NCBI GenBank assembly: GCA_018268595.1
Contig: JAFDWH010000013.1
Span: forward strand, 248,001 to 312,000
Direction: 5' to 3'
Length of the DNA: 64,000 bases
Source of the DNA: Actinomycetota bacterium
GTDB taxonomy: Bacteria; Actinomycetota; Thermoleophilia; Solirubrobacterales; Solirubrobacteraceae
The first letter of the stretch is position 1; each line of letters starts with the position of its first letter. Positions 1 to 64,000 of the stretch are shown here, piece by piece. The translations under genes and the position numbers were made by a program. The notes under the pieces are model-generated. The model saw nothing but the letters and a program-made list of their open reading frames with translations, searched no databases and was not told where the DNA came from.

Positions 1-1470
1 AAGGATGGCACCCCACTGGGCCGACCGGCGCCGCACGAGTTGCGTCCACGGGGCCTTCCAGTTCTGGACCCCCTCGGTGAGCGGGCGCACGAACAGGACC
101 TTCTGGCCGGGCCGCAGGTTAGCAAGCAGCCCCGGCAGCACCTGCACCGGCTGGGCCGCCTCGAGCCGGTCGAGCGCGTCGACCCAGTTCATGTGACGCG
201 GGTCGGCGACGGCGCCGATCGGGTCCGCGTAGCGCAGCCCGCCGGGCATGTAGTACCAGACGAGCGGCGTCTGCTCGGGCTGTCCGACGAGGACGAGGTC
301 GCCGCTTCTCATCTGCCCGCCGACCTCAGCGCCGATGTCGCGCACGTCGCTCTTGTAGCCGTCGACGTACTGCGTCGGCTTGATCCAGAACAGGCACACG
401 ACGGCGATCGCGACGATCCCCAGCCGCCCGGCGCGCGCCATCCCGAGCGCGAGCAGCAGCAGCAGCGGCCCGACCATCGCCGCGAAGTAGCGCGAGGCCC
501 ACGCCGGCGAGACCTGCGACAGCAGCCACGCGAGCGCGAGCGTCACGACCGCGATCCCAGCCAGCACGAAGATCGACTGGCGCTGGCGGTCGCCGCGCGT
601 GCGTCTGGCGCCGAGCAGCAGCGCGAGCCCGAAGCCGCCGACGAGCACCAGCGCGACGGCGGGCCCGTAGCCGCCCAGCACGTCTCTGGCGATCTGGATC
701 GGCACGCCGAAGCGCGGCTTGTTCGCCCACGGCGCCCCCGTGTGGGAGCTCTGGTAGAGCAGCGTCGGCACCCACGGCAGGTACAGCAGCGCGGCGCCGC
801 CGAACGCGAGCGCGCCGTCGCGCAGCAGGCCGCGACGCTCCTGCCGCGGCGCGATCCACCACAGGTAGGCGAGCGCGAGGAACGCGCCGACGCCGAAGAA
901 GATCCCCCAGCTGTGCGTGTAGAGCATCAGCGCCTGGCCGACCGCGTACGCCGCGATGTAGCCGCGGCGGCGGTAGACGAAGGCATGCAGGAAGCACGCG
1001 CTCGTGAGCAGCCCCAGCAGCGCCATCAGCGAGTACATGCGCGCCTCCTCGCCGTAGGCGGTGAGGAACGGCACGAGCGTGCAGAGGGTCGCGCCCATGT
1101 AGCCGGCGCGCCGGCCCCACAGGCTCCAGCCGGCCCACATCGCCGACGGGATCGTCAGCAGCGCCGCCGTCAGCGAGAGCCAGTGGACCGCCGTCTCGCT
1201 GCGACCGAAGGCGTCCATCCAGACGTGCAGCAGCATGTAGTAGAGCGGCGGCGAGCCGTCCTGTCTCAGCACGCCCGGGATGTCCGTCAGCGCGTGCGAG
1301 GAGATGCCGACCGAGAGGCCCTCGTCCATCCAGAAGGAGCCGCCGATCGCACGCGTGCGCACGTAGGCGGAGAGCGCGATCAGGACGACGAGCGTCGCAC
1401 CGGCGAGCAGCGCGTCGGACGCGCGCAAGCTCGCGAGGCGCCTGGAACGGGGGACGGCGACCGTGGCCAT
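1..1470 (-). CDS. GT39/PMT-like polytopic membrane protein, C-terminus cut by window edge
   Basis: The reading frame is open from the ATG at 1470 to the first base of the window, giving 490 codons without a stop, so the C-terminus lies outside. The protein is polytopic. Near the N-terminus it has an acidic WMDEGLSV motif after the first membrane helix, and further on an EARMYS motif. Both are typical of the GT-C glycosyltransferase 39/PMT_2 fold, which transfers sugars from polyprenyl-phosphate donors on the outer membrane face. It starts 14 bases after the stop of the next gene upstream and is probably the last gene of a three- or four-gene envelope operon. The glycosyltransferase role is inferred from fold-type motifs; the acceptor is unknown. 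Confidence 0.75.
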   Translation of the reverse strand, partial: MATVAVPRSRRLASLRASDALLAGATLVVLIALSAYVRTRAIGGSFWMDEGLSVGISSHALTDIPGVLRQDGSPPLYYMLLHVWMDAFGRSETAVHWLSLTAALLTIPSAMWAGWSLWGRRAGYMGATLCTLVPFLTAYGEEARMYSLMALLGLLTSACFLHAFVYRRRGYIAAYAVGQALMLYTHSWGIFFGVGAFLALAYLWWIAPRQERRGLLRDGALAFGGAALLYLPWVPTLLYQSSHTGAPWANKPRFGVPIQIARDVLGGYGPAVALVLVGGFGLALLLGARRTRGDRQRQSIFVLAGIAVVTLALAWLLSQVSPAWASRYFAAMVGPLLLLLALGMARAGRLGIVAIAVVCLFWIKPTQYVDGYKSDVRDIGAEVGGQMRSGDLVLVGQPEQTPLVWYYMPGGLRYADPIGAVADPRHMNWVDALDRLEAAQPVQVLPGLLANLRPGQKVLFVRPLTEGVQNWKAPWTQLVRRRSAQWGAIL

Positions 1471-1484
1471 TGCGCGGTCGAAGG

Positions 1485-3017
1485 CTACTGCCCGCTCGGG
1501 CAGGTCGAGAACAGGGTCGTGGTGCGGACCGTCTGCACGGGCGCGTAGCCCGGCGGGTACGGCTGCTGCGGCTGCGGCTTGAGGCTCAGCTTGTTGGTCG
1601 TGCGCGCGGCGACGATCACGCCTCTCGGCTCCGGCGTGAGCCCGACGTCGAGCGTGTGCTCGTGCAGGTACCAGGCGACGAGCGGGACGCTGAACTTGCC
1701 GGCCGTCGCCTTGCCGCACGCCTTGAACGCGGTCGCGCCGCCGGCCTTCGCGAGCGCGTCGCGCAGGTCGAAGCGCAGCTCCGCCTGGTAGCGCAGCGCC
1801 TTGTCGAGCTTGCCGAAGTTCTTGAAGCGCGGCGCGGCCCAGTGCACGGTCGCGAGCGACAGCAGCGCGAACGCGAGGACGCCGGCGGCGAGCGCGAGGC
1901 GGGGGCGCGTCGGGCCGAAGGCGCGCTGCACGAGCGCGCCGGCGAACTGCACGACGCGGCCGAAGCCGACGCCGCCGCAGACCGCCAGCAGCGAGGTGCC
2001 GAGGATGATGTAGCGCGGGTTGCCGGAGAAGCCGGCCTGGGTCATCAGCGCGATCAGCACGATCCACGAGAAGCCGAGCAGGCCGACCGCCAGCACCGCG
2101 CCCTGGCGGCGGTTGCGCAGCCAGTCGACGGCCGCGAGCGCGAGCGCGAACGCCGCGGCCGCCTTCACGGGCGTGATCACGAGCGGCCACGTGTCCTTGA
2201 TCACCTGCACGAACGGGTGCTGGGCGAACGCGGGGCTGTTCGGGTTCGGCTGCTGCGCGCGATCGGCGGCGCGCATGAAGTTGCCCGAGCCCCAATACTC
2301 GGGCAGGAACCACAGCGCGAGCGTCAGCACGCCGCCGCCGACCACGAGCCGCAGCGCGTCGCGGTCGATCAACAGCAGCCACAGCCCGTAGGCGCCGAGG
2401 AACAGCCAGATCTCCGGGCGCAGCAGCGAGGCGAGGAAGACCAGCACGTACGCCTGCCGGTATCTGCCGTCGAGGTGGCGCTCGACCGCCCACAGCGTGA
2501 ACGCGACCATCAGCCCCTCGGAGTTGCCGAGCGACATCGTGCGCACGAACTGCGAGCTGATCACGAGCGCGACCGCGGCGATGAAGCCGGCCGTCACCGA
2601 GGCGACGCTCCAGCCGTCGCGGTCGGTCAGCCGCGCGCCGAGCCGGAACGCCAGCATCACGGCGAGGATCGCGCCGCCGCGCGCCATCACCAGCCACAGG
2701 TCGGGCGCGGCGGAGCCGAACAGCGAGAAGACCGTCGTGAAGATCACCGGGAACGGCTTCCACGACGGGCCGCCGGTCGTCTGCAGGTCGATGTGGACGA
2801 TCTCGCGGCCCCACACGATCCACGCCCACGGGTCGTACGTCGGCGTGCTGGGGTACAGCAGCGTGAGCGCCGCGAGCGCGAGCGCGACCGCCGCCAGCAG
2901 CGCGTAGACGCGCCCGTCGGTCGCTGCCTCGCGCGGGGTGACGCCGGGCGTCAGGCGCGCGCGCAGCGTCGCCAGCCAGTGCGGCGAGGAGCCCAGCTCT
3001 GCGGTCGAGGTGGCCAT
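1485..3017 (-). CDS. polytopic membrane protein, GT-C glycosyltransferase-like
   Basis: This is a 510-residue protein with about ten hydrophobic helices. After the first helix (residues roughly 35-55) there is an extracytoplasmic loop with PTYDPWAWIVWGREI followed by GGPSWKPFPVIF. Actinobacterial GT-C-like proteins of unassigned family often carry such an aromatic, Asp-containing loop. The C-terminal 130 residues form a soluble domain with two cysteines (KACGKAT and FSTCPSGQ) that could pair outside the membrane. It lies 3 bases after the LPG_synthase_TM-like gene and 14 bases before the PMT-like gene, so the three are almost certainly co-transcribed. A glycosyl transfer role is inferred from topology and context; no catalytic residue can be assigned with certainty. 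Confidence 0.7.
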   Translation of the reverse strand: MATSTAELGSSPHWLATLRARLTPGVTPREAATDGRVYALLAAVALALAALTLLYPSTPTYDPWAWIVWGREIVHIDLQTTGGPSWKPFPVIFTTVFSLFGSAAPDLWLVMARGGAILAVMLAFRLGARLTDRDGWSVASVTAGFIAAVALVISSQFVRTMSLGNSEGLMVAFTLWAVERHLDGRYRQAYVLVFLASLLRPEIWLFLGAYGLWLLLIDRDALRLVVGGGVLTLALWFLPEYWGSGNFMRAADRAQQPNPNSPAFAQHPFVQVIKDTWPLVITPVKAAAAFALALAAVDWLRNRRQGAVLAVGLLGFSWIVLIALMTQAGFSGNPRYIILGTSLLAVCGGVGFGRVVQFAGALVQRAFGPTRPRLALAAGVLAFALLSLATVHWAAPRFKNFGKLDKALRYQAELRFDLRDALAKAGGATAFKACGKATAGKFSVPLVAWYLHEHTLDVGLTPEPRGVIVAARTTNKLSLKPQPQQPYPPGYAPVQTVRTTTLFSTCPSGQ

Positions 3018-3020
3018 GCG

Positions 3021-4001
3021 TCAGGCGGTCGCCGTCGCGGCCTCGGCTCTCGCCGCCGCGCGCGCGGCGCGGATGCGCGAGAGCCCGCCGTAGCGGACCA
3101 CGAGCAGCCCGAGCCCGACGACCGTGATGGGGACGAAGAGGACGAAGCGCAACAGCAGCAGATACGACAGGACGGAGGACTTCGACGCCGAGCTGACCGC
3201 GTCGACAGCGAAGATGACGGCGGCATCGTACGTGCCGATGTACCCGGGTGCCGCCGGGATCAGGGCGGCCGCGTTCGTGAAGGCGACGACGGCGAGCCCG
3301 TCGCGCAGGCTCAGGGTGATGTCGACGGCGTGCCCGACCGCCATGTAGACGCTCGCCTCGACGCCCCAGATCGCGAGCGAGACGAGCAGCAGCACGAGCC
3401 CGAAGCGGCTCAGCAGCTGCTTGCTCGGCGCCGCCATCGGCGCGAGCGCGCGCAGCACGAAGACCAGCCGCTCGCGGTAGCGCAGGAACGCGACCGCCGC
3501 GCCCAGCACGAGCAGGACGAGCAGCGCGACGCCGGCCAGCACGAGCGCCTCGTTCGGCTTCGGCAGTCTGCGCAGCAGGCCCGCCGCCAGCACGACGAGG
3601 ATCACCCCGAGCGCGACCGCGTCGAGCACGCGCTCGGCGAGGATCGTGCCGAGGATCGTGCGCTTCGTCGCCCGCACTCTGCCGCCGAGCAGGAACGTGC
3701 GCAGCAACTCGCCGCCGCGCGCCGGCAGCACGTTGTTGCCCATGTAGCCGACCGGCACGAGCGCGTAGGCGTCGCCGCGCGAGGCCTCGCCGATCTCCGA
3801 GCGGCGCAGGATCCGCAGCCAGCGCTCGCCGCGCATCAGCGTCGCGACGGCGTAGAGCGCGAGCGCGCCGACGAGCGCCATGATGCCGCCGAACGAGCTG
3901 GGGAAGGTCGGCGCTCTCTGCTTCGTCGCCCACCAGACGACGCCCGCGATCGGGATCACCCAGACGACGAGCAGCAGCAGGCGACGTGTGCGCGTGGACA
4001 C
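3021..4001 (-). CDS. LPG_synthase_TM / UPF0104 family membrane protein
   Basis: This 326-residue protein has about eight membrane helices. The LPG_synthase_TM family features are visible: a Leu-rich first helix, MRGERWLRILRR after the second helix, GYMGNNVLPARGGELLRTFLL around residues 87-107, and PAAPGYIGTYDAAV near residue 250. Members are the flippase-like part of lysylphosphatidylglycerol synthase or unassigned lipid-modifying proteins. The soluble aminoacyl-transfer domain of MprF is absent, so it is not a full lysyl-PG synthase. With two GT-C-like proteins just downstream (3- and 14-base gaps), moving or presenting a lipid-linked intermediate for envelope glycan assembly is a reasonable inference. 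Confidence 0.8.
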   Translation of the reverse strand: MSTRTRRLLLLVVWVIPIAGVVWWATKQRAPTFPSSFGGIMALVGALALYAVATLMRGERWLRILRRSEIGEASRGDAYALVPVGYMGNNVLPARGGELLRTFLLGGRVRATKRTILGTILAERVLDAVALGVILVVLAAGLLRRLPKPNEALVLAGVALLVLLVLGAAVAFLRYRERLVFVLRALAPMAAPSKQLLSRFGLVLLLVSLAIWGVEASVYMAVGHAVDITLSLRDGLAVVAFTNAAALIPAAPGYIGTYDAAVIFAVDAVSSASKSSVLSYLLLLRFVLFVPITVVGLGLLVVRYGGLSRIRAARAAARAEAATATA

Positions 4002-4014
4002 CGGCCGGCCTCGC

Positions 4015-4449
4015 TCAGTATCTCGAGCCCTGCGCCTGCAGGCAGGTCTCGATCGCTCTGAGCTCGCGGTCGCCGAGCCGGCCGACGGTGAGCAGGTGCG
4101 GCCCGATCACCTCGGCGCCCGGCGCCTGGTTGCGCAGCTGGCGGCCCTGCGCCTCCGCCGGGGTGGCGGCGAACTGCACGTAGGCGCCGCTCGCCGGCGG
4201 CAGGACGTCGAGTCTGTCGGTCGCGCGCGCGTCCTTCTGCGCTCTGATCCCCTTTGCGGCGAGGCAGCCGAGCGGCGCGTCGCGCGGGTCGAACGCGGCT
4301 GCCTGCACGCCGGCCGGCGTCGAGGCCGCCGGCATTGCGTCGTTGCCGCCGCCGACCGTCGTGCCGCCGCTGCCGCAGCCGGCGGCTGCGAGCGCGAGCA
4401 GGGCAAGGGGCAGCGGCAGTGCTGCCAGGGGGGAACGGCGAGACCGCAT
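4015..4449 (-). CDS. small lipoprotein of unknown function
   Basis: The chosen ATG at 4449 gives a 144-residue protein that begins with basic residues (MRSRRS) and a hydrophobic stretch ending in a lipobox, LAAAGC, so Cys at about residue 25 would be lipidated. A longer frame exists upstream but its N-terminus is arginine-rich junk, so the lipobox start is preferred. The mature part contains two cysteines (LGCLAAKG and IETCLQAQG) that may form a disulfide. No family was recognised. The stop lies 13 bases before the LPG_synthase_TM-like gene, suggesting the lipoprotein leads the envelope operon. It is transcribed divergently from the O-antigen-ligase-like gene. Confidence 0.65.
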   Translation of the reverse strand: MRSRRSPLAALPLPLALLALAAAGCGSGGTTVGGGNDAMPAASTPAGVQAAAFDPRDAPLGCLAAKGIRAQKDARATDRLDVLPPASGAYVQFAATPAEAQGRQLRNQAPGAEVIGPHLLTVGRLGDRELRAIETCLQAQGSRY

Positions 4450-4582
4450 CCCGCCACAGGCTAGAGGATCGGGGAGCGGTGCCCGCCGCGCGCGGCGCGT
4501 GCACGCGGGCGCGGGGTGTCGGGGTGTGCGACGCCCGTGCGCGGCGGGCCCGGGGGCCGCGGGGTCTACACTCGGCGCGCCG

Positions 4583-6154
4583 ATGCCGCTCGCGTTGCCC
4601 TTCGCCCTTGCCGGCCCGCTGCCGAAGGCGGGCGCCGTCGTGGCGGTGCTGCTGGCGGCCGGCGCGCTGCTCGCGCGCGAGCCGCGCCAGCGGGCGCTCG
4701 CGATGGCCGGCGCGCTGCTGCTCGCTCCGGTGCTGCTGCTGGCGGACATCTGGGACTCGCCGCAGCTCGCGGTCGTGCGCGACCACCCGCTGCCGGCGGC
4801 GGCCGGCGGCGTCGTGGCGATCGGCGTCGTCGTGGCGCTCGCGGTCGCGATGGCGCGCAACGCGCTGGTGCTGCCGCTGCTGGTGCTGGCGGCGCTGCCG
4901 TTCCGCGTCCCGATCGAGGTCGGCGGCACGACCTCGAACCTGCTCGTCCCGTTGTACGCGGTGATCGCCGCGGGCGCGCTGGCGGCGATCGCGCGGGGGC
5001 TGCGCGAGGAGGCGCCCGCCACGGCTTGGTCACCTGCGTGGCTCGAGCGCCTGCTGGCGCTGTCGGTCGCGCTGTACGGGATCCAGGCGACCTACTCGGC
5101 CGACTTCGACAAGGCGCTCCAGCAGATCGCGTTCTTCGTCGTGCCGTTCGCGCTGCTGTTCGTGCTGCTGGCGCAGCTCGAGTGGACGCCGCGGCTGCTG
5201 CGGCTGTGCCTCGGCCTGCTCGTCGGGCTCGCGCTCGCGTTCAGCGCGATCGGGTACGTCGAGTACGCGACGAAGCACATCTTCCTCAACCCGAAGCTGA
5301 TCGCCTCGAACGACCTGCACACGTACTTCCGCACCAACTCGGTCTTCTTCGACCCGAACATCTACGGCCGCTTCCTCGTCGTCGCGATGCTGGCGGTCAC
5401 GGCGACGCTGCTCCAGTCCACGCGCGCGCGCACGGTGTGGGTCGGCGCGGCGGTGCTGGCGGCGCTGTGGGCCGGGCTCGTGCTGACGCTGTCGCAGTCG
5501 TCGCTGGGCGCGCTGCTCGTCGGGCTCGCCACGCTCGCGGTGCTGCGCTGGGGCGCGAAGCGCGTGCTGCTGCCGGCGGCGGCCGTGGTCGCGCTGGCGG
5601 CCGCGGCGGTGCTGGTCACGCCGGGGACGTTCGGCGTCAACCTGCACAACCTCGACAGCTCGTCGAGCGGGCGCTCGCAGCTCGTGCGCGGCGGCGGCGA
5701 CCTGTTCGCGGCGCGGCCGGTCGCGGGCTACGGCAGCGGCTCGTTCGTGCACGAGTACCGGCGGCTGGAGGGGCGCAAGCTCGCGCCCGACGCCGCGACC
5801 GCGTCGCACACGATCCCGGTGACGGTCGCCGCCGAGCAGGGCGCGATCGGATTGGTGGCATACCTGGCGCTGCTCGCCGCCGCGTTCTTCCGCCTGCTGC
5901 GCGGCGCGGCCGGCGCCTCCGTCGCGCGCTCGGCCGTCGCGGCCGCCTTCCTCGCGCTCGTGTTCCACACGCTCGTCTACGCGGCGTTCCTGGAGGACCC
6001 GATGACGTGGGCGCTGCTCGGGCTGGGGACGGCGCTGGCCGCGACCGTCGTGCCGCGGCGCGCACCGGCTACCGCCGTGTCGCCCCCGCGCGAGCCGACC
6101 GCGGCCGAACGCGCGGCGGCGCGGCAGGCGTCGCGCCTGGGCACGGCCTCGTAG
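4583..6154 (+). CDS. O-antigen ligase-like membrane protein (Wzy_C family)
   Basis: From the ATG at 4583 the protein is 523 residues with about twelve hydrophobic helices. The frame remains open further upstream, but that part is Pro/Arg-rich and lies opposite the divergent lipoprotein, so it is excluded. The typical O-antigen ligase core is present: a long loop with TYFRTNSVFFDPNIYGRF, then SQSSLGALLVG, and a large periplasmic loop with GRSQLVRGG and a conserved AGYGSGSF. The family uses undecaprenyl-PP-linked glycans or polymerises repeat units. In a bacterium of this type it more probably polymerises or attaches an exopolysaccharide or cell-wall glycan. Its neighbours (GT-C-like and flippase-like proteins) support an envelope glycan role. 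Confidence 0.8.
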   Translation: MPLALPFALAGPLPKAGAVVAVLLAAGALLAREPRQRALAMAGALLLAPVLLLADIWDSPQLAVVRDHPLPAAAGGVVAIGVVVALAVAMARNALVLPLLVLAALPFRVPIEVGGTTSNLLVPLYAVIAAGALAAIARGLREEAPATAWSPAWLERLLALSVALYGIQATYSADFDKALQQIAFFVVPFALLFVLLAQLEWTPRLLRLCLGLLVGLALAFSAIGYVEYATKHIFLNPKLIASNDLHTYFRTNSVFFDPNIYGRFLVVAMLAVTATLLQSTRARTVWVGAAVLAALWAGLVLTLSQSSLGALLVGLATLAVLRWGAKRVLLPAAAVVALAAAAVLVTPGTFGVNLHNLDSSSSGRSQLVRGGGDLFAARPVAGYGSGSFVHEYRRLEGRKLAPDAATASHTIPVTVAAEQGAIGLVAYLALLAAAFFRLLRGAAGASVARSAVAAAFLALVFHTLVYAAFLEDPMTWALLGLGTALAATVVPRRAPATAVSPPREPTAAERAAARQASRLGTAS

Positions 6155-6174
6155 GGCCGGCCGCTCGGCGCGGG

Positions 6175-6193
6175 GAAGCGGCGTGTCCGCTTC
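6175..6193 (+). terminator. hairpin after O-antigen-ligase-like gene
   Basis: A perfect 7-bp inverted repeat, GAAGCGG with CCGCTTC, surrounds a 5-base loop 20 bases after the stop codon at 6154. There is no U tract. It sits in the short gap before the next gene on the same strand and could attenuate read-through. Confidence 0.4.
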
Positions 6194-6220
6194 GCGCTTC
6201 GCATAGCGTCCTGGAGCACG

Positions 6221-7189
6221 GTGAGGCGGATCGCGCTCGGAATCGTGCTGGCGCTGGCTGCGCTGGTCGTGGTGCTGAACTGGACGTGGGGCCGGCTCCC
6301 GGGCGAGCCGGAGCGCAGCGGGCGGATGCTGCGGCTCGGCGACGCGACCGTGCGCGTGCTCGAGCATCCGGGGAAGGGCCCGGCCGTCGTGCTGCTGCAC
6401 GGCCTGCCGGGGACCGCGCAGGACTTCGACGCGGTCGTCGCGCGGCTGCCCGGCCGCCGCACGGTCGCGATCGACCGCCCCGGCTTCGGCTTCTCGAGCG
6501 GCGGCTACCACCCGTTCGCCGAGCAGCTCGCGACGATCCGCGCGCTGCTACGGACGCTCCACCTCGGGCGCGTCGTGCTGGTCGGCCACTCCTACGGCGG
6601 GACGCTCGCGCTCGCCTACGCCGAGCAGCGCCCGCAGGACGTGCGCGGGCTCGTGCTGGTCGACGCGGCGGCCGCCGGCCAGCGCTCGAGCGCCTTCAAG
6701 CGCGCCCAGTCGCGCCTCGTGCAGGCGCTCTCATGGCCGGTCGTGCAACCGCTCGCGGACGTGACGTTCTCGCAGCTGCTGCGCACCGTCTCGGCGAAGC
6801 AGGGCGACGCGCAGGCGTTCGACCCGGGCGCGATCGACCCGGCGCACGAGCAGCGCCTGCTCGCGCTCAACATGCAGCACGGCGACCTCGACGCCTACAC
6901 CGGCGAGCAGCTGCACGCCGACGACGCGATCGCGGGCGTCGATGAGCGGCTCGCGTCGATCGAGGCGCCGGCGGTCGTGATCCAGGGCGACGCCGACAAG
7001 CTCGTCGCGCCGCAGCACGGCCGCCGGCTCGCCGCGCTCCTCCCCCACGCGCGCCTCGTGATGCTGCGCGGCGGCCACATGCAGACGTACGTCCACCCGG
7101 CGGCCGTGGCTGCCGCGGTGCGCGAGCTGCTGGCTACGCGACCGCCAGCACTTCGAGCCCGGGGACGCGCTCGAAGTGCCGCGCGTTGA
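6221..7189 (+). CDS. membrane-anchored alpha/beta hydrolase
   Basis: Start is a GTG at 6221; the product is 322 residues. Residues 4-22 form one hydrophobic helix (signal anchor or uncleaved signal), so the catalytic domain is probably outside or membrane-tethered. The alpha/beta hydrolase core is clear: oxyanion region LLHGLPGT, nucleophile elbow GHSYGG with Ser124, an acid in VIQGDADK, and the catalytic His in RGGHMQ. The substrate cannot be deduced. The last 18 residues are Arg/Ala-rich and are encoded over the 3' end of the convergent vapC gene (56-base overlap), so the natural C-terminus may have been altered by the neighbouring toxin-antitoxin module. Confidence 0.8.
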   Translation: MRRIALGIVLALAALVVVLNWTWGRLPGEPERSGRMLRLGDATVRVLEHPGKGPAVVLLHGLPGTAQDFDAVVARLPGRRTVAIDRPGFGFSSGGYHPFAEQLATIRALLRTLHLGRVVLVGHSYGGTLALAYAEQRPQDVRGLVLVDAAAAGQRSSAFKRAQSRLVQALSWPVVQPLADVTFSQLLRTVSAKQGDAQAFDPGAIDPAHEQRLLALNMQHGDLDAYTGEQLHADDAIAGVDERLASIEAPAVVIQGDADKLVAPQHGRRLAALLPHARLVMLRGGHMQTYVHPAAVAAAVRELLATRPPALRARGRARSAAR

Positions 7190-7529
7190 CCGTCGCGACG
7201 GGCATGCCGTGCGCGAGCGCGGTCGCCGCGATCCACAGGTCGTGCGCGCCGATCAGCGCACCGTCGGCTTCGAGGCGCGCCCAGATCTCCGCGTGCGCGC
7301 GGGCGACGTGCATCGTGATCGGGATCGGCTGCAGCCGCGCGAGCACGCCCTCGACGAACGCGTGACGCCGCATCCGCAGGGTCGGGTCGGCGGCTCGGTG
7401 GACGCCGTGCAGCAGCTCGCTCGCGGTCACGACGCTGATCGCGCGGTCCTCCTCGCCGGCCAGCGCCTCGAGCGGCGCGCGCCGGCGCTCGACGTCGACG
7501 ACGACGGAGGTGTCGATCAGGACGGCCAC
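7134..7529 (-). CDS. vapC: PIN-domain toxin of a VapBC-type system
   Basis: The chosen GTG at 7529 gives a 131-residue protein starting directly at the PIN fold. The acidic metal-site residues are visible: Asp6 in LIDTSVV, Glu38 in TASELLHG and Asp97 in GAHDLWIAATAL, with the polar Asn115 in VNARHF. VapC toxins are Mg-dependent ribonucleases, often cutting tRNA or rRNA. The start lies 13 bases inside the end of the antitoxin gene, the usual antitoxin-toxin order and overlap. The 3' end overlaps the convergent hydrolase gene. All active-site positions are intact, so the toxin is predicted functional; its RNA target is unknown. Confidence 0.88.
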   Translation of the reverse strand: MAVLIDTSVVVDVERRRAPLEALAGEEDRAISVVTASELLHGVHRAADPTLRMRRHAFVEGVLARLQPIPITMHVARAHAEIWARLEADGALIGAHDLWIAATALAHGMPVATVNARHFERVPGLEVLAVA

Positions 7530-7777
7530 GCGCCCGTGGGCGGCCCGAAGGCGGCGCGCCCCTCCTCGACGTCGTGCGCGAACGCGTCGTCGACCGGGGG
7601 CAGCGTCGCCATCAGCTCGCGCCACTGAGCGGCCGTGACGGTCGGGCGGGAGCTGGCCGGCCGCAGCTCGGCGATCGGCGCACCGTTGCGCACGATCTCG
7701 ATCTCCTCGCCCGCGCCGACGCGGTTGATGATGCGGGAGAAGCTGCGGGCCACCTCCGTCGCGGTCAGGCGAAGCAT
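7517..7777 (-). CDS. vapB: Phd/YefM-type antitoxin
   Basis: From the ATG at 7777 this is an 86-residue protein. The N-terminus, with TATEVARSFSRIINRV and then GEEIEIVRNGAPIAEL, is the classic DNA-binding half of Phd/YefM antitoxins. Residues 50-86 form the acidic, probably disordered segment (DDAFAHDVEEG) that would wrap the toxin. It precedes and overlaps the PIN-domain toxin by 13 bases. Autoregulation with the toxin is expected from the family. A short AT-richer stretch just upstream (7787-7803, with TATCAGATAAATC) is a plausible promoter/operator, but no clear repeat was resolved. Confidence 0.88.
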   Translation of the reverse strand: MLRLTATEVARSFSRIINRVGAGEEIEIVRNGAPIAELRPASSRPTVTAAQWRELMATLPPVDDAFAHDVEEGRAAFGPPTGAWPS

Positions 7778-7846
7778 GCACCCGACCGTATCAGATAAAT
7801 CAGACCTGTCCTGGCGCTCCGCCGCCCGATGCGGGAGGATCGGGGC

Positions 7847-8212
7847 GTGCTCGCGCGCTTCCTCGTCACGTGGGCGTTCAACGTCGCCGCCCTGTGGGTC
7901 GCCGACAAGCTGCTGAGCGGCGTGGACGTGGCCGGCGCTCACACGTGGGTGACGTTCGTGCTGGCGGGGCTCGTCTTCAGCCTCGTGAACCTGGTCGTCA
8001 AGCCGATCGTCGCGATCCTCGCGATCCCGCTGATCATCCTCACGCTCGGGATCGCCTACTTCCTCGTCAACGTGCTGATGATCTTCGTGACGAGCTGGAT
8101 CGTCGGCGACTTCCACGTCGACGGCTTCTGGGCCGGCGTGGGCGCGGCGATCATCGTGTGGATCGTCAACGTGCTGCTCGACGCGCTCGGGCGCCGTCTG
8201 ACCGAGGTCTGA
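7847..8212 (+). CDS. phage holin family / four-TM membrane protein (DUF-type, YvlD-like)
   Basis: GTG at 7847 is preferred because GGAGG at 7834-7838 lies 8 bases before it; an in-frame ATG at 7829 would put this ribosome-binding site inside the coding region. The 121-residue product has four hydrophobic helices and the family signature SLVNLVVKPIVAIL followed by IPLIILTLGI. Proteins of this Phage_holin_4_2 (YvlD) family are chromosomal membrane proteins of unclear role; in Bacillus the YvlD gene belongs to an envelope-stress operon. There are no phage genes around it, so a lytic function is unlikely. Confidence 0.85.
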   Translation: MLARFLVTWAFNVAALWVADKLLSGVDVAGAHTWVTFVLAGLVFSLVNLVVKPIVAILAIPLIILTLGIAYFLVNVLMIFVTSWIVGDFHVDGFWAGVGAAIIVWIVNVLLDALGRRLTEV

Positions 8213-8223
8213 GCCGCGAACGG

Positions 8224-8254
8224 CCGCGACCGCGCCCGGGGGACGCGGTCGCGG
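8224..8254. terminator. bidirectional hairpin between convergent genes
   Basis: A perfect 11-bp inverted repeat (CCGCGACCGCG with CGCGGTCGCGG) around a 9-base loop fills the 63-base gap between the convergent holin-like and sigma-factor genes. No U tract is present. Position and perfection make a bidirectional terminator likely. Confidence 0.65.
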
Positions 8255-8275
8255 AGGGGATCCGTGGGGCTCGGC

Positions 8276-9166
8276 TTACGCCGCCTCGCGCAGCGCGGCG
8301 AGGGAGCTCTCGCGCGAGAGCCGTCTGAGCGCCTGCTCCTCCAGCTCTCGCGCGCGTGTGGAGCTGAGACCGAGGCGCCGGCCGACCTCGCTGAGCGTCT
8401 GCGGCGGCTCGCCGCCGGTGCCGAAGCGCAGGTGGATGACCGTCCGCTCCTTGTCGGGGAGCGTGTTGATCGCCTTCTGCACGGCCTCGTGACGCAGGGT
8501 GTCGGAGACCTCCTCGTGCGGGCTCGCCTCGTCGGTCGCGATCAGCGCGCCGAGCGACGTCTCGCCGTCGTCGCCGACGGGCAGGTCGAGGCTCGTCGGC
8601 TCGCGGTCGGCCTTCGCCGCCTCGAGCACCAGCTCGAGCTCGATCCCGGTCTCCTCGGAGATCTCCTCGTCCGAGGGCTCGCGACCGAGCTTCGCCGTCA
8701 GCTCGCGCCGTGCACGCGCGACCTTGCGGGCGCGCTGCCCGACGTGGACGGGGAGGCGGATCGTCCGCCCGCTGTTCTCGAGCCCGCGCTGGATCGACTG
8801 GCGGATCCACAGCGTGGCGTACGTCGAGAAGCGGAAGCCCTTGCGCCAGTCGAACTTCTCGACGGCGCGGATCAGGCCGAGCGTGCCCTCCTGGACGAGG
8901 TCGCCCATCGACAGGCCCTGGCCCTGGTAGCGCCGCGCGATCGACATCACGAGGCGCAGGTTGGAGTTGACCATGCGCTCCTTGGCGACGAGGTCGCCGC
9001 GCTCGATCTGCTTCGCCAGCTCGATCTCCTCGGCCGGCGTGAGCAGGGGCCAGTTGCGCGCCTCCCGCATCAGCAGCTGAAGGGCGTCGAACGTCGTCTC
9101 CTCGGGGGCGATGGCCTGGGTGTCTACAGTCTTCGTGGGTGTTCCTTTCTCAATACCTACTTGCAC
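8276..9166 (-). CDS. RNA polymerase sigma-70 factor, primary-like (group 1/2)
   Basis: This is a 296-residue sigma-70 protein with region 1.2 (LTPAEEIELAKQIERGD), region 2 (NLRLVMSIARRYQG, DLVQEGTLGLIRAVEKFDW, GFRFSTYATLWIRQSI), region 3 and region 4 (LPDKERTVIHLRFG, then LSEVGRRLGLSSTRARELE). It lacks the acidic region 1.1 of housekeeping SigA, so it is best seen as a group 2 or short primary sigma factor. The GTG at 9166 is chosen over an ATG at 9205 because a near-consensus promoter (9174-9202) lies between them and places the transcription start at or next to this GTG, i.e. a leaderless mRNA. It is divergent from the polyphosphate kinase gene. Confidence 0.88.
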   Translation of the reverse strand: MQVGIEKGTPTKTVDTQAIAPEETTFDALQLLMREARNWPLLTPAEEIELAKQIERGDLVAKERMVNSNLRLVMSIARRYQGQGLSMGDLVQEGTLGLIRAVEKFDWRKGFRFSTYATLWIRQSIQRGLENSGRTIRLPVHVGQRARKVARARRELTAKLGREPSDEEISEETGIELELVLEAAKADREPTSLDLPVGDDGETSLGALIATDEASPHEEVSDTLRHEAVQKAINTLPDKERTVIHLRFGTGGEPPQTLSEVGRRLGLSSTRARELEEQALRRLSRESSLAALREAA

Positions 9167-9173
9167 GCTAGGT

Positions 9174-9202
9174 ATTCTACGCCAAGGTCGTTGCTTCGTC
9201 AA
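9174..9202 (-). promoter_or_regulatory. sigma-70 promoter of the sigma factor gene, leaderless
   Basis: On the minus strand TTGACG (9202-9197), a 17-base spacer and TAGAAT (9179-9174) form a near-consensus housekeeping promoter. Only 7 bases separate the -10 box from the GTG at 9166, so transcription should begin at the start codon itself. Confidence 0.75.
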
Positions 9203-9287
9203 CAACTGTTTCCCGTATCGTCACAAGGCAACCCGGGCAACCCTGCGGTAACAGCCTGCCCGCCGTGACGACCCACAATCACGCTCG

Positions 9288-11939
9288 ATGACGTCAGCCG
9301 CCCGACCACCCGAGGCATCCGGCGAGCTGCCGGCGTTCGCGCGCGACTCGGAGCTCGTCTCCGGCGCGTGGCAGCTCGCGCTCGAGGCCTACCGCGGACA
9401 TGCCGCGAACGGCACCGGCAACGTCGCCGCCGACGTCGAGCATCCGGCGATCACCGCGCGCCTGCTGCACGACGCCGGCTGTGACGAGTCGATCGTCGCG
9501 ACCGCCGTGCTGCACGACGTGATCGAGGACACCGGCCTCGACGCGGCCGCGATCGCCGCGCGCGTCGGGCCGGAGGTCGCGCGGCGCGTCGAGGCGCTCA
9601 CCGAGCGGCCGGACCTGCACGCCTACGCCGACCGCAAGCGCGAGCTGCGGTCGCGCGGGATCGCCGCCGGCCGCGAGGTCGCCGCCGTGATGGCCGCCGA
9701 CAAGCTCGCGCGCGCCACGCGCGCCGCCGGCGGGCGGCTGCGCCCCGAGAAGCTGCGCCACTTCCAGGCCACGCTCGCCGAGCTGCGCGAGGCCTATCCG
9801 GACCTGCCGCTGCTCGAGCCGCTCGCGAACGCGGTCGAGCGGCTGCGGCCGACGACGGGCGAGGCGGCGGCGGCCGTCGGCGACCCGTCGCTCTACGTCA
9901 ACCGCGAGCTGTCGTGGCTCGACTTCAACGAGCGCGTGCTGCAGCTCGCCGAGAGCCCTGAGCGGCCGTTGATCGAGCGCGTCAAGTTCACCGCGATCTA
10001 CAGCTCCAACCTCGACGAGTTCTTCATGGTGCGCGTCGCCGGCGTGCACGACCAGGTCGACGCCGGCATCGAGGCGCCGAGCGCCGACGGGGTCGCCCCG
10101 AGCGAGCTGCTCGACCGCATCGGCGACCGCGTGCGCGAGCTGAGCGCACGGCAGGAGAGCTGCTGGGAGCGCGCGCTGCGGCCGGCGCTCGCCGAGCACG
10201 GCATCCGCGTCGTCGCCCCGGACGCGCTCGGCGACGACGAGCGCGCCGCGCTCGACGACCGCTTCCGCCGCGAGGTCTTCCCCGCCCTGACGCCGCTTGC
10301 GGTCGGTCCCTCGCAGCCGTTCCCCTACATCTCGAACCTGTCGCTGAGCCTCGGCGTGATCGTGCGCGACCCCGCCACCGACCAGACCCGCTTCGCGCGC
10401 GTGAAGGTGCCGAAGGAGGGGCTGCCGCGCTTCATCGCCGTCGGCGACGGGCGCACGCTGGTGCCGATGGAGGCGGTCATCGCCGACCACCTCGACCGCC
10501 TCTTCCGCGGGATGGAGATCGTCGCGCACACCGTCTTCCGCGTCACGCGCGACGCCGACTTCACCGTCTCCGACGAGGCCGACGACCTGCTGGAGGCGGT
10601 CGAGGCGCAGCTGCGGCGGCGGCGCTTCGGCGAGGTCGTGCGGCTCGAGCTGAGCGCCGGCACCGACCCCGGCCTGCGCGCACGGCTGATGACCGAGCTG
10701 GAGGTCGAGGAGCGCGACGTCTACGAGGTCGACGGGCTGCTCGACCCGAGCGACCTGTGGCAGATCGCCAAGCTGCCGGTCCCGCGCGAGCTGCGCGAGC
10801 CGCCGTGGAAGCCGGTGATGCCGCCCGAGTTCGAGCAGGACGGCAAGCGCTCGGACCTGTTCGCGCTGCTGCGCAGACGCGACCTGCTCGTCCACCACCC
10901 CTACGACGCCTTCGCAACGGTCGAGCAGTTCGTCAACCAGGCGGTCAACGACCCCGACGTGCTCGCGATCAAGCAGACCGTGTACCGCACGAGCGACGAC
11001 TCGCCGCTCGTGCCGGCGCTGATCCGCGCCTCCGAACGCGGCAAGCAGGCCGTCTGCCTGGTCGAGCTGACGGCGCGCTTCGACGAGCGCGCGAACATCG
11101 CATGGGCGCGCGCGCTGGAGCAGTCGGGCGTGCACGTGACCTACGGGATGCCGGGCTTGAAGACGCACGCGAAGGCGGTCCTGGTCGTGCGCCGCGAGGG
11201 CGACGGCGTGCGCCACTACGCGCACGTCGGGACCGGCAACTACCACCGCGGCACGGCCGACCTCTACACCGACTTCGGCCTCTTCACCGCGCGCGAGGAC
11301 CTGACCGGCGAGATCGCCGAGCTGTTCAACCAGCTGACCGGCTACTCGCGGCCCGAGCACTACCGCCGCGTGCTGGTCGCGCCGCTCAACCTGCGCGAGC
11401 GGATCATCGGCGAGATCGACGCGACGATCGACGCGCACGAGGCGGGCAAGGACGCGCGCATTCGCATGAAGATGAACTCGCTCGTCGACGCCGCCTGCAT
11501 CCGCGCGCTCTACCGCGCGTCGCAGGCGGGCGTGCCGATCGAGCTCAACGTGCGCAGCGCCTGCTGCCTGCGCCCCGGTGTGTCCGGCGTCTCCGAGAAC
11601 ATCCGCGTCGTGTCGATCGTCGGCCGCTTCCTCGAGCACTCGCGCATCTACGCCTTCCAGCGCGGTGAGCAGACGGCCGTCTTCGTCGGCTCCGCGGACC
11701 TGATGCCGCGCAACCTCGACTCGCGCGTGGAGCTCGTCGTGCCGGTGGACGACCCCGACGCGCGCGCACAGCTCCTCGACACGCTCGAACGCTGCCTCGC
11801 CGACACGGAGAACGCGTGGGACCTCGCCGCCGACGGCATGTGGACCCACCGCCGCGTGCCGTCCGGCGAGCAGCCGCGCGACGTGCACGCCGAGCTGATG
11901 CGCGCGCACCTCGCGCGTGCGCAGCTCACCGACGCGTGA
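9288..11939 (+). CDS. ppk1: polyphosphate kinase 1 with N-terminal RelA/SpoT-type HD domain
   Basis: The product has 883 residues against about 690 for ordinary PPK1. Residues about 200-880 are PPK1: VNRELSWLDFNERVL, NLDEFFMVRVAG, LLVHHPYDAF, LKTHAKAVLVV and HVGTGNYHRGTADLYTDFGLF, with the two catalytic-site histidines (His in THAK and in HVGTGNYH). It makes polyphosphate from ATP reversibly. Residues about 20-150 are an additional HD domain of the (p)ppGpp-hydrolase type: HP at 51-52 (VEHPAITA), LHDVIEDT with His76-Asp77 and Glu80-Asp81, and AADKL with Asp138, a spacing like that of Rel/SpoT/MESH1 enzymes. The Asn that normally follows four residues after the last Asp is Arg142, so activity is not assured. 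The ppx gene follows with a 4-base overlap. Confidence 0.93.
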   Translation: MTSAARPPEASGELPAFARDSELVSGAWQLALEAYRGHAANGTGNVAADVEHPAITARLLHDAGCDESIVATAVLHDVIEDTGLDAAAIAARVGPEVARRVEALTERPDLHAYADRKRELRSRGIAAGREVAAVMAADKLARATRAAGGRLRPEKLRHFQATLAELREAYPDLPLLEPLANAVERLRPTTGEAAAAVGDPSLYVNRELSWLDFNERVLQLAESPERPLIERVKFTAIYSSNLDEFFMVRVAGVHDQVDAGIEAPSADGVAPSELLDRIGDRVRELSARQESCWERALRPALAEHGIRVVAPDALGDDERAALDDRFRREVFPALTPLAVGPSQPFPYISNLSLSLGVIVRDPATDQTRFARVKVPKEGLPRFIAVGDGRTLVPMEAVIADHLDRLFRGMEIVAHTVFRVTRDADFTVSDEADDLLEAVEAQLRRRRFGEVVRLELSAGTDPGLRARLMTELEVEERDVYEVDGLLDPSDLWQIAKLPVPRELREPPWKPVMPPEFEQDGKRSDLFALLRRRDLLVHHPYDAFATVEQFVNQAVNDPDVLAIKQTVYRTSDDSPLVPALIRASERGKQAVCLVELTARFDERANIAWARALEQSGVHVTYGMPGLKTHAKAVLVVRREGDGVRHYAHVGTGNYHRGTADLYTDFGLFTAREDLTGEIAELFNQLTGYSRPEHYRRVLVAPLNLRERIIGEIDATIDAHEAGKDARIRMKMNSLVDAACIRALYRASQAGVPIELNVRSACCLRPGVSGVSENIRVVSIVGRFLEHSRIYAFQRGEQTAVFVGSADLMPRNLDSRVELVVPVDDPDARAQLLDTLERCLADTENAWDLAADGMWTHRRVPSGEQPRDVHAELMRAHLARAQLTDA

Positions 11940-13477
11940 GCAGCTCGCGCGCCGTCATCGACCTCGGCTCCAACAGCTTCCGGCTCGTCGTCTTCACGAC
12001 CGGCGAGGGCGGCTGGTGGAGACGCACCGACGAGCTGAGCGACATGGTGCGGATCGGCGGCGACTTGACCTCGGAGGGGTGCCTCTCCGAGGCGCGCATG
12101 GCGCACGCGCTGGAGACGCTGCGAGTGTTCGCGGCGTTCTGCTCGACGAACGGGATCGACGTCGGCGAGGTCGAGGCGGTCGCGACGAGCGCGATCCGCG
12201 ACGCGCCGAACGGCGGCGCGTTCGTCGCGCGGGCGCAGCGCGAGACGGGGCTGCCGATCCGCGTGATCTCCGGCGAGGAGGAGGCGCTCTACTCGTACGT
12301 CGCGGCGGCCAACTCGACCGCGCTGGAGGACGGGGTCGTGCTCGACCTCGGCGGCGGGTCGCTGGAGCTGGTGCAGGTGCGCGAGCGCCGCGCCGGCGCG
12401 ATCGCCTCGTGGCCGCTGGGCGCGGTGCGCGCGACCGAGCGCTGGCTGCCGAGCGACGGTCCGGTCGAGGCGAAGCCGATCGCGAAGCTGCACGCGCGCA
12501 CGCTGAGAGCGCTGGAGTCGGACGCGCCGTGGGTGGTGGCGGCCGGCGCGGAGGGCGCGCGGCTGGTGGGGCTCGGCGGCAGCGTGCGCAGCCTCGCGGC
12601 CGCGGCCGTGCGAATGGCGGACCTGCCGCTCGACAGCGTGCAGGGCTTCCTGCTCTCGCGCGACGCGCTCGACGCGCTCGTGGACGAGCTGGCGGGGCGG
12701 GCGCCGGAGGAGCGCGAGCGGGTGCCGGGCATCAAGCGCGGGCGCGGCGAGGTGATCCTGGCGGCTGCGGTCGTGCTGCGCGCGGTGCTGGAGGGCAGCG
12801 GCGCGGCCGGGATCGAGGTGACGGAGGCGGGTCTGCGCGAGGGGATCTTCCTGTCCGGCCTGCTGGCGCCCGCCGACCCGCCGCTGGTGGAGGACGTGCG
12901 CACCGCGAGCGTGCGCAACCTCGCGCGCCAGCACGGCGTCGACCTCGTGCACGCCGAGCACATCGCGGCGCTCGCGCACCAGCTGCTGGAGGCGCTGCCG
13001 GGGGCAGGCCTGCCGGAGCCGGGCGAGCCCGAGCTGGTGGAGGCGGCCGCGCTGCTGCACGACGTCGGGATGGCGGTCGACTACGACGACCACCACAAGC
13101 ACTCGTCGTACCTGATCCTGGGATCCGGGCTGCCCGGCTTCACGCCGCGCGAGGTGGCGCTGATCGCGCTGATGGCGCGCTATCACCGCAAGGGCACGCC
13201 GTCGCTGGGCGCTTTGGCGCCGCTGTGCCGCGACGGCGACGAGCAGCTCGTGCTTCGCGGCGCGGCGCTGCTGCGGATCGCCGAGCAGCTCGAGCGCAAC
13301 CGCGACCAGGTCGTGCGCGCGGCGCGCCTGCGACGGCCGGCGGACGCCGCCGATGGGGTCGTCGAGCTGGAGCTGGACGCGGTCGGAGACGACACCGTCG
13401 CGCGCTGGGGCGCCGAGCGGCAGGGCGAGCTGTTCGAGCGCGCGTTCGGCGCGCCGCTGCGGGTGGTGGCGCGGTAG
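11936..13477 (+). CDS. ppx: Ppx/GppA exopolyphosphatase with C-terminal HD domain
   Basis: GTG at 11936 overlaps the ppk1 stop (GTGA), so translation is coupled; the frame extends upstream inside ppk1 but the fold begins here. The 513-residue protein starts with the ASKHA-type phosphate loop VIDLGSNSFRLVV, has ATSAIRDAPNG, and the second phosphate motif VLDLGGGSLELVQV near residue 140. Residues about 320-500 form an HD domain (HAEHIAALAHQLLE, then AALLHDVGMAVDYDDHH). Ppx/GppA enzymes hydrolyse polyphosphate from the end or convert pppGpp to ppGpp. Pairing with a polyphosphate kinase favours exopolyphosphatase, but guanosine pentaphosphatase activity is possible. Confidence 0.92.
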   Translation: MSSSRAVIDLGSNSFRLVVFTTGEGGWWRRTDELSDMVRIGGDLTSEGCLSEARMAHALETLRVFAAFCSTNGIDVGEVEAVATSAIRDAPNGGAFVARAQRETGLPIRVISGEEEALYSYVAAANSTALEDGVVLDLGGGSLELVQVRERRAGAIASWPLGAVRATERWLPSDGPVEAKPIAKLHARTLRALESDAPWVVAAGAEGARLVGLGGSVRSLAAAAVRMADLPLDSVQGFLLSRDALDALVDELAGRAPEERERVPGIKRGRGEVILAAAVVLRAVLEGSGAAGIEVTEAGLREGIFLSGLLAPADPPLVEDVRTASVRNLARQHGVDLVHAEHIAALAHQLLEALPGAGLPEPGEPELVEAAALLHDVGMAVDYDDHHKHSSYLILGSGLPGFTPREVALIALMARYHRKGTPSLGALAPLCRDGDEQLVLRGAALLRIAEQLERNRDQVVRAARLRRPADAADGVVELELDAVGDDTVARWGAERQGELFERAFGAPLRVVAR

Positions 13478-13508
13478 CGGCGTGGCTTGATGCCCTACCG
13501 TCGTGCGC

Positions 13509-13682
13509 ATGGCGCGCGCCACCGATGACGCCGACGAGCAGGCGGTGGAGACTGTCCGTGCTCAGCTTGACGTCGCCCGCGCTCGCGCGCTCGCGGGGTT
13601 CGACGTGCTGCGCGACATCGACGGCACACCTGCCGAAGTCGAGGCCAACCGACACCCACCGCTCCCTGAGCAGCCGGCCTGA
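13509..13682 (+). CDS. possible 57-residue hypothetical protein
   Basis: An ATG at 13509 opens a 58-codon frame ending in TGA at 13682, too short for most gene finders. The product is acidic at the start (DDADEQAVETV) and has a predicted helix around residues 10-37 (VETVRAQLDVARARALAGFDVL), with a Pro-rich tail. Codon third positions are GC-rich, as in real genes here. No clear ribosome-binding site is seen (the preceding bases are CCTACCGTCGTGCGC), so expression is uncertain. It lies 143 bases upstream of the XRE regulator on the same strand; function is unknown. Confidence 0.35.
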   Translation: MARATDDADEQAVETVRAQLDVARARALAGFDVLRDIDGTPAEVEANRHPPLPEQPA

Positions 13683-13775
13683 GCGCGTCCTGTACAGGAT
13701 CGCGTTGTCCAAGACACGCCTGTCCCGGATCGGCTCTGGCCAAGCCGTCCGCGAGCGAGAGATCTGCGCGCCCGT

Positions 13776-13791
13776 ACGTCCTATAGGACGT
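13776..13791. promoter_or_regulatory. perfect 16-bp palindrome, candidate XRE operator
   Basis: ACGTCCTATAGGACGT is a perfect 16-base palindrome 35 bases before the start of the XRE-type regulator. An AT-rich centre (TATA) could coincide with a -10 box. Autoregulation by the downstream HTH protein is the simplest reading. A second, shorter palindrome (CCTGTACAGG) lies at 13689-13698. Confidence 0.5.
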
Positions 13792-13825
13792 TGCGCCAAG
13801 TAGACCCAGACGGAAGGGTGACCGC

Positions 13826-14107
13826 GTGCCGAAGCGAAAGCAGCCGGGATCGCCGCTGGGGCAGGCGGTGCGCGAGCGGCGGACGGAGCTGGGGATGACG
13901 CAGGAGGATCTGGCGCATGCTGCCAGCACGTCTCAGAAGCGGGTGTGGCAGATCGAGAGCACGTCAACGCGGGTCAGCTATGACGCCCTGTGTGCCCTGG
14001 CCGAGGCGCTCGGCGTGCCGCTGGAGATGCTGACGCTCCGCGCGCGCGTGATCGCGACAGATCGCGCCAAGGCCGACGGCAGAGCTTCCAGCAGACCAAA
14101 GAGCTGA
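13826..14107 (+). CDS. XRE-family HTH transcriptional regulator
   Basis: GTG at 13826 has a GGAAGGG ribosome-binding site 7 bases upstream. The 93-residue protein is essentially one HTH_3 domain: GQAVRERRTELGMTQEDLAHAA, then KRVWQIES, and YDALCALAEALGVPLEML. XRE proteins of this size bind short palindromes, and one is found at 13776-13791. There is no recognisable sensor domain and no phage or plasmid gene nearby. A convergent hypothetical gene follows. It may control itself and perhaps the 57-residue frame upstream; the target cannot be told from sequence. Confidence 0.85.
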   Translation: MPKRKQPGSPLGQAVRERRTELGMTQEDLAHAASTSQKRVWQIESTSTRVSYDALCALAEALGVPLEMLTLRARVIATDRAKADGRASSRPKS

Positions 14108-14113
14108 TCGTTT

Positions 14114-14129
14114 ACTCCCTCTAGGGAGT
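14114..14129. terminator. hairpin between convergent genes
   Basis: ACTCCC and GGGAGT pair over a TCTA loop, flanked by T-rich bases on both sides (GTTT before, TTTCT after). It begins seven bases after the XRE stop and overlaps the stop of the convergent gene, so it could terminate both. Confidence 0.55.
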
Positions 14130-14351
14130 TTCTCGCCTGAGGTCGGCTTCGTCGCGGAGCATGTCCTCGGGGTCTACAAGCTCCTTGGCGATCTCTAGGA
14201 CATCACGCGCCGCGAGGAAGGCAAGCGCCCTAAGGGTGCGGACGTAGCAGCCGTCGCTTCCCGCTCTGAGGGCGTCGGCGGTGGCGGTCTTCAACCGCTC
14301 AATGGCGAGCGCGAGTTCCCATACATCCGCGTCTTCCATGTGGTCGAGCAT
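14121..14351 (-). CDS. hypothetical protein, 76 residues
   Basis: From the ATG at 14351 the frame encodes a 76-residue, predominantly helical protein: DADVWELALAIERLKTATAD, then RTLRALAFLAARDVLEIAKE and an acidic end with DPEDMLRDEADL. The same frame extends further upstream (a GTG lies at 14372), but the added residues quickly become Pro/Arg-rich and non-protein-like, so the short form is preferred. No family was recognised and no good ribosome-binding site was seen. It converges with the XRE gene and may belong to the same accessory segment. Confidence 0.4.
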   Translation of the reverse strand: MLDHMEDADVWELALAIERLKTATADALRAGSDGCYVRTLRALAFLAARDVLEIAKELVDPEDMLRDEADLRRETP

Positions 14352-14725
14352 CCGCTCAGAAATGCTGAACACCGTGGCGACGCATCGCACCAGCCGCCGC
14401 TCGGCGGGCGGTGTCCACGGGGGAAAATGACGAGCTTGATGTGCGAAGAAGTGCGCGCCCCACGCTGTGCGGAAGCGCGTTCCGCGGGGGCCGGGGTTCG
14501 GAGGCTGGCGCGGGATCGGCGGCATAGGCGGGGTGGGCGTGGCGAGCGGGTGGGATCTCCACGAGGGGGAGGTTGTGGAGTGGCAGGCGCCTCTCGTTGC
14601 CCTGCGCCGTCCCCCACCCGCTGCCACGCCGGACCGCGATGGGGGACGTCGCCCGCGGCCGAGTAGCAAGCTAATAGCCCGGATTGGCGGCAACCAGACC
14701 TAATAGTGAGCGACTGTTCCGGTCG
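14352..14725. other. gene-poor gap with one structured element
   Basis: No convincing gene was found on either strand in these 374 bases; the available frames give Arg/Pro/Gly-rich products. The one clear structure is the long inverted repeat at 14536-14630, annotated separately. Confidence 0.6.
14536..14630. repeat. long imperfect inverted repeat, candidate structured RNA or insertion remnant
   Basis: The arm at 14536-14554 (GGCGTGGCGAGCGGGTGGG) matches the reverse complement of 14613-14630 over 18 of 19 bases with a single bulged base. The 58-base interior can form further stems: CTCCAC (14557-14562) with GTGGAG about 12 bases later, and GGCGC with GCGCC around 14586-14608. The predicted shape is a long basal stem with two inner hairpins. 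No protein-coding signal overlaps it. Confidence 0.5.
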
Positions 14726-15832
14726 TCAGGTGGCGGCTCGTTGCCCGGTTCGAACGCGCCACAGACGAAGGGCCGGCATCAGGAGGCGCGGGAGCGATCC
14801 GGCTGTGCCTGCGAGCTGCGCACTGGTGGGACGAAACGCGGCCGACCGGGCGCTGTCCTTGGTCAGATAGAGCGCGATCATGCAGGCCAGGAGGACGCAG
14901 TGACGCTCGCCGTTCGGGAGTTCTCGGACGGAGTCGGCGGCGCAGCGAATGCTCTCGTGAAGCCGCTCGACTGCCCGCTCTCGGGTTGCGTAGTGGACGA
15001 GATAGTTGTGATTGCCGCGGCGCTCGTCCTCGGCCTGGTCGGCATAGCTGTCGAGCAGTGTCAGCGTCATCGCGAGCCACGGGAAGTAGGCGGCGTAGGT
15101 CGCCTCGGCGTCGGCCGGCGTCGGATCACGCTCGGCGGCCACTGCCAGCAGCGCGTGCGTCGTTATCCAGCCGCTGACGGCGGCGCCCACCTCGAACCAC
15201 GACAACTCGCGCTCGTGCGGGAAGTGTCGCGCCGCCCACGCCCGCAACGAAGCGTCGCGCACCGTGGCGTCGAGCTGGTGGTTGAGGATCAGCACGCTGG
15301 CCCACTCAGCCTCACGGACAAGGAGGGGCTGCACGACGCCGTAGCCGGGCAGGGAGCGGCATCCTTCCCGGCACGCGGCGACGAGCGTGGCGAGATAGCC
15401 GCCGTCGTCCGGCGCGAGATGGCGCCAGTAGTCCGACGGATGTTGGTCGAGGTCGAGCGCGTCGCCGAGTGCGCGATAGAGCCTGCCGCCGTGCTCGGGT
15501 CCGACGGATCCGTCGTGCTCGGTAGTGCTGTCGAGGAAGTCCTGCAGCAACTCGTAACGGACCAGGGTTCGCAGAAGCCCCGGCTCACGACGGCTCGGCA
15601 ACGTCCAGAACATCGCCGCGCCGTCCGTATGCCCGCGCTTGAGGTCGATCGCGGCCAGCGCGTCGTGGCGCACGCTGAGGTCGGGGATGCGCTCGGCTCG
15701 CGCGCGCCAGACGTGAACCTCGCGTGATACGGCACGGAGGCCCCCCGTCAGCTCGCGGCCGGCAGCGCGAAGCAGGGCCGCCGACTGCGGCCCGCTGAGC
15801 GGCATCGCATTGGGCGTCGCAGCAGCACGCAT
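14726..15832 (-). CDS. DUF2600 family protein, YtpB/tetraprenyl-beta-curcumene synthase-like
   Basis: The 368-residue protein matches the DUF2600 family, whose studied member (YtpB of Bacillus) is a terpene synthase acting on long prenyl diphosphates. Family marks visible are a basic N-terminal region, DYWRHLAPDDGGYLATLVAA around residue 135, HELSW-type motif HERELSWFEVGAAVS, and the acidic LTLLDSYADQAEDERRGNHN near residue 260, which probably binds Mg-diphosphate. The ATG at 15832 follows directly on a CCCCC-GAGA-GGGGG hairpin that contains the purine-rich ribosome-binding site. It lies 45 bases after the FtsX-type permease and may be the last gene of the PadR-ABC operon. The product terpenoid is unknown. 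Confidence 0.8.
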   Translation of the reverse strand: MRAAATPNAMPLSGPQSAALLRAAGRELTGGLRAVSREVHVWRARAERIPDLSVRHDALAAIDLKRGHTDGAAMFWTLPSRREPGLLRTLVRYELLQDFLDSTTEHDGSVGPEHGGRLYRALGDALDLDQHPSDYWRHLAPDDGGYLATLVAACREGCRSLPGYGVVQPLLVREAEWASVLILNHQLDATVRDASLRAWAARHFPHERELSWFEVGAAVSGWITTHALLAVAAERDPTPADAEATYAAYFPWLAMTLTLLDSYADQAEDERRGNHNYLVHYATRERAVERLHESIRCAADSVRELPNGERHCVLLACMIALYLTKDSARSAAFRPTSAQLAGTAGSLPRLLMPALRLWRVRTGQRAAT

Positions 15833-15877
15833 CCCCCTCTCGGGGGAGCCTAATCATGCAGACCCAGTGCCAGGGGA

Positions 15878-18388
15878 TTAGCGCACGCCGACTCGGGCGT
15901 CGATGCTCGCTGCACGGCGACCAAACACGCCGATGATCGCCACGGAGACGAGCGTCACCGCCGCGCAGCTCAGGAGCGCGTCGACGACCGCGACCGAGTA
16001 CAGGACGGGGAAGCCCGTCACGCTGGTGAGGGCACGGCTCAGCAGCGATTGGCCGAGCAGGCCGAACAGCGCCCCGATCGCGCAGCCCGCACCGACGAGG
16101 ACGGCCGCCTCGAGCAGCAGGGATCGCCACAGCTCGCCGGCCGAGTATCCCTCAACCTTCATACGGGCCAGGAAGGCACGGCGCTGCCAGATCATCCCGG
16201 CCATCGCCGCCGCCATCGCGATCATGGCCGCGACCAGCACGAGGGCGGCGATCTCCGTAAGACGCGTCAAGCCTTCGCGACTGGCGGCGCGCTGGTCTCG
16301 CTCGCGTTGCGCCGCGGTCTGCACATCGAGGCCGGAGCGCGGTCCGAGCGCTCGACGCAACTCCTGTGCACCTTCAGCCTGCGTCACACCAGGCGCGAGC
16401 GTCGCGTGCACGGCGCTGACATCGTCGCTGCCCCAAGCCCGTGCGTAGTCGTCGCTGTTGAGCACCATCGCGCCCGGCGGCCATCCCATGTTCGTGGACA
16501 GGGCCGACACGCGAAGCGGTGTCGGAACCGGTGAGGGCAGCACGAACCGCTGCCCCACGCGCAGGCCGAGCTGGTTGGCCAGGGCGGCTGAGACGACCGC
16601 CCACCCGCCAGCGCGCAGCAGGCGCGTCGCTCTCGTCGTGTCACCGTCGATCATCTGGCCGCGAGGGATCGGTCGTCGCGCGCTCGCAGGCGAGCCGTAC
16701 ACGACGATCCGGCGGTCGCCGACGTCGAGGAACGAACCGCGAAAGTCAGCGAATCGCGAAATCACGCCGGGAGGAACTCGGAGCGTCGGGGCGCGGAACG
16801 GTGTCGTAGCCAGCAGGTTGGCCCTCCCCGGCGCGACCACCCATACGTCCCCAATCGACGACAGGTCTGCCGAGGTGCGATCCAGTCCGCGTTGCAGGTC
16901 AGCGTGAGCGCCCTGGAGCGCCACGCTGCCGAAGATCGCCACGGCGCCGGTCGCCGCCACCGCCAGCGAGCGCAGGTGCGTGACCGGATCGCGCAGGTCG
17001 GTGATGGCGAGGAAGGGCACGATGCTGCGGATGCCCTCAGTCGCCAGGTCGAGCAGTGCCACGAGTCGCCGCAGAATCAGCGGGAGGAGCAGCAGCATGG
17101 CCACGGTGAGGAACACCAGTCCGCCTACCCCGATTCCCGCCAAGCTCGGACGGGCGATCACCGTAACGATGCCGGCCGCGAGACACACCAGCCCGCTGCT
17201 CAGGAGCGCCGAGTCAAGCCGCCCCGGCTTGCGGTCAAGCGGCTCGATGTCGGCGCCGCGCAGCAGCGACGGCGCCATCGGGCCGAGGACGGCGATCAGG
17301 CTGGCGGCGACCCCGCCGGCCGCCGCGATCACCACTGTCGTCGGCGTCGTGATCCGCTCGGAGCCGAACGCGAAGGCCATTTCGAGAAAGACCGGACGCT
17401 GGTCGAACAGGTGGCGCGCAAGCTGGTCGCCGGCGACGATCCCCACAGCCGAGGCCACCACGCCGAGGACCAGCGCGTCGAACAGCAGCACCTTGAAGAT
17501 CGTTCTCGGTCCGTACCCCTCCGTGCGCAGGTCGGCGATGAGTTGCCGACGCTGCGGGACCGTGAGCAACACGGCGCTGAACGCGAACAGGAAGCCCACC
17601 ATCGCGCTGAAGACCGAGAACATCGCCGTGGACTGACTCGTCGGCTGGGATGCTTGTCGAAACAGCGCCGCGTCGAAGTCGGCCGCCCGCACGTCGATTC
17701 GGCCGGCGGCCAGGCGCGTCAACTCGGCCCTGACCCTGGAGTCCTGGCCTGCCTTTGGGACGACGAAGACCCGCGAGAGCTGCCGGACGCGATTGCTGAG
17801 CGCCTGCGCGTAATGCAGGGGCGCGATTGCCACTGGACTGTCGATCAAGCTGCCGATGTCTGAGGCTTGAAGCTTGGTGCCGAGCCGAGCGACGACGCTG
17901 TGACCGCTGACGTCGAGGATCACCGACTGTCCGAGCGTGAGTCTCAGCTCGTGGACCAGCGGCGTTGGCAGCGCCAGCGCGGTGACATCGGCCAGCCAGC
18001 CATAGGAGAAGACCGGCGACACGGCGCCGTCGAGTTTGGCGAAATCCGGTGTCACACCGACGAGCAGCACTGAGCGACGCAACCGACCGGAACGCGCTTG
18101 AGCACGCACTTCGAGAATGCCGGCCGCGGCAGCGACGCCGGACAACCCTTCGACCTTGGAAAGCATGCGCTCGTCGAAGCCCTCGCCGCGAGCGGCGAAC
18201 TCGTAGCGCGCCTTGCCGACGATGCCCTTCGTGGTGCGCTCGAACGATCCCGTCAAGCTCGTGTTGGCGACCAGAGCTGCAAACAGCAACGAGACGCCGA
18301 CTGCGATCCCGAGCAGGGCCAGCAGCTCTTGGCCGAGCTGCGCCCGAAGACGCATCTGGTAGAGCGCGGCGACGTTGGCGAGCTTCAC
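15878..18388 (-). CDS. FtsX/MacB-type ABC transporter permease, duplicated
   Basis: The GTG at 18388 overlaps the stop of the ATPase gene (GTGA); the upstream extension is Arg-rich and lies inside the ATPase gene. The 836-residue product has the arrangement of duplicated FtsX-type permeases: an N-terminal helix (LALLGIAVGVSLLFAAL), a large extracytoplasmic domain, three helices near residues 255-400, central helices near 425-480 and 510, a second external domain with GDVWVVAPGRANLL, and three C-terminal helices from about residue 705. Such permeases work by mechanotransmission, exporting lipids, lipoproteins or peptides, rather than importing solutes. Two ATPase genes precede it. Confidence 0.87.
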   Translation of the reverse strand: MKLANVAALYQMRLRAQLGQELLALLGIAVGVSLLFAALVANTSLTGSFERTTKGIVGKARYEFAARGEGFDERMLSKVEGLSGVAAAAGILEVRAQARSGRLRRSVLLVGVTPDFAKLDGAVSPVFSYGWLADVTALALPTPLVHELRLTLGQSVILDVSGHSVVARLGTKLQASDIGSLIDSPVAIAPLHYAQALSNRVRQLSRVFVVPKAGQDSRVRAELTRLAAGRIDVRAADFDAALFRQASQPTSQSTAMFSVFSAMVGFLFAFSAVLLTVPQRRQLIADLRTEGYGPRTIFKVLLFDALVLGVVASAVGIVAGDQLARHLFDQRPVFLEMAFAFGSERITTPTTVVIAAAGGVAASLIAVLGPMAPSLLRGADIEPLDRKPGRLDSALLSSGLVCLAAGIVTVIARPSLAGIGVGGLVFLTVAMLLLLPLILRRLVALLDLATEGIRSIVPFLAITDLRDPVTHLRSLAVAATGAVAIFGSVALQGAHADLQRGLDRTSADLSSIGDVWVVAPGRANLLATTPFRAPTLRVPPGVISRFADFRGSFLDVGDRRIVVYGSPASARRPIPRGQMIDGDTTRATRLLRAGGWAVVSAALANQLGLRVGQRFVLPSPVPTPLRVSALSTNMGWPPGAMVLNSDDYARAWGSDDVSAVHATLAPGVTQAEGAQELRRALGPRSGLDVQTAAQRERDQRAASREGLTRLTEIAALVLVAAMIAMAAAMAGMIWQRRAFLARMKVEGYSAGELWRSLLLEAAVLVGAGCAIGALFGLLGQSLLSRALTSVTGFPVLYSVAVVDALLSCAAVTLVSVAIIGVFGRRAASIDARVGVR

Positions 18389-19074
18389 AGGTGGCTGCTG
18401 TCGCCGACGTAGTCCTGCAACCGTCCGTCGTGCAACTCGAGCGCGCGATCGGCGTACCCCGCCACCAAGGGATCGTGCGTGACAAGCAGGGTCGCCACGC
18501 CGCGCTCGTGGCACAGCTCGCACAACAGCTCCATGACGTCACGGCTGCGGCGACTGTCGAGGTTTCCGGTCGGCTCGTCAGCCAGCAGCAACGACGGCTC
18601 GGTCGAGAGCGCGCGGGCGATCAAGACGCGCTGGCGCTCCCCGGTCGACAACTCGTCCCCGGCGTGGCGCAGCCGATCCCCGAGGCCCAACCGGTGCATC
18701 AGCGGCTCGACGCGCCTGCGCGCATCGCGCCGACGCAGCTCGTCGAACAGCTTCAGGGCGGCGTTGTCGATTGCGCTGGCGCCGGGAACGAAGTCGGGCT
18801 GTTGGCGTACGAAGCCGACCTCGTGCAGCCGGTAGGCGGCAGCCTCGCGCTTGGAGAGCGCCAGCACGTCGCGAGAGCCGACGCGCACGGCGCCTGAGTC
18901 CGGGCGCAGCAATGCGGCGATGATCTTGAGCAGGGTCGTCTTGCCCGACCCGCTCGGCCCGTACAGCGCCACCATCTCGCCGGGGTCGATCGACAGCGAC
19001 ACGCCGTCCACCGCCCGGATGACCTCGCCGCCCGGAGAGGCGAAGTGCTTGACCACGCTGTGGAGTTCGAGCAC
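18385..19074 (-). CDS. ABC transporter ATP-binding protein, LolD/MacB type (canonical)
   Basis: This 229-residue ATPase starts with GTG at 19074, immediately after the stop of the other ATPase gene (no gap). All motifs are canonical: Walker A GPSGSGKTT, signature LSTGERQRVLIARAL, Walker B LLLADEPTGNLD with the catalytic Glu, and the switch His in LLVTHDP. The NLDSRRS after Walker B is typical of the LolD/MacB/FtsE group that drives FtsX-type permeases. It overlaps the permease start by 4 bases. It presumably pairs with the degenerate ATPase encoded just upstream, giving an asymmetric motor. Confidence 0.9.
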   Translation of the reverse strand: MLELHSVVKHFASPGGEVIRAVDGVSLSIDPGEMVALYGPSGSGKTTLLKIIAALLRPDSGAVRVGSRDVLALSKREAAAYRLHEVGFVRQQPDFVPGASAIDNAALKLFDELRRRDARRRVEPLMHRLGLGDRLRHAGDELSTGERQRVLIARALSTEPSLLLADEPTGNLDSRRSRDVMELLCELCHERGVATLLVTHDPLVAGYADRALELHDGRLQDYVGDSSHL

Positions 19075-19812
19075 CTATCCGCGCTGTTGGTCGCTGCCGC
19101 GGCGAAGCTCGATCACCGCGCCGCCGGGACGCGAGGCGTCCGTCACCGGAAGCAGGCGGCCGTCGCTCAGCGTGAAGGACTCGTGTGCCTCGGTCACGGC
19201 CGCGAGCATCGAGGAGGTCATCAGGACCGCGACGTTCTGTTCGACCACAGCCTTGCGCAGCAGTTCGATGACCTCCTGCTGTTGGAGCGTGTCAAGGCCG
19301 GCGGTCGGATCGTCCACGAGCAACAGCCGCGGCTCGCGCACCAACCCGTGCGCCAAGCCGACCAACGCCTTCTCGCAGTCGGAGAGCTGATGCCATCTGG
19401 CGTCGTGGCACTCGGCCACGTCGAGCTTCTTGAGCATCGCCATCGCCCGCCCGCGTGCCTGTCTCGGCTTGAAGCGCTTGTAGAGCGGGACGGCGACATG
19501 GTCGAGCACCGTGAAGGCTTGGCTCTGCGGGCCTTCGCCCTGGACCAGCCCGATGTCCCTCAGGCGCAGCGCGTCGCGCTGCGCCTTCCTGAGCGTTGCG
19601 AGGTCGGTTCCGTCGAAGCGCACGACGCCGACGTCGGGAGCCTCCAGGCCGGCCGCCAGTCGCAACAGCGTCGACTTTCCGGAGCGCTGCGGACCCCACA
19701 CGCCGAACAGATCGCCGGGCCGCATCGTCAGCGACACGTCCACCAACACGCGCTTCTGGTACGGGCCGACTTGGTGCGTCTTGCCGACGTGCTCCACCGA
19801 GAGAAGCGACAT
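19075..19812 (-). CDS. ABC transporter ATP-binding protein with degenerate motifs
   Basis: From ATG at 19812 this is a 245-residue ABC ATPase in which the active-site motifs are altered. Walker A is GPQRSGKST (Arg in place of the usual Gly), the signature is LSDCEKALVGLA instead of LSGGQ, Walker B is LLLVDDPTAGLD with Asp replacing the catalytic Glu, and the switch His is replaced (MTSSM instead of xTHD). This resembles the degenerate subunit of asymmetric ABC exporters, where only one of two sites hydrolyses ATP. It sits 11 bases after the PadR gene and abuts the canonical ATPase gene. A regulatory or structural ATP-binding role is inferred. Confidence 0.85.
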   Translation of the reverse strand: MSLLSVEHVGKTHQVGPYQKRVLVDVSLTMRPGDLFGVWGPQRSGKSTLLRLAAGLEAPDVGVVRFDGTDLATLRKAQRDALRLRDIGLVQGEGPQSQAFTVLDHVAVPLYKRFKPRQARGRAMAMLKKLDVAECHDARWHQLSDCEKALVGLAHGLVREPRLLLVDDPTAGLDTLQQQEVIELLRKAVVEQNVAVLMTSSMLAAVTEAHESFTLSDGRLLPVTDASRPGGAVIELRRGSDQQRG

Positions 19813-19823
19813 CACGCGAGAGC

Positions 19824-20411
19824 CTACGGACGCCGGCGCCCCGAAACGCCGGTCGGATGTTCGACCTGCGCGACGAGCGCTCTGCGGCTCCGCTGCGCCC
19901 ACTCCATCATCGCCTGCATGTGCGCGATCAGGGCGTCGCCCACCAGCACCGCCCCCGGAGTCCGACCGCGAGCGCTGCGGTTGCCGAGCGGATGCTCGAT
20001 CAGGTGCCGCAGCTCGTCGCGGCACTGCTGCTCGAAGTCCGCGAGCGCCTCGATGAGGTGCGGGATGTCATCAGCTCGCGCCGCCATCAACTGCATGTGC
20101 AACTGCTCGCGCAGCGGCTTCTTCTTCGGAATCGATCCCATCCAATCGCGGAACCGAACCTCGCCCCGATCCGTCACCTCGTAATAGACGCGCGACTGGG
20201 CCTGCTTGCTCTTGCTCTTGCCGATCGGCCCGTCTCGCTCGACCACGCGGACAAAGCCCTCACGGTCCAGCGCCTTCAGCGCGGAGTAGACGGCGGTGTC
20301 GGAGTAGCCCAGCGCCTCCGAGAACTCGAGAAGCTGATCGCGCAGCTCGTAGCCATACCCGTAGCCGCGCCGCCAGATCAGCTCCCCAAGCAGCATGTTC
20401 TGTATCGACAA
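19824..20411 (-). CDS. PadR-family transcriptional regulator
   Basis: A TTG at 20411 is chosen because the protein then starts LSIQNMLLGELIWRRGYGYGYEL, which aligns with the usual PadR start (SLRHALLGLL...GYEL); GGGGGAAGG lies just before it, and an in-frame ATG at 20396 is the alternative. The 195-residue protein has the PadR winged helix (TAVYSALKALDREGFVRVV, then VYYEVTDRGEVRFRDWM) and a C-terminal helical dimerisation domain (PLREQLHMQLMAARADDI). It precedes the two ATPases and the permease in one operon, so it probably represses that transporter and releases on binding a small or lipophilic compound. Confidence 0.85.
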   Translation of the reverse strand: MSIQNMLLGELIWRRGYGYGYELRDQLLEFSEALGYSDTAVYSALKALDREGFVRVVERDGPIGKSKSKQAQSRVYYEVTDRGEVRFRDWMGSIPKKKPLREQLHMQLMAARADDIPHLIEALADFEQQCRDELRHLIEHPLGNRSARGRTPGAVLVGDALIAHMQAMMEWAQRSRRALVAQVEHPTGVSGRRRP

Positions 20412-20481
20412 AGCCCTTCCCCCGATCGCAGAAGACCAGGAACGGCACCGTACAGAAGACACTCGCGACTCGCCACCGGTA

Positions 20482-20500
20482 ACTACCCCTAGGACGTAGT
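20482..20500. promoter_or_regulatory. possible PadR operator
   Basis: An inverted repeat ACTAC-N9-GTAGT lies about 70 bases upstream of the PadR start, in the gap shared with the divergent secreted-protein gene. The half-sites are short, so the assignment is weak. Confidence 0.25.
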
Positions 20501-20627
20501 GCTTTGCGTTAGGCATTTGCCGATGCCTCAGCCGCCTCGCGGGAGTGCCGTGGGGCCGGGAAGATCTCGGCGGGCGCGGCGTCCATGTGGGGTGACGCCG
20601 ATCGACGACCGGAAGGAGCCGCGCCCG

Positions 20628-21119
20628 ATGCGACCGATGCACCCGACCTCCGCCCCTGCTCCCGTCCACATCCGCCCGCGGCCACTGGCGGCGGCGCTGG
20701 TCGCGCTCGCCGCGGCGCTGCTCGTCGGGCTCACGGCGCTGGCCGCGCCGGCGCTCGCGAAGCACAGCGTGCACGTGCACGCCGCGCGCAACGCGACGCT
20801 CGGCAAGCGCATCGTCGTGACCGCGCGCGGGCGCACGCTCTACACGCTGAGCGCCGAGGTCCACGGGCGCTTCATCTGCACGGGCGCGTGCCTGGCCGAC
20901 TGGCACCCGCTGAAGGTCCCGGCCGGCGGCAAGGTCGAGGGCGTCGCGCACCTCGGCGTGATCACGCGCCCGGACGGCTCCCGTCAGGCGACCTACCGCG
21001 GCCGCCAGCTCTACACGTTCGACATGGACCACCGGCCGGGCGACGTGAACGGCGAGGGCTTCCGCGACGTCGGCACGTGGCATGCGGCAGTGGCGCCGCG
21101 GGCCGGCGCGCACCGCTGA
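20628..21119 (+). CDS. secreted repeat protein (COG4315 / Lipoprotein_15 family)
   Basis: ATG at 20628 has GGAAGGAG 10 bases upstream and gives a 163-residue protein. Residues about 18-45 form a signal peptide ending in ALAAPALAK, so the product is exported and not lipidated. The mature part contains two copies of the short secreted repeat: GRTLYTLSAEVHGRFICTGA with CLADWHPL, and GRQLYTFDMDHRPGDVNGEG with WHAAVAP. Two cysteines in the CTGAC segment are typical. Family members are widespread in actinobacteria; some are predicted to bind haem or metals, but no function is established. It is divergent from the PadR operon. Confidence 0.82.
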   Translation: MRPMHPTSAPAPVHIRPRPLAAALVALAAALLVGLTALAAPALAKHSVHVHAARNATLGKRIVVTARGRTLYTLSAEVHGRFICTGACLADWHPLKVPAGGKVEGVAHLGVITRPDGSRQATYRGRQLYTFDMDHRPGDVNGEGFRDVGTWHAAVAPRAGAHR

Positions 21120-21135
21120 CGCGCGTCGGGCCGGG

Positions 21136-21160
21136 TTGGAAAGCGTTCACTGCTTTCCAA
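21136..21160. promoter_or_regulatory. operator-like inverted repeat 1 upstream of fic
   Basis: TTGGAAAGC and GCTTTCCAA form a perfect 9-bp inverted repeat around 7 bases. It matches the repeat at 21176-21202 in sequence (TTGGxAAGx) and architecture, with centres 41 bases apart. Confidence 0.55.
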
Positions 21161-21175
21161 GGTTAGGGTGATAAA

Positions 21176-21202
21176 GTTGGGAAGTGGCCGCGACTTCCCA
21201 AC
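21176..21202. promoter_or_regulatory. operator-like inverted repeat 2 overlapping the fic start
   Basis: GTTGGGAAGT and ACTTCCCAAC form a perfect 10-bp inverted repeat around 7 bases. The GTG start of the Fic gene (21184) lies within the left arm, so protein bound here, or the hairpin in the mRNA, would block expression. Confidence 0.55.
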
Positions 21203-22449
21203 CTTCTCACGGCCGGATCGAACGGCGGATCTGGAGACCGGCGATCGACCACGGCGCGGGCCGGCGGCACCGGGTCGCGCAGACGATCGAGTGCTTCGTC
21301 CCGGACCCGATCGCCGAGTGGGACCCCACGCTGACGGCCTCGACGGCGGCGTTGATCGCCGAGGCCGACGCCGAGGTGCGCGAGTTCGACCGCCAGGCGC
21401 CGGACGTGCAGGGGCACGACGCGCTCGCGCGCCAGCTGCTGCGGCAGGAGTCGGTCGGCTCGTCGCGGATCGAGAACCTGATCGTCGGGCAGCGACGGCT
21501 CGCGCGCGCAGCCGCCGGGAGCGGCGCCAAGCACGACGCGACCGCCGACCTCGTGATCGGCAACGTGCGCGCGATGGAGCGCGCGATCGCGCTGGCGACC
21601 GAGCCGCGCCCGCTGACGCGCGACGACGTCGCCGCGATCCATCGCACGCTGTTCGAGGGCACGGTCGACGAGCCGATCGGCGGCGTCGTGCGACAGGAGC
21701 AGAACTGGATCGGCCGCTCGTCGCTCAGCCCCGCCGGCGCCGAGTTCATCCCGCCCCCGCACGAGCACGTCGAGGTGCTGCTCGACGACCTCGCCGCGTT
21801 CCTCAGCCTCGACGACCTGCCGGTGACGCTGCAGGCGGCGATCGCGCACGCGCAGTTCGAGACGATCCATCCGTTCCTCGACGGCAACGGCCGCGTCGGG
21901 CGCTGCCTGATCCACGTCGTCTACCGGCGTCGGGGGCTGGCGACGAGCGTCGTCCCGCCGATCAGCCTCGTGCTGGCGACCCACCACCGTCTGTACGTCG
22001 GCGGGCTGGAGGCCTACCGCTTCGGCGACCTGAAGGACTGGCTGCTGTTCTTCGCCGCCTGCACCGTGAAGGCCGTCGACCGCGCGCACGACCTCGCGTT
22101 CCGCGTCGACGCGCTGCGCGAGCAGTGGCTCGAGCGCCTCGGTCGGCCGCGCAGCCACGCCAGCTCGCGCGCGCTGCTCGACCAGCTCGCGGCCGAGCCG
22201 GTCGTCACGGTCGCGCGCGCCGCCGAGCTGGCCGGCGTCAGCGACACGGCGGCGGCGAGCGCGCTCGCCGCGCTCGAGCGCGCCGGGATCCTGACGCGAC
22301 CGTCGCAGCAGCGCTGGGGGCGGCGCTGGGAGGCGCCGGAGGTGTTCGAGCTGCTCGACGCGTTCGAGCGCGACGTCGCAACGCCCGGCGACGCGACGCG
22401 GCCGGCCCGGCACGCGCCGCGCGGCGGGACGGGGCGGCCGCGTCAGTAG
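21184..22449 (+). CDS. Fic-domain protein with C-terminal winged helix
   Basis: The GTG at 21184 is the only usual start before the conserved region; an in-frame stop lies just upstream. The 421-residue protein has a Fic_N-like N-terminus, the inhibitory motif S93-xxx-E97-N98 (SSRIEN) and the Fic active site HPFLDGNGRVGR from His229, complete with the acidic and Asn/Arg residues needed for AMP transfer. Residues about 320-405 are a winged helix (VARAAELAGVSDTAAASALA, ERAGILTRPSQ). Fic proteins with an N-terminal inhibitory helix are self-inhibited AMP transferases. The winged helix and the two flanking inverted repeats suggest DNA binding and autoregulation. Confidence 0.87.
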   Translation: MAATSQPSHGRIERRIWRPAIDHGAGRRHRVAQTIECFVPDPIAEWDPTLTASTAALIAEADAEVREFDRQAPDVQGHDALARQLLRQESVGSSRIENLIVGQRRLARAAAGSGAKHDATADLVIGNVRAMERAIALATEPRPLTRDDVAAIHRTLFEGTVDEPIGGVVRQEQNWIGRSSLSPAGAEFIPPPHEHVEVLLDDLAAFLSLDDLPVTLQAAIAHAQFETIHPFLDGNGRVGRCLIHVVYRRRGLATSVVPPISLVLATHHRLYVGGLEAYRFGDLKDWLLFFAACTVKAVDRAHDLAFRVDALREQWLERLGRPRSHASSRALLDQLAAEPVVTVARAAELAGVSDTAAASALAALERAGILTRPSQQRWGRRWEAPEVFELLDAFERDVATPGDATRPARHAPRGGTGRPRQ

Positions 22450-22525
22450 CGGGTCGACGGCTGCCCACGATGAGCTAGTTTCCAGCGCGACTTCGCCTCG
22501 GCATGTCCGAAAGCCGCTCGCGCGC

Positions 22526-23914
22526 ATGTCCATCCTCCTCGGCACCTGTCTGCTCGCCGTCCCGCTGCTGCTGCACGCGGGGATGGTCGTCGGCGTGTAC
22601 GCCGAGCCGCAGCGAACCTTCGGCCGCGATCGCGCGCCAACGCTGAGACGATCGTTCAGAGCGGCCCCGCTCTGGCTCGCGGCGTTCGGGCTCGTGCTGT
22701 TCGCCGTGGCGCCGCACACGCGACAGGACGCCTTCTACGTCGTTCTGCTGCTGCTTGCACTGCTCGGTGCCGCGACGATGCGGAGGCGCCTGTTTGCGGT
22801 CTACGAGGACATCGCCAGCAACTACCTGGACGCGACCGACTGGTCACTTCCCGCGCCGCCGGGACGGCGGTGGCGCTACGAGATGAAAGCCTCGTTCGCC
22901 GACGACCCGGAGTACGTCGACTCGCTCGTGCTGGAACTCATCCGCAGATGCACGACGTACGAGGAGTTCGTTGCCGAGATCCGACGAGGTCGTTTCGAGC
23001 AGAAATACAACGACGTGATCGACAAGCGCTACTGGGGTCGCATCTTCCCGACGGTGAGAGATCTCGCGCAGCGCGTGGTGCTCGAAGAAGTGATGACGAG
23101 CAGAGGCAGGCGCTCGCCGGAGAAGCCGCCTGAGGAGATCTTCGCCGAACTGCGCGCACTCGCACAGCAGGGCGACGCGCTGCTGCTGATGGATCGCTGG
23201 CAGCACTATTGGTGCCTGCGCAACCTCGACCTCGTGGACAAGGTCTTGGAGCGCTCTTACGGCGGCCTGGCCGAGCTCGGGGTTGTCGCAGGCGCGATGA
23301 CGATCGGCCTCACGGTGGCGATCTTCAGTTCGGGCCTGTCAGCGGAGACGGCGCTCCGGTCCGAAGCGGCCGGTGCGCTCGCGTGGCTCGTCGTCGCCTG
23401 CGGTGGTGCATCGCTCTTGATGATCTCGCTCTTCCGCGGCACCGGAACGTTCTCGATCGCCCACCCGAGCCGAGGCAGGCACTACGACCCCATCTGGACA
23501 GCGATCACGCGGCTCGGGATCCTGGCGTTCACGCTGTCGTTCCTCGTCTACGGGATCGGCAGTCCGTTCATGCTGATGCCAGACGTGCTCGACCACTTCC
23601 GCTTCAACACCGGCTTCGTGCTCTTCTCGGCCTTCAGCCTCGCGTTCTGCCTCGCGGTGTTCGTGAACCACCTGGTCGGCACCCACATGCTGATGGTTGG
23701 CTCACGCGAGAACGCCCTCACCCGACTTGAGCGCATGATCGACGGGACGGATCCGAACGACCCTCGGCGCAGCGTCTATTTCGAACGCTTCCGGGAGGCA
23801 CGCGGCTTCGGTGTCTGGCCGATCCGCGGCTCCACGATTGCCAGCTTGATCGCAGGGATCGGCTTCCCGATCGCCGTGCAGGTGATCCTCCTCTACTCCG
23901 GGCTCAAGCGCTGA
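22526..23914 (+). CDS. hypothetical polytopic membrane protein
   Basis: This 462-residue protein was not matched to a family. It has an N-terminal helix (residues 3-22), a helix pair at about 48-85, a soluble segment of about 150 residues (90-245) rich in charged helices (DSLVLELIRRCTTYEEFVAE, RYWGRIFPTVRDL), then two helix pairs at about 250-305 and 330-395 and a final helix at 440-460. The large cytoplasmic insert between membrane segments suggests a sensor or enzyme-bearing membrane protein. Codon choice is less GC-rich than in neighbours, hinting at later acquisition. It stands alone between fic and a convergent PAP2-like gene. Confidence 0.75.
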   Translation: MSILLGTCLLAVPLLLHAGMVVGVYAEPQRTFGRDRAPTLRRSFRAAPLWLAAFGLVLFAVAPHTRQDAFYVVLLLLALLGAATMRRRLFAVYEDIASNYLDATDWSLPAPPGRRWRYEMKASFADDPEYVDSLVLELIRRCTTYEEFVAEIRRGRFEQKYNDVIDKRYWGRIFPTVRDLAQRVVLEEVMTSRGRRSPEKPPEEIFAELRALAQQGDALLLMDRWQHYWCLRNLDLVDKVLERSYGGLAELGVVAGAMTIGLTVAIFSSGLSAETALRSEAAGALAWLVVACGGASLLMISLFRGTGTFSIAHPSRGRHYDPIWTAITRLGILAFTLSFLVYGIGSPFMLMPDVLDHFRFNTGFVLFSAFSLAFCLAVFVNHLVGTHMLMVGSRENALTRLERMIDGTDPNDPRRSVYFERFREARGFGVWPIRGSTIASLIAGIGFPIAVQVILLYSGLKR

Positions 23915-23917
23915 CCG

Positions 23918-24541
23918 TCAATCGCGCACGCGGCGATAAACGATCACGGACGTGAGCGCGCCCAGCAGCACGCCCGTCAGCGCGCCCGGGAGGAAGTGCT
24001 GGTGCAGCAGCAGTGTCGCTGCGACCACCGACGCCCCGAGCGCGCACCCTGCGAGCCACCAGCGACTGCGAATAGCGAGCAGATACGCGGCGAACATCGT
24101 CGCGGAGGAGGCATGCTCGCTCGGAAGGTCGTTGTATGGATGGTCGTTGGAGTACACGAAGCGGACGAGCGCATTGAACGGACCGCCGCCCTCGACGCTC
24201 GGTCGCGGAACGTACGTTTGGTAGAGCGCGTACACGACGTCACTGACGCAGTAGACGATGATGATCGTGATGACGAACGCGCGATAGCGACGCTGCGTGA
24301 GTAGCGCCGCCAGCAACGTGAGCCAAAAGATTGGCAGGAAGGCGAGATACGGAACGGCGAAGACTGGGACGAGCGGCGTATGGGGGTCGAGCGCCGTCTG
24401 CACAATGTGCGCGCCACGGGGATGGTTGAGCGGCAGGTAGAGCAGCGCCACCGCAATCGCCGCGATCAGAAGGAGCACGTCGACCGCACGCCGACGCACC
24501 GGCGACACGCCCGAAGCCATGTTCGACATGGCGGTCGACAT
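23918..24541 (-). CDS. PAP2 / inositolphosphotransferase-like membrane protein
   Basis: The 207-residue product has five to six membrane helices. The PAP2 motifs can be partly traced: NDLPSEHASSATMFAAY is the PSxH motif, and LLHQHFLPGALTG corresponds to motif 3, which usually reads HxxxD. The Asp of motif 3 is not present (Gly/Pro instead), so classical phosphatase catalysis may be impaired or the protein may use another arrangement as in the inositolphosphotransferase branch. Several ATGs cluster at the N-terminus (24541, 24529, 24520); the first is listed. It begins 39 bases after the MFS gene stop and may be co-transcribed with tetR and the MFS gene. Confidence 0.7.
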   Translation of the reverse strand: MSTAMSNMASGVSPVRRRAVDVLLLIAAIAVALLYLPLNHPRGAHIVQTALDPHTPLVPVFAVPYLAFLPIFWLTLLAALLTQRRYRAFVITIIIVYCVSDVVYALYQTYVPRPSVEGGGPFNALVRFVYSNDHPYNDLPSEHASSATMFAAYLLAIRSRWWLAGCALGASVVAATLLLHQHFLPGALTGVLLGALTSVIVYRRVRD

Positions 24542-24580
24542 GTCCCGCAGTGTCCCAGCCGACGACGACCGTCGCGCCGG

Positions 24581-26023
24581 CTACGCCGCCAGCGGCTCGG
24601 CGACCGGCGCGCCCGCGTCCGCCTCGCCCGCCGCGCGGCTCGCCGCGGCCATCTGCGCCTGGCGTGCGCGGCCGGGGACGAACAGCGCGCAGACCGCGCC
24701 GAGCGCCAGCACGCCGGCGCCGACCCACACCGCCTGCGTGAGGCCGTCCGTGAACGCCTGCGGCGAGGCGTACGAGCCGGCGCCCGCGAACACCGTCGAC
24801 AGCACCGAGACGCCGAGTGCGCCGCCGATCTCGCGGAACGTGTTGGTCGCGCCGGACGCCTGCCCGGCCTCCTGCGGGCGCACCGAGGAGAGCACCGCGT
24901 TCGCCGCCGGCGCGAACACGAGCGCCATCCCCGCGCCCGCCATCGCGAACGGCCCGACGAGCTGCGCGTAGGGGACGTCCGGGGTCGAGACGAGCGCGAG
25001 CAGCGCCATCGCGCCCGCCTGCAGCGCAAGCCCCGCAGTCATCAGCGGCCGCGAGCCGATGCGGTCCGACAGGATCCCGGCGACCGGCGCGACGAGGATC
25101 GTCACGCCCGTCCACGGGAGCGTCCGCAGGCCGGCCTGAAGCGGCGAGTACCCCTGCACCGTCTGGAAGAACTGGGCGAGCAGGAAGATCGAGCCGAACG
25201 TGCCGAAGAACATCGCGATCGTCACCCCGGAGGTGGCGGTGAAGCCGCGCGAGCGGAAGAAGCGCATCGGCAGCATCGGCTCCGGCGCGCGCAGCTCCCA
25301 CGCGACGAACGCGACCAGCAGCGCCACGCCGGCGAGTCCGCTCGCCAGCACGGTGGTGCTGGTCCAGCCGTAGTCGGCCGCCTTCACGATCCCGAACACG
25401 AGGCCGAACAGGCCGCTGGCGGCGAGCGCGAGGCCGCGCCCGTCGAGCCGGCGGCCCGGCCCGTGCGACTCGGTCAGCCGCGCCGCCGCGAGCGGCGCGA
25501 GCACGAGCCCGATCGGCACGTTGAGCCAGAAGATCCAGTGCCACGAGATGCCCTCGACGACCGCGCCGCCGGCGAGCGGCCCGAGCGCGACGCCGAGGCC
25601 GCTGACGCCCGACCAGATGCCGAGCGCGAGGCCGCGGCTGCCGGCCGGGAACGCCTCGCTCAGCAACGTCAGCGAGAGCGGCATCACGAACGCAGCGCTC
25701 GCACCCTGGAAGGCGCGCGCCGCGATCAGCGCGCCGGCGCTCGGCGCGAGCGCGGCAGCCGCGGAGGCGACGGTGAAGGCGACGAGCCCGCCGGCGAAGA
25801 CGCGCTTGCGGCCGAGCCGGTCGCCGAGCGCGGCGGCCGGCAGCAGCAGCACCGCGAAGCTCAGCGTGTAGGCGTTCACGACCCAACCCAGCGACGCGAG
25901 GTCGGCCTTCAGGTCGACGCGGATCGAGGGCAGCGCTGTCGTCACGACGAGGTTGTCGAGCGTGACCATGAAGAGCGCGACGCTCGTCACGATCGAGGTC
26001 CAGATCTGTCGCGAGCGGATCAT
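24581..26023 (-). CDS. MFS drug efflux transporter, DHA2/EmrB-QacA type (14 TM)
   Basis: The ATG at 26023 has an AGGAGG site 7 bases upstream. The 480-residue product has fourteen predicted helices and the DHA2 signatures LDNLVVTTALPSI in helix 1, WVVNAYTLSFAVLLLPAAAL in helix 2, GDRLGRKRVF after helix 2 and the antiporter motif C region LGVALGPLAGGAVVE in helix 5. Members use the proton gradient to expel lipophilic drugs. The TetR gene lies directly upstream on the same strand, and an operator-like repeat (26039-26056) matching the one at the tetR promoter precedes the start, so substrate-induced derepression is expected. Confidence 0.9.
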   Translation of the reverse strand: MIRSRQIWTSIVTSVALFMVTLDNLVVTTALPSIRVDLKADLASLGWVVNAYTLSFAVLLLPAAALGDRLGRKRVFAGGLVAFTVASAAAALAPSAGALIAARAFQGASAAFVMPLSLTLLSEAFPAGSRGLALGIWSGVSGLGVALGPLAGGAVVEGISWHWIFWLNVPIGLVLAPLAAARLTESHGPGRRLDGRGLALAASGLFGLVFGIVKAADYGWTSTTVLASGLAGVALLVAFVAWELRAPEPMLPMRFFRSRGFTATSGVTIAMFFGTFGSIFLLAQFFQTVQGYSPLQAGLRTLPWTGVTILVAPVAGILSDRIGSRPLMTAGLALQAGAMALLALVSTPDVPYAQLVGPFAMAGAGMALVFAPAANAVLSSVRPQEAGQASGATNTFREIGGALGVSVLSTVFAGAGSYASPQAFTDGLTQAVWVGAGVLALGAVCALFVPGRARQAQMAAASRAAGEADAGAPVAEPLAA

Positions 26024-26038
26024 CGGGTCCTCCTGGTG

Positions 26039-26056
26039 TGTGAGCGGTCACTCATA
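26039..26056. promoter_or_regulatory. TetR operator-like repeat upstream of the MFS gene
   Basis: TGAG-N6-CTCA at 26041-26054 has the same half-sites and spacing as the repeat at the tetR promoter (26651-26670). It lies about 17 bases upstream of the MFS start codon, next to its ribosome-binding site. Confidence 0.55.
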
Positions 26057-26080
26057 TGGTTGGCAAAAAAAAGAGAGGCG

Positions 26081-26647
26081 TCACGCGTCGCCGGCGCCGC
26101 ACAGCTCCTGTGCCCACGGCGCGTCGATCGACGGCGCGTCCATGCCGGCGAGCACGGTCATCAGCATTCCCTTCGCGACGAACCCGCGCAACTCCTCGCC
26201 CTCGGCGCCGCTGATCCGCTGGATCAGCTCGACGAGGTCGCCGTAGCCGCGGCGCACGGCGTCGCGGATCGCGAGGTCCTCGCCGGACGCCGCCGCGAAC
26301 GCCTGCAGCGTCGCGCGCAGCGTCGTCGGGTCCTGCAGCAGCGCCGCGTAGGCGTGGCCCATCCGCTCCAGCACCGTCTCGCCGGGCGCGCTCTCGTCCT
26401 CCGCCGCCGCGCGCATCGCGTCGCCGAGCCGCCGGTAGCAGCGGTCGACGGCCGCGACGTACAGCTCCGACTTCGTCGGGAAGAGGCGGAACAGGTACGC
26501 CTGCGAGATGCCGGCCGCCTTCGCGATCTCCGTCGTCGGCGTGCCGTGGAAGCCGTGCTCGGCGAACGCCGCGACGGCCGCCTCGACGAGCGCCTCGCGG
26601 CGCTCGGCGGCGGTCGACAGCTGACGGGTGCCGGTCGGCGGAATCAT
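26081..26647 (-). CDS. TetR-family transcriptional regulator
   Basis: The ATG at 26647 is chosen since a consensus promoter (-10 box 8 bases before it) indicates a leaderless transcript; an in-frame ATG at 26668 lies within the promoter. The 188-residue protein has the TetR helix-turn-helix (REALVEAAVAAFAEHGFHGT, TTEIAKAAGISQAYLFRLFP, TKSELYVA) and a helical ligand-binding domain with TetR_C-like DAVRRGYGDLVELI. It is followed on the same strand by the MFS exporter, and both promoters carry a TGAG-N6-CTCA repeat, so it most likely represses itself and the exporter. A run of eight A residues at 26065-26072 lies just after its stop. Confidence 0.88.
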   Translation of the reverse strand: MIPPTGTRQLSTAAERREALVEAAVAAFAEHGFHGTPTTEIAKAAGISQAYLFRLFPTKSELYVAAVDRCYRRLGDAMRAAAEDESAPGETVLERMGHAYAALLQDPTTLRATLQAFAAASGEDLAIRDAVRRGYGDLVELIQRISGAEGEELRGFVAKGMLMTVLAGMDAPSIDAPWAQELCGAGDA

Positions 26648-26650
26648 CAG

Positions 26651-26684
26651 GAGTGAGTATGCACTCACTCACATGTCATGTCAA
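26651..26684 (-). promoter_or_regulatory. tetR promoter with overlapping operator
   Basis: On the minus strand TTGACA (26684-26679), 17 bases and CATACT (26661-26656) form a good promoter, 8 bases before the ATG at 26647. The -10 box is embedded in a perfect inverted repeat GAGTGAG-N6-CTCACTC (26651-26670), the likely operator. Confidence 0.7.
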
Positions 26685-26713
26685 GGCCCTGCGAAGGCGC
26701 CGGCCGTGGGGGC

Positions 26714-26753
26714 GGCGCCCCGCTCCGGCCATCCATGCCGGAAACGGGGCGCC
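26714..26753. terminator. two-tier hairpin downstream of the secreted FN3-like gene
   Basis: GGCGCCCCG pairs with CGGGGCGCC, and inside this CCGG pairs with CCGG, giving a 13-bp interrupted stem. It lies about 55 bases after the stop of the minus-strand gene at 26809 and upstream of tetR, and is well placed to insulate the two. Confidence 0.55.
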
Positions 26754-26808
26754 GTGGCGGGGACCACTCGCACCTACGCAGCCGCCCGCCGATCGGTTCA
26801 CGCGTCGG

Positions 26809-27840
26809 TCAGCCCTTCAGCCCGTGGGTCGAGTAGCGGATCAGCGTCACCGTCTTCGTCGCCGTCTGCCCTCTCGCCAGCGCGTTCGCGACGACCGCCT
26901 TGACGCGCATCGTCCCGCGCTGGCGCAGCAGCCGCCGGCCCAGGTCGTTGAGCGTGAGGTGCACGAAGCCGCCGTCGTTCTGGCGCAGCGAGTACGCGCT
27001 GCGGACGCCGAGCTGCGTGCCGCTGCGCGAGAGCGTCAGGCTGCCTCTGCAGCCGCTGCTGCCGAAGCACGCGACGAACACGCCCGCGACGCCGTGCTGG
27101 TCGGCGAACGCCGTGTGGCCGAAGAGGCCGAGGCGCGTCGAGGCCGAGCCGACGACGACGAACGTGCGGTCGGAGCCGATCGCGATCGCCCCGTTCGGGC
27201 CGACCGCGACGAGTCGGTAGTGGTATGTCGTGTTCGCGGCCAGGCCGGACAGCGAGGCCGACACCGACACGGCGCCCGAGCCGGAGCCGGCGCTGCGCGG
27301 CGGCGTCTGCTGGCCGTAGTTGGCGGTCGTGCCGAACTCGAAGTAGTACGACGTCGCGACCCCGTTGGGCGTCACCGCGCCGTTGAGCGTCGCCGTGCCG
27401 TCGCCGACGGTCGCGCCGCCGGTCGTCGCGCTCGGCGCGAGTGGCGGGGACGGGGCGGTGCCCGTGGTTCTGAACGTCTTGTCGGCGCCGACCGTCGTGC
27501 CGCTCGCGTTCGTCGCGATTACGCGGTAGTGGTAGGTCGTGCCGGCGGTGAGGCCGGCCAGGTCGGCTCTGACGGGCACGTCGGCGCTGCCGGAGCCGGC
27601 CGAGCCGAGCCCGGTCTGCTGACCGTAGGCGGTCGTCGTGCCGTATTGGAAGGCGTAGCTCGTCAGCTCGCCCTGCGGGTTGACCGTGCCCGTGACCGTC
27701 GCCTGCGAGTCCGTGACCGCCGAGCTGTCGCCGGTGCTCGCGGTCGGGGCGCCGGCCGCGAGGGTCGCGCCTGTCGTCAACGCGACCGCACACGCGAGCA
27801 GTGCGAGGGTCGCGACGCCGAACGCAGCGAATCGCCGCAT
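26809..27840 (-). CDS. secreted protein with two fibronectin-III-like domains
   Basis: ATG at 27840 has GGAGG 7 bases upstream. The 343-residue product begins with a signal peptide (MRRFAAFGVATLALLACAVAL up to about residue 30). Two similar domains of about 90 residues follow, each reading like an actinobacterial FN3-type module: SYAFQYGTTTAYGQQTG with TTYHYRVIATNASGTT, and SYYFEFGTTANYGQQTP with TTYHYRLVAVGPNGA. The C-terminal 110 residues form a different beta-rich domain with one Cys pair (CFGSSGC). No enzyme motif is present. A surface-adhesion or matrix role is plausible but unproven. The gene is monocistronic, with a hairpin downstream. Confidence 0.75.
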   Translation of the reverse strand: MRRFAAFGVATLALLACAVALTTGATLAAGAPTASTGDSSAVTDSQATVTGTVNPQGELTSYAFQYGTTTAYGQQTGLGSAGSGSADVPVRADLAGLTAGTTYHYRVIATNASGTTVGADKTFRTTGTAPSPPLAPSATTGGATVGDGTATLNGAVTPNGVATSYYFEFGTTANYGQQTPPRSAGSGSGAVSVSASLSGLAANTTYHYRLVAVGPNGAIAIGSDRTFVVVGSASTRLGLFGHTAFADQHGVAGVFVACFGSSGCRGSLTLSRSGTQLGVRSAYSLRQNDGGFVHLTLNDLGRRLLRQRGTMRVKAVVANALARGQTATKTVTLIRYSTHGLKG

Positions 27841-27967
27841 GGGGGAACCTCCAGATTCGTTCGTGGCGTACCGGGTCCCCAACCGGGCGGCGCGGCGCGA
27901 GTTGCGCGGTGGTCCGGCGCGCTGACAGGGGAGGTTTGAGCCGCCGCCTCGCTAGGCTCGACCGCCG

Positions 27968-28455
27968 ATGCCCGCCGCCTGCCACATCCGCCCGGCGACC
28001 CGCGAGGATGCGCCGCTGCTGCTGGAGCTGATCGGCGCGCTGGCCGACTACGAGCGGCTGCGCGACGAGGTCGTGCTCGACGTCGCGCTGCTCGAGCGGC
28101 ACCTGTTCGGCGAGCGGCCGGCGGCCGAGGCGGTCATCGCGCAGACCGCCGGCGAGCCGGTCGGCTACGCCCTCTTCTTCTCCACCTTCTCGACGTTCCT
28201 CGGACGGCCGGGAATCTGGCTGGAGGACCTGTTCGTGCTGCCGGCGCACCGCCGCGGCGGGATCGGGCGCGCGCTGCTGGAGCACGTCGCGCAGCTCGCC
28301 GTCGCGCGCGGCTGCGGGCGACTCGAGTGGTCCGCGCTCGACTGGAACGAGCCGGCGCTCGACTTCTACCGCGGCCTCGGCGCGCGGCGGCTGCCGGAGT
28401 GGCACCTGCACCGGCTCGACGGCACCGCGCTCGCGGCTGTGGCACGCTCAGGGAC

Positions 28456-28459
<4 letters not shown>
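27968..28459 (+). CDS. GNAT acetyltransferase, diamine/SSAT-like
   Basis: This 163-residue GNAT protein has the acetyl-CoA loop HRRGGIGRALLEHVAQLAV near residue 98, preceded by the conserved strand WLEDLFVLPA, and ends with LEWSALDWNEPALDFYRGLGA. These two segments closely resemble the spermidine/spermine (diamine) acetyltransferase branch, including the WNxPAxxFY signature. An N-terminal IRPATREDAPLLLELI completes the fold. The stop overlaps the start of the DrrA-type ATPase by 4 bases (ATGA), so the acetyltransferase is translated together with the exporter. Acetylation of an amine or aminoglycoside-like compound together with its export is a possible joint resistance function. Confidence 0.85.
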
Positions 28460-29496
<1,037 letters not shown>

Positions 29497-29500
29497 GCCG

Positions 29501-30283
29501 ATGCCGATCGTGCTCCAGCACTCGTGGTTCATGGCGTCGCGCTGGCTGCGCGCGCTGCTGCGCCAGCCGGCGTGGATCGTCGTCACGCTCGTGCAGCCGG
29601 TGATCTGGCTGCTGCTGTTCGGCGCGCTGTTCAAGTCGATCGTGAACCTGCCGGGCTTCGGCGCCGACAACTACGCCGACTTCCTCACGCCCGGCATCGT
29701 CGTGATGACGGCGCTGTTCTCGGCCGGCTGGTCGGGGATGGGGATCCTGCAGGACTACGAGCGGGGGATCCTCGACCGCTTCCTCGTGACGCCGTCCTCG
29801 CGGATCGCGTTGCTGGCCGGGCCGCTCGTGCAGCAGGCGATCGTGACGATCGTGCAGTCGCTGATCATCATCGGCCTCGGGCTGGCGGTCGCGGGCGCGT
29901 CGTTCCCCGGCGGCGTTCCGGGCGCGCTGGTCGTGATCGTCGCGGCGATTCTGCTGGGGATGGCGATCGGCGCGCTGTCGAACGCGCTCGCGCTGGTCGT
30001 GCGCAAGGAGGAGACGGTGATCGCGACCGTCACCTCGCTGACGCTGCCGCTGTCGTTCCTGTCCGGCACGTTCATGGCCCTCAACCTCGCGCCGTCGTGG
30101 ATCGCCGACGTGGCGAAGTTCAACCCGCTGCAGTGGGCGGTCGTCGCGGGCCGCGAGGCGCTGACGTCGCCCGACCCGGACTGGGGCGTCGTGCTGTCCC
30201 GCCTCGGCCTGCTCGCGCTGCTGCTGATCGCCTGCTTCGCGGTCGCGACGCGGGCGTTCCGGGCGTATCAGCGGGCGGCGTAG
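29501..30283 (+). CDS. ABC-2 type transporter permease, DrrB type
   Basis: The 260-residue protein has six membrane helices in the ABC-2 arrangement. Family marks include ASRWLRALLRQPAWIVVTL with QPVIWLLLFGALF at the N-terminus, YADFLTPGIVVMTALF, the conserved coupling region DYERGILDRFLVTPSSR around residue 85, and PLSFLSGTFMALNLAPSWI before FNPLQWAVVAGRE near the C-terminus. It is the permease partner of the ATPase ending 4 bases upstream. Substrate is unknown; DrrB-like proteins export anthracyclines, lipids or glycolipids. Confidence 0.9.
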   Translation: MPIVLQHSWFMASRWLRALLRQPAWIVVTLVQPVIWLLLFGALFKSIVNLPGFGADNYADFLTPGIVVMTALFSAGWSGMGILQDYERGILDRFLVTPSSRIALLAGPLVQQAIVTIVQSLIIIGLGLAVAGASFPGGVPGALVVIVAAILLGMAIGALSNALALVVRKEETVIATVTSLTLPLSFLSGTFMALNLAPSWIADVAKFNPLQWAVVAGREALTSPDPDWGVVLSRLGLLALLLIACFAVATRAFRAYQRAA

Positions 30284-30379
30284 CGCGAATCGTCACGGCG
30301 CTCGCGCGGGTTTGCATCGACCGTCGCGCGCCATGGCGACATGGGCAGATCCATGGATTAGGAAGGAGACGTGGTGACG

Positions 30380-30452
30380 CCTCCTTCCCTCCCACGGTCC
30401 GTCACGGAGCCGAGCGGCTCCGTGGGAACGGGGACTCGCATCCCCAAGGAGG
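30380..30452 (+). promoter_or_regulatory. structured leader that could mask a ribosome-binding site
   Basis: CCTCCTT at 30380-30386 is the exact complement of the AAGGAGG at 30446-30452 that serves the small gene at 30461. Between them CACGGAGCC and GGCTCCGTG (30403-30424) form a perfect 9-bp hairpin with a 4-base loop, which would bring the two together and hide the site. Confidence 0.45.
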
Positions 30453-30460
30453 GAGCGACG

Positions 30461-30538
30461 ATGATCCAAGCGATCATCGTCTTGGCGGTGACGCTCCTCG
30501 TCGCGCTGCTGGTCATCGACCGGCAGACGCGCGAGTAG
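30461..30538 (+). CDS. 25-residue single-helix membrane protein
   Basis: ATG at 30461 is preceded by AAGGAGGGAG, the strongest ribosome-binding site in the window. The product is MIQAIIVLAVTLLVALLVI followed by a polar DRQTRE tail: one transmembrane helix with a short charged end. It is too short for standard gene finding. The same frame is open back to a GTG at 30371, which also has a purine-rich site and would add 30 Pro/Ser-rich residues, so a 55-residue form is possible. No family was recognised. It lies alone after the DrrAB-type operon, followed by a strong hairpin. Confidence 0.5.
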   Translation: MIQAIIVLAVTLLVALLVIDRQTRE

Positions 30539-30563
30539 CGCCACAAGCCAAGTCACCATATGT

Positions 30564-30598
30564 CCCTGGGTGGGAGTCGGCTCCGAGCCCACCCAGGG
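30564..30598. terminator. strong hairpin
   Basis: CCCTGGGTGGG and CCCACCCAGGG form a perfect 11-bp stem over a 13-base loop, 25 bases after the small membrane gene and 59 bases from the end of the convergent crotonase gene. No U tract. Confidence 0.6.
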
Positions 30599-30657
30599 GC
30601 ACCCTTCAAGGGTAAGCCGCCGGCAGCGCCCGCACAACCCACTCTGTGTTGTGCGGC

Positions 30658-31446
30658 TCAGCGCCCGGAGAATCTCGCCGGGCGGCGCTCGACGAAGGAG
30701 CGCATGCCCTCGGCGCCGTCCTCGCTCGCGAACAGCGGGATCGCGTCGTCCTGCAGCCGCGCCGCGGCGGCGGTGTGGTCCTCGTAGACGGCGCGGTAGG
30801 CGGAGCGCAGCGTGGCGGCGACGCCGAGCGGGGCGGCGGCGGTCGCGATCCGCTCGGCCAGCTCGAGCGCGCGGTCGAGCTGGGTGCCGGGCGCGACGAC
30901 CTCCTGCACGAGGCCCATGCGGTGCGCCTCGGCGGCGTCGAACGGGTCGCCGGTCAGCAGGTGCTTCATCGCGTTGCCCCAACCGGCCTCGCGCGGCATG
31001 CGGATCGTCGCGCCGGCGAAGGGGTAGATGCCGCGCTGCACCTCGAGCTGGGCGAAGCGCGTGTCGGAGGCCGCGATGCGCACGTCGGCGGCGAGCAGCA
31101 GCTCGATCCCGATCGTGATGCACCAGCCCTGCACCGCGATCACGACCGGCGTCGTCCACGGCCCGTCGAGCCGCCACGGCTGCCGGCCGCCCTCCGGCAC
31201 CGGCAGGCCGCCGCCGTCGATCACCGCCGGTGCGACCTGCGCGAGGTCGAGCCCGCCGGTGAAGTGCTCGCCGTGCGCGAACAGCACGCCGCAGCGCAGC
31301 TCCGGGTCGCGCTCCAGCTCGCCGTAGGCGAGCGCCAGCTGCTCGAACATCCGCACCGTGAACGCGTTGCGTCTCGCCGGGCGGTTGAGCCCCATCAGCA
31401 GCACGTGGCCGCGCCGCTCCACCGTGACCGTCGTCTCCTCGCCCAT
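30658..31446 (-). CDS. enoyl-CoA hydratase/isomerase (crotonase) family protein
   Basis: The 262-residue protein has the crotonase fold: HVLLMGLNRPARRNAFTVRM at the N-terminus, the first oxyanion element HGEHFTGGLDLAQV and the second VIAVQGWCITIGIELLLAADV, where the usual Ala-Gly-Gly run is replaced by CITIG. One of the two catalytic Glu positions is retained in FAQLEVQRGIYPF. The annotation as hydratase, isomerase or another crotonase is therefore uncertain. It faces the divergent TesB-like thioesterase gene (61 bases apart) and is not part of the aromatic cluster further right. Confidence 0.82.
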   Translation of the reverse strand: MGEETTVTVERRGHVLLMGLNRPARRNAFTVRMFEQLALAYGELERDPELRCGVLFAHGEHFTGGLDLAQVAPAVIDGGGLPVPEGGRQPWRLDGPWTTPVVIAVQGWCITIGIELLLAADVRIAASDTRFAQLEVQRGIYPFAGATIRMPREAGWGNAMKHLLTGDPFDAAEAHRMGLVQEVVAPGTQLDRALELAERIATAAAPLGVAATLRSAYRAVYEDHTAAAARLQDDAIPLFASEDGAEGMRSFVERRPARFSGR

Positions 31447-31506
31447 CGCGCCTCCCGGTCCGCTCGTGCCGCGTAGCGCCGCATCTTAGGACTAGCCTTC
31501 CGCGCC

Positions 31507-32430
31507 ATGAGCCGCACGGACGAGGCAGCCGCCGCCGGCACGTTCGAGCAGGCGACCGCGGTGACGCCGCTCGGCGACGGCCGCTTCCGCGCCGAGGTCG
31601 ACCCCGGCTGGTCGACGCCGATCGCGGCCAACGGCGGCTACCTGGCGGCGATCCTCGTGCGCGCGATCGAGGCGCACGGCGCGACGCAGAGCGACGGCGC
31701 CGGCAACGCGGTCTCGCCGCGCCAGCTGCGCTCGCTCACGTGCCACTACCTGCGCCCCGTCAAGGGCGGCCCGCTCGACGTGCGCGTCGAGGTGGTGCGC
31801 GCCGGCCGGCGCATCTCGACCGTCGAGCTGACCGCCGCGCAGGACGGCAAGGACGCGATCCGCGCGCTCGCCGCGCTCGCGGTGCTCGACCTGCCGGCCG
31901 CCGGCCAGTGGGAGCCGGAGCCGCCGCGGGTCGGCCCGCCGCCCGCGCGCGACGCGCCGCTGATCGCGCCGGACGACTATCGCCGCGACGGCGGGGCCGG
32001 CTGGCTCGGCCCGACGCCGACGATGCCGCCGATGTTCAGACGCGTGCGCGTCGCGCCGCGGATCGGCGGCGTGCCGTTCTCGAACCGGCCCTTGCCGACC
32101 GGCGAAGCGCCCGAGACCGGCGGCTGGATCGCGCTGCCGGAGGCGCGGCCGATCGACGCCGCCTTCATCGCGCTGTGCACCGACGTGTGGTGGCCGCCCG
32201 CCTTCCAGCCGCTCGGCCGGCCCGCGATCGCGCCGACGATCGACCTCACCATCCACGTGCGCGCCGACATCCCGCCAGAGGGCCTGCCCGATCGGCCGGT
32301 GCTCGGCTGGTACCGCTCGACCGCCGCGCACGGGGGCCTGATGGAGGAGGACGCGGCGCTGTTCCTGCCGGACGGCACGCTGCTCGCGCACGCGCGCCAG
32401 CTCGCGATCTTCATGCCGCTCGAGGGCTGA
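31507..32430 (+). CDS. TesB-like acyl-CoA thioesterase (double hot-dog)
   Basis: The 307-residue protein has two hot-dog halves: an N-terminal one with WSTPIAANGGYLAAILVRAI and SLTCHYLRPVKGGPLDVRVE, and a C-terminal one with GGWIALPEARPIDAAFIALC and LTIHVRADIPPEGLPDRPVL ending with GLMEEDAALFLPDGTLLAHA. This is the 4HBT_3/TesB-like group that hydrolyses acyl-CoA esters, with a catalytic acidic residue in the second half. It is divergent from the crotonase gene and converges on the sugar-transporter operon with only 7 bases between the stops. The chain-length preference cannot be inferred. Confidence 0.78.
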   Translation: MSRTDEAAAAGTFEQATAVTPLGDGRFRAEVDPGWSTPIAANGGYLAAILVRAIEAHGATQSDGAGNAVSPRQLRSLTCHYLRPVKGGPLDVRVEVVRAGRRISTVELTAAQDGKDAIRALAALAVLDLPAAGQWEPEPPRVGPPPARDAPLIAPDDYRRDGGAGWLGPTPTMPPMFRRVRVAPRIGGVPFSNRPLPTGEAPETGGWIALPEARPIDAAFIALCTDVWWPPAFQPLGRPAIAPTIDLTIHVRADIPPEGLPDRPVLGWYRSTAAHGGLMEEDAALFLPDGTLLAHARQLAIFMPLEG

Positions 32431-32437
32431 GCGGGCG

Positions 32438-33670
32438 CTACACCCGCCCGGCGCGCTGGCGGCGCTGACGGGCCGCGGCGTCGACGACGACGGCCGCGAG
32501 CAGCACGCCGCCGGTCACCATGTACTTCGTCGAGGACGGCAGCGCGAGCAGGTCCATGCCGTTCGAGATCGAGCCGATCACGAGCCCGCCCAGCAGTGCC
32601 GACCAGACGGTGCCGCGCCCGCCGAACAGCGACGTGCCCGCGATCACCGGGCCGGCGATCGCGAGCAGCAGCAGGTCGCTGCCGCCGGAGGACTGGTTGA
32701 CCGCCAGCAGCCGCGAGGCGAACAGGATCCCGCCGCATGCGGCGAGCGAGCTGGCGAGCACGAACACCACGATCCGCACGCGATCGACGCGGATGCCGGC
32801 GCGCCGCGCCGCCTCCGCGTTGCCGCCGACCGCCAGCACGTGCCGGCCGAAGCGCGTGCGCCGCACGACGTAGTCGAACACGACGACGAAGCCGATCAGG
32901 ATCACCAGCGCGAGCGGCAGGCCGCGGTCCTGGTCGAGCACCGCGACGACGCCGAACGACACGAGCGCGACGGCCGCGACGCGCACGGCGACGACGGCCG
33001 GCGTCGCCGCCGCGAGGCCGGCGGCCAGCCGCCGGCGGCGCGCGTCGAGCGACGCGAGCGCGAACAGCGCGACGACGACCGCCGCGATGATCCACGCCGT
33101 CGCGCCCTTGTAGAAGGTGCCGGCGAGGCCAACGATCGTCGGGTTCGTGATGTTGACCGTCCCGGTCTGGCCGAGCACGAGCAGCAGCGCGCCCTGCCAG
33201 CCGATCAGGCCCGCCAACGTGATGACGAACGAGGGGATCCCGAAGCGCGTCACGACCGAGCCCTGGAACAGCCCGATCGCGGCCCCGGCGACGATCGCGG
33301 CCGCGATCCCCGGCACCGCCGCCCAGCCGTGCTGCTCGACCAGCACCGCCATCACCGCCGCGCACAGGCCCGAGACGATCGCGACCGACAGGTCGATCTC
33401 GCCGAGCAGCAGCACCAGCACGACGCCGATCGAGATCATCCCCGTCGCCGCGATCTGCAACGCCAGGTTGACGAGGTTCGTCGCGGTCAGGAAGCGGTCG
33501 TTGGCGATCGTGAAGATCCCCCAAATCAGGATCAGTCCGAACAGCACGCGCAGCGAGCCGAGCTCGCCCTGCGCGACGCGCTGCAGGACCGCGAAGCGCC
33601 CCTCGCCGCGCGCGGGCTCGGCGCCGGCCGCGCGCGTGTCCGGCTCGGGCGCCGCCGCAGCAGTGCTCAT
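32438..33670 (-). CDS. sugar ABC transporter permease, XylH-like
   Basis: ATG at 33670 overlaps the ATPase stop (ATGA). The 410-residue permease has about twelve helices, with the BPD_transp_2 signatures NLVNLALQIAATGMISIGVV, EIDLSVAIVSGLCAAVMAVL, and the coupling segment GRHVLAVGGNAEAARRAGIRVDR near residue 290. The extra helices, LLLVLGQTGTVNITNP and an insertion with two Arg-rich turns around residue 200, are characteristic of XylH rather than RbsC. Together with the ATPase and the binding protein it forms a three-gene pentose or related sugar importer. Confidence 0.9.
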   Translation of the reverse strand: MSTAAAAPEPDTRAAGAEPARGEGRFAVLQRVAQGELGSLRVLFGLILIWGIFTIANDRFLTATNLVNLALQIAATGMISIGVVLVLLLGEIDLSVAIVSGLCAAVMAVLVEQHGWAAVPGIAAAIVAGAAIGLFQGSVVTRFGIPSFVITLAGLIGWQGALLLVLGQTGTVNITNPTIVGLAGTFYKGATAWIIAAVVVALFALASLDARRRRLAAGLAAATPAVVAVRVAAVALVSFGVVAVLDQDRGLPLALVILIGFVVVFDYVVRRTRFGRHVLAVGGNAEAARRAGIRVDRVRIVVFVLASSLAACGGILFASRLLAVNQSSGGSDLLLLAIAGPVIAGTSLFGGRGTVWSALLGGLVIGSISNGMDLLALPSSTKYMVTGGVLLAAVVVDAAARQRRQRAGRV

Positions 33671-34494
33671 CGCGCCGCCTCCTCCTCCGCGCCGCGTCCG
33701 TTGCCGCGGCCGTCGCCCCCGAACTCCGCGCCGGTGATCGCCGACACGATCTCCTCGTGCGAGGTGTCCTGGACGGCGAAGGTCCCGGCCTTGCGGCCGA
33801 GCCGCAGGACGAAGATGCGGTCGACGACGTCGAACACGTTCGCGAGGTTGTGCGAGATCACGACGACGCCGAGGCCCTGCTCGCGCAGCCGCTTGATCAG
33901 CGCGAGCACCTGCGCGGTCTGCGCGACGCCGAGCGCGGCGGTCGGCTCGTCGAGCAGCACGACCTTGGCCTCGCCGATCAGCGAGCGCGCGATCGCGACC
34001 GACTGCCGCTGGCCGCCGGACAGCAGGCCGACCTCCTGGCGGACGCTCGGCAGTCTCACGGTGAGCGTCTCCAGCAGCTCGGCCGCCTGCTTCTCCATCG
34101 CCGCCTCGTCGAGCGCGCGCAGCACGCCACCCGCGCCGCCGGCGACCTCCTCGCGGCCGACGAACAGGTTCGCGACGACGTCGAGGTTGTCGCACAGCGC
34201 GAGGTCCTGGTAGACGGTCGCGACGCCGAGCGCGGTCGCGTCGCTGGGGCCGCCGACGTGGCGCTCGGAGCCCTCGAAGCGGTACTCGCCCTCCTCGGCG
34301 AGGTAGATGCCCGACATCACCTTGACGAGCGTCGACTTGCCGGCGCCGTTGTCGCCGACGAGGCCGACGACCTCGCCGGCGTGGACGTCGAAGTCGACGC
34401 GGTCGAGCGCGCGCACGGCGCCGAAGCGCTTGCTGACGCCGCGCAGCGCGAGCAGCGGCTCGCCGCCGCTCGCGCTGCCGGACGTCGCGGTCAT
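33667..34494 (-). CDS. sugar ABC transporter ATP-binding protein, single-domain XylG-like
   Basis: This 275-residue ATPase contains one nucleotide-binding domain, unlike classical XylG/RbsA, which have two. Motifs are Walker A GDNGAGKST, signature LLSGGQRQSVAIARSL, Walker B VVLLDEPTAALGV (Gly replaces the usual Asp after Leu), and the switch His in VVISHN. Such half-size CUT2 ATPases are common in actinobacteria and act as homodimers. The end overlaps the permease start by 4 bases and the start is 16 bases after the binding-protein gene. Confidence 0.9.
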   Translation of the reverse strand: MTATSGSASGGEPLLALRGVSKRFGAVRALDRVDFDVHAGEVVGLVGDNGAGKSTLVKVMSGIYLAEEGEYRFEGSERHVGGPSDATALGVATVYQDLALCDNLDVVANLFVGREEVAGGAGGVLRALDEAAMEKQAAELLETLTVRLPSVRQEVGLLSGGQRQSVAIARSLIGEAKVVLLDEPTAALGVAQTAQVLALIKRLREQGLGVVVISHNLANVFDVVDRIFVLRLGRKAGTFAVQDTSHEEIVSAITGAEFGGDGRGNGRGAEEEAAR

Positions 34495-34510
34495 GCCCGG
34501 CCTCCGCGCA

Positions 34511-35659
34511 TCACCCTTGGCCCTGCGCCGTCGTCAGCCCGATTCTTCTGCACGCCGACGCGTACGCCGAGGTGCAGATCTGACTGACCGTGTAGAGGCC
34601 GTCTCTCACGACCGTGGCGGCGATGTTTCTCTGCGTCACCGCGACCGGCGTGAGGATCACGCTCGACACGCTCTTCTGGCCGTTGTTGACCTGTCTGTTC
34701 GCGAGGCTGCTCGACGTCTGGCCGTTCAGCAGCGCGACCGCCAGCTGCGCGGCGTCCGTGGCCTCCGGCTTGTACGCCTTGTAGACGGTCATGTACTGGT
34801 CGCCGATCACGATCCGCTGGATGCCGGCGAGCTCCGCGTCCTGGCCGGTCGTCGGCCGCGTCGAGGGCGTGACCCCGTTCGACTTCATCGACGCGATCGC
34901 GCCGCCGGCGGTGCCGTCGTTGGCCGCGTAGACGCCGACGAAGCCGGTCTTGCCGAGCGCGGAGATCGCCTGGTCCATCTCGGTCTGCGCTCTGTCCGGG
35001 CTCCAGTCGGGCGTGTCGTACTCCTTGGCGATTCTGTAGCCGCTGCTGTCGAGCACGCTGTGCGCGCCGGCCTTGAACTGCGCGGCGTTCGGGTCGGTCG
35101 GAGCGCCGTTGATCATCACGAGCGCGCCTCTGGCGCCGTCGCCTCTGAGCTTGGCGACCAGCGTTCTCGCCTGCAGCTCGCCGACCGTTCTGTTGTCGAA
35201 CGAGATGTAGTAGTCGACGTTCGCGTTCTGGACGAGCCGGTCGTAGGAGACGACGCCGATGCCGGACTGCTTCGCGCGCGTGACGATCGCCGCGGCCGCC
35301 TTGGCGTCGACCGGGTCGAGCACGATCACTCTCGCGCCGTTCGTGATCGCGGCCTCGGCCTGCGACTGCTGCTTGGCCGCGTCCTGCTCGGCGTTCGAGT
35401 AGATCAGCTTGCAGTTCGGGCAATATCTGCTGAGCGCTCTCGTGAACAGCGGGCGGTCCGCCGCCTCGTAGCGGGCGGTCTTGTTCTCCGGCAGCAGCAG
35501 CGCGACCGTGCCGCTCTTGCCGCTGCTTGCAGCGCCGCTCGTGCCGCCGCTCGTCGAGGTGTTGCCGCCGCCCCCGCCGCCGCAGGCGGCGAGCCCTCCG
35601 GCGCACAGCGCGGCGACGCTCGCGAGCGCGAACGCGCGACGGATGGATCTGTAAAGCAT
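34511..35659 (-). CDS. sugar ABC transporter substrate-binding lipoprotein, XylF-like
   Basis: ATG at 35659 has AGGAGGAG just upstream. The 382-residue protein has a signal peptide with lipobox LAACG (Cys about residue 26) and a Gly/Ser linker, then a Peripla_BP_4 domain with VALLLPENKTARYEAADRPL, GARVIVLDPVDAKAAAAIVT, GVVSYDRLVQNANVDYYISF, AANDGTAGGAIASMKSNG and PTTGQDAELAGIQRIVIGD, the sequence layout of XylF-type xylose-binding proteins. AGA arginine codons are conspicuously frequent in this gene. It is the first gene of the importer operon. A pentose substrate is likely, but the sugar is not certain. Confidence 0.9.
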   Translation of the reverse strand: MLYRSIRRAFALASVAALCAGGLAACGGGGGGNTSTSGGTSGAASSGKSGTVALLLPENKTARYEAADRPLFTRALSRYCPNCKLIYSNAEQDAAKQQSQAEAAITNGARVIVLDPVDAKAAAAIVTRAKQSGIGVVSYDRLVQNANVDYYISFDNRTVGELQARTLVAKLRGDGARGALVMINGAPTDPNAAQFKAGAHSVLDSSGYRIAKEYDTPDWSPDRAQTEMDQAISALGKTGFVGVYAANDGTAGGAIASMKSNGVTPSTRPTTGQDAELAGIQRIVIGDQYMTVYKAYKPEATDAAQLAVALLNGQTSSSLANRQVNNGQKSVSSVILTPVAVTQRNIAATVVRDGLYTVSQICTSAYASACRRIGLTTAQGQG

Positions 35660-35728
35660 GCGCTCCTCCTCCAGGAGATCTACCGGAGGGGTTCTCCCGA
35701 CGGAGGCGCCGCGAAACCGCGCTGTCTC

Positions 35729-36043
35729 TCAGTCAGACACGGGCTCGTCGGGGTCGCGCTCCTGCTCCGGATCGAGCTCCGCGACGCCGTCGGTGACGGT
35801 GCGGATCGCGGGGAGCCGGGCGGCCAGCCGGTCGCGGCGCGTGCGCACCGCGCCGGCCGCCTCGCCGATCACCGCGCGCTCGGCGGCCGACATGCCGCCC
35901 CAGCGCTCGCGCAGCGCGGCGAGCGCGTCGTCGGCGCGGTCGAGCGCCTCGCGCGCCTCGCCGGCGGCGCCCTCCGCGAGCGCCGCCTCGGCCGCGGACA
36001 CCTCGACGCCGGCGTCCGCGGCGAGCTTCAGCAGGGCGTCCAT
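35729..36043 (-). CDS. hypothetical helical protein, 104 residues
   Basis: The 104-residue product is Ala/Glu/Arg-rich and predicted nearly all-helical: LLKLAADAGVEVSAAEAALA, then AREALDRADDALAALRERW and AAERAVIGEAAGAVRTRRDR, with an acidic C-terminus ending DPDEPVSD. A three-helix bundle is plausible. No family was recognised. It begins 15 bases after the sulfotransferase stop and ends 69 bases before the sugar-binding-protein start, so it is probably co-transcribed with the sulfotransferase. Confidence 0.65.
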   Translation of the reverse strand: MDALLKLAADAGVEVSAAEAALAEGAAGEAREALDRADDALAALRERWGGMSAAERAVIGEAAGAVRTRRDRLAARLPAIRTVTDGVAELDPEQERDPDEPVSD

Positions 36044-36058
36044 GCGCCCGCAGGTTAC

Positions 36059-36715
36059 TTACGCGAGCGCCGGCAGCCCGAACTCGGAGCGGAACTCGGC
36101 CGTGTCGTGCAGGCGCGGGAACGGCTCGTCCGGGACGGCGACGTCGAGCATCGCCGCGAGCGGCTCCCAGCCGTCGACGCCCAGCTCCCAGACGGTGAGG
36201 CGGTCGGGCGCGATCGTCGCCTTGATCTCCGCGATCCGCGCGTCGTACATCTCGCGCACCCACGCCTTGTCCTCGAAGCGGCCCTGGAAGTCGCCCTCCC
36301 AGATGAGGCGGTCGATCACGCCCCACAGCGTGGGGTTGGGCGGCGGGCGGTTCGCGTCCTGCTCGAGCTGCTCCGGCGGCGTCACCTTCGCCGCGCGGAT
36401 CGTGTTCTCCATGCTGCGGTACCAGCCGTCGAACTCGCGCACGTTGAGCAGCACGGGCGCGTCGGGGAAGGCGTCGCAGATCTCGCGCCAGCGGGCCGCT
36501 GCCGGCCAGTCGACGGTCGCCTCGTAGCCGTCGAAGACGTCGTGCCAGTCGGCTGTCCCGTCGGCGACCTCGACCCATTTCGGGATCAGGTGGTCGCGCT
36601 CCTCGCCGACGATCAGATCGATCATGTGGAAGCAGGGCCCCGCGCCGAGCCGCTCCAGCGCCGCCTTCAACGACATGGTTCCCGTGCGGCCGAAGCCGAC
36701 GCCGATCACCTTCAC
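36059..36715 (-). CDS. sulfotransferase family protein (Sulfotransfer_4)
   Basis: GTG at 36715 with GGAGG 7 bases upstream gives a 218-residue protein; a long open frame upstream is not protein-like. It begins IGVGFGRTGTMSLKAALERL, the PAPS 5'-phosphosulfate loop of the actinobacterial Sulfotransfer_4 group, followed by CFHMIDLI, the Asp/Glu-rich segment WVEVADGTADWHDVFDGYEA, and LLNVREFDGWYRSMENTI, which fits the 3'-phosphate binding Arg-Ser region. Such proteins sulfonate small molecules or lipids, although most are uncharacterised. It is divergent (57 bases) from a P450 gene. Confidence 0.85.
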   Translation of the reverse strand: MKVIGVGFGRTGTMSLKAALERLGAGPCFHMIDLIVGEERDHLIPKWVEVADGTADWHDVFDGYEATVDWPAAARWREICDAFPDAPVLLNVREFDGWYRSMENTIRAAKVTPPEQLEQDANRPPPNPTLWGVIDRLIWEGDFQGRFEDKAWVREMYDARIAEIKATIAPDRLTVWELGVDGWEPLAAMLDVAVPDEPFPRLHDTAEFRSEFGLPALA

Positions 36716-36772
36716 GGGGGGACCTCCTTGGGGGTGGACGTGCCCGAAGGACCCTAGCGATAGGCTGGCCGC

Positions 36773-38023
36773 ATGGCCAGTCCCGACGGCTCGGCGACAC
36801 GCGTCAGCGACCTCGACCTGCCGGCGTTCGACTACACGGACGCGGAGCTGCACGGGCCGCGCTTCCACGCGACGATGCGCGAGCTGCGCGCGCGGGGCTG
36901 GCTGGCGCAGACGCCGCTCGGCTTCGTCGTGCTGGAGCGCGAGGCGGCCGCGTTCTTCCTGCGCTCGCGCTCGGCCGAGTTCCCCGGCATGAAGATCGCC
37001 GAGCTCTTCGGGATCGCCGACGGGCCGCTGTACGAGGAGATGCGGCGCAACATCCTGCACATCAACGGCGCCGACCACGCGCGCCTGCGCGGGCTCGTCA
37101 ACCCGTCCTTCACGCCGCGCGCGGCCGAGCGCTGGCGCCCGGCGATGCGCGGCTTCATGAGCGAGCTGCTCGACGCCGCGCTCGCGCGGCCGGACGGCGT
37201 CGGCACGGTCGACTTCGTCAGCGCGGTCGCGAAGCCGTACCCGTCGCTCGTGATCGCGACCGTGCTGGGCGCGCCGCTGGCGGACGCGCCGCGGCTGCAC
37301 GAGTGGTCGAACTGGGTGCAGCGCCAGTTCGACGCGCCGACGCTGATCGCCGAGCGCCCGCGCATCGAGCGCCACGTCGTCGAGCTGTACGACTACCTCG
37401 ACGCGCTGCTCGCGACGCGACGCGACGACCCCGGCGACGACCTCATCTCGCAGCTGATCGCGGCACGCGCGCAGGACGGCGACCGGCTGTCCGACGTCGA
37501 GCTGGTGAACCTCGTGCTCGACGTGCTGATCGGCGGGATCGACACGACGCAGTCGCAGCTCGCGCACACGCTGCGGCTGCTGGCCGAGCACCCGCAGCAG
37601 TGGGCGCTGCTGCGCGAGGACCCGGAGCGCGCGCCGGCGGTCGTGGAGGAGGCGCTGCGCTACGAGCCGATCACGCCGTTCACCGCGCGCATCCTCGTCG
37701 AGGAGGTGACGTATCGCGACGTCGTCTTCCCGCGCGACACGGTGCTGCTGATCTGTGCCCATACGGCCAACCGCGACGGCGAGCGCGACGGCGACGCGTT
37801 CGACGTGACCGCCGCGCGTGAGGCCGGCAGACCGCTCACGTTCGGCGCCGGCATCCACTACTGCCTCGGTGCGAACCTCGCGAGAGCCGAGCTGCAGGAG
37901 GGGCTGCGCCTGATCGCCGAGCGTGTCGCGTCGATCGCGCTCGACGGCGAGCCGGCCTACGAGGGCGTGCAGGGCGTCTACGGGCTGCGGGCGCTGCCGC
38001 TGCGGCTGACCGCCGCCGGCTGA
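36773..38023 (+). CDS. cytochrome P450 (soluble, class I type)
   Basis: The 416-residue protein carries the full P450 signature set: I-helix GGIDTT near residue 253, ExxR in EEALRYEP near 291, and the haem loop FGAGIHYCLGANLARAEL with Cys364 as haem ligand. In the I-helix the acidic residue before Thr-Thr is Asp instead of Glu, which is common. The lack of an N-terminal anchor indicates a soluble bacterial P450 that needs a ferredoxin and reductase, neither encoded nearby. The FAD oxidoreductase gene follows by 2 bases. The substrate is unknown. Confidence 0.93.
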   Translation: MASPDGSATRVSDLDLPAFDYTDAELHGPRFHATMRELRARGWLAQTPLGFVVLEREAAAFFLRSRSAEFPGMKIAELFGIADGPLYEEMRRNILHINGADHARLRGLVNPSFTPRAAERWRPAMRGFMSELLDAALARPDGVGTVDFVSAVAKPYPSLVIATVLGAPLADAPRLHEWSNWVQRQFDAPTLIAERPRIERHVVELYDYLDALLATRRDDPGDDLISQLIAARAQDGDRLSDVELVNLVLDVLIGGIDTTQSQLAHTLRLLAEHPQQWALLREDPERAPAVVEEALRYEPITPFTARILVEEVTYRDVVFPRDTVLLICAHTANRDGERDGDAFDVTAAREAGRPLTFGAGIHYCLGANLARAELQEGLRLIAERVASIALDGEPAYEGVQGVYGLRALPLRLTAAG

Positions 38024-38025
38024 GC

Positions 38026-39396
38026 GTGCGCGTGCGCGCGCTCGCCCGGCGCAACGGCGAGGTCTCGTTCTGGCAGGCCGCGCTCGGGGCGCCGCCGCTG
38101 CGCCCGCCGCTGCCGGGCGACCGCGACGCCGACGTCTGCATCGTCGGCGCCGGCTTCACCGGGCTGTGGACCGCGTACCGCCTGGCGCTCGCGCGACCGT
38201 CGCTGCGGATCGTCGTGCTCGAGCGTGAGTGGGCCGGCTTCGGCGCCTCGGGTCGCAACGGCGGCTGGCTGACGCCGGCCTTCGCCGGCCGGCCGCATGC
38301 GGGGACGCGCCGCGCGCTGCAGGACAGCGTCGCCGGCGTGCTGGCCGTCTGCGCGGCGGAGCGGATCGACTGCGACGCGCACGCGGGCGGCGTGCTGCGC
38401 GTCGCGCGCGGGCCCGCACAGGCGGCGCGGCTGCGCGCGGCGGTCGCGGCCGAGGAGGACGTCGTCGAGCTGGACGCCGACGCGCTCGCGCAGCGCGTGC
38501 GCGTCGCCGGCGCGAGCGCGGCGGCGTGGTCGCCGCACGGCGCACGGGTCCAGCCGGCGAAGCTCGTGCGCGGGCTTGCGGCGGCGGCGGAGCGGCGCGG
38601 CGTGCAGCTGTTCGAGCGCACGGCGGTGCGCGAGCTGCTGCCCGCGGGCGGCCCGGGCGGGCGCGACGCGGCCGTCGCCGTGACCGAGCGCGGCGTCGTG
38701 CGCGCGCCGGTGGTGCTGGCGTGCGTCGAGGGCTTCACGCCGCAGCTCCGCGGGCGGCGTCGCGCGCTGCTGCCGCTCAACAGCGCGATCGTCGTGACCG
38801 AGCCGCTGCGCGACGACGCGTGGGCCGCGATCGGCTGGGCGGGCGCCGAGCTGCTCGGCGACGCGGCGCACGCGTACGTCTACGCGCAGCGCACCGCGGA
38901 CGGGCGCATCGCGCTCGGCGGGCGGGGGGTCCCCTACCGCTACGGCTCGCGCACCGACCGCGCCGGCCGCACGCAGCGGCGCACGGTCGCCGGGCTCGCG
39001 CGCACGCTGCACGCGCTCTTCCCGGCCGCCGCGGACGCCGCGCTGGACCACGCCTGGTGCGGTGTGCTCGGCGTCGCGCGCGACTGGCAGCCGGCCGTGC
39101 GGCTCGACCGCGCGAGCGGGCTCGGCTTCGCCGGCGGCTACGTCGGCAACGGCCTCGCCGCGAGCGAGCTGGCCGGCCGCACGCTGCGCGACCTCGTGCT
39201 CGGCGAGCGCAGCGAGCTGACGGAGTTGCCGTGGGTCGGCCACGTCCCGCGGCGCTGGGAGCCCGAGCCGCTGCGCTGGCTCGGCGCGCGCGGCGTCTAC
39301 GCGCTCTACCGCGCGGCCGACCGTCGCGAGGCCGCCTCGCGCAGCGCGCGCACCAGCCGCCTCGCGCTCGCGGCGGACCGGCTCGCCGGACGCTGA
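38026..39396 (+). CDS. FAD-dependent oxidoreductase, DAO family
   Basis: Start is a GTG at 38026, 2 bases after the P450 stop. The 456-residue protein has the dinucleotide-binding motif CIVGAGFTGLWTAYRLA near residue 39 with the following acidic VLERE, the GRNGGW motif of the amine/gamma-glutamylputrescine-oxidase-like DAO group (ASGRNGGWLTPAFAG), and a C-terminal GGYVGNGLAASELAGRTL that closes over FAD. It probably oxidises an amine or amino acid using oxygen or another acceptor. The P450 and this oxidoreductase look like one transcription unit, but a shared substrate is only an inference. Confidence 0.85.
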   Translation: MRVRALARRNGEVSFWQAALGAPPLRPPLPGDRDADVCIVGAGFTGLWTAYRLALARPSLRIVVLEREWAGFGASGRNGGWLTPAFAGRPHAGTRRALQDSVAGVLAVCAAERIDCDAHAGGVLRVARGPAQAARLRAAVAAEEDVVELDADALAQRVRVAGASAAAWSPHGARVQPAKLVRGLAAAAERRGVQLFERTAVRELLPAGGPGGRDAAVAVTERGVVRAPVVLACVEGFTPQLRGRRRALLPLNSAIVVTEPLRDDAWAAIGWAGAELLGDAAHAYVYAQRTADGRIALGGRGVPYRYGSRTDRAGRTQRRTVAGLARTLHALFPAAADAALDHAWCGVLGVARDWQPAVRLDRASGLGFAGGYVGNGLAASELAGRTLRDLVLGERSELTELPWVGHVPRRWEPEPLRWLGARGVYALYRAADRREAASRSARTSRLALAADRLAGR

Positions 39397-39735
39397 TCAG
39401 TGGTTGCGCAGCTCGCGCCGGGCGCGGCGCACGAGCGTCATGCGGTCGATCCGCTCGAGCATGCGCGAGCGCGGCGGCGGCGCGTCGAGCACCTCCGCCG
39501 CCGGAACTGCCAGCGTGACCGCGCGCTCGGCGATGTGCGCGACCTCCGGCGCGTCGACGAAGCGGCGGCCGCGCTTCGTCTCGACGACGATCCCGTCGAA
39601 GATGTGCTCGCGCTCGTTGTTCTGCACGCGCCGCACGCGCCCGACCTCGACGCCGTCGCTGCCGCGCACGCGCGTGCCACGCCGGAGGCCGAGGTAGGAG
39701 ATCGCCGGGCCGTCGTCGTGGGCGTCGTCGCGCAC
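39397..39735 (-). CDS. PRC-barrel/DUF2171-like small protein
   Basis: The 112-residue protein contains a PRC-barrel-like beta domain: SYLGLRRGTRVRGSDGVEVG, RVRRVQNNEREHIFDGIVVE, then KRGRRFVDAPEVAHIAERAV and a strand TLAVPAAEV. The C-terminal 25 residues are basic. Such proteins are common small soluble proteins in actinobacteria with no fixed function; PRC barrels serve in RNA processing or in photosynthetic reaction centres. The stop abuts that of the convergent oxidoreductase gene without any gap. Confidence 0.72.
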   Translation of the reverse strand: MRDDAHDDGPAISYLGLRRGTRVRGSDGVEVGRVRRVQNNEREHIFDGIVVETKRGRRFVDAPEVAHIAERAVTLAVPAAEVLDAPPPRSRMLERIDRMTLVRRARRELRNH

Positions 39736-39754
39736 GGGTCAATGAGAGCAGATC

Positions 39755-39783
39755 GGCGCGCCCGCGGCCAAGGCGGGCGCGCC
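39755..39783. terminator. perfect 11-bp hairpin downstream of the aminotransferase gene
   Basis: GGCGCGCCCGC and GCGGGCGCGCC pair over a 7-base loop, 15 bases after the stop codon of the minus-strand aminotransferase gene. Without a U tract it may still terminate the transcript. Confidence 0.6.
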
Positions 39784-39797
39784 GGGCTCCTCCTCCC

Positions 39798-41087
39798 TCA
39801 CCCGCCGAGCGGCGCGCGCTCGAGCGCGGTGAGACCTTCGGCGATGCCCGCGCCGATCTCGGCGATCTGCTCCGCGGCGATCGTCAGCGGCGGCGAGACC
39901 GCGACGCCGGTGCCGAGCGCGCGCACGAGCAGCCCCTGCTCGCGGCAGGCGAGCGTCAGGCGCGTGACGGCGTCGGGGTCGGCCGCGCGCGCCTCCTCGC
40001 TCAGCTCGACCGCGCCCAGCAGCCCGAGCCCGGCGCGCACCTCGCCCACGAGCGGATGCGCCGCGAGCGGGCGCAGCGCGCGCTCGAGCGGGCCCTCGAG
40101 CGCGCGGCCGCGCGCGATCAGGTCCTCGCGCTCGTAGACGTCGAGCGTCGCGAGCGCGGCGGCGCAGCAGGTCGGGTGGCCGGCGTACGTGGGCCCGTGG
40201 CGCAGCACGGGCGCGCCGGGCGCGCCGCTGAAGAACGGCTCGGCGACGTGCGGGGCGACGAGCACCGCGCCGACCGGCAGCGTGCCGCCGCTGATCCCCT
40301 TCGCGAGCGCGATCAGGTCGGGCCGCACGTCGGGCCAGCGGTCGATCCCGAGCCACGTGCCGAGGCGGCCGAACGCGGCGATCACGCAGTCGGCGACGAG
40401 CAGCACGCCGTAGCGCGAGCAGACGTCGGCGACGCCCTCGACGTAGCCGTCCGGCGGCAGCCGCACGCCGCCGGCGCCGATCACCGGCTCGCAGAAGAAG
40501 GCGGCGACGCGCTCCGGCCCGACGCGCTCGATCTCCGTCACGAGCGCGTCGACGCTGTCGTACGGCACGCGCGAGACGTCGGGCACGAGCGGCCCCCAGC
40601 CGGCGACGTTCGGGCCGATCCCGCCGACGCTCGTGCCGAAGCCGTGCGTCCCGTGATAGCCGTGCTCGCGTGCGATCAGGTGGACGCGGTCGCGCTCGCC
40701 GGCGAGCTGGAAGTGCGCGCGCGCGAGCTTCGCCGCGGTGTCGATCGCGTCGCCGCCACCGGAGCCGAGGAAGACGCGCGAGCCGGGCGTCGGCGCGAGC
40801 GCAGCGAGCCGGTCGGCCAGCTCCAGCGCGGGACGGTTCGCGTAGTCGCCGAAGATTGAGTAGGTGTCGAGCTCGCGGAGCTGGCGCTCGACCGCGACCG
40901 CGATCTCCGGGCGGCCGTGGCCGGCGTTCGCGCACCACAGCGAGGCGGTCGCGTCGAGGTAGCGGCGGCCCTGCTCGTCCCACACCCACACGTCCTCGGC
41001 GCGGGCCAGCACGAACGGCGACTCCTCGACGGCGCCCATGTCGGCGAACGGGTGCCACAGCGCATGCGCTCGGTCCTGACCCACCAC
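39798..41087 (-). CDS. class III aminotransferase (omega-amino acid or diamine type)
   Basis: The 429-residue PLP enzyme has LDATASLWCANAGHGRPEIA near residue 45, VFLGSGGGDAIDTAAKLAR for the phosphate-binding loop, HGYHGTHGFG, and the Schiff-base Lys in LIALAKGISGG near residue 263. The segment that normally reads DEVxxGFGRTG is ADCVIAAFGRLG, with Cys at the usual Glu position. A CEPVIGAGG and THAG-like PTYAGHPTCCAAALA follow. Class III aminotransferases act on beta-alanine, 4-aminobutyrate, ornithine or diamines. No pathway genes flank it, so the substrate is open. Confidence 0.88.
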   Translation of the reverse strand: MVGQDRAHALWHPFADMGAVEESPFVLARAEDVWVWDEQGRRYLDATASLWCANAGHGRPEIAVAVERQLRELDTYSIFGDYANRPALELADRLAALAPTPGSRVFLGSGGGDAIDTAAKLARAHFQLAGERDRVHLIAREHGYHGTHGFGTSVGGIGPNVAGWGPLVPDVSRVPYDSVDALVTEIERVGPERVAAFFCEPVIGAGGVRLPPDGYVEGVADVCSRYGVLLVADCVIAAFGRLGTWLGIDRWPDVRPDLIALAKGISGGTLPVGAVLVAPHVAEPFFSGAPGAPVLRHGPTYAGHPTCCAAALATLDVYEREDLIARGRALEGPLERALRPLAAHPLVGEVRAGLGLLGAVELSEEARAADPDAVTRLTLACREQGLLVRALGTGVAVSPPLTIAAEQIAEIGAGIAEGLTALERAPLGG

Positions 41088-41180
41088 GGCAGCAAGTCTC
41101 CCCTGCCTTCGTGCGCGTCGCCTCGTGCGCTCCGGCCAAAGCCGCGCGGCGGTGTTGTCCGCCCCGCTGGCGCATGGACG

Positions 41181-42545
41181 CTACGCCGGCGCGGTGTGGC
41201 GCGCGACCTCGACCGGCACGCCGTGGCGCGGCACGAGCGTCACGCCGCGCAGCACGACCGGGTCGGGTCGCTCACGCAGCGGGCGCAGCTCGACGGCGCT
41301 CACGATCGCGCGGATCGCCTCCGCGATCTCCGCCTGCGCGAGCGCCGCGCCGATGCAGCGGCGAATGCCGCCGCCGAACGGCAGCCACGCGTACGACTCG
41401 GCGCGGCCGTCGAGGAAGCGCTCGGGGCGGAACGCGCCGGCGCGCGGATAGAGGTCCTCGCGGCGGTGGACGAGCGCGATCGCCGGGTAGACGCTGACGC
41501 CGGCCGGCAGCTCCCAGCCGGCGACGACGCGCGGGCGCGTGAGGCGGCGCTGGTTGGCGTCGATGATCGGCCGCAGCCGCAGCGTCTCGGTCACGACCGC
41601 GTCGAGGTAGGCCTCGTCCCCGGCCGCCAGCTCGTCGCGCAGGCGCGCGAGCACGGCGGGGTGGCGCGGCAGCAGGTCGAACGCGAACGCGAGCGCGGTC
41701 GCGGTCGTCTCGTGACCGGCGAGCAGCATCGTCATCAGCTCGTCGCGCAGCTCCGCGTCCGTCATCGGCGTGCCGTCCTCGTCGCGGGCGCGCAGCAGCA
41801 GCGACAGCACGTCGGTGCGCGCGTCGAGGTCCGGCGCGGCGCGGCGGCGCGCGATCTCCTCGTACAGCAACGCGTCGGCCGCGCGCAGCAGGCGCACCAC
41901 GCGCCCGCCCGGACTGAGCGGGCCGAGGTCGCGCAGCAGCCGCGGCGGCAGCAGGAACACGTACTGCGCGTCGAGCACCGCGACGAGCGCGTGCCGCAGC
42001 CGCTCGATCCGCGCGCGCTCCTCCACGCCGAAGACGGCGCGGGCGATCACCTCGAACGTGAGCGCGCGCATCCGCTCGCGCATGACGAAGCGCTCGCCGG
42101 GCCGCCAGCTCGCGACCTCGCGCGCGGCGACGTCCTGGATGACGGCGCGGAAGGCGGTCACGGCCGAGCCCTGGAACGGCGGCAGCAGCAGCCGGCGCTG
42201 GCGCAGATGCTCGCTCCCGTCGAGCACGAGCACCGAGCGGGGGCCGACGACCGCGCCCAACGGCGCGTTCGCCTCGCCGGCGCGCAGGTCCGACTGGTCG
42301 CCGGTGTGCAGCGCTCTGATCGCCTGCGGGTCGGCGACGTAGACGCCAGTGCCGAAGACCGGGTAGCGGACGGTGAAGCAGTCGCCGTAGCGACGGCGCC
42401 ATTCGAGCAGCGTCTCGAGCGGCCGCTCGGACAGGCGCAGCAGGTTGAGCGCGGCGGGGCCGCGCGGGCCGGGCGGCAGCCCGCGACGCGGCTCCGCCGC
42501 CCCGGCGGCGCGCGGAGGCGCCGGCGTTTGCGCGGTCGCGCTCAC
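41181..42545 (-). CDS. cytochrome P450 (CYP class E type)
   Basis: This 454-residue P450 is distinct from the one at 36.8 kb. It has a Pro-rich lead-in (RGLPPGPRGPAALN), the C-helix WRPG equivalent near residue 145, I-helix LLAGHETTATALA near residue 278, ExxR in ETLRLRP, the PERF motif AFRPERF and the haem loop FGGGIRRCIGAALAQAE with Cys about 397. This class resembles eukaryote-like bacterial P450s that hydroxylate fatty acids, terpenoids or sterols. Redox partners are not nearby. It follows the aminotransferase gene on the same strand with a 93-base gap. Confidence 0.93.
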   Translation of the reverse strand: MSATAQTPAPPRAAGAAEPRRGLPPGPRGPAALNLLRLSERPLETLLEWRRRYGDCFTVRYPVFGTGVYVADPQAIRALHTGDQSDLRAGEANAPLGAVVGPRSVLVLDGSEHLRQRRLLLPPFQGSAVTAFRAVIQDVAAREVASWRPGERFVMRERMRALTFEVIARAVFGVEERARIERLRHALVAVLDAQYVFLLPPRLLRDLGPLSPGGRVVRLLRAADALLYEEIARRRAAPDLDARTDVLSLLLRARDEDGTPMTDAELRDELMTMLLAGHETTATALAFAFDLLPRHPAVLARLRDELAAGDEAYLDAVVTETLRLRPIIDANQRRLTRPRVVAGWELPAGVSVYPAIALVHRREDLYPRAGAFRPERFLDGRAESYAWLPFGGGIRRCIGAALAQAEIAEAIRAIVSAVELRPLRERPDPVVLRGVTLVPRHGVPVEVARHTAPA

Positions 42546-42632
42546 AGGATCGATGCTAGGGAAGCCGGTGCGTCGGGGCGCTGCCCGCCGCCGCGCGGGG
42601 GCGACGGCGGGCTTGTGCGTGCCGTGGCGAAC

Positions 42633-43835
42633 CTACGGCCGCAGCTTCACGACCACGCCGGCGTGGTCGGACGGCCACAGCCGGCCGATCGGGGTCGGCG
42701 GGGTGCGGTCGGCCGGGTCCTTGCCGGTCACCCAGGCGTGCAGCACCGGCATCGGCGAGCCGTCGGCGCGGCGGCCGAAGACGAAGTCGATGCGGTGGTC
42801 GAACTCCGCCGCGGCGGCGGCCGGCGCGTCGTTGACCAGCTCGCTCAGGCCCGACGTGAAGCCGGCGGAGGCGGGCGCGAACAGCAGCCACTCGTCGTGG
42901 AAGCCGCCCGCCCCCGTGAGCAGCAGGTACGGGTCGCGGTGCGCTCTGACCTCGCCCGGCTTGACCGACGCGTTGAGCGGGTCGCTGTTGCAGTCGCACG
43001 CGAGGATCGTCGGCACGCCGTTGCCCGGCGCGGCGGGACCGGCGAGCAGCTCGGCCGCCTGCGCGTAGGCGACGTCGGAGGACTCCGACTCCAGGTGCGT
43101 GTTGATGAAGCGCACGCGCTGCGGACCCGCTCTCACGTCGACCACGTCGTAGCCGCGAATGAACGAGGCGGTCTGGCCGGCGAGCGTCACCGGGATGCGC
43201 GTGACGTAGTTGGCGCCGCTCGCGTCGAGCAGCTTGACGCCCTCGTTCGCGCGCTCGAGCACCGCGTCGCGCATCGTCAGCCGCAGGTTCTGCAGTCTCC
43301 CGCCGAGGAAGCCCGGCAGCGTCACGTCGGACTCCTGCTGCACGCGCGCGACGACGTAGTGCGCGCCGCGCGCGGCGAGCGCCCCGAGCAGCAGCTGGAG
43401 GAAGTCGTAGTCGACGGTCGTCGCCTCGCCGCCGAGCGGGCCGTGACGCCACAGCGCCGCCTCCTGGAGGCCGACGAGGTCCGGCCGGTGGTCGGCGATC
43501 TCAGCCGCCAGCCGCTGCGCGCGCAGCGGGAAGTTCGTCTGGTCGACGATCGCGCGGATCGTCGTGGTGGCGCCGATCAGCACGTCGAGCTGTCTGTCCG
43601 GCGGCGCCTGCAGCGCCGCGAACGCACGCGTCAGGTCGGCGCCGAGGTAGAGGTTGCGCGTCATCACGGTCAGCGGCTTGCCGTTGGCGCGGGCGTGGGC
43701 GTGGTGAGCCGCGGGGCGCGCGTGGCCGTGCCCGTGCCCGTGCGCTCCGGCGACGACGGCGATCGCCAGCACGAGCGCGAGCCCGGCGAGCGCGGCCAGC
43801 AGCGCGCGCACGACGCTGCGGTGACGGTTCCCCAT
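42633..43835 (-). CDS. secreted endonuclease/exonuclease/phosphatase family protein
   Basis: ATG at 43835 starts a 400-residue protein with a clear signal sequence (VVRALLAALAGLALVLAIAV) followed by a His-rich stretch of HG repeats (GAHGHGHGHARPAAHHAH) just after the predicted cleavage site, which may bind metal. The catalytic EEP fold follows: TVMTRNLYLGADL, DLVGLQEAALW, FINTHLESE, ILACDCNSDP and the final SDHAGVVVKL with the catalytic Asp-His pair. Such secreted proteins may be extracellular nucleases or phosphodiesterases. The upstream gap of 171 bases to the patatin gene holds divergent promoters. Confidence 0.85.
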   Translation of the reverse strand: MGNRHRSVVRALLAALAGLALVLAIAVVAGAHGHGHGHARPAAHHAHARANGKPLTVMTRNLYLGADLTRAFAALQAPPDRQLDVLIGATTTIRAIVDQTNFPLRAQRLAAEIADHRPDLVGLQEAALWRHGPLGGEATTVDYDFLQLLLGALAARGAHYVVARVQQESDVTLPGFLGGRLQNLRLTMRDAVLERANEGVKLLDASGANYVTRIPVTLAGQTASFIRGYDVVDVRAGPQRVRFINTHLESESSDVAYAQAAELLAGPAAPGNGVPTILACDCNSDPLNASVKPGEVRAHRDPYLLLTGAGGFHDEWLLFAPASAGFTSGLSELVNDAPAAAAAEFDHRIDFVFGRRADGSPMPVLHAWVTGKDPADRTPPTPIGRLWPSDHAGVVVKLRP

Positions 43836-44006
43836 GTGCGATCCCTCCTCGATCGAGCGGCGGCAGGCACCGTCGTGGTACCCCAGCGCGGACGCGCCGG
43901 AATCCTCCGCCGCGGCGCGCCGTCCGCCGGGCGACACGCCGCGGCGTCGCAGCGCGAGCCGCCGAAGCGGCGCATCGCACCGCGATCCGGTCGTACGCTG
44001 CCGGAC

Positions 44007-45230
44007 GTGGCAGGCGGAGCGGGATCCGCGGACGGGCCGGTCGGGCTCGTGCTGGCCGGCGGCGGCGCGCGCGGGGCGTACGAGCTGGGCGCGCTGTCGG
44101 TGCTGCTGCCCGCGCTGGAGGCGCGCGGCGAGCGGCCGCGCGTGCTCGTCGGCACGAGCGTCGGCGCGCTGAACGCGGCGTTCCTCGCCGGCACCGCCGA
44201 GCAGCCGGTCGCGGAGGTCGTCGCGCGCGGGCTGGAGATCTGGGAGGGCCTGCGCTTCGAGCAGGTGCTGCGGCACCTCGGCTCGCCCGGCGCGGTGCGG
44301 CGGCTGTGGCGCTACGTCGGCCAGTTCCTCGGCGTCCCCGGCGCGCGGCTCGACGCGCTGCTCGATCCGGCGCCGCTGCGCGCGACGCTCGCGTCGATCG
44401 TGCCGCTGGCGGCGATCGAGCGCAACGTCGACACGGGCGTGCTGCACGCCGCCGCGGTCATCGCGACCTCCGCGCTGACGAGCCGCAGCGTCGTCTTCCA
44501 CCGCGGCGGCGGGGCGCCGCCGCGCGACGAGAAGCGCGGGATCGACTACGTCGACGTCGGCACGGACGGGCTCGGCGAGCAGCACGTGCGCGCGTCGTCG
44601 GCGATCCCGGGCGCGTTCCCGTCGGTGCACGTGGACGCGCCCGCGCAGGCGCGCGGCTGGTACGTCGACGGCGGCACGCGCCTCAACACGCCGATCAAGC
44701 CGGCGCTCGCGCTCGGGGCGCGCCGCGTCGTCGTGATCGCGCTGAACGCGATCGGCGCGCCGAGCGCCGGCGACGGCGCGCTCGCGGGCGAGCATCGGCC
44801 CGACGCGATCGAGGGCGCGGCGCAACTGCTGCAGGCGGTGCTCGTCGACCCGCTCGCGCACGACGTGCAGACGCTCGCGACCGTCAACGCACTCGTCCGA
44901 GCCGCGCCCGGCGACGCGCCGGCCGGCAGGCGCGAGGTCCCGTACATGTTCGTCGCGCCGCAAGAGCGCGACGCGATCGGGCGCCTGGCGCAGCGCGTCT
45001 TCGACGAGCACTTCGCCGACCTGCGCGACGCGTGGCGCGCCCGCGACCTCGCGTTCCTCGGCCGCGCGGTCGCGGGCGGCTCCGACCCGGCGCACGGCGA
45101 GTTGCTCAGCTACCTGCTGTTCGCGCCGCAGTTCGCGCGCGAGCTGATCGCGCTCGGCAGAGCCGACGCCGAGCGCTGGCTCGCGGCCCCGCACGCGGAC
45201 GGGCCGTGGGAGCTGGGGCCGCCGGCGTGA
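44007..45230 (+). CDS. patatin-like phospholipase
   Basis: GTG at 44007 is preferred; the frame is open for a long way upstream but only as an Arg-rich shadow of other genes. The 407-residue protein has the oxyanion motif AGGGARG near residue 18, the nucleophile GTSVG with Ser51, and the catalytic dyad acid in DGGTRLN with Asp221. It is a serine acyl hydrolase for phospholipids or related esters. The C-terminal third is longer than that of minimal patatins and looks cytoplasmic and helical. It stands alone on the plus strand, before the PfpI gene. Confidence 0.87.
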   Translation: MAGGAGSADGPVGLVLAGGGARGAYELGALSVLLPALEARGERPRVLVGTSVGALNAAFLAGTAEQPVAEVVARGLEIWEGLRFEQVLRHLGSPGAVRRLWRYVGQFLGVPGARLDALLDPAPLRATLASIVPLAAIERNVDTGVLHAAAVIATSALTSRSVVFHRGGGAPPRDEKRGIDYVDVGTDGLGEQHVRASSAIPGAFPSVHVDAPAQARGWYVDGGTRLNTPIKPALALGARRVVVIALNAIGAPSAGDGALAGEHRPDAIEGAAQLLQAVLVDPLAHDVQTLATVNALVRAAPGDAPAGRREVPYMFVAPQERDAIGRLAQRVFDEHFADLRDAWRARDLAFLGRAVAGGSDPAHGELLSYLLFAPQFARELIALGRADAERWLAAPHADGPWELGPPA

Positions 45231-45308
45231 GCGGGCGGACATGAACGGTTCCTGAGCGCCGGATCGCGGGTAGCGCGAGTGGTCGACACCGAGCGGAGGT
45301 GACCACGC

Positions 45309-45875
45309 ATGGCACAGGACCTGACAGGCAAGCGCATCGCCTTCCTGCAGACGGAGGGCGTCGAGCAGGTGGAGTTGGAGCAGCCGCTCAGAGCGGTGCG
45401 GGACGCCGGCGCCGAGGTCGACCTGATCGACCTCGAGGAGGGCGAGACGCAGGCGTTCAACCACCTCGACAAGGCCGACACGTTCCCGGTCGACCGCACC
45501 GTCCACGAGGCGCGCGCGGACGACTACGACGGGCTCGTGCTGCCGGGCGGCGTCGCCAACCCCGACCGCCTGCGCACCGACCCGGACGCGGTCAGGTTCG
45601 TGCGCGACTTCGTCGAGAGCGGCAAGCCGGTCGGCGTGATCTGCCACGGGCCGTGGACGCTCGTGGAGGCCGGCGTGCTGAGAGGCCGCACGATCACCTC
45701 GTGGCCGAGCCTCAGGACCGACGTCGAGAACGCCGGCGGCACGTGGGTCGACGAGCAGGTCCACGTCGACCAGGGGATCGTCTCCTCGCGCAAGCCGGAC
45801 GACCTGCCGGCCTTCTGCGCGAAGGTCGTCGAGGAGCTGGCCGAGGGCGTGCACGCGCAACGGCGCGCGGCGTAG
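45309..45875 (+). CDS. DJ-1/PfpI family protein
   Basis: The 188-residue protein starts behind a GGAGG site and has the PfpI fold: RIAFLQTEGVEQVELEQPL with the conserved Glu, DLIDLEEGE, YDGLVLPGGVANPDRLRTD, and the nucleophile elbow VICHGPWTLVEAG with Cys112 and neighbouring His. This subgroup (YhbO/PfpI type) includes stress-response deglycases and proteases whose exact biochemistry is debated. The WVDEQVHVDQGIVSSRKPDD near the end is typical of the subgroup. It converges on the Lrp/AsnC gene 15 bases away. Confidence 0.9.
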   Translation: MAQDLTGKRIAFLQTEGVEQVELEQPLRAVRDAGAEVDLIDLEEGETQAFNHLDKADTFPVDRTVHEARADDYDGLVLPGGVANPDRLRTDPDAVRFVRDFVESGKPVGVICHGPWTLVEAGVLRGRTITSWPSLRTDVENAGGTWVDEQVHVDQGIVSSRKPDDLPAFCAKVVEELAEGVHAQRRAA

Positions 45876-45890
45876 CAGCGCGCGGCGCGC

Positions 45891-46355
45891 TCAGCGCACC
45901 GGCCGCAGGAACGCCTGCGTGCGCAGCACGATGCGCGTCTCGGTGACGGCCGCGCCGGCCCGTCGCAGGGCGCGCACCGTGTGGTCGAGGTCGTCGGCGT
46001 CGACGCACGCGGCGCGCAGCTGGTAGTCGAAGCGTCCGGTGACGAAGCTGACCTCGCGGATCGACGGCAGTGCGCCGGCGGCCGCCTCGAACGCCTCCGG
46101 TCTGGCGGTCGACAGCAGGCGCACGTCGACCAGCGCGTCGAGGCCGCGGCCGAGATGGCCGTAGTCGACGAGCGCCGTGAAGCCGGTGACGATGCCGGCG
46201 TCGCTGAGGCGGCGCACGCGCGGCGCGACGGCGTGCGGGGAGAGGCCGGCGAGCGCGCCCAGCTCCTTGAAGGTCGCGCGTCCGTTTCGGATCAACTCGC
46301 TGAGGATGACGCGGTCGGCATCGTCCAACGCTGCGGATTTCTCAGATGCACTCAT
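45891..46355 (-). CDS. Lrp/AsnC family transcriptional regulator
   Basis: From the ATG at 46355 the 154-residue protein shows the AsnC HTH (LDDADRVILSELIRNGRATF, ELGALAGLSPHAVAPRVRRL, DAGIVTGFTALVDYGHLGRG) and the C-terminal RAM domain (ALVDVRLLSTARPEAFEAAA, IREVSFVTGRFDYQLRAAC). It is divergent from alanine dehydrogenase with about 40 bases between the starts, the classic arrangement of AldR-type regulators that activate ald in response to alanine. Confidence 0.9.
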   Translation of the reverse strand: MSASEKSAALDDADRVILSELIRNGRATFKELGALAGLSPHAVAPRVRRLSDAGIVTGFTALVDYGHLGRGLDALVDVRLLSTARPEAFEAAAGALPSIREVSFVTGRFDYQLRAACVDADDLDHTVRALRRAGAAVTETRIVLRTQAFLRPVR

Positions 46356-46397
46356 CGTCTGCTGACAGTACCGCAGCCGAGAGCGATGATCGCGCTC

Positions 46398-47531
46398 ATG
46401 ACCACGATCGGCGTCCCCACTGAGATCAAGACGGACGAGTACCGCGTCGCGCTGACCCCGGCCGGCGTTCGCGAGCTGACGGACCGCGGGCACGAGGTGC
46501 TCGTGCAGGAGGGCGCCGGGCTCGGCTCCGCGATCCCCGACGACGCGTACGTCGCGCAGGGCGCGCGCATCGTCCCCGACGCGGCCGCCGTGTTCGAGGG
46601 CGCCGAGCTGATCGTGAAGGTCAAAGAGCCGCAGCCGGGCGAGGTGGCGATGCTGGAGACGCGCCACACGCTCTTCACGTACCTGCACCTCGCCGCCGCG
46701 CCGGAGCTGACGCACGGCCTGATGGCGTCGGGCGCGACCTGTGTCGCCTACGAGACCGTCACCGATCCGCGCGGGCGGCTGCCGCTGCTCGCGCCGATGA
46801 GCGAGGTCGCCGGCAAGATCGCGACCCAGGCCGGCGCGTTCATGCTCGAGAAGCCGCTCGGCGGGCGGGGCTTGCTGCTCGGCGGCGTGCCGGGCGTCGC
46901 GGCCGGCCGCGTGATGGTGATCGGCGGCGGCGTCGTCGGGCAGAACGCGGCCGAGATCGCGCTCGGGCTCGGCGCCGAGGTCTACGTCTTCGACCGCTCG
47001 ATCGACCGCCTGCGCGAGCTGGAGGTGCTGCTCAACGGCGGCGCCTCGACCTGCTACGCCTCGACGCTGGAGATCGAGCAGCGCCTGCCCGAGGTCGACC
47101 TCGTGATCGGCGCCGTGCTGATCCACGGCGCGAAGGCCCCGCACGTCATCACGCGCAAGCAGCTCGCGCTGATGAAGCCGGGCGCGGTGCTGGTCGACGT
47201 CTCGATCGACCAGGGCGGCTGCTTCGAGACCTCCAGACCGACGACCCACACGGACCCCACCTACGAGGTCGACGGCATCACGCACTACTGCGTCGCGAAC
47301 ATGCCCGGCGCCGTCCCGATCACCTCGACCTACGCGCTCACGAACGCGACGATGCCGTACCTCGTCCGCCTCGCGGACGAGGGCGCGCCGCGCGCGCTCA
47401 CCGCCGACCCCGGCTTCCTCGCCGGCCTCAACGTGGCCGCCGGCAAGGTCACCTACGCGCCCGTCGCGGAAGTCGTCGGCGCCGAGGCCGCGCCGCCGGC
47501 CGAGACGCTCGCCGCGCTCGCGGCCGTCTGA
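46398..47531 (+). CDS. ald: alanine dehydrogenase
   Basis: The start at 46398 gives MTTIGVPTEIKTDEYRVALT, the usual Ald N-terminus (377 residues); an in-frame ATG 12 bases earlier (46386) is possible. Catalytic residues are visible: Lys in LIVKVKEPQ and His in LFTYLHLAA, together with the NAD-binding VMVIGGGVVGQNAAEIALGL and DLVIGAVLIHGAKAPHVITR. It converts alanine to pyruvate and ammonia with NAD, reversibly. The divergent Lrp/AsnC regulator fits control by alanine availability. A strong hairpin at 47555-47588 follows the gene. Confidence 0.93.
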   Translation: MTTIGVPTEIKTDEYRVALTPAGVRELTDRGHEVLVQEGAGLGSAIPDDAYVAQGARIVPDAAAVFEGAELIVKVKEPQPGEVAMLETRHTLFTYLHLAAAPELTHGLMASGATCVAYETVTDPRGRLPLLAPMSEVAGKIATQAGAFMLEKPLGGRGLLLGGVPGVAAGRVMVIGGGVVGQNAAEIALGLGAEVYVFDRSIDRLRELEVLLNGGASTCYASTLEIEQRLPEVDLVIGAVLIHGAKAPHVITRKQLALMKPGAVLVDVSIDQGGCFETSRPTTHTDPTYEVDGITHYCVANMPGAVPITSTYALTNATMPYLVRLADEGAPRALTADPGFLAGLNVAAGKVTYAPVAEVVGAEAAPPAETLAALAAV

Positions 47532-47554
47532 CCGTCACCCGCCCCCCCGGGCGC

Positions 47555-47588
47555 ACGCGGCCGCCGGCGAGCCTGCCGGCGGCCGCGT
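47555..47588. terminator. perfect 14-bp hairpin after ald
   Basis: ACGCGGCCGCCGGC and GCCGGCGGCCGCGT form a perfect 14-bp stem with a 6-base loop, 23 bases after the ald stop. It is the longest perfect hairpin noticed in an intergenic region here. Confidence 0.7.
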
Positions 47589-47613
47589 CGCGCAGCCGGT
47601 AGAACTCCACGGC

Positions 47614-48669
47614 ATGGCGAGAGCGGACGCCGCGATCGTCGAGGCCGGGGGGCGCAAGGTGCGCGTCTCCAGCCCCGACCGCGTGATCTTCCCCGCGACC
47701 GAGCGCTCCGGCGCGGTCACGAAGCTCGACGTCGCGCGCTACTACGTCGCCGTCGAGGACGGCATCATGCGCGCGCTGCGCCGCCGTCCGACGACGCTCG
47801 AGCGCTGGACGAAGGGCGTGCACCCGGACGTCGTCGTCTCGACCCGGGAGAGAGGCGGCGGCGACGCGTTCTTCCAGAAGCGCGTGCCGAGAGGCGCGCC
47901 GGACTACGTGCGGACGGCGCGCATCGCGTTCCCGTCCGGCCGCTTCGCCGACGAGGTCTGCCCGACCGAGATCGCGGTCGTCGCGTGGGCGGCGCAGATG
48001 GGCACGATCACGTTCCACCCGTGGCCGGTCCGCGACGACGACGTCGACCACCCCGACGAGCTGCGGATCGACCTCGACCCGCAGCCGGGCACCGACTTCG
48101 CCGACGCCGTCGAGGTCGCGGCCGAGGCGCGCGCGCTGCTGGAGGAGCTTGGCATCCGCGGCTTCCCGAAGACCTCCGGCGGCCGCGGCGTGCACATCTA
48201 CGTGCGGATCGAGCCGCGCTGGACGTTCACCGACGTGCGCCACGCCGCGATCGGCTTCGGGCGCGAGCTCGAGCGGCGCATGCCCGGCCGCGTGACGACC
48301 AAGTGGTGGAAGGAGGAGCGCGGCGCGCGCATCTTCGTCGACTACAACCAGAACGCGCGCGACCGCACGATCGCCTCCGCCTACAGCCTGCGACCGAAGC
48401 CGGGCGGGCCGGTGTCGGCGCCGGTCACGTGGGAGGAGCTGGCCGAGGTGCAGCCGGAGGACTTCACGATCGCGACGATGCCGGCGCGCTTCGCCGAGGT
48501 CGGCGACCGCCATGCAGCGATCGACGACGTCGCGCACTCGCTGCAGCCGCTGCTCGACCTCTACGCGGCCGACGAGCAGGGCGACATGCCGTACCCGCCC
48601 GACTATCCGAAGATGCCGGGCGAGCCGAAGCGCGTGCAGCCGTCGCGCGACCGCGACCGCAAGCAGTAG
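47614..48669 (+). CDS. LigD-type primase-polymerase (PrimPol) domain protein, stand-alone
   Basis: The 351-residue protein corresponds to only the LigD polymerase (PrimPol) domain. Features include the conserved KVRVSSPDRVIFPATERSG, EIAVVAWAAQMGTITFHPWP, the metal-binding DLDP at about residue 153 (ELRIDLDPQPGTD), TSGGRGVHIYVRIEP, and a later acidic ARIFVDYNQNARDRTIASAY that contains the third catalytic Asp. These polymerases add nucleotides in NHEJ and base-excision gap filling. The ligase and nuclease domains of full LigD and Ku are not in this window, so it may partner a separately encoded ligase. It converges on exonuclease III. Confidence 0.9.
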   Translation: MARADAAIVEAGGRKVRVSSPDRVIFPATERSGAVTKLDVARYYVAVEDGIMRALRRRPTTLERWTKGVHPDVVVSTRERGGGDAFFQKRVPRGAPDYVRTARIAFPSGRFADEVCPTEIAVVAWAAQMGTITFHPWPVRDDDVDHPDELRIDLDPQPGTDFADAVEVAAEARALLEELGIRGFPKTSGGRGVHIYVRIEPRWTFTDVRHAAIGFGRELERRMPGRVTTKWWKEERGARIFVDYNQNARDRTIASAYSLRPKPGGPVSAPVTWEELAEVQPEDFTIATMPARFAEVGDRHAAIDDVAHSLQPLLDLYAADEQGDMPYPPDYPKMPGEPKRVQPSRDRDRKQ

Positions 48670-48685
48670 AGCGGCCGGCCGGGGC

Positions 48686-49549
48686 TCACGACGCCTGCGG
48701 CAGCCGCTTCGCGCCGCGCGTCGTGACCGGTCTGGACGGCGGCGGCACGACCGGGCCGACGTCGCCGTCGGGCGTCTCGTCGAGGTCGACGATCACCGGC
48801 GCGTGGTCGCTCGGCCCTCTGCCCTTGCGCGCCTTGCGGTCCACCCACGCCGCCTGCACGCGCTCGGCGACGCTCGCGCTCGCGAGGATCAGGTCGATCC
48901 GCATCCCGAGGTCCTGGTGGAACATGCCGGCGCGGTAGTCCCAGTAGGTGAAGACGCGCTCCCCCGGCCAGCGCTCGCGCACGACGTCGCGCAGGCCGAG
49001 CGCCTGCAGCTCGGCGAGCGCCGCGCGCTCCGGCGCGGTGACGTGCGTCTGGCCGACGTAGGCGGCAGGGTCGAAGACGTCGTCGTCGGTCGGGGCGATG
49101 TTGAGGTCGCCGCAGACGACCGTCGCCTCCGGTCCGGCTGCGACGCTCGCGCGCAGCGCGGCGAGCCAGTCGAGCTTGTAGCGGTAGTGATCGGAGTCGG
49201 GCACGCGCCCGTTCGGCACGTAGACGGAGACGACGCGGATGCCGCCGCAGGTCGCGGCGACCGCGCGCGCCTCCGGGTGCGGGAAGCCGGGCGCGCCGGC
49301 GAGCCCCGCCACCACGTCCTCGAGCCCCACGCGCGAGAGGATCGCGACGCCGTTCCACTGCGCCTCGCCGTGCAGCGCCGCCTCGTAGCCGCGCTCGCGC
49401 AGCTGCTCGCCGAGCAGGCCCGCGAACGCCTCGTCGGTGAGCTTCGTCTCCTGCAGGCAGACGACGTCGGGCCGGCGCTCGTCGAGCCACGGCAGCAGCC
49501 GCGGCATGCGCTGCTTGACCGAGTTGACGTTCCACGTCGCGATCCGCAC
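48686..49549 (-). CDS. xth: exodeoxyribonuclease III
   Basis: GTG at 49549 begins the 287-residue protein directly with the EEP fold: RIATWNVNSVKQRMPRLLPW, the metal-binding VVCLQETKLTDEAF, TVVCGDLNIAPTDDDVFDP, HQDLGMRIDLILAS and the catalytic SDHAPVIVDL. It is an AP endonuclease and 3'-5' exonuclease for base-excision repair. Its gene converges with the LigD-type polymerase gene (16 bases between stops), so both repair genes are neighbours although transcribed oppositely. Confidence 0.93.
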   Translation of the reverse strand: MRIATWNVNSVKQRMPRLLPWLDERRPDVVCLQETKLTDEAFAGLLGEQLRERGYEAALHGEAQWNGVAILSRVGLEDVVAGLAGAPGFPHPEARAVAATCGGIRVVSVYVPNGRVPDSDHYRYKLDWLAALRASVAAGPEATVVCGDLNIAPTDDDVFDPAAYVGQTHVTAPERAALAELQALGLRDVVRERWPGERVFTYWDYRAGMFHQDLGMRIDLILASASVAERVQAAWVDRKARKGRGPSDHAPVIVDLDETPDGDVGPVVPPPSRPVTTRGAKRLPQAS

Positions 49550-49642
49550 GGGCTCACGCTATCGCGCCGCCGCGTCGGTTCCAGTGGCGGCTGCAGCTTG
49601 CACGGCCGCGGCGCGTCAGGCACACTCGCACCCAGGGGGACA

Positions 49643-50386
49643 ATGCACCGCTTTTTCGATTCAACGATCCGGCCGCTGCTCGACGTGACGCGGCTGAGCA
49701 CGATGGTCGAGGTCGGAGCCGAGCAGGGACTCCACACCGCCAGGCTCCTGCCCTACGCCGTCTCGCGCAGAGCGCACCTGCACGTGATCGACCCGGAACC
49801 GCTGTTCGCGACCGGGCAGTTCCGGCGCCAGTACAGCGACCACGCGACGCTGCACCAGCAGATAAGCCACGACGTCCTGCCCTCGCTCGGCACGCCCGAC
49901 GTCGCGTTCCTCGACGGCGACCACAACTGGTACACGGTGTACGAGGAGCTGCGCATCCTCGACCGCACGTGCGGAGCCTGGCCGTTGACGTTCCTGCACG
50001 ACATCGAGTGGCCGTACGGGCGACGCGACCTCTACTACGCGCCCGAACGGCTGCCCGCCGAGCACTGCCATCCGCATGCGTCGTCGGGCATCGTCCCCGG
50101 GCAGTCCGAGCTGGCGCCGGAAGGGTTCAACGCGAGCCTCATCAACGCGACGCACGAGGGCGGGCCGCGCAACGGCGTGCTGACCGCGATCGAGGACTTC
50201 CTCGACGCGACCGAGCGCGAGCTCTCGCTGTTCATCGCGCCCGGCAACAACGGCCTGGCGATCGTGGTGGACCGCAAGCGCCTGCGCAAGCGGCGCTTCG
50301 CACAGGTGCTGCGCCGCGTGCACGACGCACGCGCTGGCGCGGAGCTGTCGCCGCGCCACGCCAGCAGCGCGCTGGCGGCCGCCTGA
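49643..50386 (+). CDS. class I SAM-dependent methyltransferase (Methyltransf_24 type)
   Basis: ATG at 49643 has AGGGGGAC directly upstream. The 247-residue protein resembles the Methyltransf_24 group: MVEVGAEQGLHTARLLPYAV is the SAM-binding loop (GxExG variant), LHVIDPEP the acidic end of strand 2, and DVAFLDGDHNWYTVYEELRI the characteristic DGDHxYxxV motif. A C-terminal AIEDFLDATERELSLFIAPG completes it. Such enzymes are often linked to glycan or nodulation-factor-like methylation, but no partner is visible. It ends 9 bases before a convergent small gene. Confidence 0.85.
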   Translation: MHRFFDSTIRPLLDVTRLSTMVEVGAEQGLHTARLLPYAVSRRAHLHVIDPEPLFATGQFRRQYSDHATLHQQISHDVLPSLGTPDVAFLDGDHNWYTVYEELRILDRTCGAWPLTFLHDIEWPYGRRDLYYAPERLPAEHCHPHASSGIVPGQSELAPEGFNASLINATHEGGPRNGVLTAIEDFLDATERELSLFIAPGNNGLAIVVDRKRLRKRRFAQVLRRVHDARAGAELSPRHASSALAAA

Positions 50387-50395
50387 GCGCGCCGG

Positions 50396-50605
50396 TCAGT
50401 CGCCGGCGACCTGGTCGCCGTCGGCGTGCGCGAGCAGCTCGCGCCCGACGCGCTGCAGGTCGCGCAGGTAGGCGAGGTGCGCGTCCCACGCGAGGTCCTC
50501 GCGCGGCACGTCCGCCAGCGCAGCGGTGTCGTGATGCGCGTCGAGCAGCTCGTAGACGAGCGCCGTCAGCTCGCGTTGGTCGAGCGTGGCGTGTGTCGAT
50601 CGCAT
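50396..50605 (-). CDS. hypothetical protein, 69 residues
   Basis: The 69-residue product is acidic and helical (LDQRELTALVYELLDAHHDT, then DAHLAYLRDLQRVGRELLAH). No family was recognised. The start is an ATG at 50605; no strong ribosome-binding site was seen. It stands between the methyltransferase gene and the end of the aromatic-degradation operon, and its third-position GC content and amino-acid composition are compatible with a real gene. Confidence 0.5.
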   Translation of the reverse strand: MRSTHATLDQRELTALVYELLDAHHDTAALADVPREDLAWDAHLAYLRDLQRVGRELLAHADGDQVAGD

Positions 50606-50740
50606 GCGCCGAGTATCCGCCCCGCTGCGTCCACCCGCATCGGTGACGTCTACAAATCATGCCGAGCCGTTTGGCAGACCTCGACAAACGCCGACGCGAC
50701 ACGACGCGGGCGCCGAGCGCGGAGGCGACAAGAAGCCGCC

Positions 50741-51184
50741 TCAGGCGACGGCTACAGGCGCGAGCACGGTCGCCACGCCGCTGCGGCGGGCGGAGCGCAG
50801 CACCAGGCGCTCGAGGCCGCCGCCGCGCCGGCGCGTGCGAGCGGCTCGCTGCGAGGCGACGCAGAGGTCCCAGCCGCCGGCGGCGATCTCGCACGCGAGC
50901 CGCTGCACATGCTCGGGCGGGACGCAGCGGATCACGAGCGAGACGTCGTCGGGCACCAGCCGCGCCGCCTGCGCTGCGAGCCGCTGCGCCGTCCGCTCCA
51001 GCTCGACGTGCAGGCCGATCAGATCGACGAACGTGAGCGGCGCGCATCTCGCGCGCGCGATCGGGACGGCGACCGCGAGGCGCGCGCGGTGCGCCTGGGC
51101 GAGCGCGACCGCGTGCGCGAGCACGGCGTCGTCGTCGGACGACGTGTACGTCACGAGGATGCTGCCCCACCAGTCAGCGTCCAC
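50741..51184 (-). CDS. universal stress protein (UspA)-like
   Basis: GTG at 51184 lies inside the end of the upstream enoyl-CoA hydratase gene (11-base overlap), so the 147-residue product is translated in the same operon. It begins SILVTYTSSDDDAVLAHAVA with the Usp fold pattern and continues RLACEIAAGGWDLCVASQRA and LERLVLRSARRSGVATVLAP, corresponding to the conserved VLRHSxVPVLV end. The G-2x-G-9x-G-S/T ATP-binding motif is incomplete (Arg-rich in place of the Gly-rich loop), so it is probably the non-ATP-binding type. It may be a minor partner of the aromatic pathway. Confidence 0.6.
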   Translation of the reverse strand: MDADWWGSILVTYTSSDDDAVLAHAVALAQAHRARLAVAVPIARARCAPLTFVDLIGLHVELERTAQRLAAQAARLVPDDVSLVIRCVPPEHVQRLACEIAAGGWDLCVASQRAARTRRRGGGLERLVLRSARRSGVATVLAPVAVA

Positions 51185-51947
51185 GGAAGACCGCCCTGCG
51201 CTTCTCGAGGAAGGCCGTCATGCCCTCGACGCGGTCCTCGCCGGCCATCGCGAGCACGAACAGGTCGCGCTCCTGCGCGAGGCCGGCGGTGAGCGAGGTC
51301 TCCTCGGCGGCGAGCACCGCCCGCTTCGCCAGCTCGACCGCCAGCCCGGAGCGGCGGGCGATCGTCCCGGCCAGCTCGGTCGCCGCCTCCAGCCAGCCGT
51401 CGGCCGGCGCGACGCGGTTGACGAGTCCGAGCTGCTGCGCCTCGTGCGCGGTCAGCCCCCGGCCCGTCAGCACCAGCTCCATCGCGCGCTGACGGCCGAG
51501 CTGGCGCGCGAGGCGCTGCGTGCCGCCGCCGCCGGGCAGGATCCCGAGCCCGACCTCGGGCTGCGAGAAGACCGCGGTCTCGGAGGCGACGACGAGGTCG
51601 CAGGCGAGCGCCAGCTCGCAGCCACCGCCGAGCGCGTAGCCCGACACGGCCGCGACGATCGGCTTGCGCAGCGCGCGCAGCCGCGGCCAGAACCTCGCGG
51701 CCGGCGCGCGCAGCGCCGCCTGGAAGTCCTGCTCGCGCATCGCCGCGATGTCCGCGCCCGCGGCGAACGCGTCGTCGCCGCCGGCGACGACGTGGCAGCG
51801 GACCTCCGGGTCGGCGTCGGCCGCCTCGAGCGCCCCGGCGAGCGCGTCGCGCAGCTCCGGCACGAGCACGTTGCGCCCGTCGGCGCCGTTCATGCGCGCG
51901 AGCGCCACGCCGTCGCGCACCTCCGCGAGGACGAGCGACGCGGCCAT
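51174..51947 (-). CDS. enoyl-CoA hydratase
   Basis: From ATG at 51947 the 257-residue crotonase shows GDDAFAAGADIAAMREQDFQ, VAAVSGYALGGGCELALACD with both oxyanion elements, FSQPEVGLGILPGGGGTQRL with the two catalytic Glu positions, and a canonical C-terminal TAFLEKRRAVFRGR. Thus it looks like a fully competent hydratase, hydrating the double bond formed in ring-cleavage products. It starts 1 base after the stop of the flavin monooxygenase gene and belongs to the six- or seven-gene minus operon of the 2-aminobenzoate-type pathway. Confidence 0.92.
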   Translation of the reverse strand: MAASLVLAEVRDGVALARMNGADGRNVLVPELRDALAGALEAADADPEVRCHVVAGGDDAFAAGADIAAMREQDFQAALRAPAARFWPRLRALRKPIVAAVSGYALGGGCELALACDLVVASETAVFSQPEVGLGILPGGGGTQRLARQLGRQRAMELVLTGRGLTAHEAQQLGLVNRVAPADGWLEAATELAGTIARRSGLAVELAKRAVLAAEETSLTAGLAQERDLFVLAMAGEDRVEGMTAFLEKRRAVFRGR

Positions 51948-51948
51948 C

Positions 51949-54303
51949 TCAGGCCTCGCTGCGCACGGACTGCCACAGCCGCGCGCCCGCGACCGCCTCC
52001 TCGCCCTCGTCGAAGCGCCGCGGCGGCGGCTTCGGCGGCCCGACCGTGCCGTCCTGCGGCTTGCGCCGGCCGGAGCGGTACTGGACGATCCACGGGTCGC
52101 CGCGCCAGCCCTGGTCGGCCGCCGCGTGCAGCGTCCAGAAAGGGTCGTAGAGGTGCGGGCGGCCGAGCGCGCAGAGGTCGGCACGGCCGGCGAGGATCGT
52201 CGTGTTGACGTCCTCGGCGGACGAGATCGCGCCGACCGCGATCGTCGGGATCCCGACCTCGTTGCGGATGCGGTCGGCGAACGGCGTCTGGAAGCTGCGC
52301 CCGTACGCCGGCAGCTGGTCGGGCGAGACCTGGCCGGTCGAGACGTGCACGACGTCGACGTCGTGCTCCGCGAGCAGCCGCGCGAGCGCGACGGCGTCGT
52401 CGCCCTCGAAGCCGCCCTCGACCCAGTCGGTCGCCGAGATGCGCACCGAGATCGGCTTCTCGGCCGGCCACGCCGCGCGGCAGGCGTCGATCACCTCGAG
52501 CGGGAAGCGCGCGCGGTTCTCAAGCGAGCCGCCGTGCTCGTCGCTGCGCCGGTTCGTCAGCGGCGACAGGAACGAGTTCAGCAGGTAGCCGTGCGCGCAG
52601 TGGATCTCCAGCAGGTCGAAGCCGGCCTCCTGCGCGCGCCGCACGGCGGCGACGAACTGCTCGCGCACCGCGTCCATGTCCTCGCGGGTCATCTCGCGCG
52701 GCACCTGGCTGTGCGGGAAGTACGGCAGCGGCGACGGCGCGACGATCGGCCAGTTGCCGTCGTCGAGCGGCTGGCTGTCGCCCTCCCACAGCAGCTTCGT
52801 CGAGCCCTTGCGGCCGGAGTGGCCGAGCTGCGCGCCGATCTTCGCGCGGCCGTGGCCGTGCACGAAGTCGACGACGCGCCGCCAGCCCTCGATCTGATCG
52901 TCGCGGTAGAGGCCGGCGCAGCCGGGCGTGATCCGCCCCTCGGCCGAGACGCAGATCATCTCGCTCATCACGAGCCCGGCGCCGCCGATCCCGCGCGCGC
53001 CGAGGTGCACGAGGTGGAAGTCGCCGATCACGCCGTCGACCGCGCTGTACATGTCCATCGGCGAGACGACGACGCGGTTCTCCAGCTCCAGCTCGCGCAG
53101 CTTGTACGGCAGGAACATCGGCGGCGTCACGGTCGGCGCCCCGTCGACGGGCGCGAACTCGCGGTCGACCTGCTCGACGAAGCCGGCGTCGCGGATCTGC
53201 AGGTTGTCGTACGTGATGCGGCGGCTGCGCGTGATCAGGTTGAAGGCGAACTGCTTCGGCGGCTGGCCGACGTAGAGGGCGATCTCCTCGAACCACTCGA
53301 GGCTCGCCTGCGCGGCGCGCTGCGTCGACTCGACGACCGGCCGGCGCTCCGCCTCGTAAGCGGCCAGCACCGTCGCGACGTCGTCGTCCGGGCGCTCCTT
53401 GAAGGCCCACGCGAGCGCGATCGAGTCCTCCATCGCGAGCTTCGTGCCCGAGCCGATCGAGAAGTGCGCGGTGTGCGCCGCGTCGCCGAGCAGCACGACG
53501 TTGCCGGCGCTCCAGCTCGCGTTGCGGATCGTGCGGAAGTTGAGCCACTTCGAGTTGTTCGCGAACAGCTGGTGGCCTCCGAGCACCTCTGCGAAGCGCT
53601 CGCGCGCGAATGCGATCCCGTGCTCGTCGCTGACGCCCGGCGGGAGGTCTCTGCCCTCGTTGACGTCGAGCCCGGCGCGCCGCCACGTCGCCTCGTCGGT
53701 CTCGACGATGAACGTGCTCATCTCGGCGTCGTAGGGGTAGCCGTGGATCTGGAAGACGCCGAACTCCGTCTCGACGATGTGGAAGCGGAACGCGTCGAAG
53801 ACGAGGTCGGTGCCGAGCCACATGTACTTGCAGCGGCGTACGTCGATGCTCGGGCCGAACGTCTCCTCACGCGCCGCGCGCAGGATGCTGTTGGCGCCGT
53901 CGGCGGCGATCACGAGGTCGTGCCCGGCCGACAGCGCCTCCGCTCCGGGCGCCTCGGTCTGGAAGCGCACGTCGGCGCCCAGCTCGGCCGCGCGCTGCTG
54001 GAGGATGTGCAGCAGGTGCTTGCGACCGAGCGCGGAGAAGCCGTGGCCGCCGGAGCGCTGGCACGTGCCGCGGTAGAAGACGTCGATGTCGGTCCAGCGC
54101 GCGAAGCTGCTCGCGATCTGCGCGAACGTCGCCGGGTCGGCCGCCTCGAAGGCGGTCAGCGTCTCGTCGGAGAAGACGACGCCGAAGCCGAACGTGTCGT
54201 CGGGCGCGTTGCGCTCCCACACCGTCACCTCGTGGCCGAGGCGCCGCAGCAGGATCGCGGCGTACAGTCCCCCGGGCCCGCCGCCCGCGATCGCAACCTT
54301 CAT
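51949..54303 (-). CDS. 2-aminobenzoyl-CoA monooxygenase/reductase-type fusion (FAD monooxygenase + Old Yellow Enzyme)
   Basis: ATG at 54303 overlaps the acyl-CoA dehydrogenase stop. The 784-residue protein has two flavin domains. Residues 1-385 form a class A monooxygenase: [29 protein letters not shown] and [20 protein letters not shown]. Residues about 405-760 are an Old Yellow Enzyme-type reductase: [52 protein letters not shown] and [20 protein letters not shown]. This architecture is known from 2-aminobenzoyl-CoA monooxygenase/reductase and salicylyl-CoA 5-hydroxylase; the neighbouring beta-oxidation and RidA genes favour the former. It would hydroxylate and reduce the aromatic ring of the CoA thioester. 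Confidence 0.9.
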
Positions 54304-55478
54304 GCTCGCTCCTCCCGAACGCGCGGGAACAGCCCGCGCGCGATGATCTCGCGCTGGATCTCCGACGCGCCCTCGTAGATGCGCGGCGCGCGCACCTCGC
54401 GATAGAGGTGCTCCAGCAGGTGGCCGTGCTCGAGCGCCTTTGCGCCGTGCACCTGGATCGCCGCGTCGACCGCCTCCTGGGCGACCTCCGTGGCCAGCAG
54501 CTTCGCGATCGCCGACGCCTGCGTCACCGGCCGCACGCCGGCGTCGTAGGCGGACGCCGCGTGGTGGACCGCGAGGCGCGCGGCGTGCACGCGCGCCGAC
54601 ACGTCCGCGAGCCGGTGCGTCAGCGCCTGCAGGTCCTTCAGCGGTCTGCCGAACGCGTGGCGCGCGGTCGCGTGCGCGACGGCGGCGTCCAGCGCCGCGT
54701 GCGCCATCCCGATCGCGAACGCGCCGACGCTCGGGCGGAACATGTCGAGCGTGCGCATCGCGACGCGCATGCCGCCGTCGACCTCGCCGAGCAGGTGCTC
54801 CGGCGGGACGTGGACGCCGTCGAAGGTCAGCCGGCCGATCGGGTGCGGCGACAGCAGCCGCAGCGCCTCGCCGCCGAGCCCCTCGCTGTCGCGCGGGACC
54901 AGGAAGGCGGTCAGGCCGCGCGCGCCGGCGCCCTCGGTCGTGCGCGCGAAGACGGAGTAGACGTCGGCCTCGGGCGCGTTCGAGATCCAGATCTTCTCGC
55001 CGGTCAGGCGGAAGCCCTCGCCGTCGCGCTCGGCGCGCAGCGACAGCGCCGCGACGTCGGTGCCGGCGTCCGGCTCGGTCAGCGCGAAGCCGGCGGCCGC
55101 CTCGCCGGCGGCGATCCGCGGCAGCCAGGCGTCGATCGCCTCGGGGCGGCCCGCCTGCAGGATCGGGAAGGTGCCGAGGCCCTGCAGCGCGAACGCCGTC
55201 TCGGCGGCGGTGCAGCCGCGCGCGAGCCCCTCGCGGATCAGGCACAGGTCGAGCGCGGAGACGTCCGGGCGCCAGCCGTCGCCCGCGCGCTGGAACAGCC
55301 GCCCGAGCAGCCCATGCTCGGCGAGCGCGTGCAGCAGCGGGCGGTCGATCCGCCCCTCCTCGCCGGCGGCGGCGATCGGCGCGAGCGTCGTCGCGGCCAG
55401 CGCGGCCGTCTGCGCGAGCAGCGCGCGCTGCTCGTCGCTCAGGTGCGCGTCGAGCGCCGACACGGCCGCCTCGCTCAC
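54300..55478 (-). CDS. acyl-CoA dehydrogenase
   Basis: GTG at 55478 overlaps the RidA stop (GTGA). The 392-residue protein has the standard fold: [34 protein letters not shown]-like [40 protein letters not shown], and [20 protein letters not shown] followed by [20 protein letters not shown], which places the catalytic Glu in YEGASEI. It oxidises a cyclic or acyclic acyl-CoA intermediate and passes electrons to electron-transfer flavoprotein. Position within the operon, next to the monooxygenase/reductase, suggests action on the alicyclic product. Confidence 0.92.
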
Positions 55479-55888
55479 GCGGCGCGCTCCTGCGGGATCA
55501 CGGCGACGCCCATCAGCTCGATCAGTGCCTCGTCGTCGAACAGGCGCACGACGCCGAACAGGCCGGTCGCCGGGAAGTGGCGGCCGAAGTGCTTCTGCCA
55601 CACCTTGCCCAGCTCGCGCAGCTGCGCGCGGTACGCGGGCACGTCCGTCACGAACATCTGCATCGAGACGATGTCCTCCGGCACGCCGCCGGCCGCGCGC
55701 AGCGCGGCGACGACGTTGCCGGCGACCACGTCGAGCTGCTCGACGAGCCCCTCGCCGACGATCCTCCCGTTCGCGTCGAGCGCGGTCTGCCCGCCGAGGT
55801 AGACGGTCCGGCCGGGGGCGGCGGCGACGGCATGCGCGTAGCCGACCGGCTCGGCCAGATCCGGTGCGGTGACGATCTCGTGCGCCAT
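55475..55888 (-). CDS. RidA/YjgF family imine deaminase
   Basis: The 137-residue protein is a Rid-family trimer subunit: [59 protein letters not shown] and the C-terminal [20 protein letters not shown], where the conserved active-site Arg sits after GVV. RidA proteins hydrolyse reactive enamines and imines to ketones, releasing ammonia. In this operon the likely substrate is the amino-group-bearing alicyclic CoA intermediate formed from 2-aminobenzoyl-CoA, which needs deamination before beta-oxidation. This assignment is an inference from context. Confidence 0.88.
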
Positions 55889-55890
55889 GC

Positions 55891-56727
55891 TCAGCGTCCC
55901 TTCCAGTCGGGTCTGCGGCCCTCGCGCCAGGCGTCGAGGAACTCGTGGTGGTCGTGGCTCGTCATCAGCAGCGCCTGCGTCATCGCCTCCAGCTCGATCG
56001 CGCCGGCGAGGTCCATGTCCTGCTCCTTCGCGATCAGCGACTTCGTCGTCGCGTACGCGAACGCCGGGCCGTCGGCGAGCCGGCGCGCGAGCGCGCGGGC
56101 GCGCTCGGGCAGCTCCTCGTCCTCGACGAGCTCACTCGCGAGGCCGATGCGCACGGCCGTCTCGGCGTCGAGCTTGTCGCCGAGCATCAGCAGCTCGGTC
56201 GCGCGGCCGAGGCCGACGATCCGCGGCAGCAGGTAGGCGGAGCCCATGTCGGCGCCGGCGAGGCCGACGCGCGTGAACAGGAACGCGAACTTCGCCGAGC
56301 GCGCCAGCAGGCGGAAGTCGCTTGCGAGCGCCAGCACCGAGCCGGCGCCGGCGGCGACGCCGTTGATCGCGGCGACGATCGGCAGCGGGCACTCGCGCAT
56401 CGCCTTGACCGTCGCGCCCGTCATGCGCGTGAACGCGAGCAGGCCGGAGGCGTCGAGCTTGCGCAGCTCGCCGATGATCTCCTCGACGTCGCCGCCCGAG
56501 CAGAAGCCGCGGCCCTCGCCGGTCAGCACGACCACGCGCACGTCGTCCTCGCGGTACGGCAGCTCGGCGAACAGGTCGCGCAGGTCGGCGTACGCCTCGA
56601 ACGTGAGCGCGTTGAGCTTGTCGGGGCGGTTGAGCGTGATCGTCGCGACGCCGTCGGCGACCGACAGGTCGAAGTGCCGCCACAGCGCGTCGGGGGTGAT
56701 CGGCGCCGAGGCGCGAAAGCGGGTCAC
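55891..56727 (-). CDS. enoyl-CoA hydratase family protein
   Basis: The 278-residue crotonase starts with GTG at 56727, overlapping the dehydrogenase stop by 4 bases. It has TITLNRPDKLNALTFEAYAD, GRGFCSGGDVEEIIGELRKL, AAINGVAAGAGSVLALASDF and FLFTRVGLAGADMGSAYLLP, where the positions of catalytic Glu residues in mitochondrial crotonase read Ala/Gly (VGLAGADMG), so it is probably not a classical hydratase. The VGLAGADMGSAYLLPRIVG signature is found in the MenB-like or ring-opening crotonases of aromatic pathways. A hydrolytic ring-cleavage role is plausible. Confidence 0.85.
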   Translation of the reverse strand: MTRFRASAPITPDALWRHFDLSVADGVATITLNRPDKLNALTFEAYADLRDLFAELPYREDDVRVVVLTGEGRGFCSGGDVEEIIGELRKLDASGLLAFTRMTGATVKAMRECPLPIVAAINGVAAGAGSVLALASDFRLLARSAKFAFLFTRVGLAGADMGSAYLLPRIVGLGRATELLMLGDKLDAETAVRIGLASELVEDEELPERARALARRLADGPAFAYATTKSLIAKEQDMDLAGAIELEAMTQALLMTSHDHHEFLDAWREGRRPDWKGR

Positions 56728-57482
56728 GACTGGATGCCTCCTCCGTCGAGGATCAGGGTCTGTCCGTTGATCGAGCGGGCCGCGTCGGAGGCGAGGAACG
56801 CGACCGCGTCGGCGACCTCGTGCGGGTCGAGCAGGCGGCCGAGCGGGGAGCTGCTCGCGAGCGCGGCGCTGCTCTCCTCCTCCGAGCGGCCGGTCGCCGC
56901 GACGATCGCGGCGACGGAGCGCTCGGTCATCGGCGTCTCGACGAACGTCGGACAGACGGCGTTCGCGCGCACGCCGCTGCCGGCGAGCTCCGCGGCGACG
57001 GCGCGCATCAGCCCGACGGCGGCGTGCTTGGAGGCCGTGTACGCGGCCGTGTAGGGCGCGCCGACGACGCCGGCGGTCGAGGCGACGGTGACGATCGCGC
57101 CGCGGTCGCGCTTGCGCATCGCGGGGAGCGCGGCGCGGGTGCAGAGGAACGCGCCGGTCGCGTTGACGGCGAGCTGCTGCTCCCAGTCGGCGAGCGTCGT
57201 GCGCGCGAGCGGCGCGGCGGCCGACACGCCGGCGTTGACGACGAGCACGTCGAGCGGTCCCGCCTGCTCGAACGTCGCCGCGACGGCGGCCTCGTCGGTC
57301 ACGTCGCAGACGGCCGTGCGCAGCGTGCCGGCGACGCCGCTGTGCAGCTCGCCGCGCAGGCGGTCGAGCGCCCGCTCGTCGCGGCCGAGCGCGATGACGC
57401 GGTCGCCGTCAGCGAGGAAGCGCGCGACGAGCGCGCGGCCGATGCCCTTCGCGCCGCCCGTCACGACGACGGAGCGGCTCAC
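56724..57482 (-). CDS. short-chain dehydrogenase/reductase
   Basis: GTG at 57482 is the start, giving SRSVVVTGGAKGIGRALVAR; the ATG at 57511 belongs to a separate mini-ORF. The 252-residue SDR has the cofactor loop TGGAKGIG, the NAG motif LDVLVVNAGVSAAAPL, catalytic Ser in VTVASTAGVVGAP, and YTASK with the Tyr-Lys pair, followed by VCPTFVETPMTERS. Typical enzymes of this kind oxidise hydroxyl groups on alicyclic CoA intermediates. It is the first gene of the minus operon and lies in a divergent promoter region with the thiolase gene. Confidence 0.92.
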   Translation of the reverse strand: MSRSVVVTGGAKGIGRALVARFLADGDRVIALGRDERALDRLRGELHSGVAGTLRTAVCDVTDEAAVAATFEQAGPLDVLVVNAGVSAAAPLARTTLADWEQQLAVNATGAFLCTRAALPAMRKRDRGAIVTVASTAGVVGAPYTAAYTASKHAAVGLMRAVAAELAGSGVRANAVCPTFVETPMTERSVAAIVAATGRSEEESSAALASSSPLGRLLDPHEVADAVAFLASDAARSINGQTLILDGGGIQS

Positions 57483-57511
57483 CGGCTGACGGGGGTCGGG
57501 CGGACGGGCAT
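57479..57511 (-). CDS. leaderless 10-codon upstream ORF
   Basis: An ATG at 57511 lies 6 bases after a TATACT -10 box, so it would be the first codon of the transcript. It reads MPVRPTPVSR and ends in a TGA that overlaps the dehydrogenase start codon (GTGA at 57482-57479). This arrangement looks like a coupled leader peptide. Confidence 0.45.
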   Translation of the reverse strand: MPVRPTPVSR

Positions 57512-57517
57512 GGCAAA

Positions 57518-57554
57518 AGTATACGCCATAGCTGGGTGAGATGTCGTATATTGT
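57518..57554. promoter_or_regulatory. divergent promoters of the SDR and thiolase operons
   Basis: On the minus strand TATACT (57523-57518) precedes the mini-ORF ATG by 6 bases. On the plus strand TATATT (57547-57552) precedes the thiolase ATG by 8 bases. The latter is embedded in TGTCGTATATTGT (57542-57554), a 13-mer repeated with one mismatch at 61974-61986. Confidence 0.6.
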
Positions 57555-57560
57555 CCCGCC

Positions 57561-58772
57561 ATGGCCGACGCCTGGATCCTCGACGCGCTGCGCACGCCGA
57601 TCGGGCGCCACCGCGGCGCGCTCTCCCCCGTGCGTCCCGACGACCTCGCGGCGCACGTCGTCGCGCGCGTCGTCGAGCGCGCCGGCGTCGAGCCGTCCGC
57701 GATCGACGACGTCTACCTCGGCTGCACGAACGGCGTCGGCGAGGACAACCGCAACGTCGCGCGCATGGCGGCGCTGCTGGCGGGCCTCGGCCACGAGGTC
57801 CCGGGCGCGACGATCAACCGCCTGTGCGCGTCCGGGATGGAGGCCGTCGCCGCCGCCGCGCGCGCGATCCGCTGCGGCGAGGGCGAGCTGCTCGTCGCCG
57901 GCGGCGTCGAGTCGATGAGCCGCGCGCCGTGGGCGATGCTGAAGCCCGAGAGCGGGCTGCCGTGGGGCGATGCGCAGATGGCCGACACGACGATCGGCTG
58001 GCGCTTCGTCAACCCGCGCATGCCGTCCGTCGCCGCCACCGACTCGATGGGCGAGACGGCCGAGAACGTCGCGCGCGACCACGCCGTCGCGCGCGAGGAT
58101 CAGGACGCGTTCGCGCTCGAGTCGCACCGCCGCGCGCTCGCCGCGCGCGAGGCCGGCCGCTTCGCCGACGAGCTGGTGCCGGTCGAGGTGCCGCGCCGGC
58201 GCGCCGAGCCGCTGGTCGTGGACGAGGACGAGGGCCCGCGCGCCGACACGACGCTCGAGCGGCTCGCGGGGCTGCGGCCGGTGTTCGCAGAGGGCGGCAG
58301 CGTCACGGCCGGCAACTCGTCCTCGATCAACGACGGCGCAGCCGCGCTGCTGCTCGGGAGCGACGCCGCGCTCGAGCGCTGGGGGCGGGAGCCGCTCGCG
58401 CGCGTCGTGTCGGTCGGCGTCGCCGGCGTCGACCCGGCGCTGATGGGGATCGGGCCGATCCCCGCGACGCGGATCGCGCTCGAGCGCGCCGGCCTGACGG
58501 TGGGCGACCTCGCCGTCGTCGAGCTGAACGAGGCGTTCGCCTCGCAGGCGCTCGCGTGCATCCGCGCGCTCGAGCTCGACCCCGAGATCGTCAACCCGAA
58601 CGGCGGCGCGATCGCGCTCGGCCACCCGCTCGGCTGCACCGGCGCGCGGATCGTCGGCACGCTCGCGTGGGAGCTGCGCCGCCGCGGCGCGCGCTACGGC
58701 CTCGCGACGATGTGCGTCGGCGTCGGGCAGGGCATGGCGATGGTGATCGAGAACCCGGCGGCGGCACGATGA
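57561..58772 (+). CDS. thiolase, 3-oxoadipyl-CoA/acetyl-CoA acetyltransferase type
   Basis: The 403-residue thiolase begins with a probably leaderless ATG. It contains the acylated cysteine in NRLCASGMEAV (Cys89), SSSINDGAAALLLGSDA, VVELNEAFASQAL, the His of NPNGGAIALGHPLGCTGARI and the second Cys in TMCVGVGQGMAM. DAWILDALRTPIGRHRGALS and the VGEDNRNVARMAALLAG region are typical of PcaF/PaaJ-like 3-oxoadipyl-CoA thiolases, which release acetyl-CoA and succinyl-CoA. It would end the aromatic route. The next gene overlaps by 4 bases. Confidence 0.92.
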   Translation: MADAWILDALRTPIGRHRGALSPVRPDDLAAHVVARVVERAGVEPSAIDDVYLGCTNGVGEDNRNVARMAALLAGLGHEVPGATINRLCASGMEAVAAAARAIRCGEGELLVAGGVESMSRAPWAMLKPESGLPWGDAQMADTTIGWRFVNPRMPSVAATDSMGETAENVARDHAVAREDQDAFALESHRRALAAREAGRFADELVPVEVPRRRAEPLVVDEDEGPRADTTLERLAGLRPVFAEGGSVTAGNSSSINDGAAALLLGSDAALERWGREPLARVVSVGVAGVDPALMGIGPIPATRIALERAGLTVGDLAVVELNEAFASQALACIRALELDPEIVNPNGGAIALGHPLGCTGARIVGTLAWELRRRGARYGLATMCVGVGQGMAMVIENPAAAR

Positions 58773-60082
58773 GGACGCCCCGCCGGATCGCGGTCGTCGG
58801 CGGCGGCACGATGGGCGCCGGGATCGCCGCGCTCGCGTGCAGGCACGGGATCGCCACCGTCCTCTGCGACGTCGACGACGCCGCCGTCTGGGCGGGGGTG
58901 CACCGCGTCAACGACGAGCTCGCGCGCCGCGTCCAGCGCGGCCGCATGTGCGCGGCGGACGCCGACCGCGCGAGCGCGCGGCTGACGGCGAGCGCCGGCC
59001 TGGACGCGGTCGCCGGCGCGCAGCTCGTGCTGGAGGCGATCCCCGAGCGGGCCGACCTCAAGCGCGACCTGTTCGCGCGCGTCGAGCGGATCGCCCCGGA
59101 AGCCGTGCTCGCGTCGAACACCTCGTCGATCCCGATCGCCACGCTCGCCGAAGCCGTCGCGGCGCCCGAGCGCGTGGTCGGCCTGCACTTCTTCAACCCG
59201 CCCGGCGCGATGCGGCTCGTCGAGCTGGTCACGACGCCGGCCACCGCTCCGGAGACGGCCGCGATCGCGCGCGCGCTCGCCGAGGCGATCGGCAAGCAGG
59301 TCGTCGCCGTCGCCGACGGGCCGGGCTTCCTCGTCAACCGCTGCGCGCGCCCCTACTACCTGGAGGCGCTGCGGATCGTCGAGAGCGGCGCCGCGACGCC
59401 GGCGCAGGTCGACCGCGCCTGCGAGGCGGCCGGCTTCCCGATGGGCCCGTTCCGGCTGATGGACACGATCGGGATCGACGTCAGCCTCGCCGTGACGCGC
59501 TCGATGTTCGAGCAGTCCGGCGGCGAGCCGCGCTGGGCGCCGAGCCCGATCCAGGAGCGGATGGCCGCCGCGGGCTCGCTCGGGCGCAAGAGCGGCAGCG
59601 GCTTCTACGAGTACGGCGACGGCCGGGACGACGCCCCCGCCGGCGACGACGGCGACGGCGGCGGGTCGCCCGAGCTCGTCGAGCGGATCGTCGCGCAGCT
59701 CGTCAACGAGGCGTGGTTCGCGCTTGACGCCGGCGTCGCCGAGGCGGACGACGTCGACCTCGCGATGACGGTCGGGCTCGGCTATCCGCGCGGTCCGCTC
59801 GCATGGGGCCGCGAGCTGGGACTCGCGCACGTCGTCGCGCTGCTCGAGCGGCTCGCGGGACCCCAGGGCGATCCGCGCTATCGCGTCGCGGCCGGATTGG
59901 CGGAGGCCGCGGAGGGCGCGCCGGGCGCGGGGGCGGCCCCGCCCGGCGCCGTCCCTGCCCCGCCCGGCGCCGTCCCCGCAGCGAACGCGCCGGCTCCTCC
60001 CTCCGGCGCGCCGGCTCCCCCCGCCGGCGCGTTCGCTCCACCCGCCGGCGCGTCCGCTCCCCCCGCCGGCGCGACGCGCTAG
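58769..60082 (+). CDS. 3-hydroxyacyl-CoA dehydrogenase with repetitive Pro/Ala C-terminal tail
   Basis: ATG at 58769 overlaps the thiolase stop. The 437-residue protein contains the NAD-binding VVGGGTMGAGIAALACRHGI, VLEAIPERADLKRDLFARVE, ASNTSSIPIATLAEAV, and FFNPPGAMRLVELV, with the PaaH/FadB-like C-terminal half (GFPMGPFRLMDTIGIDVSLA, SGSGFYEYGDG). A second C-terminal dehydrogenase-like segment (ELVERIVAQLVNEAWFALDA) follows. The last 45 residues, from about residue 390, are a low-complexity tail of seven-residue units with the pattern APPxGAx, which is unusual for this family. It would oxidise a 3-hydroxy intermediate, such as 3-hydroxyadipyl-CoA, to the thiolase substrate. Confidence 0.9.
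   Translation: MRTPRRIAVVGGGTMGAGIAALACRHGIATVLCDVDDAAVWAGVHRVNDELARRVQRGRMCAADADRASARLTASAGLDAVAGAQLVLEAIPERADLKRDLFARVERIAPEAVLASNTSSIPIATLAEAVAAPERVVGLHFFNPPGAMRLVELVTTPATAPETAAIARALAEAIGKQVVAVADGPGFLVNRCARPYYLEALRIVESGAATPAQVDRACEAAGFPMGPFRLMDTIGIDVSLAVTRSMFEQSGGEPRWAPSPIQERMAAAGSLGRKSGSGFYEYGDGRDDAPAGDDGDGGGSPELVERIVAQLVNEAWFALDAGVAEADDVDLAMTVGLGYPRGPLAWGRELGLAHVVALLERLAGPQGDPRYRVAAGLAEAAEGAPGAGAAPPGAVPAPPGAVPAANAPAPPSGAPAPPAGAFAPPAGASAPPAGATR
59937..60077 (+). repeat. 21-bp tandem repeats encoding the tail of the dehydrogenase
   Basis: Two 21-base units (59937-59978) and, after a 15-base gap, four 21-base units (59994-60077) are tandem copies with few changes, e.g. CTCCCCCCGCCGGCGCG followed by four variable bases. 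Each encodes seven residues rich in Pro, Gly and Ala, and the frame is preserved throughout. Confidence 0.75.
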
Positions 60083-60088
60083 CCGCGC

Positions 60089-61501
60089 ATGCGCCGCCAC
60101 CCGCGGCTGCCCGAGCGTCCCCGCTGGGCGCTGCTGGCGGCGTGCCTGGCCAGCGGGACGACGGTCGGCTTCCTCGTCTGCGCGCCACCGGCGCTGCCGT
60201 CGCTGCAGCGCGACCTCGGCGCGAGCTTCGAGCAGCTGCAGTGGATCGTCAACGGCTACGTGCTGGCGCAGGCGGCGCTGCTCGTGACGGCCGGCTCGCT
60301 CGGCGACCGCCGCGGCCACCGCCGGCTGTTCCTCGGCGGGATGGCGGGGTACGCGGTCGCGCTCGTCGCGTGCGCGCTCGCACCGTCGGCGCTCGCGCTC
60401 GCGCTGCTCGGCGCGCTGGCGGGCGGCGTCTCCGCGCTCGCGCTCGGCAACACGCTCTCGATCGTCTCGCTCGCCTACCCGGAGGGCGGTCGGCGGCAGC
60501 GGGCGCTCGCGGCGTGGGGCGTCAGCGTCGCGCTCGCCTACGCGGCCGGGCCGCTGGTCGGCGGCCTGCTCGCGCAATGGCTCGGCTGGCGCGCGGTGTT
60601 CGCGGCGCTCGCAGCGCCGGCGGCACTCGCGGCACTGCTCGCGGTTCGCAGCGTCCCGGCGCACGCCGCACGCGACGCGCGCCTCGACCCGCTCGGCGCG
60701 CTGCTCGTCGTCGCCGGGCTCGCGGCCGCGGTGTTCGCGCTGATCGAGGGCAACCGTGACGGCTGGACGAGCGCGCCGATCGTCGCGTCAGCGGCGGGTG
60801 CGCTCGCGCTGCTGAGCGCCTTCTTCGCGTGGGAGCGCCGCGCGCCCGCGCCGATGCTCGACCCGCAGGTGACGGCGCAGCCGCTGCTGCGGGCGGCCGC
60901 GCTCGGCACGCTCGCGCTGTCCGCGAGCCAGTTCGCGATGGCCTTCTACCTGCCGCGCTACCTGATGGTCGTGCTGGGCGCGCGCCCGCTGGCCGCCGGC
61001 GCGGGGCTGCTCGGCGTGACCGGCGTGGCGGTCGTCGCTTCACTGGTGACGCTGCGCCTGCGCCGCCGCGTGCCCGAGCGGACGCTCGCCGTCGCCTCGC
61101 TCGTCGCGCTCGGAGTCGGCGCGGCGCTCACCGCGCAGCTCGCGTCGGCCGCTGCCTACCTGCCCCTGCTGCCGGGCCTCGTCGTGTTCGGCTGGGGCAT
61201 CGGGACGATCAACGGGCCGCTCGCGGCACTCGCCGCGCGCGCCGGCGGCCGCACGCGCTCGGGTGCCGCAAACGCGGCGATCTACCTCTGCCGCCCGGTC
61301 GGCGCGGCCGCCGGCATCGCCGGGCTCGGCGCGCTGCTGCAGGTGCGCGCCGGCGCCGACGGGCTGCCGCTCGCGGCGGGCGCCGCGTCCGCCGCCGACG
61401 TGCACGCGCTCATCGGCGGCGTCGCGACGGTGCTGCGCGTCGTCGCGGCGGCGGCGCTGCTCACCGCCGTGGCGTGCGCCGCGCTGCTGCGGGAGCGCTG
61501 A
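60089..61501 (+). CDS. MFS transporter, DHA2-like
   Basis: Start 6 bases after the dehydrogenase stop. The 470-residue protein has about fourteen helices and MFS motifs: PPALPSLQRDLGASFEQLQW, VLAQAALLVTAGSLGDRRGH in the helix 2-3 loop, and the VALAYAAGPLVGGLLAQWLG motif C. This DHA2 type usually exports, but its gene lies at the end of the thiolase-dehydrogenase operon, so it may carry the aromatic acid or a pathway by-product. Direction of transport cannot be judged from sequence. Confidence 0.87.
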   Translation: MRRHPRLPERPRWALLAACLASGTTVGFLVCAPPALPSLQRDLGASFEQLQWIVNGYVLAQAALLVTAGSLGDRRGHRRLFLGGMAGYAVALVACALAPSALALALLGALAGGVSALALGNTLSIVSLAYPEGGRRQRALAAWGVSVALAYAAGPLVGGLLAQWLGWRAVFAALAAPAALAALLAVRSVPAHAARDARLDPLGALLVVAGLAAAVFALIEGNRDGWTSAPIVASAAGALALLSAFFAWERRAPAPMLDPQVTAQPLLRAAALGTLALSASQFAMAFYLPRYLMVVLGARPLAAGAGLLGVTGVAVVASLVTLRLRRRVPERTLAVASLVALGVGAALTAQLASAAAYLPLLPGLVVFGWGIGTINGPLAALAARAGGRTRSGAANAAIYLCRPVGAAAGIAGLGALLQVRAGADGLPLAAGAASAADVHALIGGVATVLRVVAAAALLTAVACAALLRER

Positions 61502-61512
61502 GACCGCCGGCC

Positions 61513-61941
61513 TCAGCCGCGCGGCGACCCGGGGTACGGCCGCACGGCGAGCGTGACGCGGCCGATCGCGCACAGGCGGCCGTCGTCGTCGGACAGCTCG
61601 ACGTCCCATACCTGGCTGGAGCGTCCGCGGTGTCGGACCCGCGCGACGGCGTTGATCGCGCCGCCGAGGATCGGGCGCAGGAACGAGCAGCTGTTGCTCT
61701 GCCCCAGCGCCACCCTGCCGTCGGCCGCGACCCCGTGGTTCGTGCCGAGCGAGGCGACCGCCTCGGCGACCGTCGCGTAGACACCGCCGTGGACCATCCC
61801 GAGCGGCTGCCTCAGCTCCGGGCGCACCGGCAGGCGCGCCTCGACGCGCTCCGCGTCGCAGTGCAGCAGCTCGAGCCCGAGGTGCGCGTCGAACGGCGAG
61901 ACTGTCAGCAGCTCGGGTGGGGTGCCTGTCGCGTCCGCCAC
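61513..61941 (-). CDS. PaaI-like hot-dog thioesterase
   Basis: GTG at 61941 lies 8 bases after a TAGAAT -10 box, giving a leaderless 142-residue protein. The hot-dog fold has VRPELRQPLGMVHGGVYATV, the PaaI catalytic region with HGG and the following Glu in VAEAVAS, and SNSCSFLRPILGGAINAVAR. In phenylacetate and benzoate pathways PaaI-type thioesterases rescue dead-end CoA thioesters and free CoA. It is divergent from the CoA ligase gene and convergent with the MFS gene, consistent with a housekeeping role in the aromatic cluster. Confidence 0.87.
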   Translation of the reverse strand: MADATGTPPELLTVSPFDAHLGLELLHCDAERVEARLPVRPELRQPLGMVHGGVYATVAEAVASLGTNHGVAADGRVALGQSNSCSFLRPILGGAINAVARVRHRGRSSQVWDVELSDDDGRLCAIGRVTLAVRPYPGSPRG

Positions 61942-61949
61942 GCTCAGTC

Positions 61950-61955
61950 ATTCTA
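61950..61955 (-). promoter_or_regulatory. -10 box of the thioesterase gene
   Basis: TAGAAT on the minus strand ends 8 bases before the GTG at 61941, matching the leaderless pattern seen for the sigma-factor gene. No convincing -35 box was recognised. Confidence 0.5.
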
Positions 61956-61973
61956 CAGCGCACTCAGCTCAAG

Positions 61974-62014
61974 TGTCGTATGTTGTGCGGATGCGCTTGC
62001 GGGAATCCGCTTGA
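61974..62014 (+). promoter_or_regulatory. promoter and leaderless mini-ORF of the CoA ligase gene
   Basis: TGTCGTATGTTGT (61974-61986) matches the thiolase promoter element with one mismatch. Its TATGTT -10 is followed after 6 bases by ATG at 61991, opening a seven-residue ORF (MRLRESA) that ends at 62014. GCGGAT and ATCCGC (61987-61992 and 62005-62010) form an inverted repeat around the mini-ORF start. Confidence 0.45.
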
Positions 62015-62049
62015 CGAGCGCGGTCAGGAGCCCGAGGAGGAGGACAGGA

Positions 62050-63393
62050 GTGACGCAATCCCCGTACTGGAACCCGCGGACCGAGACGCTCCCGCGCGAG
62101 CGCCTCGAGGCGCTCCAGCTGGCGAAGCTCCGCTCCCTGTGCGAATGGGCCGAGGCGAGAAGCGCCCACTACAAGCGCTCGTTCGCGAAGGCCGGCTTCG
62201 CACCCGACCAGCTGCGCTCGCTCGACGACCTGCGCCGCATCCCGCTGCTCACGCGCGAGGAGTGGATGGCCTCGCAGGATGCGAAGCCGCCCTACGGTGA
62301 GCTGCCCGTGATCGGCCCCGAGACGGCGATCCGCGTGCACACGACCTCCGGCACGTCCGGCCGCACGCCGCTGCGCGCGCTCGACTCGCGCAAGGACTGG
62401 GCGTGGGTCGCCGAGATGTGGGCCTACGGCCTGTGGGCCTGCGGCGTGCGCCCGACCGACACCGCCTACATCGCGTTCGGCTACGGCTCCTTCATCGGCT
62501 TCTGGGGCCTGCACTACGCGATGGAGAAGATGGGCGTGCTGAACGTCCCCGGCGGCGCGCAGACGACGGAGGCGCGCGTCAAGCAGATCCTCTCGTTCGG
62601 CGCGACCGTCGTCGCCTCGACGCCGACGTACGCGCTGCGCCTCGCGCAGGAGGCCGAGCACCTCGGCCTCGACCTCAAGGGCTCGGCCGTCAGACGCGTG
62701 ATCCTGTCCGGCGAGCCGGCCGGCTCGATCCCCGAGACGAAGGCGCTGATCGAGGAGCAGTGGGGCGCGAAGGCCTACGACACGGCCGGCATGACGGAGG
62801 TCGGCACGATCGTGATGTTCGAGTGCGAGCACCAGCCCGGCGGCACGCACATCATCGAGGACCACGTGCTGGAGGAGTCGCTCGACCCCGACACGCTGGA
62901 GCCGACCGCCGCCGGCGAGCGCGGCGAGCGCGTCGTGACCTCGTTCGGGCGCCAGGCGATCCCGCTGATCCGCTACCGCACCGGCGACCAGATCCTGCGC
63001 GTGCCCGGCTCGCGCTGCTCCTGCGGCCGCACCGCCGACATCTACGAGGGCGGCATCCTCGGGCGCGTGGACGACATGAAGCTCGTGCGCGGGACGAACG
63101 TCTACCCGCGCGCGATCGAGGGGATCGTGCGCAGCTTCCCGCACGTGGAGGAGTTCCAGATCCGCATCACGCGCGAGGAGCTGCGCGACGAGATCGCGTT
63201 GCTCGTCGAGATGGCGCCCGACTACACGGCCGACGGGTGGACGGCGATGCGCAAGGATCTGCACAAGGAGCTGGCCGAGGCGCACGAGGGCCTGAACTTC
63301 CGCATCGAGCGGGCGGAGACCGGCGCGCTGCCGCGCTTCGAGCTGAAGGCCAAGCGCTTGGTCGACCTGCGCGACAGACCGATGGGAGCTTGA
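62050..63393 (+). CDS. PaaK-type AMP-forming aryl-CoA ligase
   Basis: GTG at 62050 follows a series of AGGAGG-like sites. The 447-residue product has the phenylacetate-CoA ligase layout: YWNPRTETLPRERLEALQLA at the N-terminus, the ATP/AMP-binding P-loop HTTSGTSGRTPLRALDS, GEPAGSIPETKALIEEQWG, YDTAGMTEVGTI (A5-like TAGxxE), YRTGDQILRV and the zinc-like CSCGRTADIYEGGILGRVDD followed by the flexible hinge. It activates an aromatic acid with ATP and CoA, presumably 2-aminobenzoate here. It is followed after 1 base by a small gene and is divergent from the thioesterase gene. Confidence 0.92.
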   Translation: MTQSPYWNPRTETLPRERLEALQLAKLRSLCEWAEARSAHYKRSFAKAGFAPDQLRSLDDLRRIPLLTREEWMASQDAKPPYGELPVIGPETAIRVHTTSGTSGRTPLRALDSRKDWAWVAEMWAYGLWACGVRPTDTAYIAFGYGSFIGFWGLHYAMEKMGVLNVPGGAQTTEARVKQILSFGATVVASTPTYALRLAQEAEHLGLDLKGSAVRRVILSGEPAGSIPETKALIEEQWGAKAYDTAGMTEVGTIVMFECEHQPGGTHIIEDHVLEESLDPDTLEPTAAGERGERVVTSFGRQAIPLIRYRTGDQILRVPGSRCSCGRTADIYEGGILGRVDDMKLVRGTNVYPRAIEGIVRSFPHVEEFQIRITREELRDEIALLVEMAPDYTADGWTAMRKDLHKELAEAHEGLNFRIERAETGALPRFELKAKRLVDLRDRPMGA

Positions 63394-63394
63394 G

Positions 63395-63595
63395 ATGGCG
63401 ACTGACCTGATCGGAGCCGAGCTGACCGCGACCGAGGAGCGGCTGCTGGCGACCTACGAGGACCTCAAGGCGCTGTGCCGCGAGGAGCTGCCGCCCGTCG
63501 CGCACGCGAACGTGCGCGCGGCGCTGGCGGTCTACGCGAACGTCGTGGTGAGCATGGGCCTCGCGTACGAGGAGCTGCTGGACCTGGGGGTCTGA
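63395..63595 (+). CDS. small hypothetical protein downstream of the ligase
   Basis: The 66-residue product starts 1 base after the ligase stop. It is mostly helical: LTATEERLLATYEDLKALCR, VAHANVRAALAVYANVVVSM and a C-terminal LAYEELLDLGV. No family was recognised. Tight linkage to the CoA ligase suggests a pathway-specific accessory, perhaps a ligase partner or stabiliser, but there is no direct evidence. Confidence 0.6.
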   Translation: MATDLIGAELTATEERLLATYEDLKALCREELPPVAHANVRAALAVYANVVVSMGLAYEELLDLGV

Positions 63596-63609
63596 CGGTC
63601 GGGCGGCGG

Positions 63610-63633
63610 GGCGTGCGGCGGGCGCCGCACGCC
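63610..63633. terminator. bidirectional hairpin between the ligase operon and the PaaX-type gene
   Basis: GGCGTGCGGC and GCCGCACGCC pair perfectly over a 4-base loop in the 37-base gap between the convergent genes. It touches the stop codon of the minus-strand gene. Confidence 0.65.
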
Positions 63634-64000
63634 TACCGCCAGCCCGACGTGACGGCGTCGAAGTGCCGCTGGGCGGGCGCGGCGAGGCGCTCGTAGGCGG
63701 CGTGGAAGACGTCGACCGCCTTGTGGCGGGCGCGCGCGTCGGGCATCAGCTCGTCCGGCAGGTCCGGGTCGAGGAACGGGAAGCCGCGGTACAGGTGCAC
63801 GATGCGCGTGCGCACGAGGAACGCCTCGGCGTCGTCGACGCGCGGGGCGCCGCGGCGCTTGGCGTGCGGGGCGAACTCCGCCGCGAACGCGCGGTAGCGC
63901 GCGCACAGCGCGTCGAGGTCCCAGGCGCGGCGCACGAGCGCGGTCGGGCCGGGGACGGCGGTGACGTCGCCGAGGACGATGCCGGCGCGCTCCGCCACCC
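63633..64000 (-). CDS. paaX: PaaX-family transcriptional regulator, C-terminal part only
   Basis: The frame is open to the right edge and its N-terminus lies beyond the window. The visible 122 residues match the C-terminal domain of PaaX: LVRRAWDLDALCARYRAFAA, AFLVRTRIVHLYRGFPFLDP followed by DLPDELMPD, and FHAAYERLAAPAQRHF. The conserved W-D-L, H-x-YR-x-F and DP-x-LP motifs support the assignment. PaaX-type proteins repress aromatic CoA-pathway operons and release on binding an aryl-CoA. This one probably controls the neighbouring divergent operons; the missing winged helix should be confirmed. Confidence 0.85.
   Translation of the reverse strand, partial: VAERAGIVLGDVTAVPGPTALVRRAWDLDALCARYRAFAAEFAPHAKRRGAPRVDDAEAFLVRTRIVHLYRGFPFLDPDLPDELMPDARARHKAVDVFHAAYERLAAPAQRHFDAVTSGWR

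Follow-up and report, generated by a model that had tools for sequence, protein, structure and literature searches.

A probable autoregulatory operator of four alternating half-sites at the start of a class II winged-helix Fic AMPylase gene

Fic enzymes that carry a winged helix are widespread, and some of them protect against phage in that they kill cells that have been infected. In E. coli, EcSofic kills in the course of a phage infection, and a small antitoxin keeps it in check (PMC12249575). Autorepression by a protein of the Fic-HTH type is already known in at least one instance, that of CccR from Yersinia pseudotuberculosis, which represses its own promoter via inverted repeats near -35 and -10, requires a dimer to do so and has regulatory and toxic activities that are reported to be independent of each other (PMC9755527). 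CbFic2 from Coxiella burnetii (PDB 8CIL) is a Fic-wHTH enzyme that DNA drives into a dimeric, deAMPylating form, with auto-AMPylation brought to a halt (PMC10628234). For SoFic (Shewanella SO_4266, 3EQX/3ZCN), a 2023 paper noted that DNA binding had yet to be demonstrated (PMC10628234), and recent PDB entries include 9TC4, 9TCL, 9TCH and 9TB0. A further Fic-domain protein, from Mycobacterium marinum (7CB8), has been solved with CDP, and a report of DNA binding by it was not found in the literature searched.

The gene considered here lies in a 64,000-nucleotide stretch of a Solirubrobacteraceae genome (hereafter the window), and the features of the locus are collected in Table 1. Judged by its motifs and domains, the encoded protein is a class II Fic AMPylase. 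It contains the Pfam domains Fic_N and Fic, and the class II catalytic motif HPFx[D/E]GN[G/K]Rx2R occurs as HPFLDGNGRVGR at residues 229-240, with H229, P230, D233, G234, N235, G236, R237, G239 and R240 invariant across 37 relatives. An N-terminal inhibitory motif of the (S/T)xxxE(G/N) type has also been detected (S93-S-R-I-E97-N98, SSRIEN), where S93, S94 and E97 are invariant in relatives. The C-terminal winged helix proposed in the initial annotation is borne out by an AlphaFold2 (AF2) model with a mean pLDDT of 92.5, whose fold matches 7cb8 and 3eqx; the C-terminal helices comprise residues 327-335, 343-350 and 354-366, the last being the third helix of the winged helix, while residues 378-379 form part of the wing, which is closed by a strand at 381-383. 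The closest solved structure is 7CB8 (33% identity, TM 0.85-0.91, same domain order); SoFic 3EQX/3ZCN (TM 0.67-0.78 for 3eqx) and CbFic2 8CIL are also among the closest. SoFic shares the class II assignment and the C-terminal winged helix, but the window protein falls far under the NCBIfam NF046030 SoFic equivalog cut-off (62 vs 550 bits). It does match the PADLOC profile of the anti-phage system SoFic (E=1.8e-72, residues 35-391), and it may have a role in defence. On the same strand, a small, probably secreted protein without a Pfam match is encoded at 20585-21119 and ends about 11 bp before the sites described below. An apparent ABC transporter, with an FtsX-like permease and an ATPase, occupies 15878-19074 on the minus strand; upstream of it lie another ATPase and a regulator resembling PadR.

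Table 1. Coordinates of the fic gene, its DNA-reading codons and the sites around its start (positions within the window)
Feature	Coordinates	Strand	Sequence	Remarks
IR1	21136-21160		TTGGAAAGC-GTTCACT-GCTTTCCAA	h1-h2, < > pair
IR2	21177-21201		TTGGGAAGT-GGCCGCG-ACTTCCCAA	h3-h4, < > pair
h1, outer half-site	21131-21144	-	GCTTTCCAACCCGG (minus-strand reading)	Core GCTTTCCAA; core perfect, inner end degenerate
h2, inner half-site	21152-21165	+	GCTTTCCAAGGTTA	Agrees with family half-site (...AAGGTTA)
h3, inner half-site	21172-21185	-	ACTTCCCAACTTTA (minus-strand reading)	
h4, outer half-site	21193-21206	+	ACTTCCCAACCTTC	Within fic coding sequence
Inner > < palindrome	21152-21185		GCTTTCCAAGGTTA GGGTGA TAAAGTTGGGAAGT	14-bp half-sites, 6-bp spacer
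Probable promoter	21146-21177	+	TTCACT (21146-21151), GATAAA/TAAAGT (21170-21177)	Read by eye
fic	21184-22449	+		421 aa, GTG start; by motifs, class II Fic AMPylase; winged helix at the C-terminus
Recognition helix and preceding turn	22237-22281	+		Codons 352-366; AF2 and covariation
Wing codons 378-379	22315-22320	+		Coupled to half-site bases 2-4

Two inverted repeats, IR1 and IR2, had been noted at the fic promoter, and both are present as claimed, with 7-base spacers, centres 41 bp apart (21148 and 21189) and the GTG start inside IR2, whose arms extend to 10 bp. This GTG (21184-21186) is the sole in-frame ATG, GTG or TTG near the 5' end, and the frame is closed upstream of it by a TAA at 21172-21174. 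The window holds 58 perfect 9-bp inverted repeats with loops of 3-12 nt (nested registers included); the majority are GC-rich, and IR1 and IR2 are among the few with just 4 G/C per 9-bp arm. In a pattern search, the method used for all scans of the 3.57 Mb genome for array motifs, TTGGRAAGY-N7-RCTTYCCAA with at most three mismatches matched IR1 and IR2 alone.

The arms of these repeats belong to a larger arrangement. Four half-sites with an RCTTYCCAA core alternate as < > < > over 21131-21206, and a scan with the shared half-site CTTYCCAASSTT returned four matches in 21132-21205, on strands - + - +. The repeats themselves were thus correctly described in the initial annotation, but not the two-palindrome unit, since their arms make up a four-half-site array; similarly, its site list held the outer < > pairs but missed the inner > < pair, the most widely conserved dimer-like site. 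By comparison with relatives, this inner h2-h3 palindrome is the counterpart of the operator conserved among them. It is symmetric at 10/14 positions and, in the pattern search, absent elsewhere in the genome. The window array is weaker than many, given this limited symmetry and the lack of the inner TTA in h1 and h4, and its < > pairs are more perfect than its inner pair. The outer half-site h4, which has 1 mismatch, sits at +32 relative to the array centre, while CAACTTTA of h3 is present too in the relatives L007 and L036. In L007, as at 21193-21206 in the window, the last half-site falls in the first codons of fic, which implies that in some genes the operator and the coding sequence constrain each other. 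A start codon inside the operator, as first annotated, is true of the window gene but peculiar to it; in most relatives fic starts 21-24 nt further downstream.

When compared to CccR, a distant relative, the window protein is alike in combining a Fic domain with a C-terminal HTH and in having inverted repeats at its own promoter, where it would act in repression. The arrangement of the sites is distinct. The CccR footprint, AGATAATCAT-N26-ATGATAATCT, comprises two half-sites, whereas the window has four alternating half-sites of 14 bp, and in place of the 10 bp-N26-10 bp geometry there is an inner spacer of 5-6 bp with outer half-sites at 31-32 bp.

The array likely spans -35, -10 and the GTG start. 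A -35-like TTCACT is located in the IR1 spacer and a -10-like TAAAGT (21172-21177) within h3, six bases before the GTG, so that h3 overlaps the likely -10 and also takes in two bases, the first ones, of the start codon. From these positions the transcript is predicted to start at or beside GTG 21184 and to be leaderless. Since the elements were read by eye and a strict sigma-70 consensus scan returned no match, we infer the promoter and the leaderless start with due reserve. A terminator scan also returned no match. The promoter reading bears on a very improbable alternative, in which the inverted repeats work in RNA and a hairpin over the GTG controls translation. Folding of the strand does give a pair of stable hairpins, one of them enclosing the GTG (-36.2 kcal/mol, z -2.95), but such folding is expected of any inverted repeat, and a transcript starting near the GTG, as the overlap of the probable -10 with h3 implies, would be without the 5' arm. 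In addition, the start codon lies outside the array in most relatives, and a hairpin would not predict the covariation with the recognition helix described below.

Relatives were gathered from genomes of the same family out to other phyla, giving 173 non-redundant loci. A palindrome near the fic start with a score of at least 9 occurs in 63% of these, compared with 2.3% of intragenic controls, and one with a score of at least 10 in 51%, compared with none of the controls. Such start palindromes are common and long, as exemplified by CTTATTAAAGGTTA-5-TAACCTTTAATAAG, CTAAGCGCAGGATA-5-TATCCTGCGCTTAG and GAAAACCAACTTTA-6-TAAAGTTGGTTTTC. Aligned on their centres, the half-sites give the consensus CTTA-KT-NN-AGGWTA, in which the outer CTTA and the inner AGG(T/A)TA are conserved and the middle is variable. 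Conservation of the repeats at orthologs had been named as a check in the initial annotation; it is the architecture that has been kept, and not the letters. About 37% of the relatives have no palindrome above threshold, which is partly due to imperfect operators, as in the window, or to misplaced starts.

The outer half-sites were assessed at 87 strong loci by scanning each locus's own half-site against its own flanks. Extra half-sites peak at +31/+32 bp (>) and -31/-32 bp (<) from the centre, with 16-21 loci at each peak position against 0.16 expected. At least one outer half-site in the right orientation lies 30-32 bp from the centre at 58 of the 87 loci, and both do so at 22; matches in the wrong orientation number 4, and in a control using half-sites from other loci an average of 9.8 loci score. 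The fixed spacing and orientation thus computed in many relatives correspond to an inner spacer of 5-6 bp and a same-sense repeat of 40-41 bp, in which the 41-bp distance first noted in the window recurs. Three loci (L048, L059 and L061) have the inner palindrome only, which suggests that this element alone may be sufficient. Named plasmid records that had previously been unused were also considered. These plasmid Fic proteins of Arthrobacter, Rhodococcus and Mycobacterium (L203-L214) constitute a separate, more distant group with similar spacing and with TGAGAA-like or CTACGTTT-like half-sites, where an outer half-site at 30-32 bp is present in 6/12; they support the spacing and were left out of the residue-to-base analysis. 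Phage records yielded distant Fic proteins only. At another locus (L183, 3701 bases), fic is duplicated in tandem with about 120 bp between the genes, of which the upstream one has an ATTGG-type operator and Lys in the recognition helix, and the downstream one a TCAAGG/AGAAGG-type array. The counts of start palindromes and outer half-sites leave almost no probability to chance or mobile-element repeats devoid of regulatory meaning. Short inverted repeats are indeed frequent in GC-rich DNA, as the 58 in the window attest, but low-GC arms, a sole copy in the genome, the right orientation at a fixed distance and an architecture conserved while its letters change all speak against such an origin.

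The identity of the binding protein is indicated by covariation. At 86 loci, every half-site base was compared by mutual information with all 351 variable columns of the protein, the remainder of which thereby acts as a control for shared ancestry. At one of the 86 loci, the window itself, the score alone picks the h3-h4 register, which was set by hand to h2-h3. For base 7, the best column is residue 355 with 0.84 bits, the next reaching 0.29. Residue 355 is also the best column for base 8, followed by 353, while residue 356 is the best for base 9 and residue 354 ranks second for base 5. Of the wing residues, 379 ranks first for base 3 and second for base 2, and 378 first for base 4. Regarding the letters involved, Arg at 355 occurs with G at base 7 in 21/24 cases, Lys with G in 8/8, Glu with C in 14/14, Gln with C in 33/40 and Pro with A in 33/44; at residue 354, Lys goes with G in 24/24 and Phe with T in 22/22. 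The pairs are chemically sensible, Arg and Lys being matched with G, and Glu and Gln with C. The association persists between distant proteins, with base 7 the same in 63% vs 18% of pairs at a Fic identity <40%. Path-independent pairs on the Fic-domain tree gave p=3.5e-4 for 355/7, p=5e-6 for 356/9 and p=3e-4 for 379/3; the association is weak for 353/8 and 354/5, and not significant for 358/6 and 378/4 (p about 0.1). The signal is limited to a few residues; averaged over the entire winged helix, covariation barely exceeds that of the rest of the protein (0.30 vs 0.24). Two near-invariant columns, R87 and L203, are also high for base 9 in the raw distant-pair ranking, probably owing to a few divergent outliers.

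The window protein, with Thr355 and C7, fits this code, which is less well tested in its case, Thr at 355 being rare in the set (6 half-sites, 4 with C and 2 with T). The same genome encodes a 29% identical paralog (L002, C31:396324-397343) with its own, differing start palindrome, CCGACTCAAGTTT...AAACTTGAGTCGC, and this Gln, C7 pair fits as well. Exceptions occur, such as Gln with A in L125 and Pro with C in L022, and the code is accordingly a tendency with several determinants.

The same data weigh on the possibility that the palindromes are operators of another transcription factor controlling fic and perhaps further genes. Sequence by itself does not name the protein that binds, palindromes at start sites are likewise bound by regulators of the TetR, PadR and GntR types, and one resembling PadR is close by, within the minus-strand frame 19824-21113. 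We nonetheless regard this possibility as slight, because the half-site letters track Fic's own recognition helix residue by residue and across phyla, the genome is without a second copy of the site, and in close Fic relatives a swapped recognition helix is accompanied by swapped half-sites.

The region is therefore best described as very probably the autoregulatory operator of a class II winged-helix, SoFic/CccR-like Fic AMPylase. Sequence-specific self-binding through the winged helix is strongly supported by the covariation, which likewise points to the CccR-type trait of an HTH that recognises inverted repeats in its own promoter. The self-repression proposed in the initial annotation is thereby upheld as to binding; autorepression of fic is likely, by inference from that binding and by analogy. 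In the proposed mechanism, Fic would bind via its C-terminal winged helix to the < > < > half-sites over the promoter and gene start. The N-terminus of the recognition helix (353-356) would read half-site bases 5-9, where it presumably contacts the major groove, whereas the outer A/T-rich bases 2-4 would be read by the wing. Neighbouring dimers, whose same-sense half-sites are spaced by 41 bp or about four turns, would occlude RNA polymerase, possibly as two cooperative dimers or a tetramer, and the occlusion would keep a potentially toxic Fic enzyme low.

It might alternatively be that Fic binds the operator mainly for activation or for control of the enzyme by allosteric DNA, and not for repression. 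CbFic2 provides a precedent, as on DNA it dimerises and shifts towards deAMPylation with auto-AMPylation suppressed (PMC10628234). An array over -35, -10 and the start favours occlusion, and CccR is a repressor, making this alternative improbable as the main effect, although both readings can hold. In the hypothesis of the initial annotation, AMPylation could in turn switch DNA binding; here the reported independence of the two CccR activities stands beside the suppression of auto-AMPylation by DNA in CbFic2. A coupling of operator occupancy to the state of the enzyme is possible by analogy, considering the effect of DNA on CbFic2 and the antitoxin control of EcSofic. CbFic2 was tested with random DNA, whereas the window protein, likewise a putative DNA-binding Fic-wHTH enzyme, has predicted specific sites. 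A bolder version, which we consider unlikely, is that the four-site operator serves as a switch for both promoter and enzyme: bound Fic dimers would be held inactive or deAMPylating, and loss of DNA contact, through phage takeover or DNA damage or modification, would free both the expression and the toxicity of a phage-sensing AMPylase.

A search of the literature, which was without preprints and many subscription papers, brought up neither the four-half-site array nor its spread across phyla nor the recognition code, and this is weak evidence of novelty. Taken together, the array and the residue-to-base code would allow the operators of many Fic-winged-helix proteins to be predicted from sequence, and self-repression, specificity swaps and the coupling between operator and AMPylation would become directly testable.
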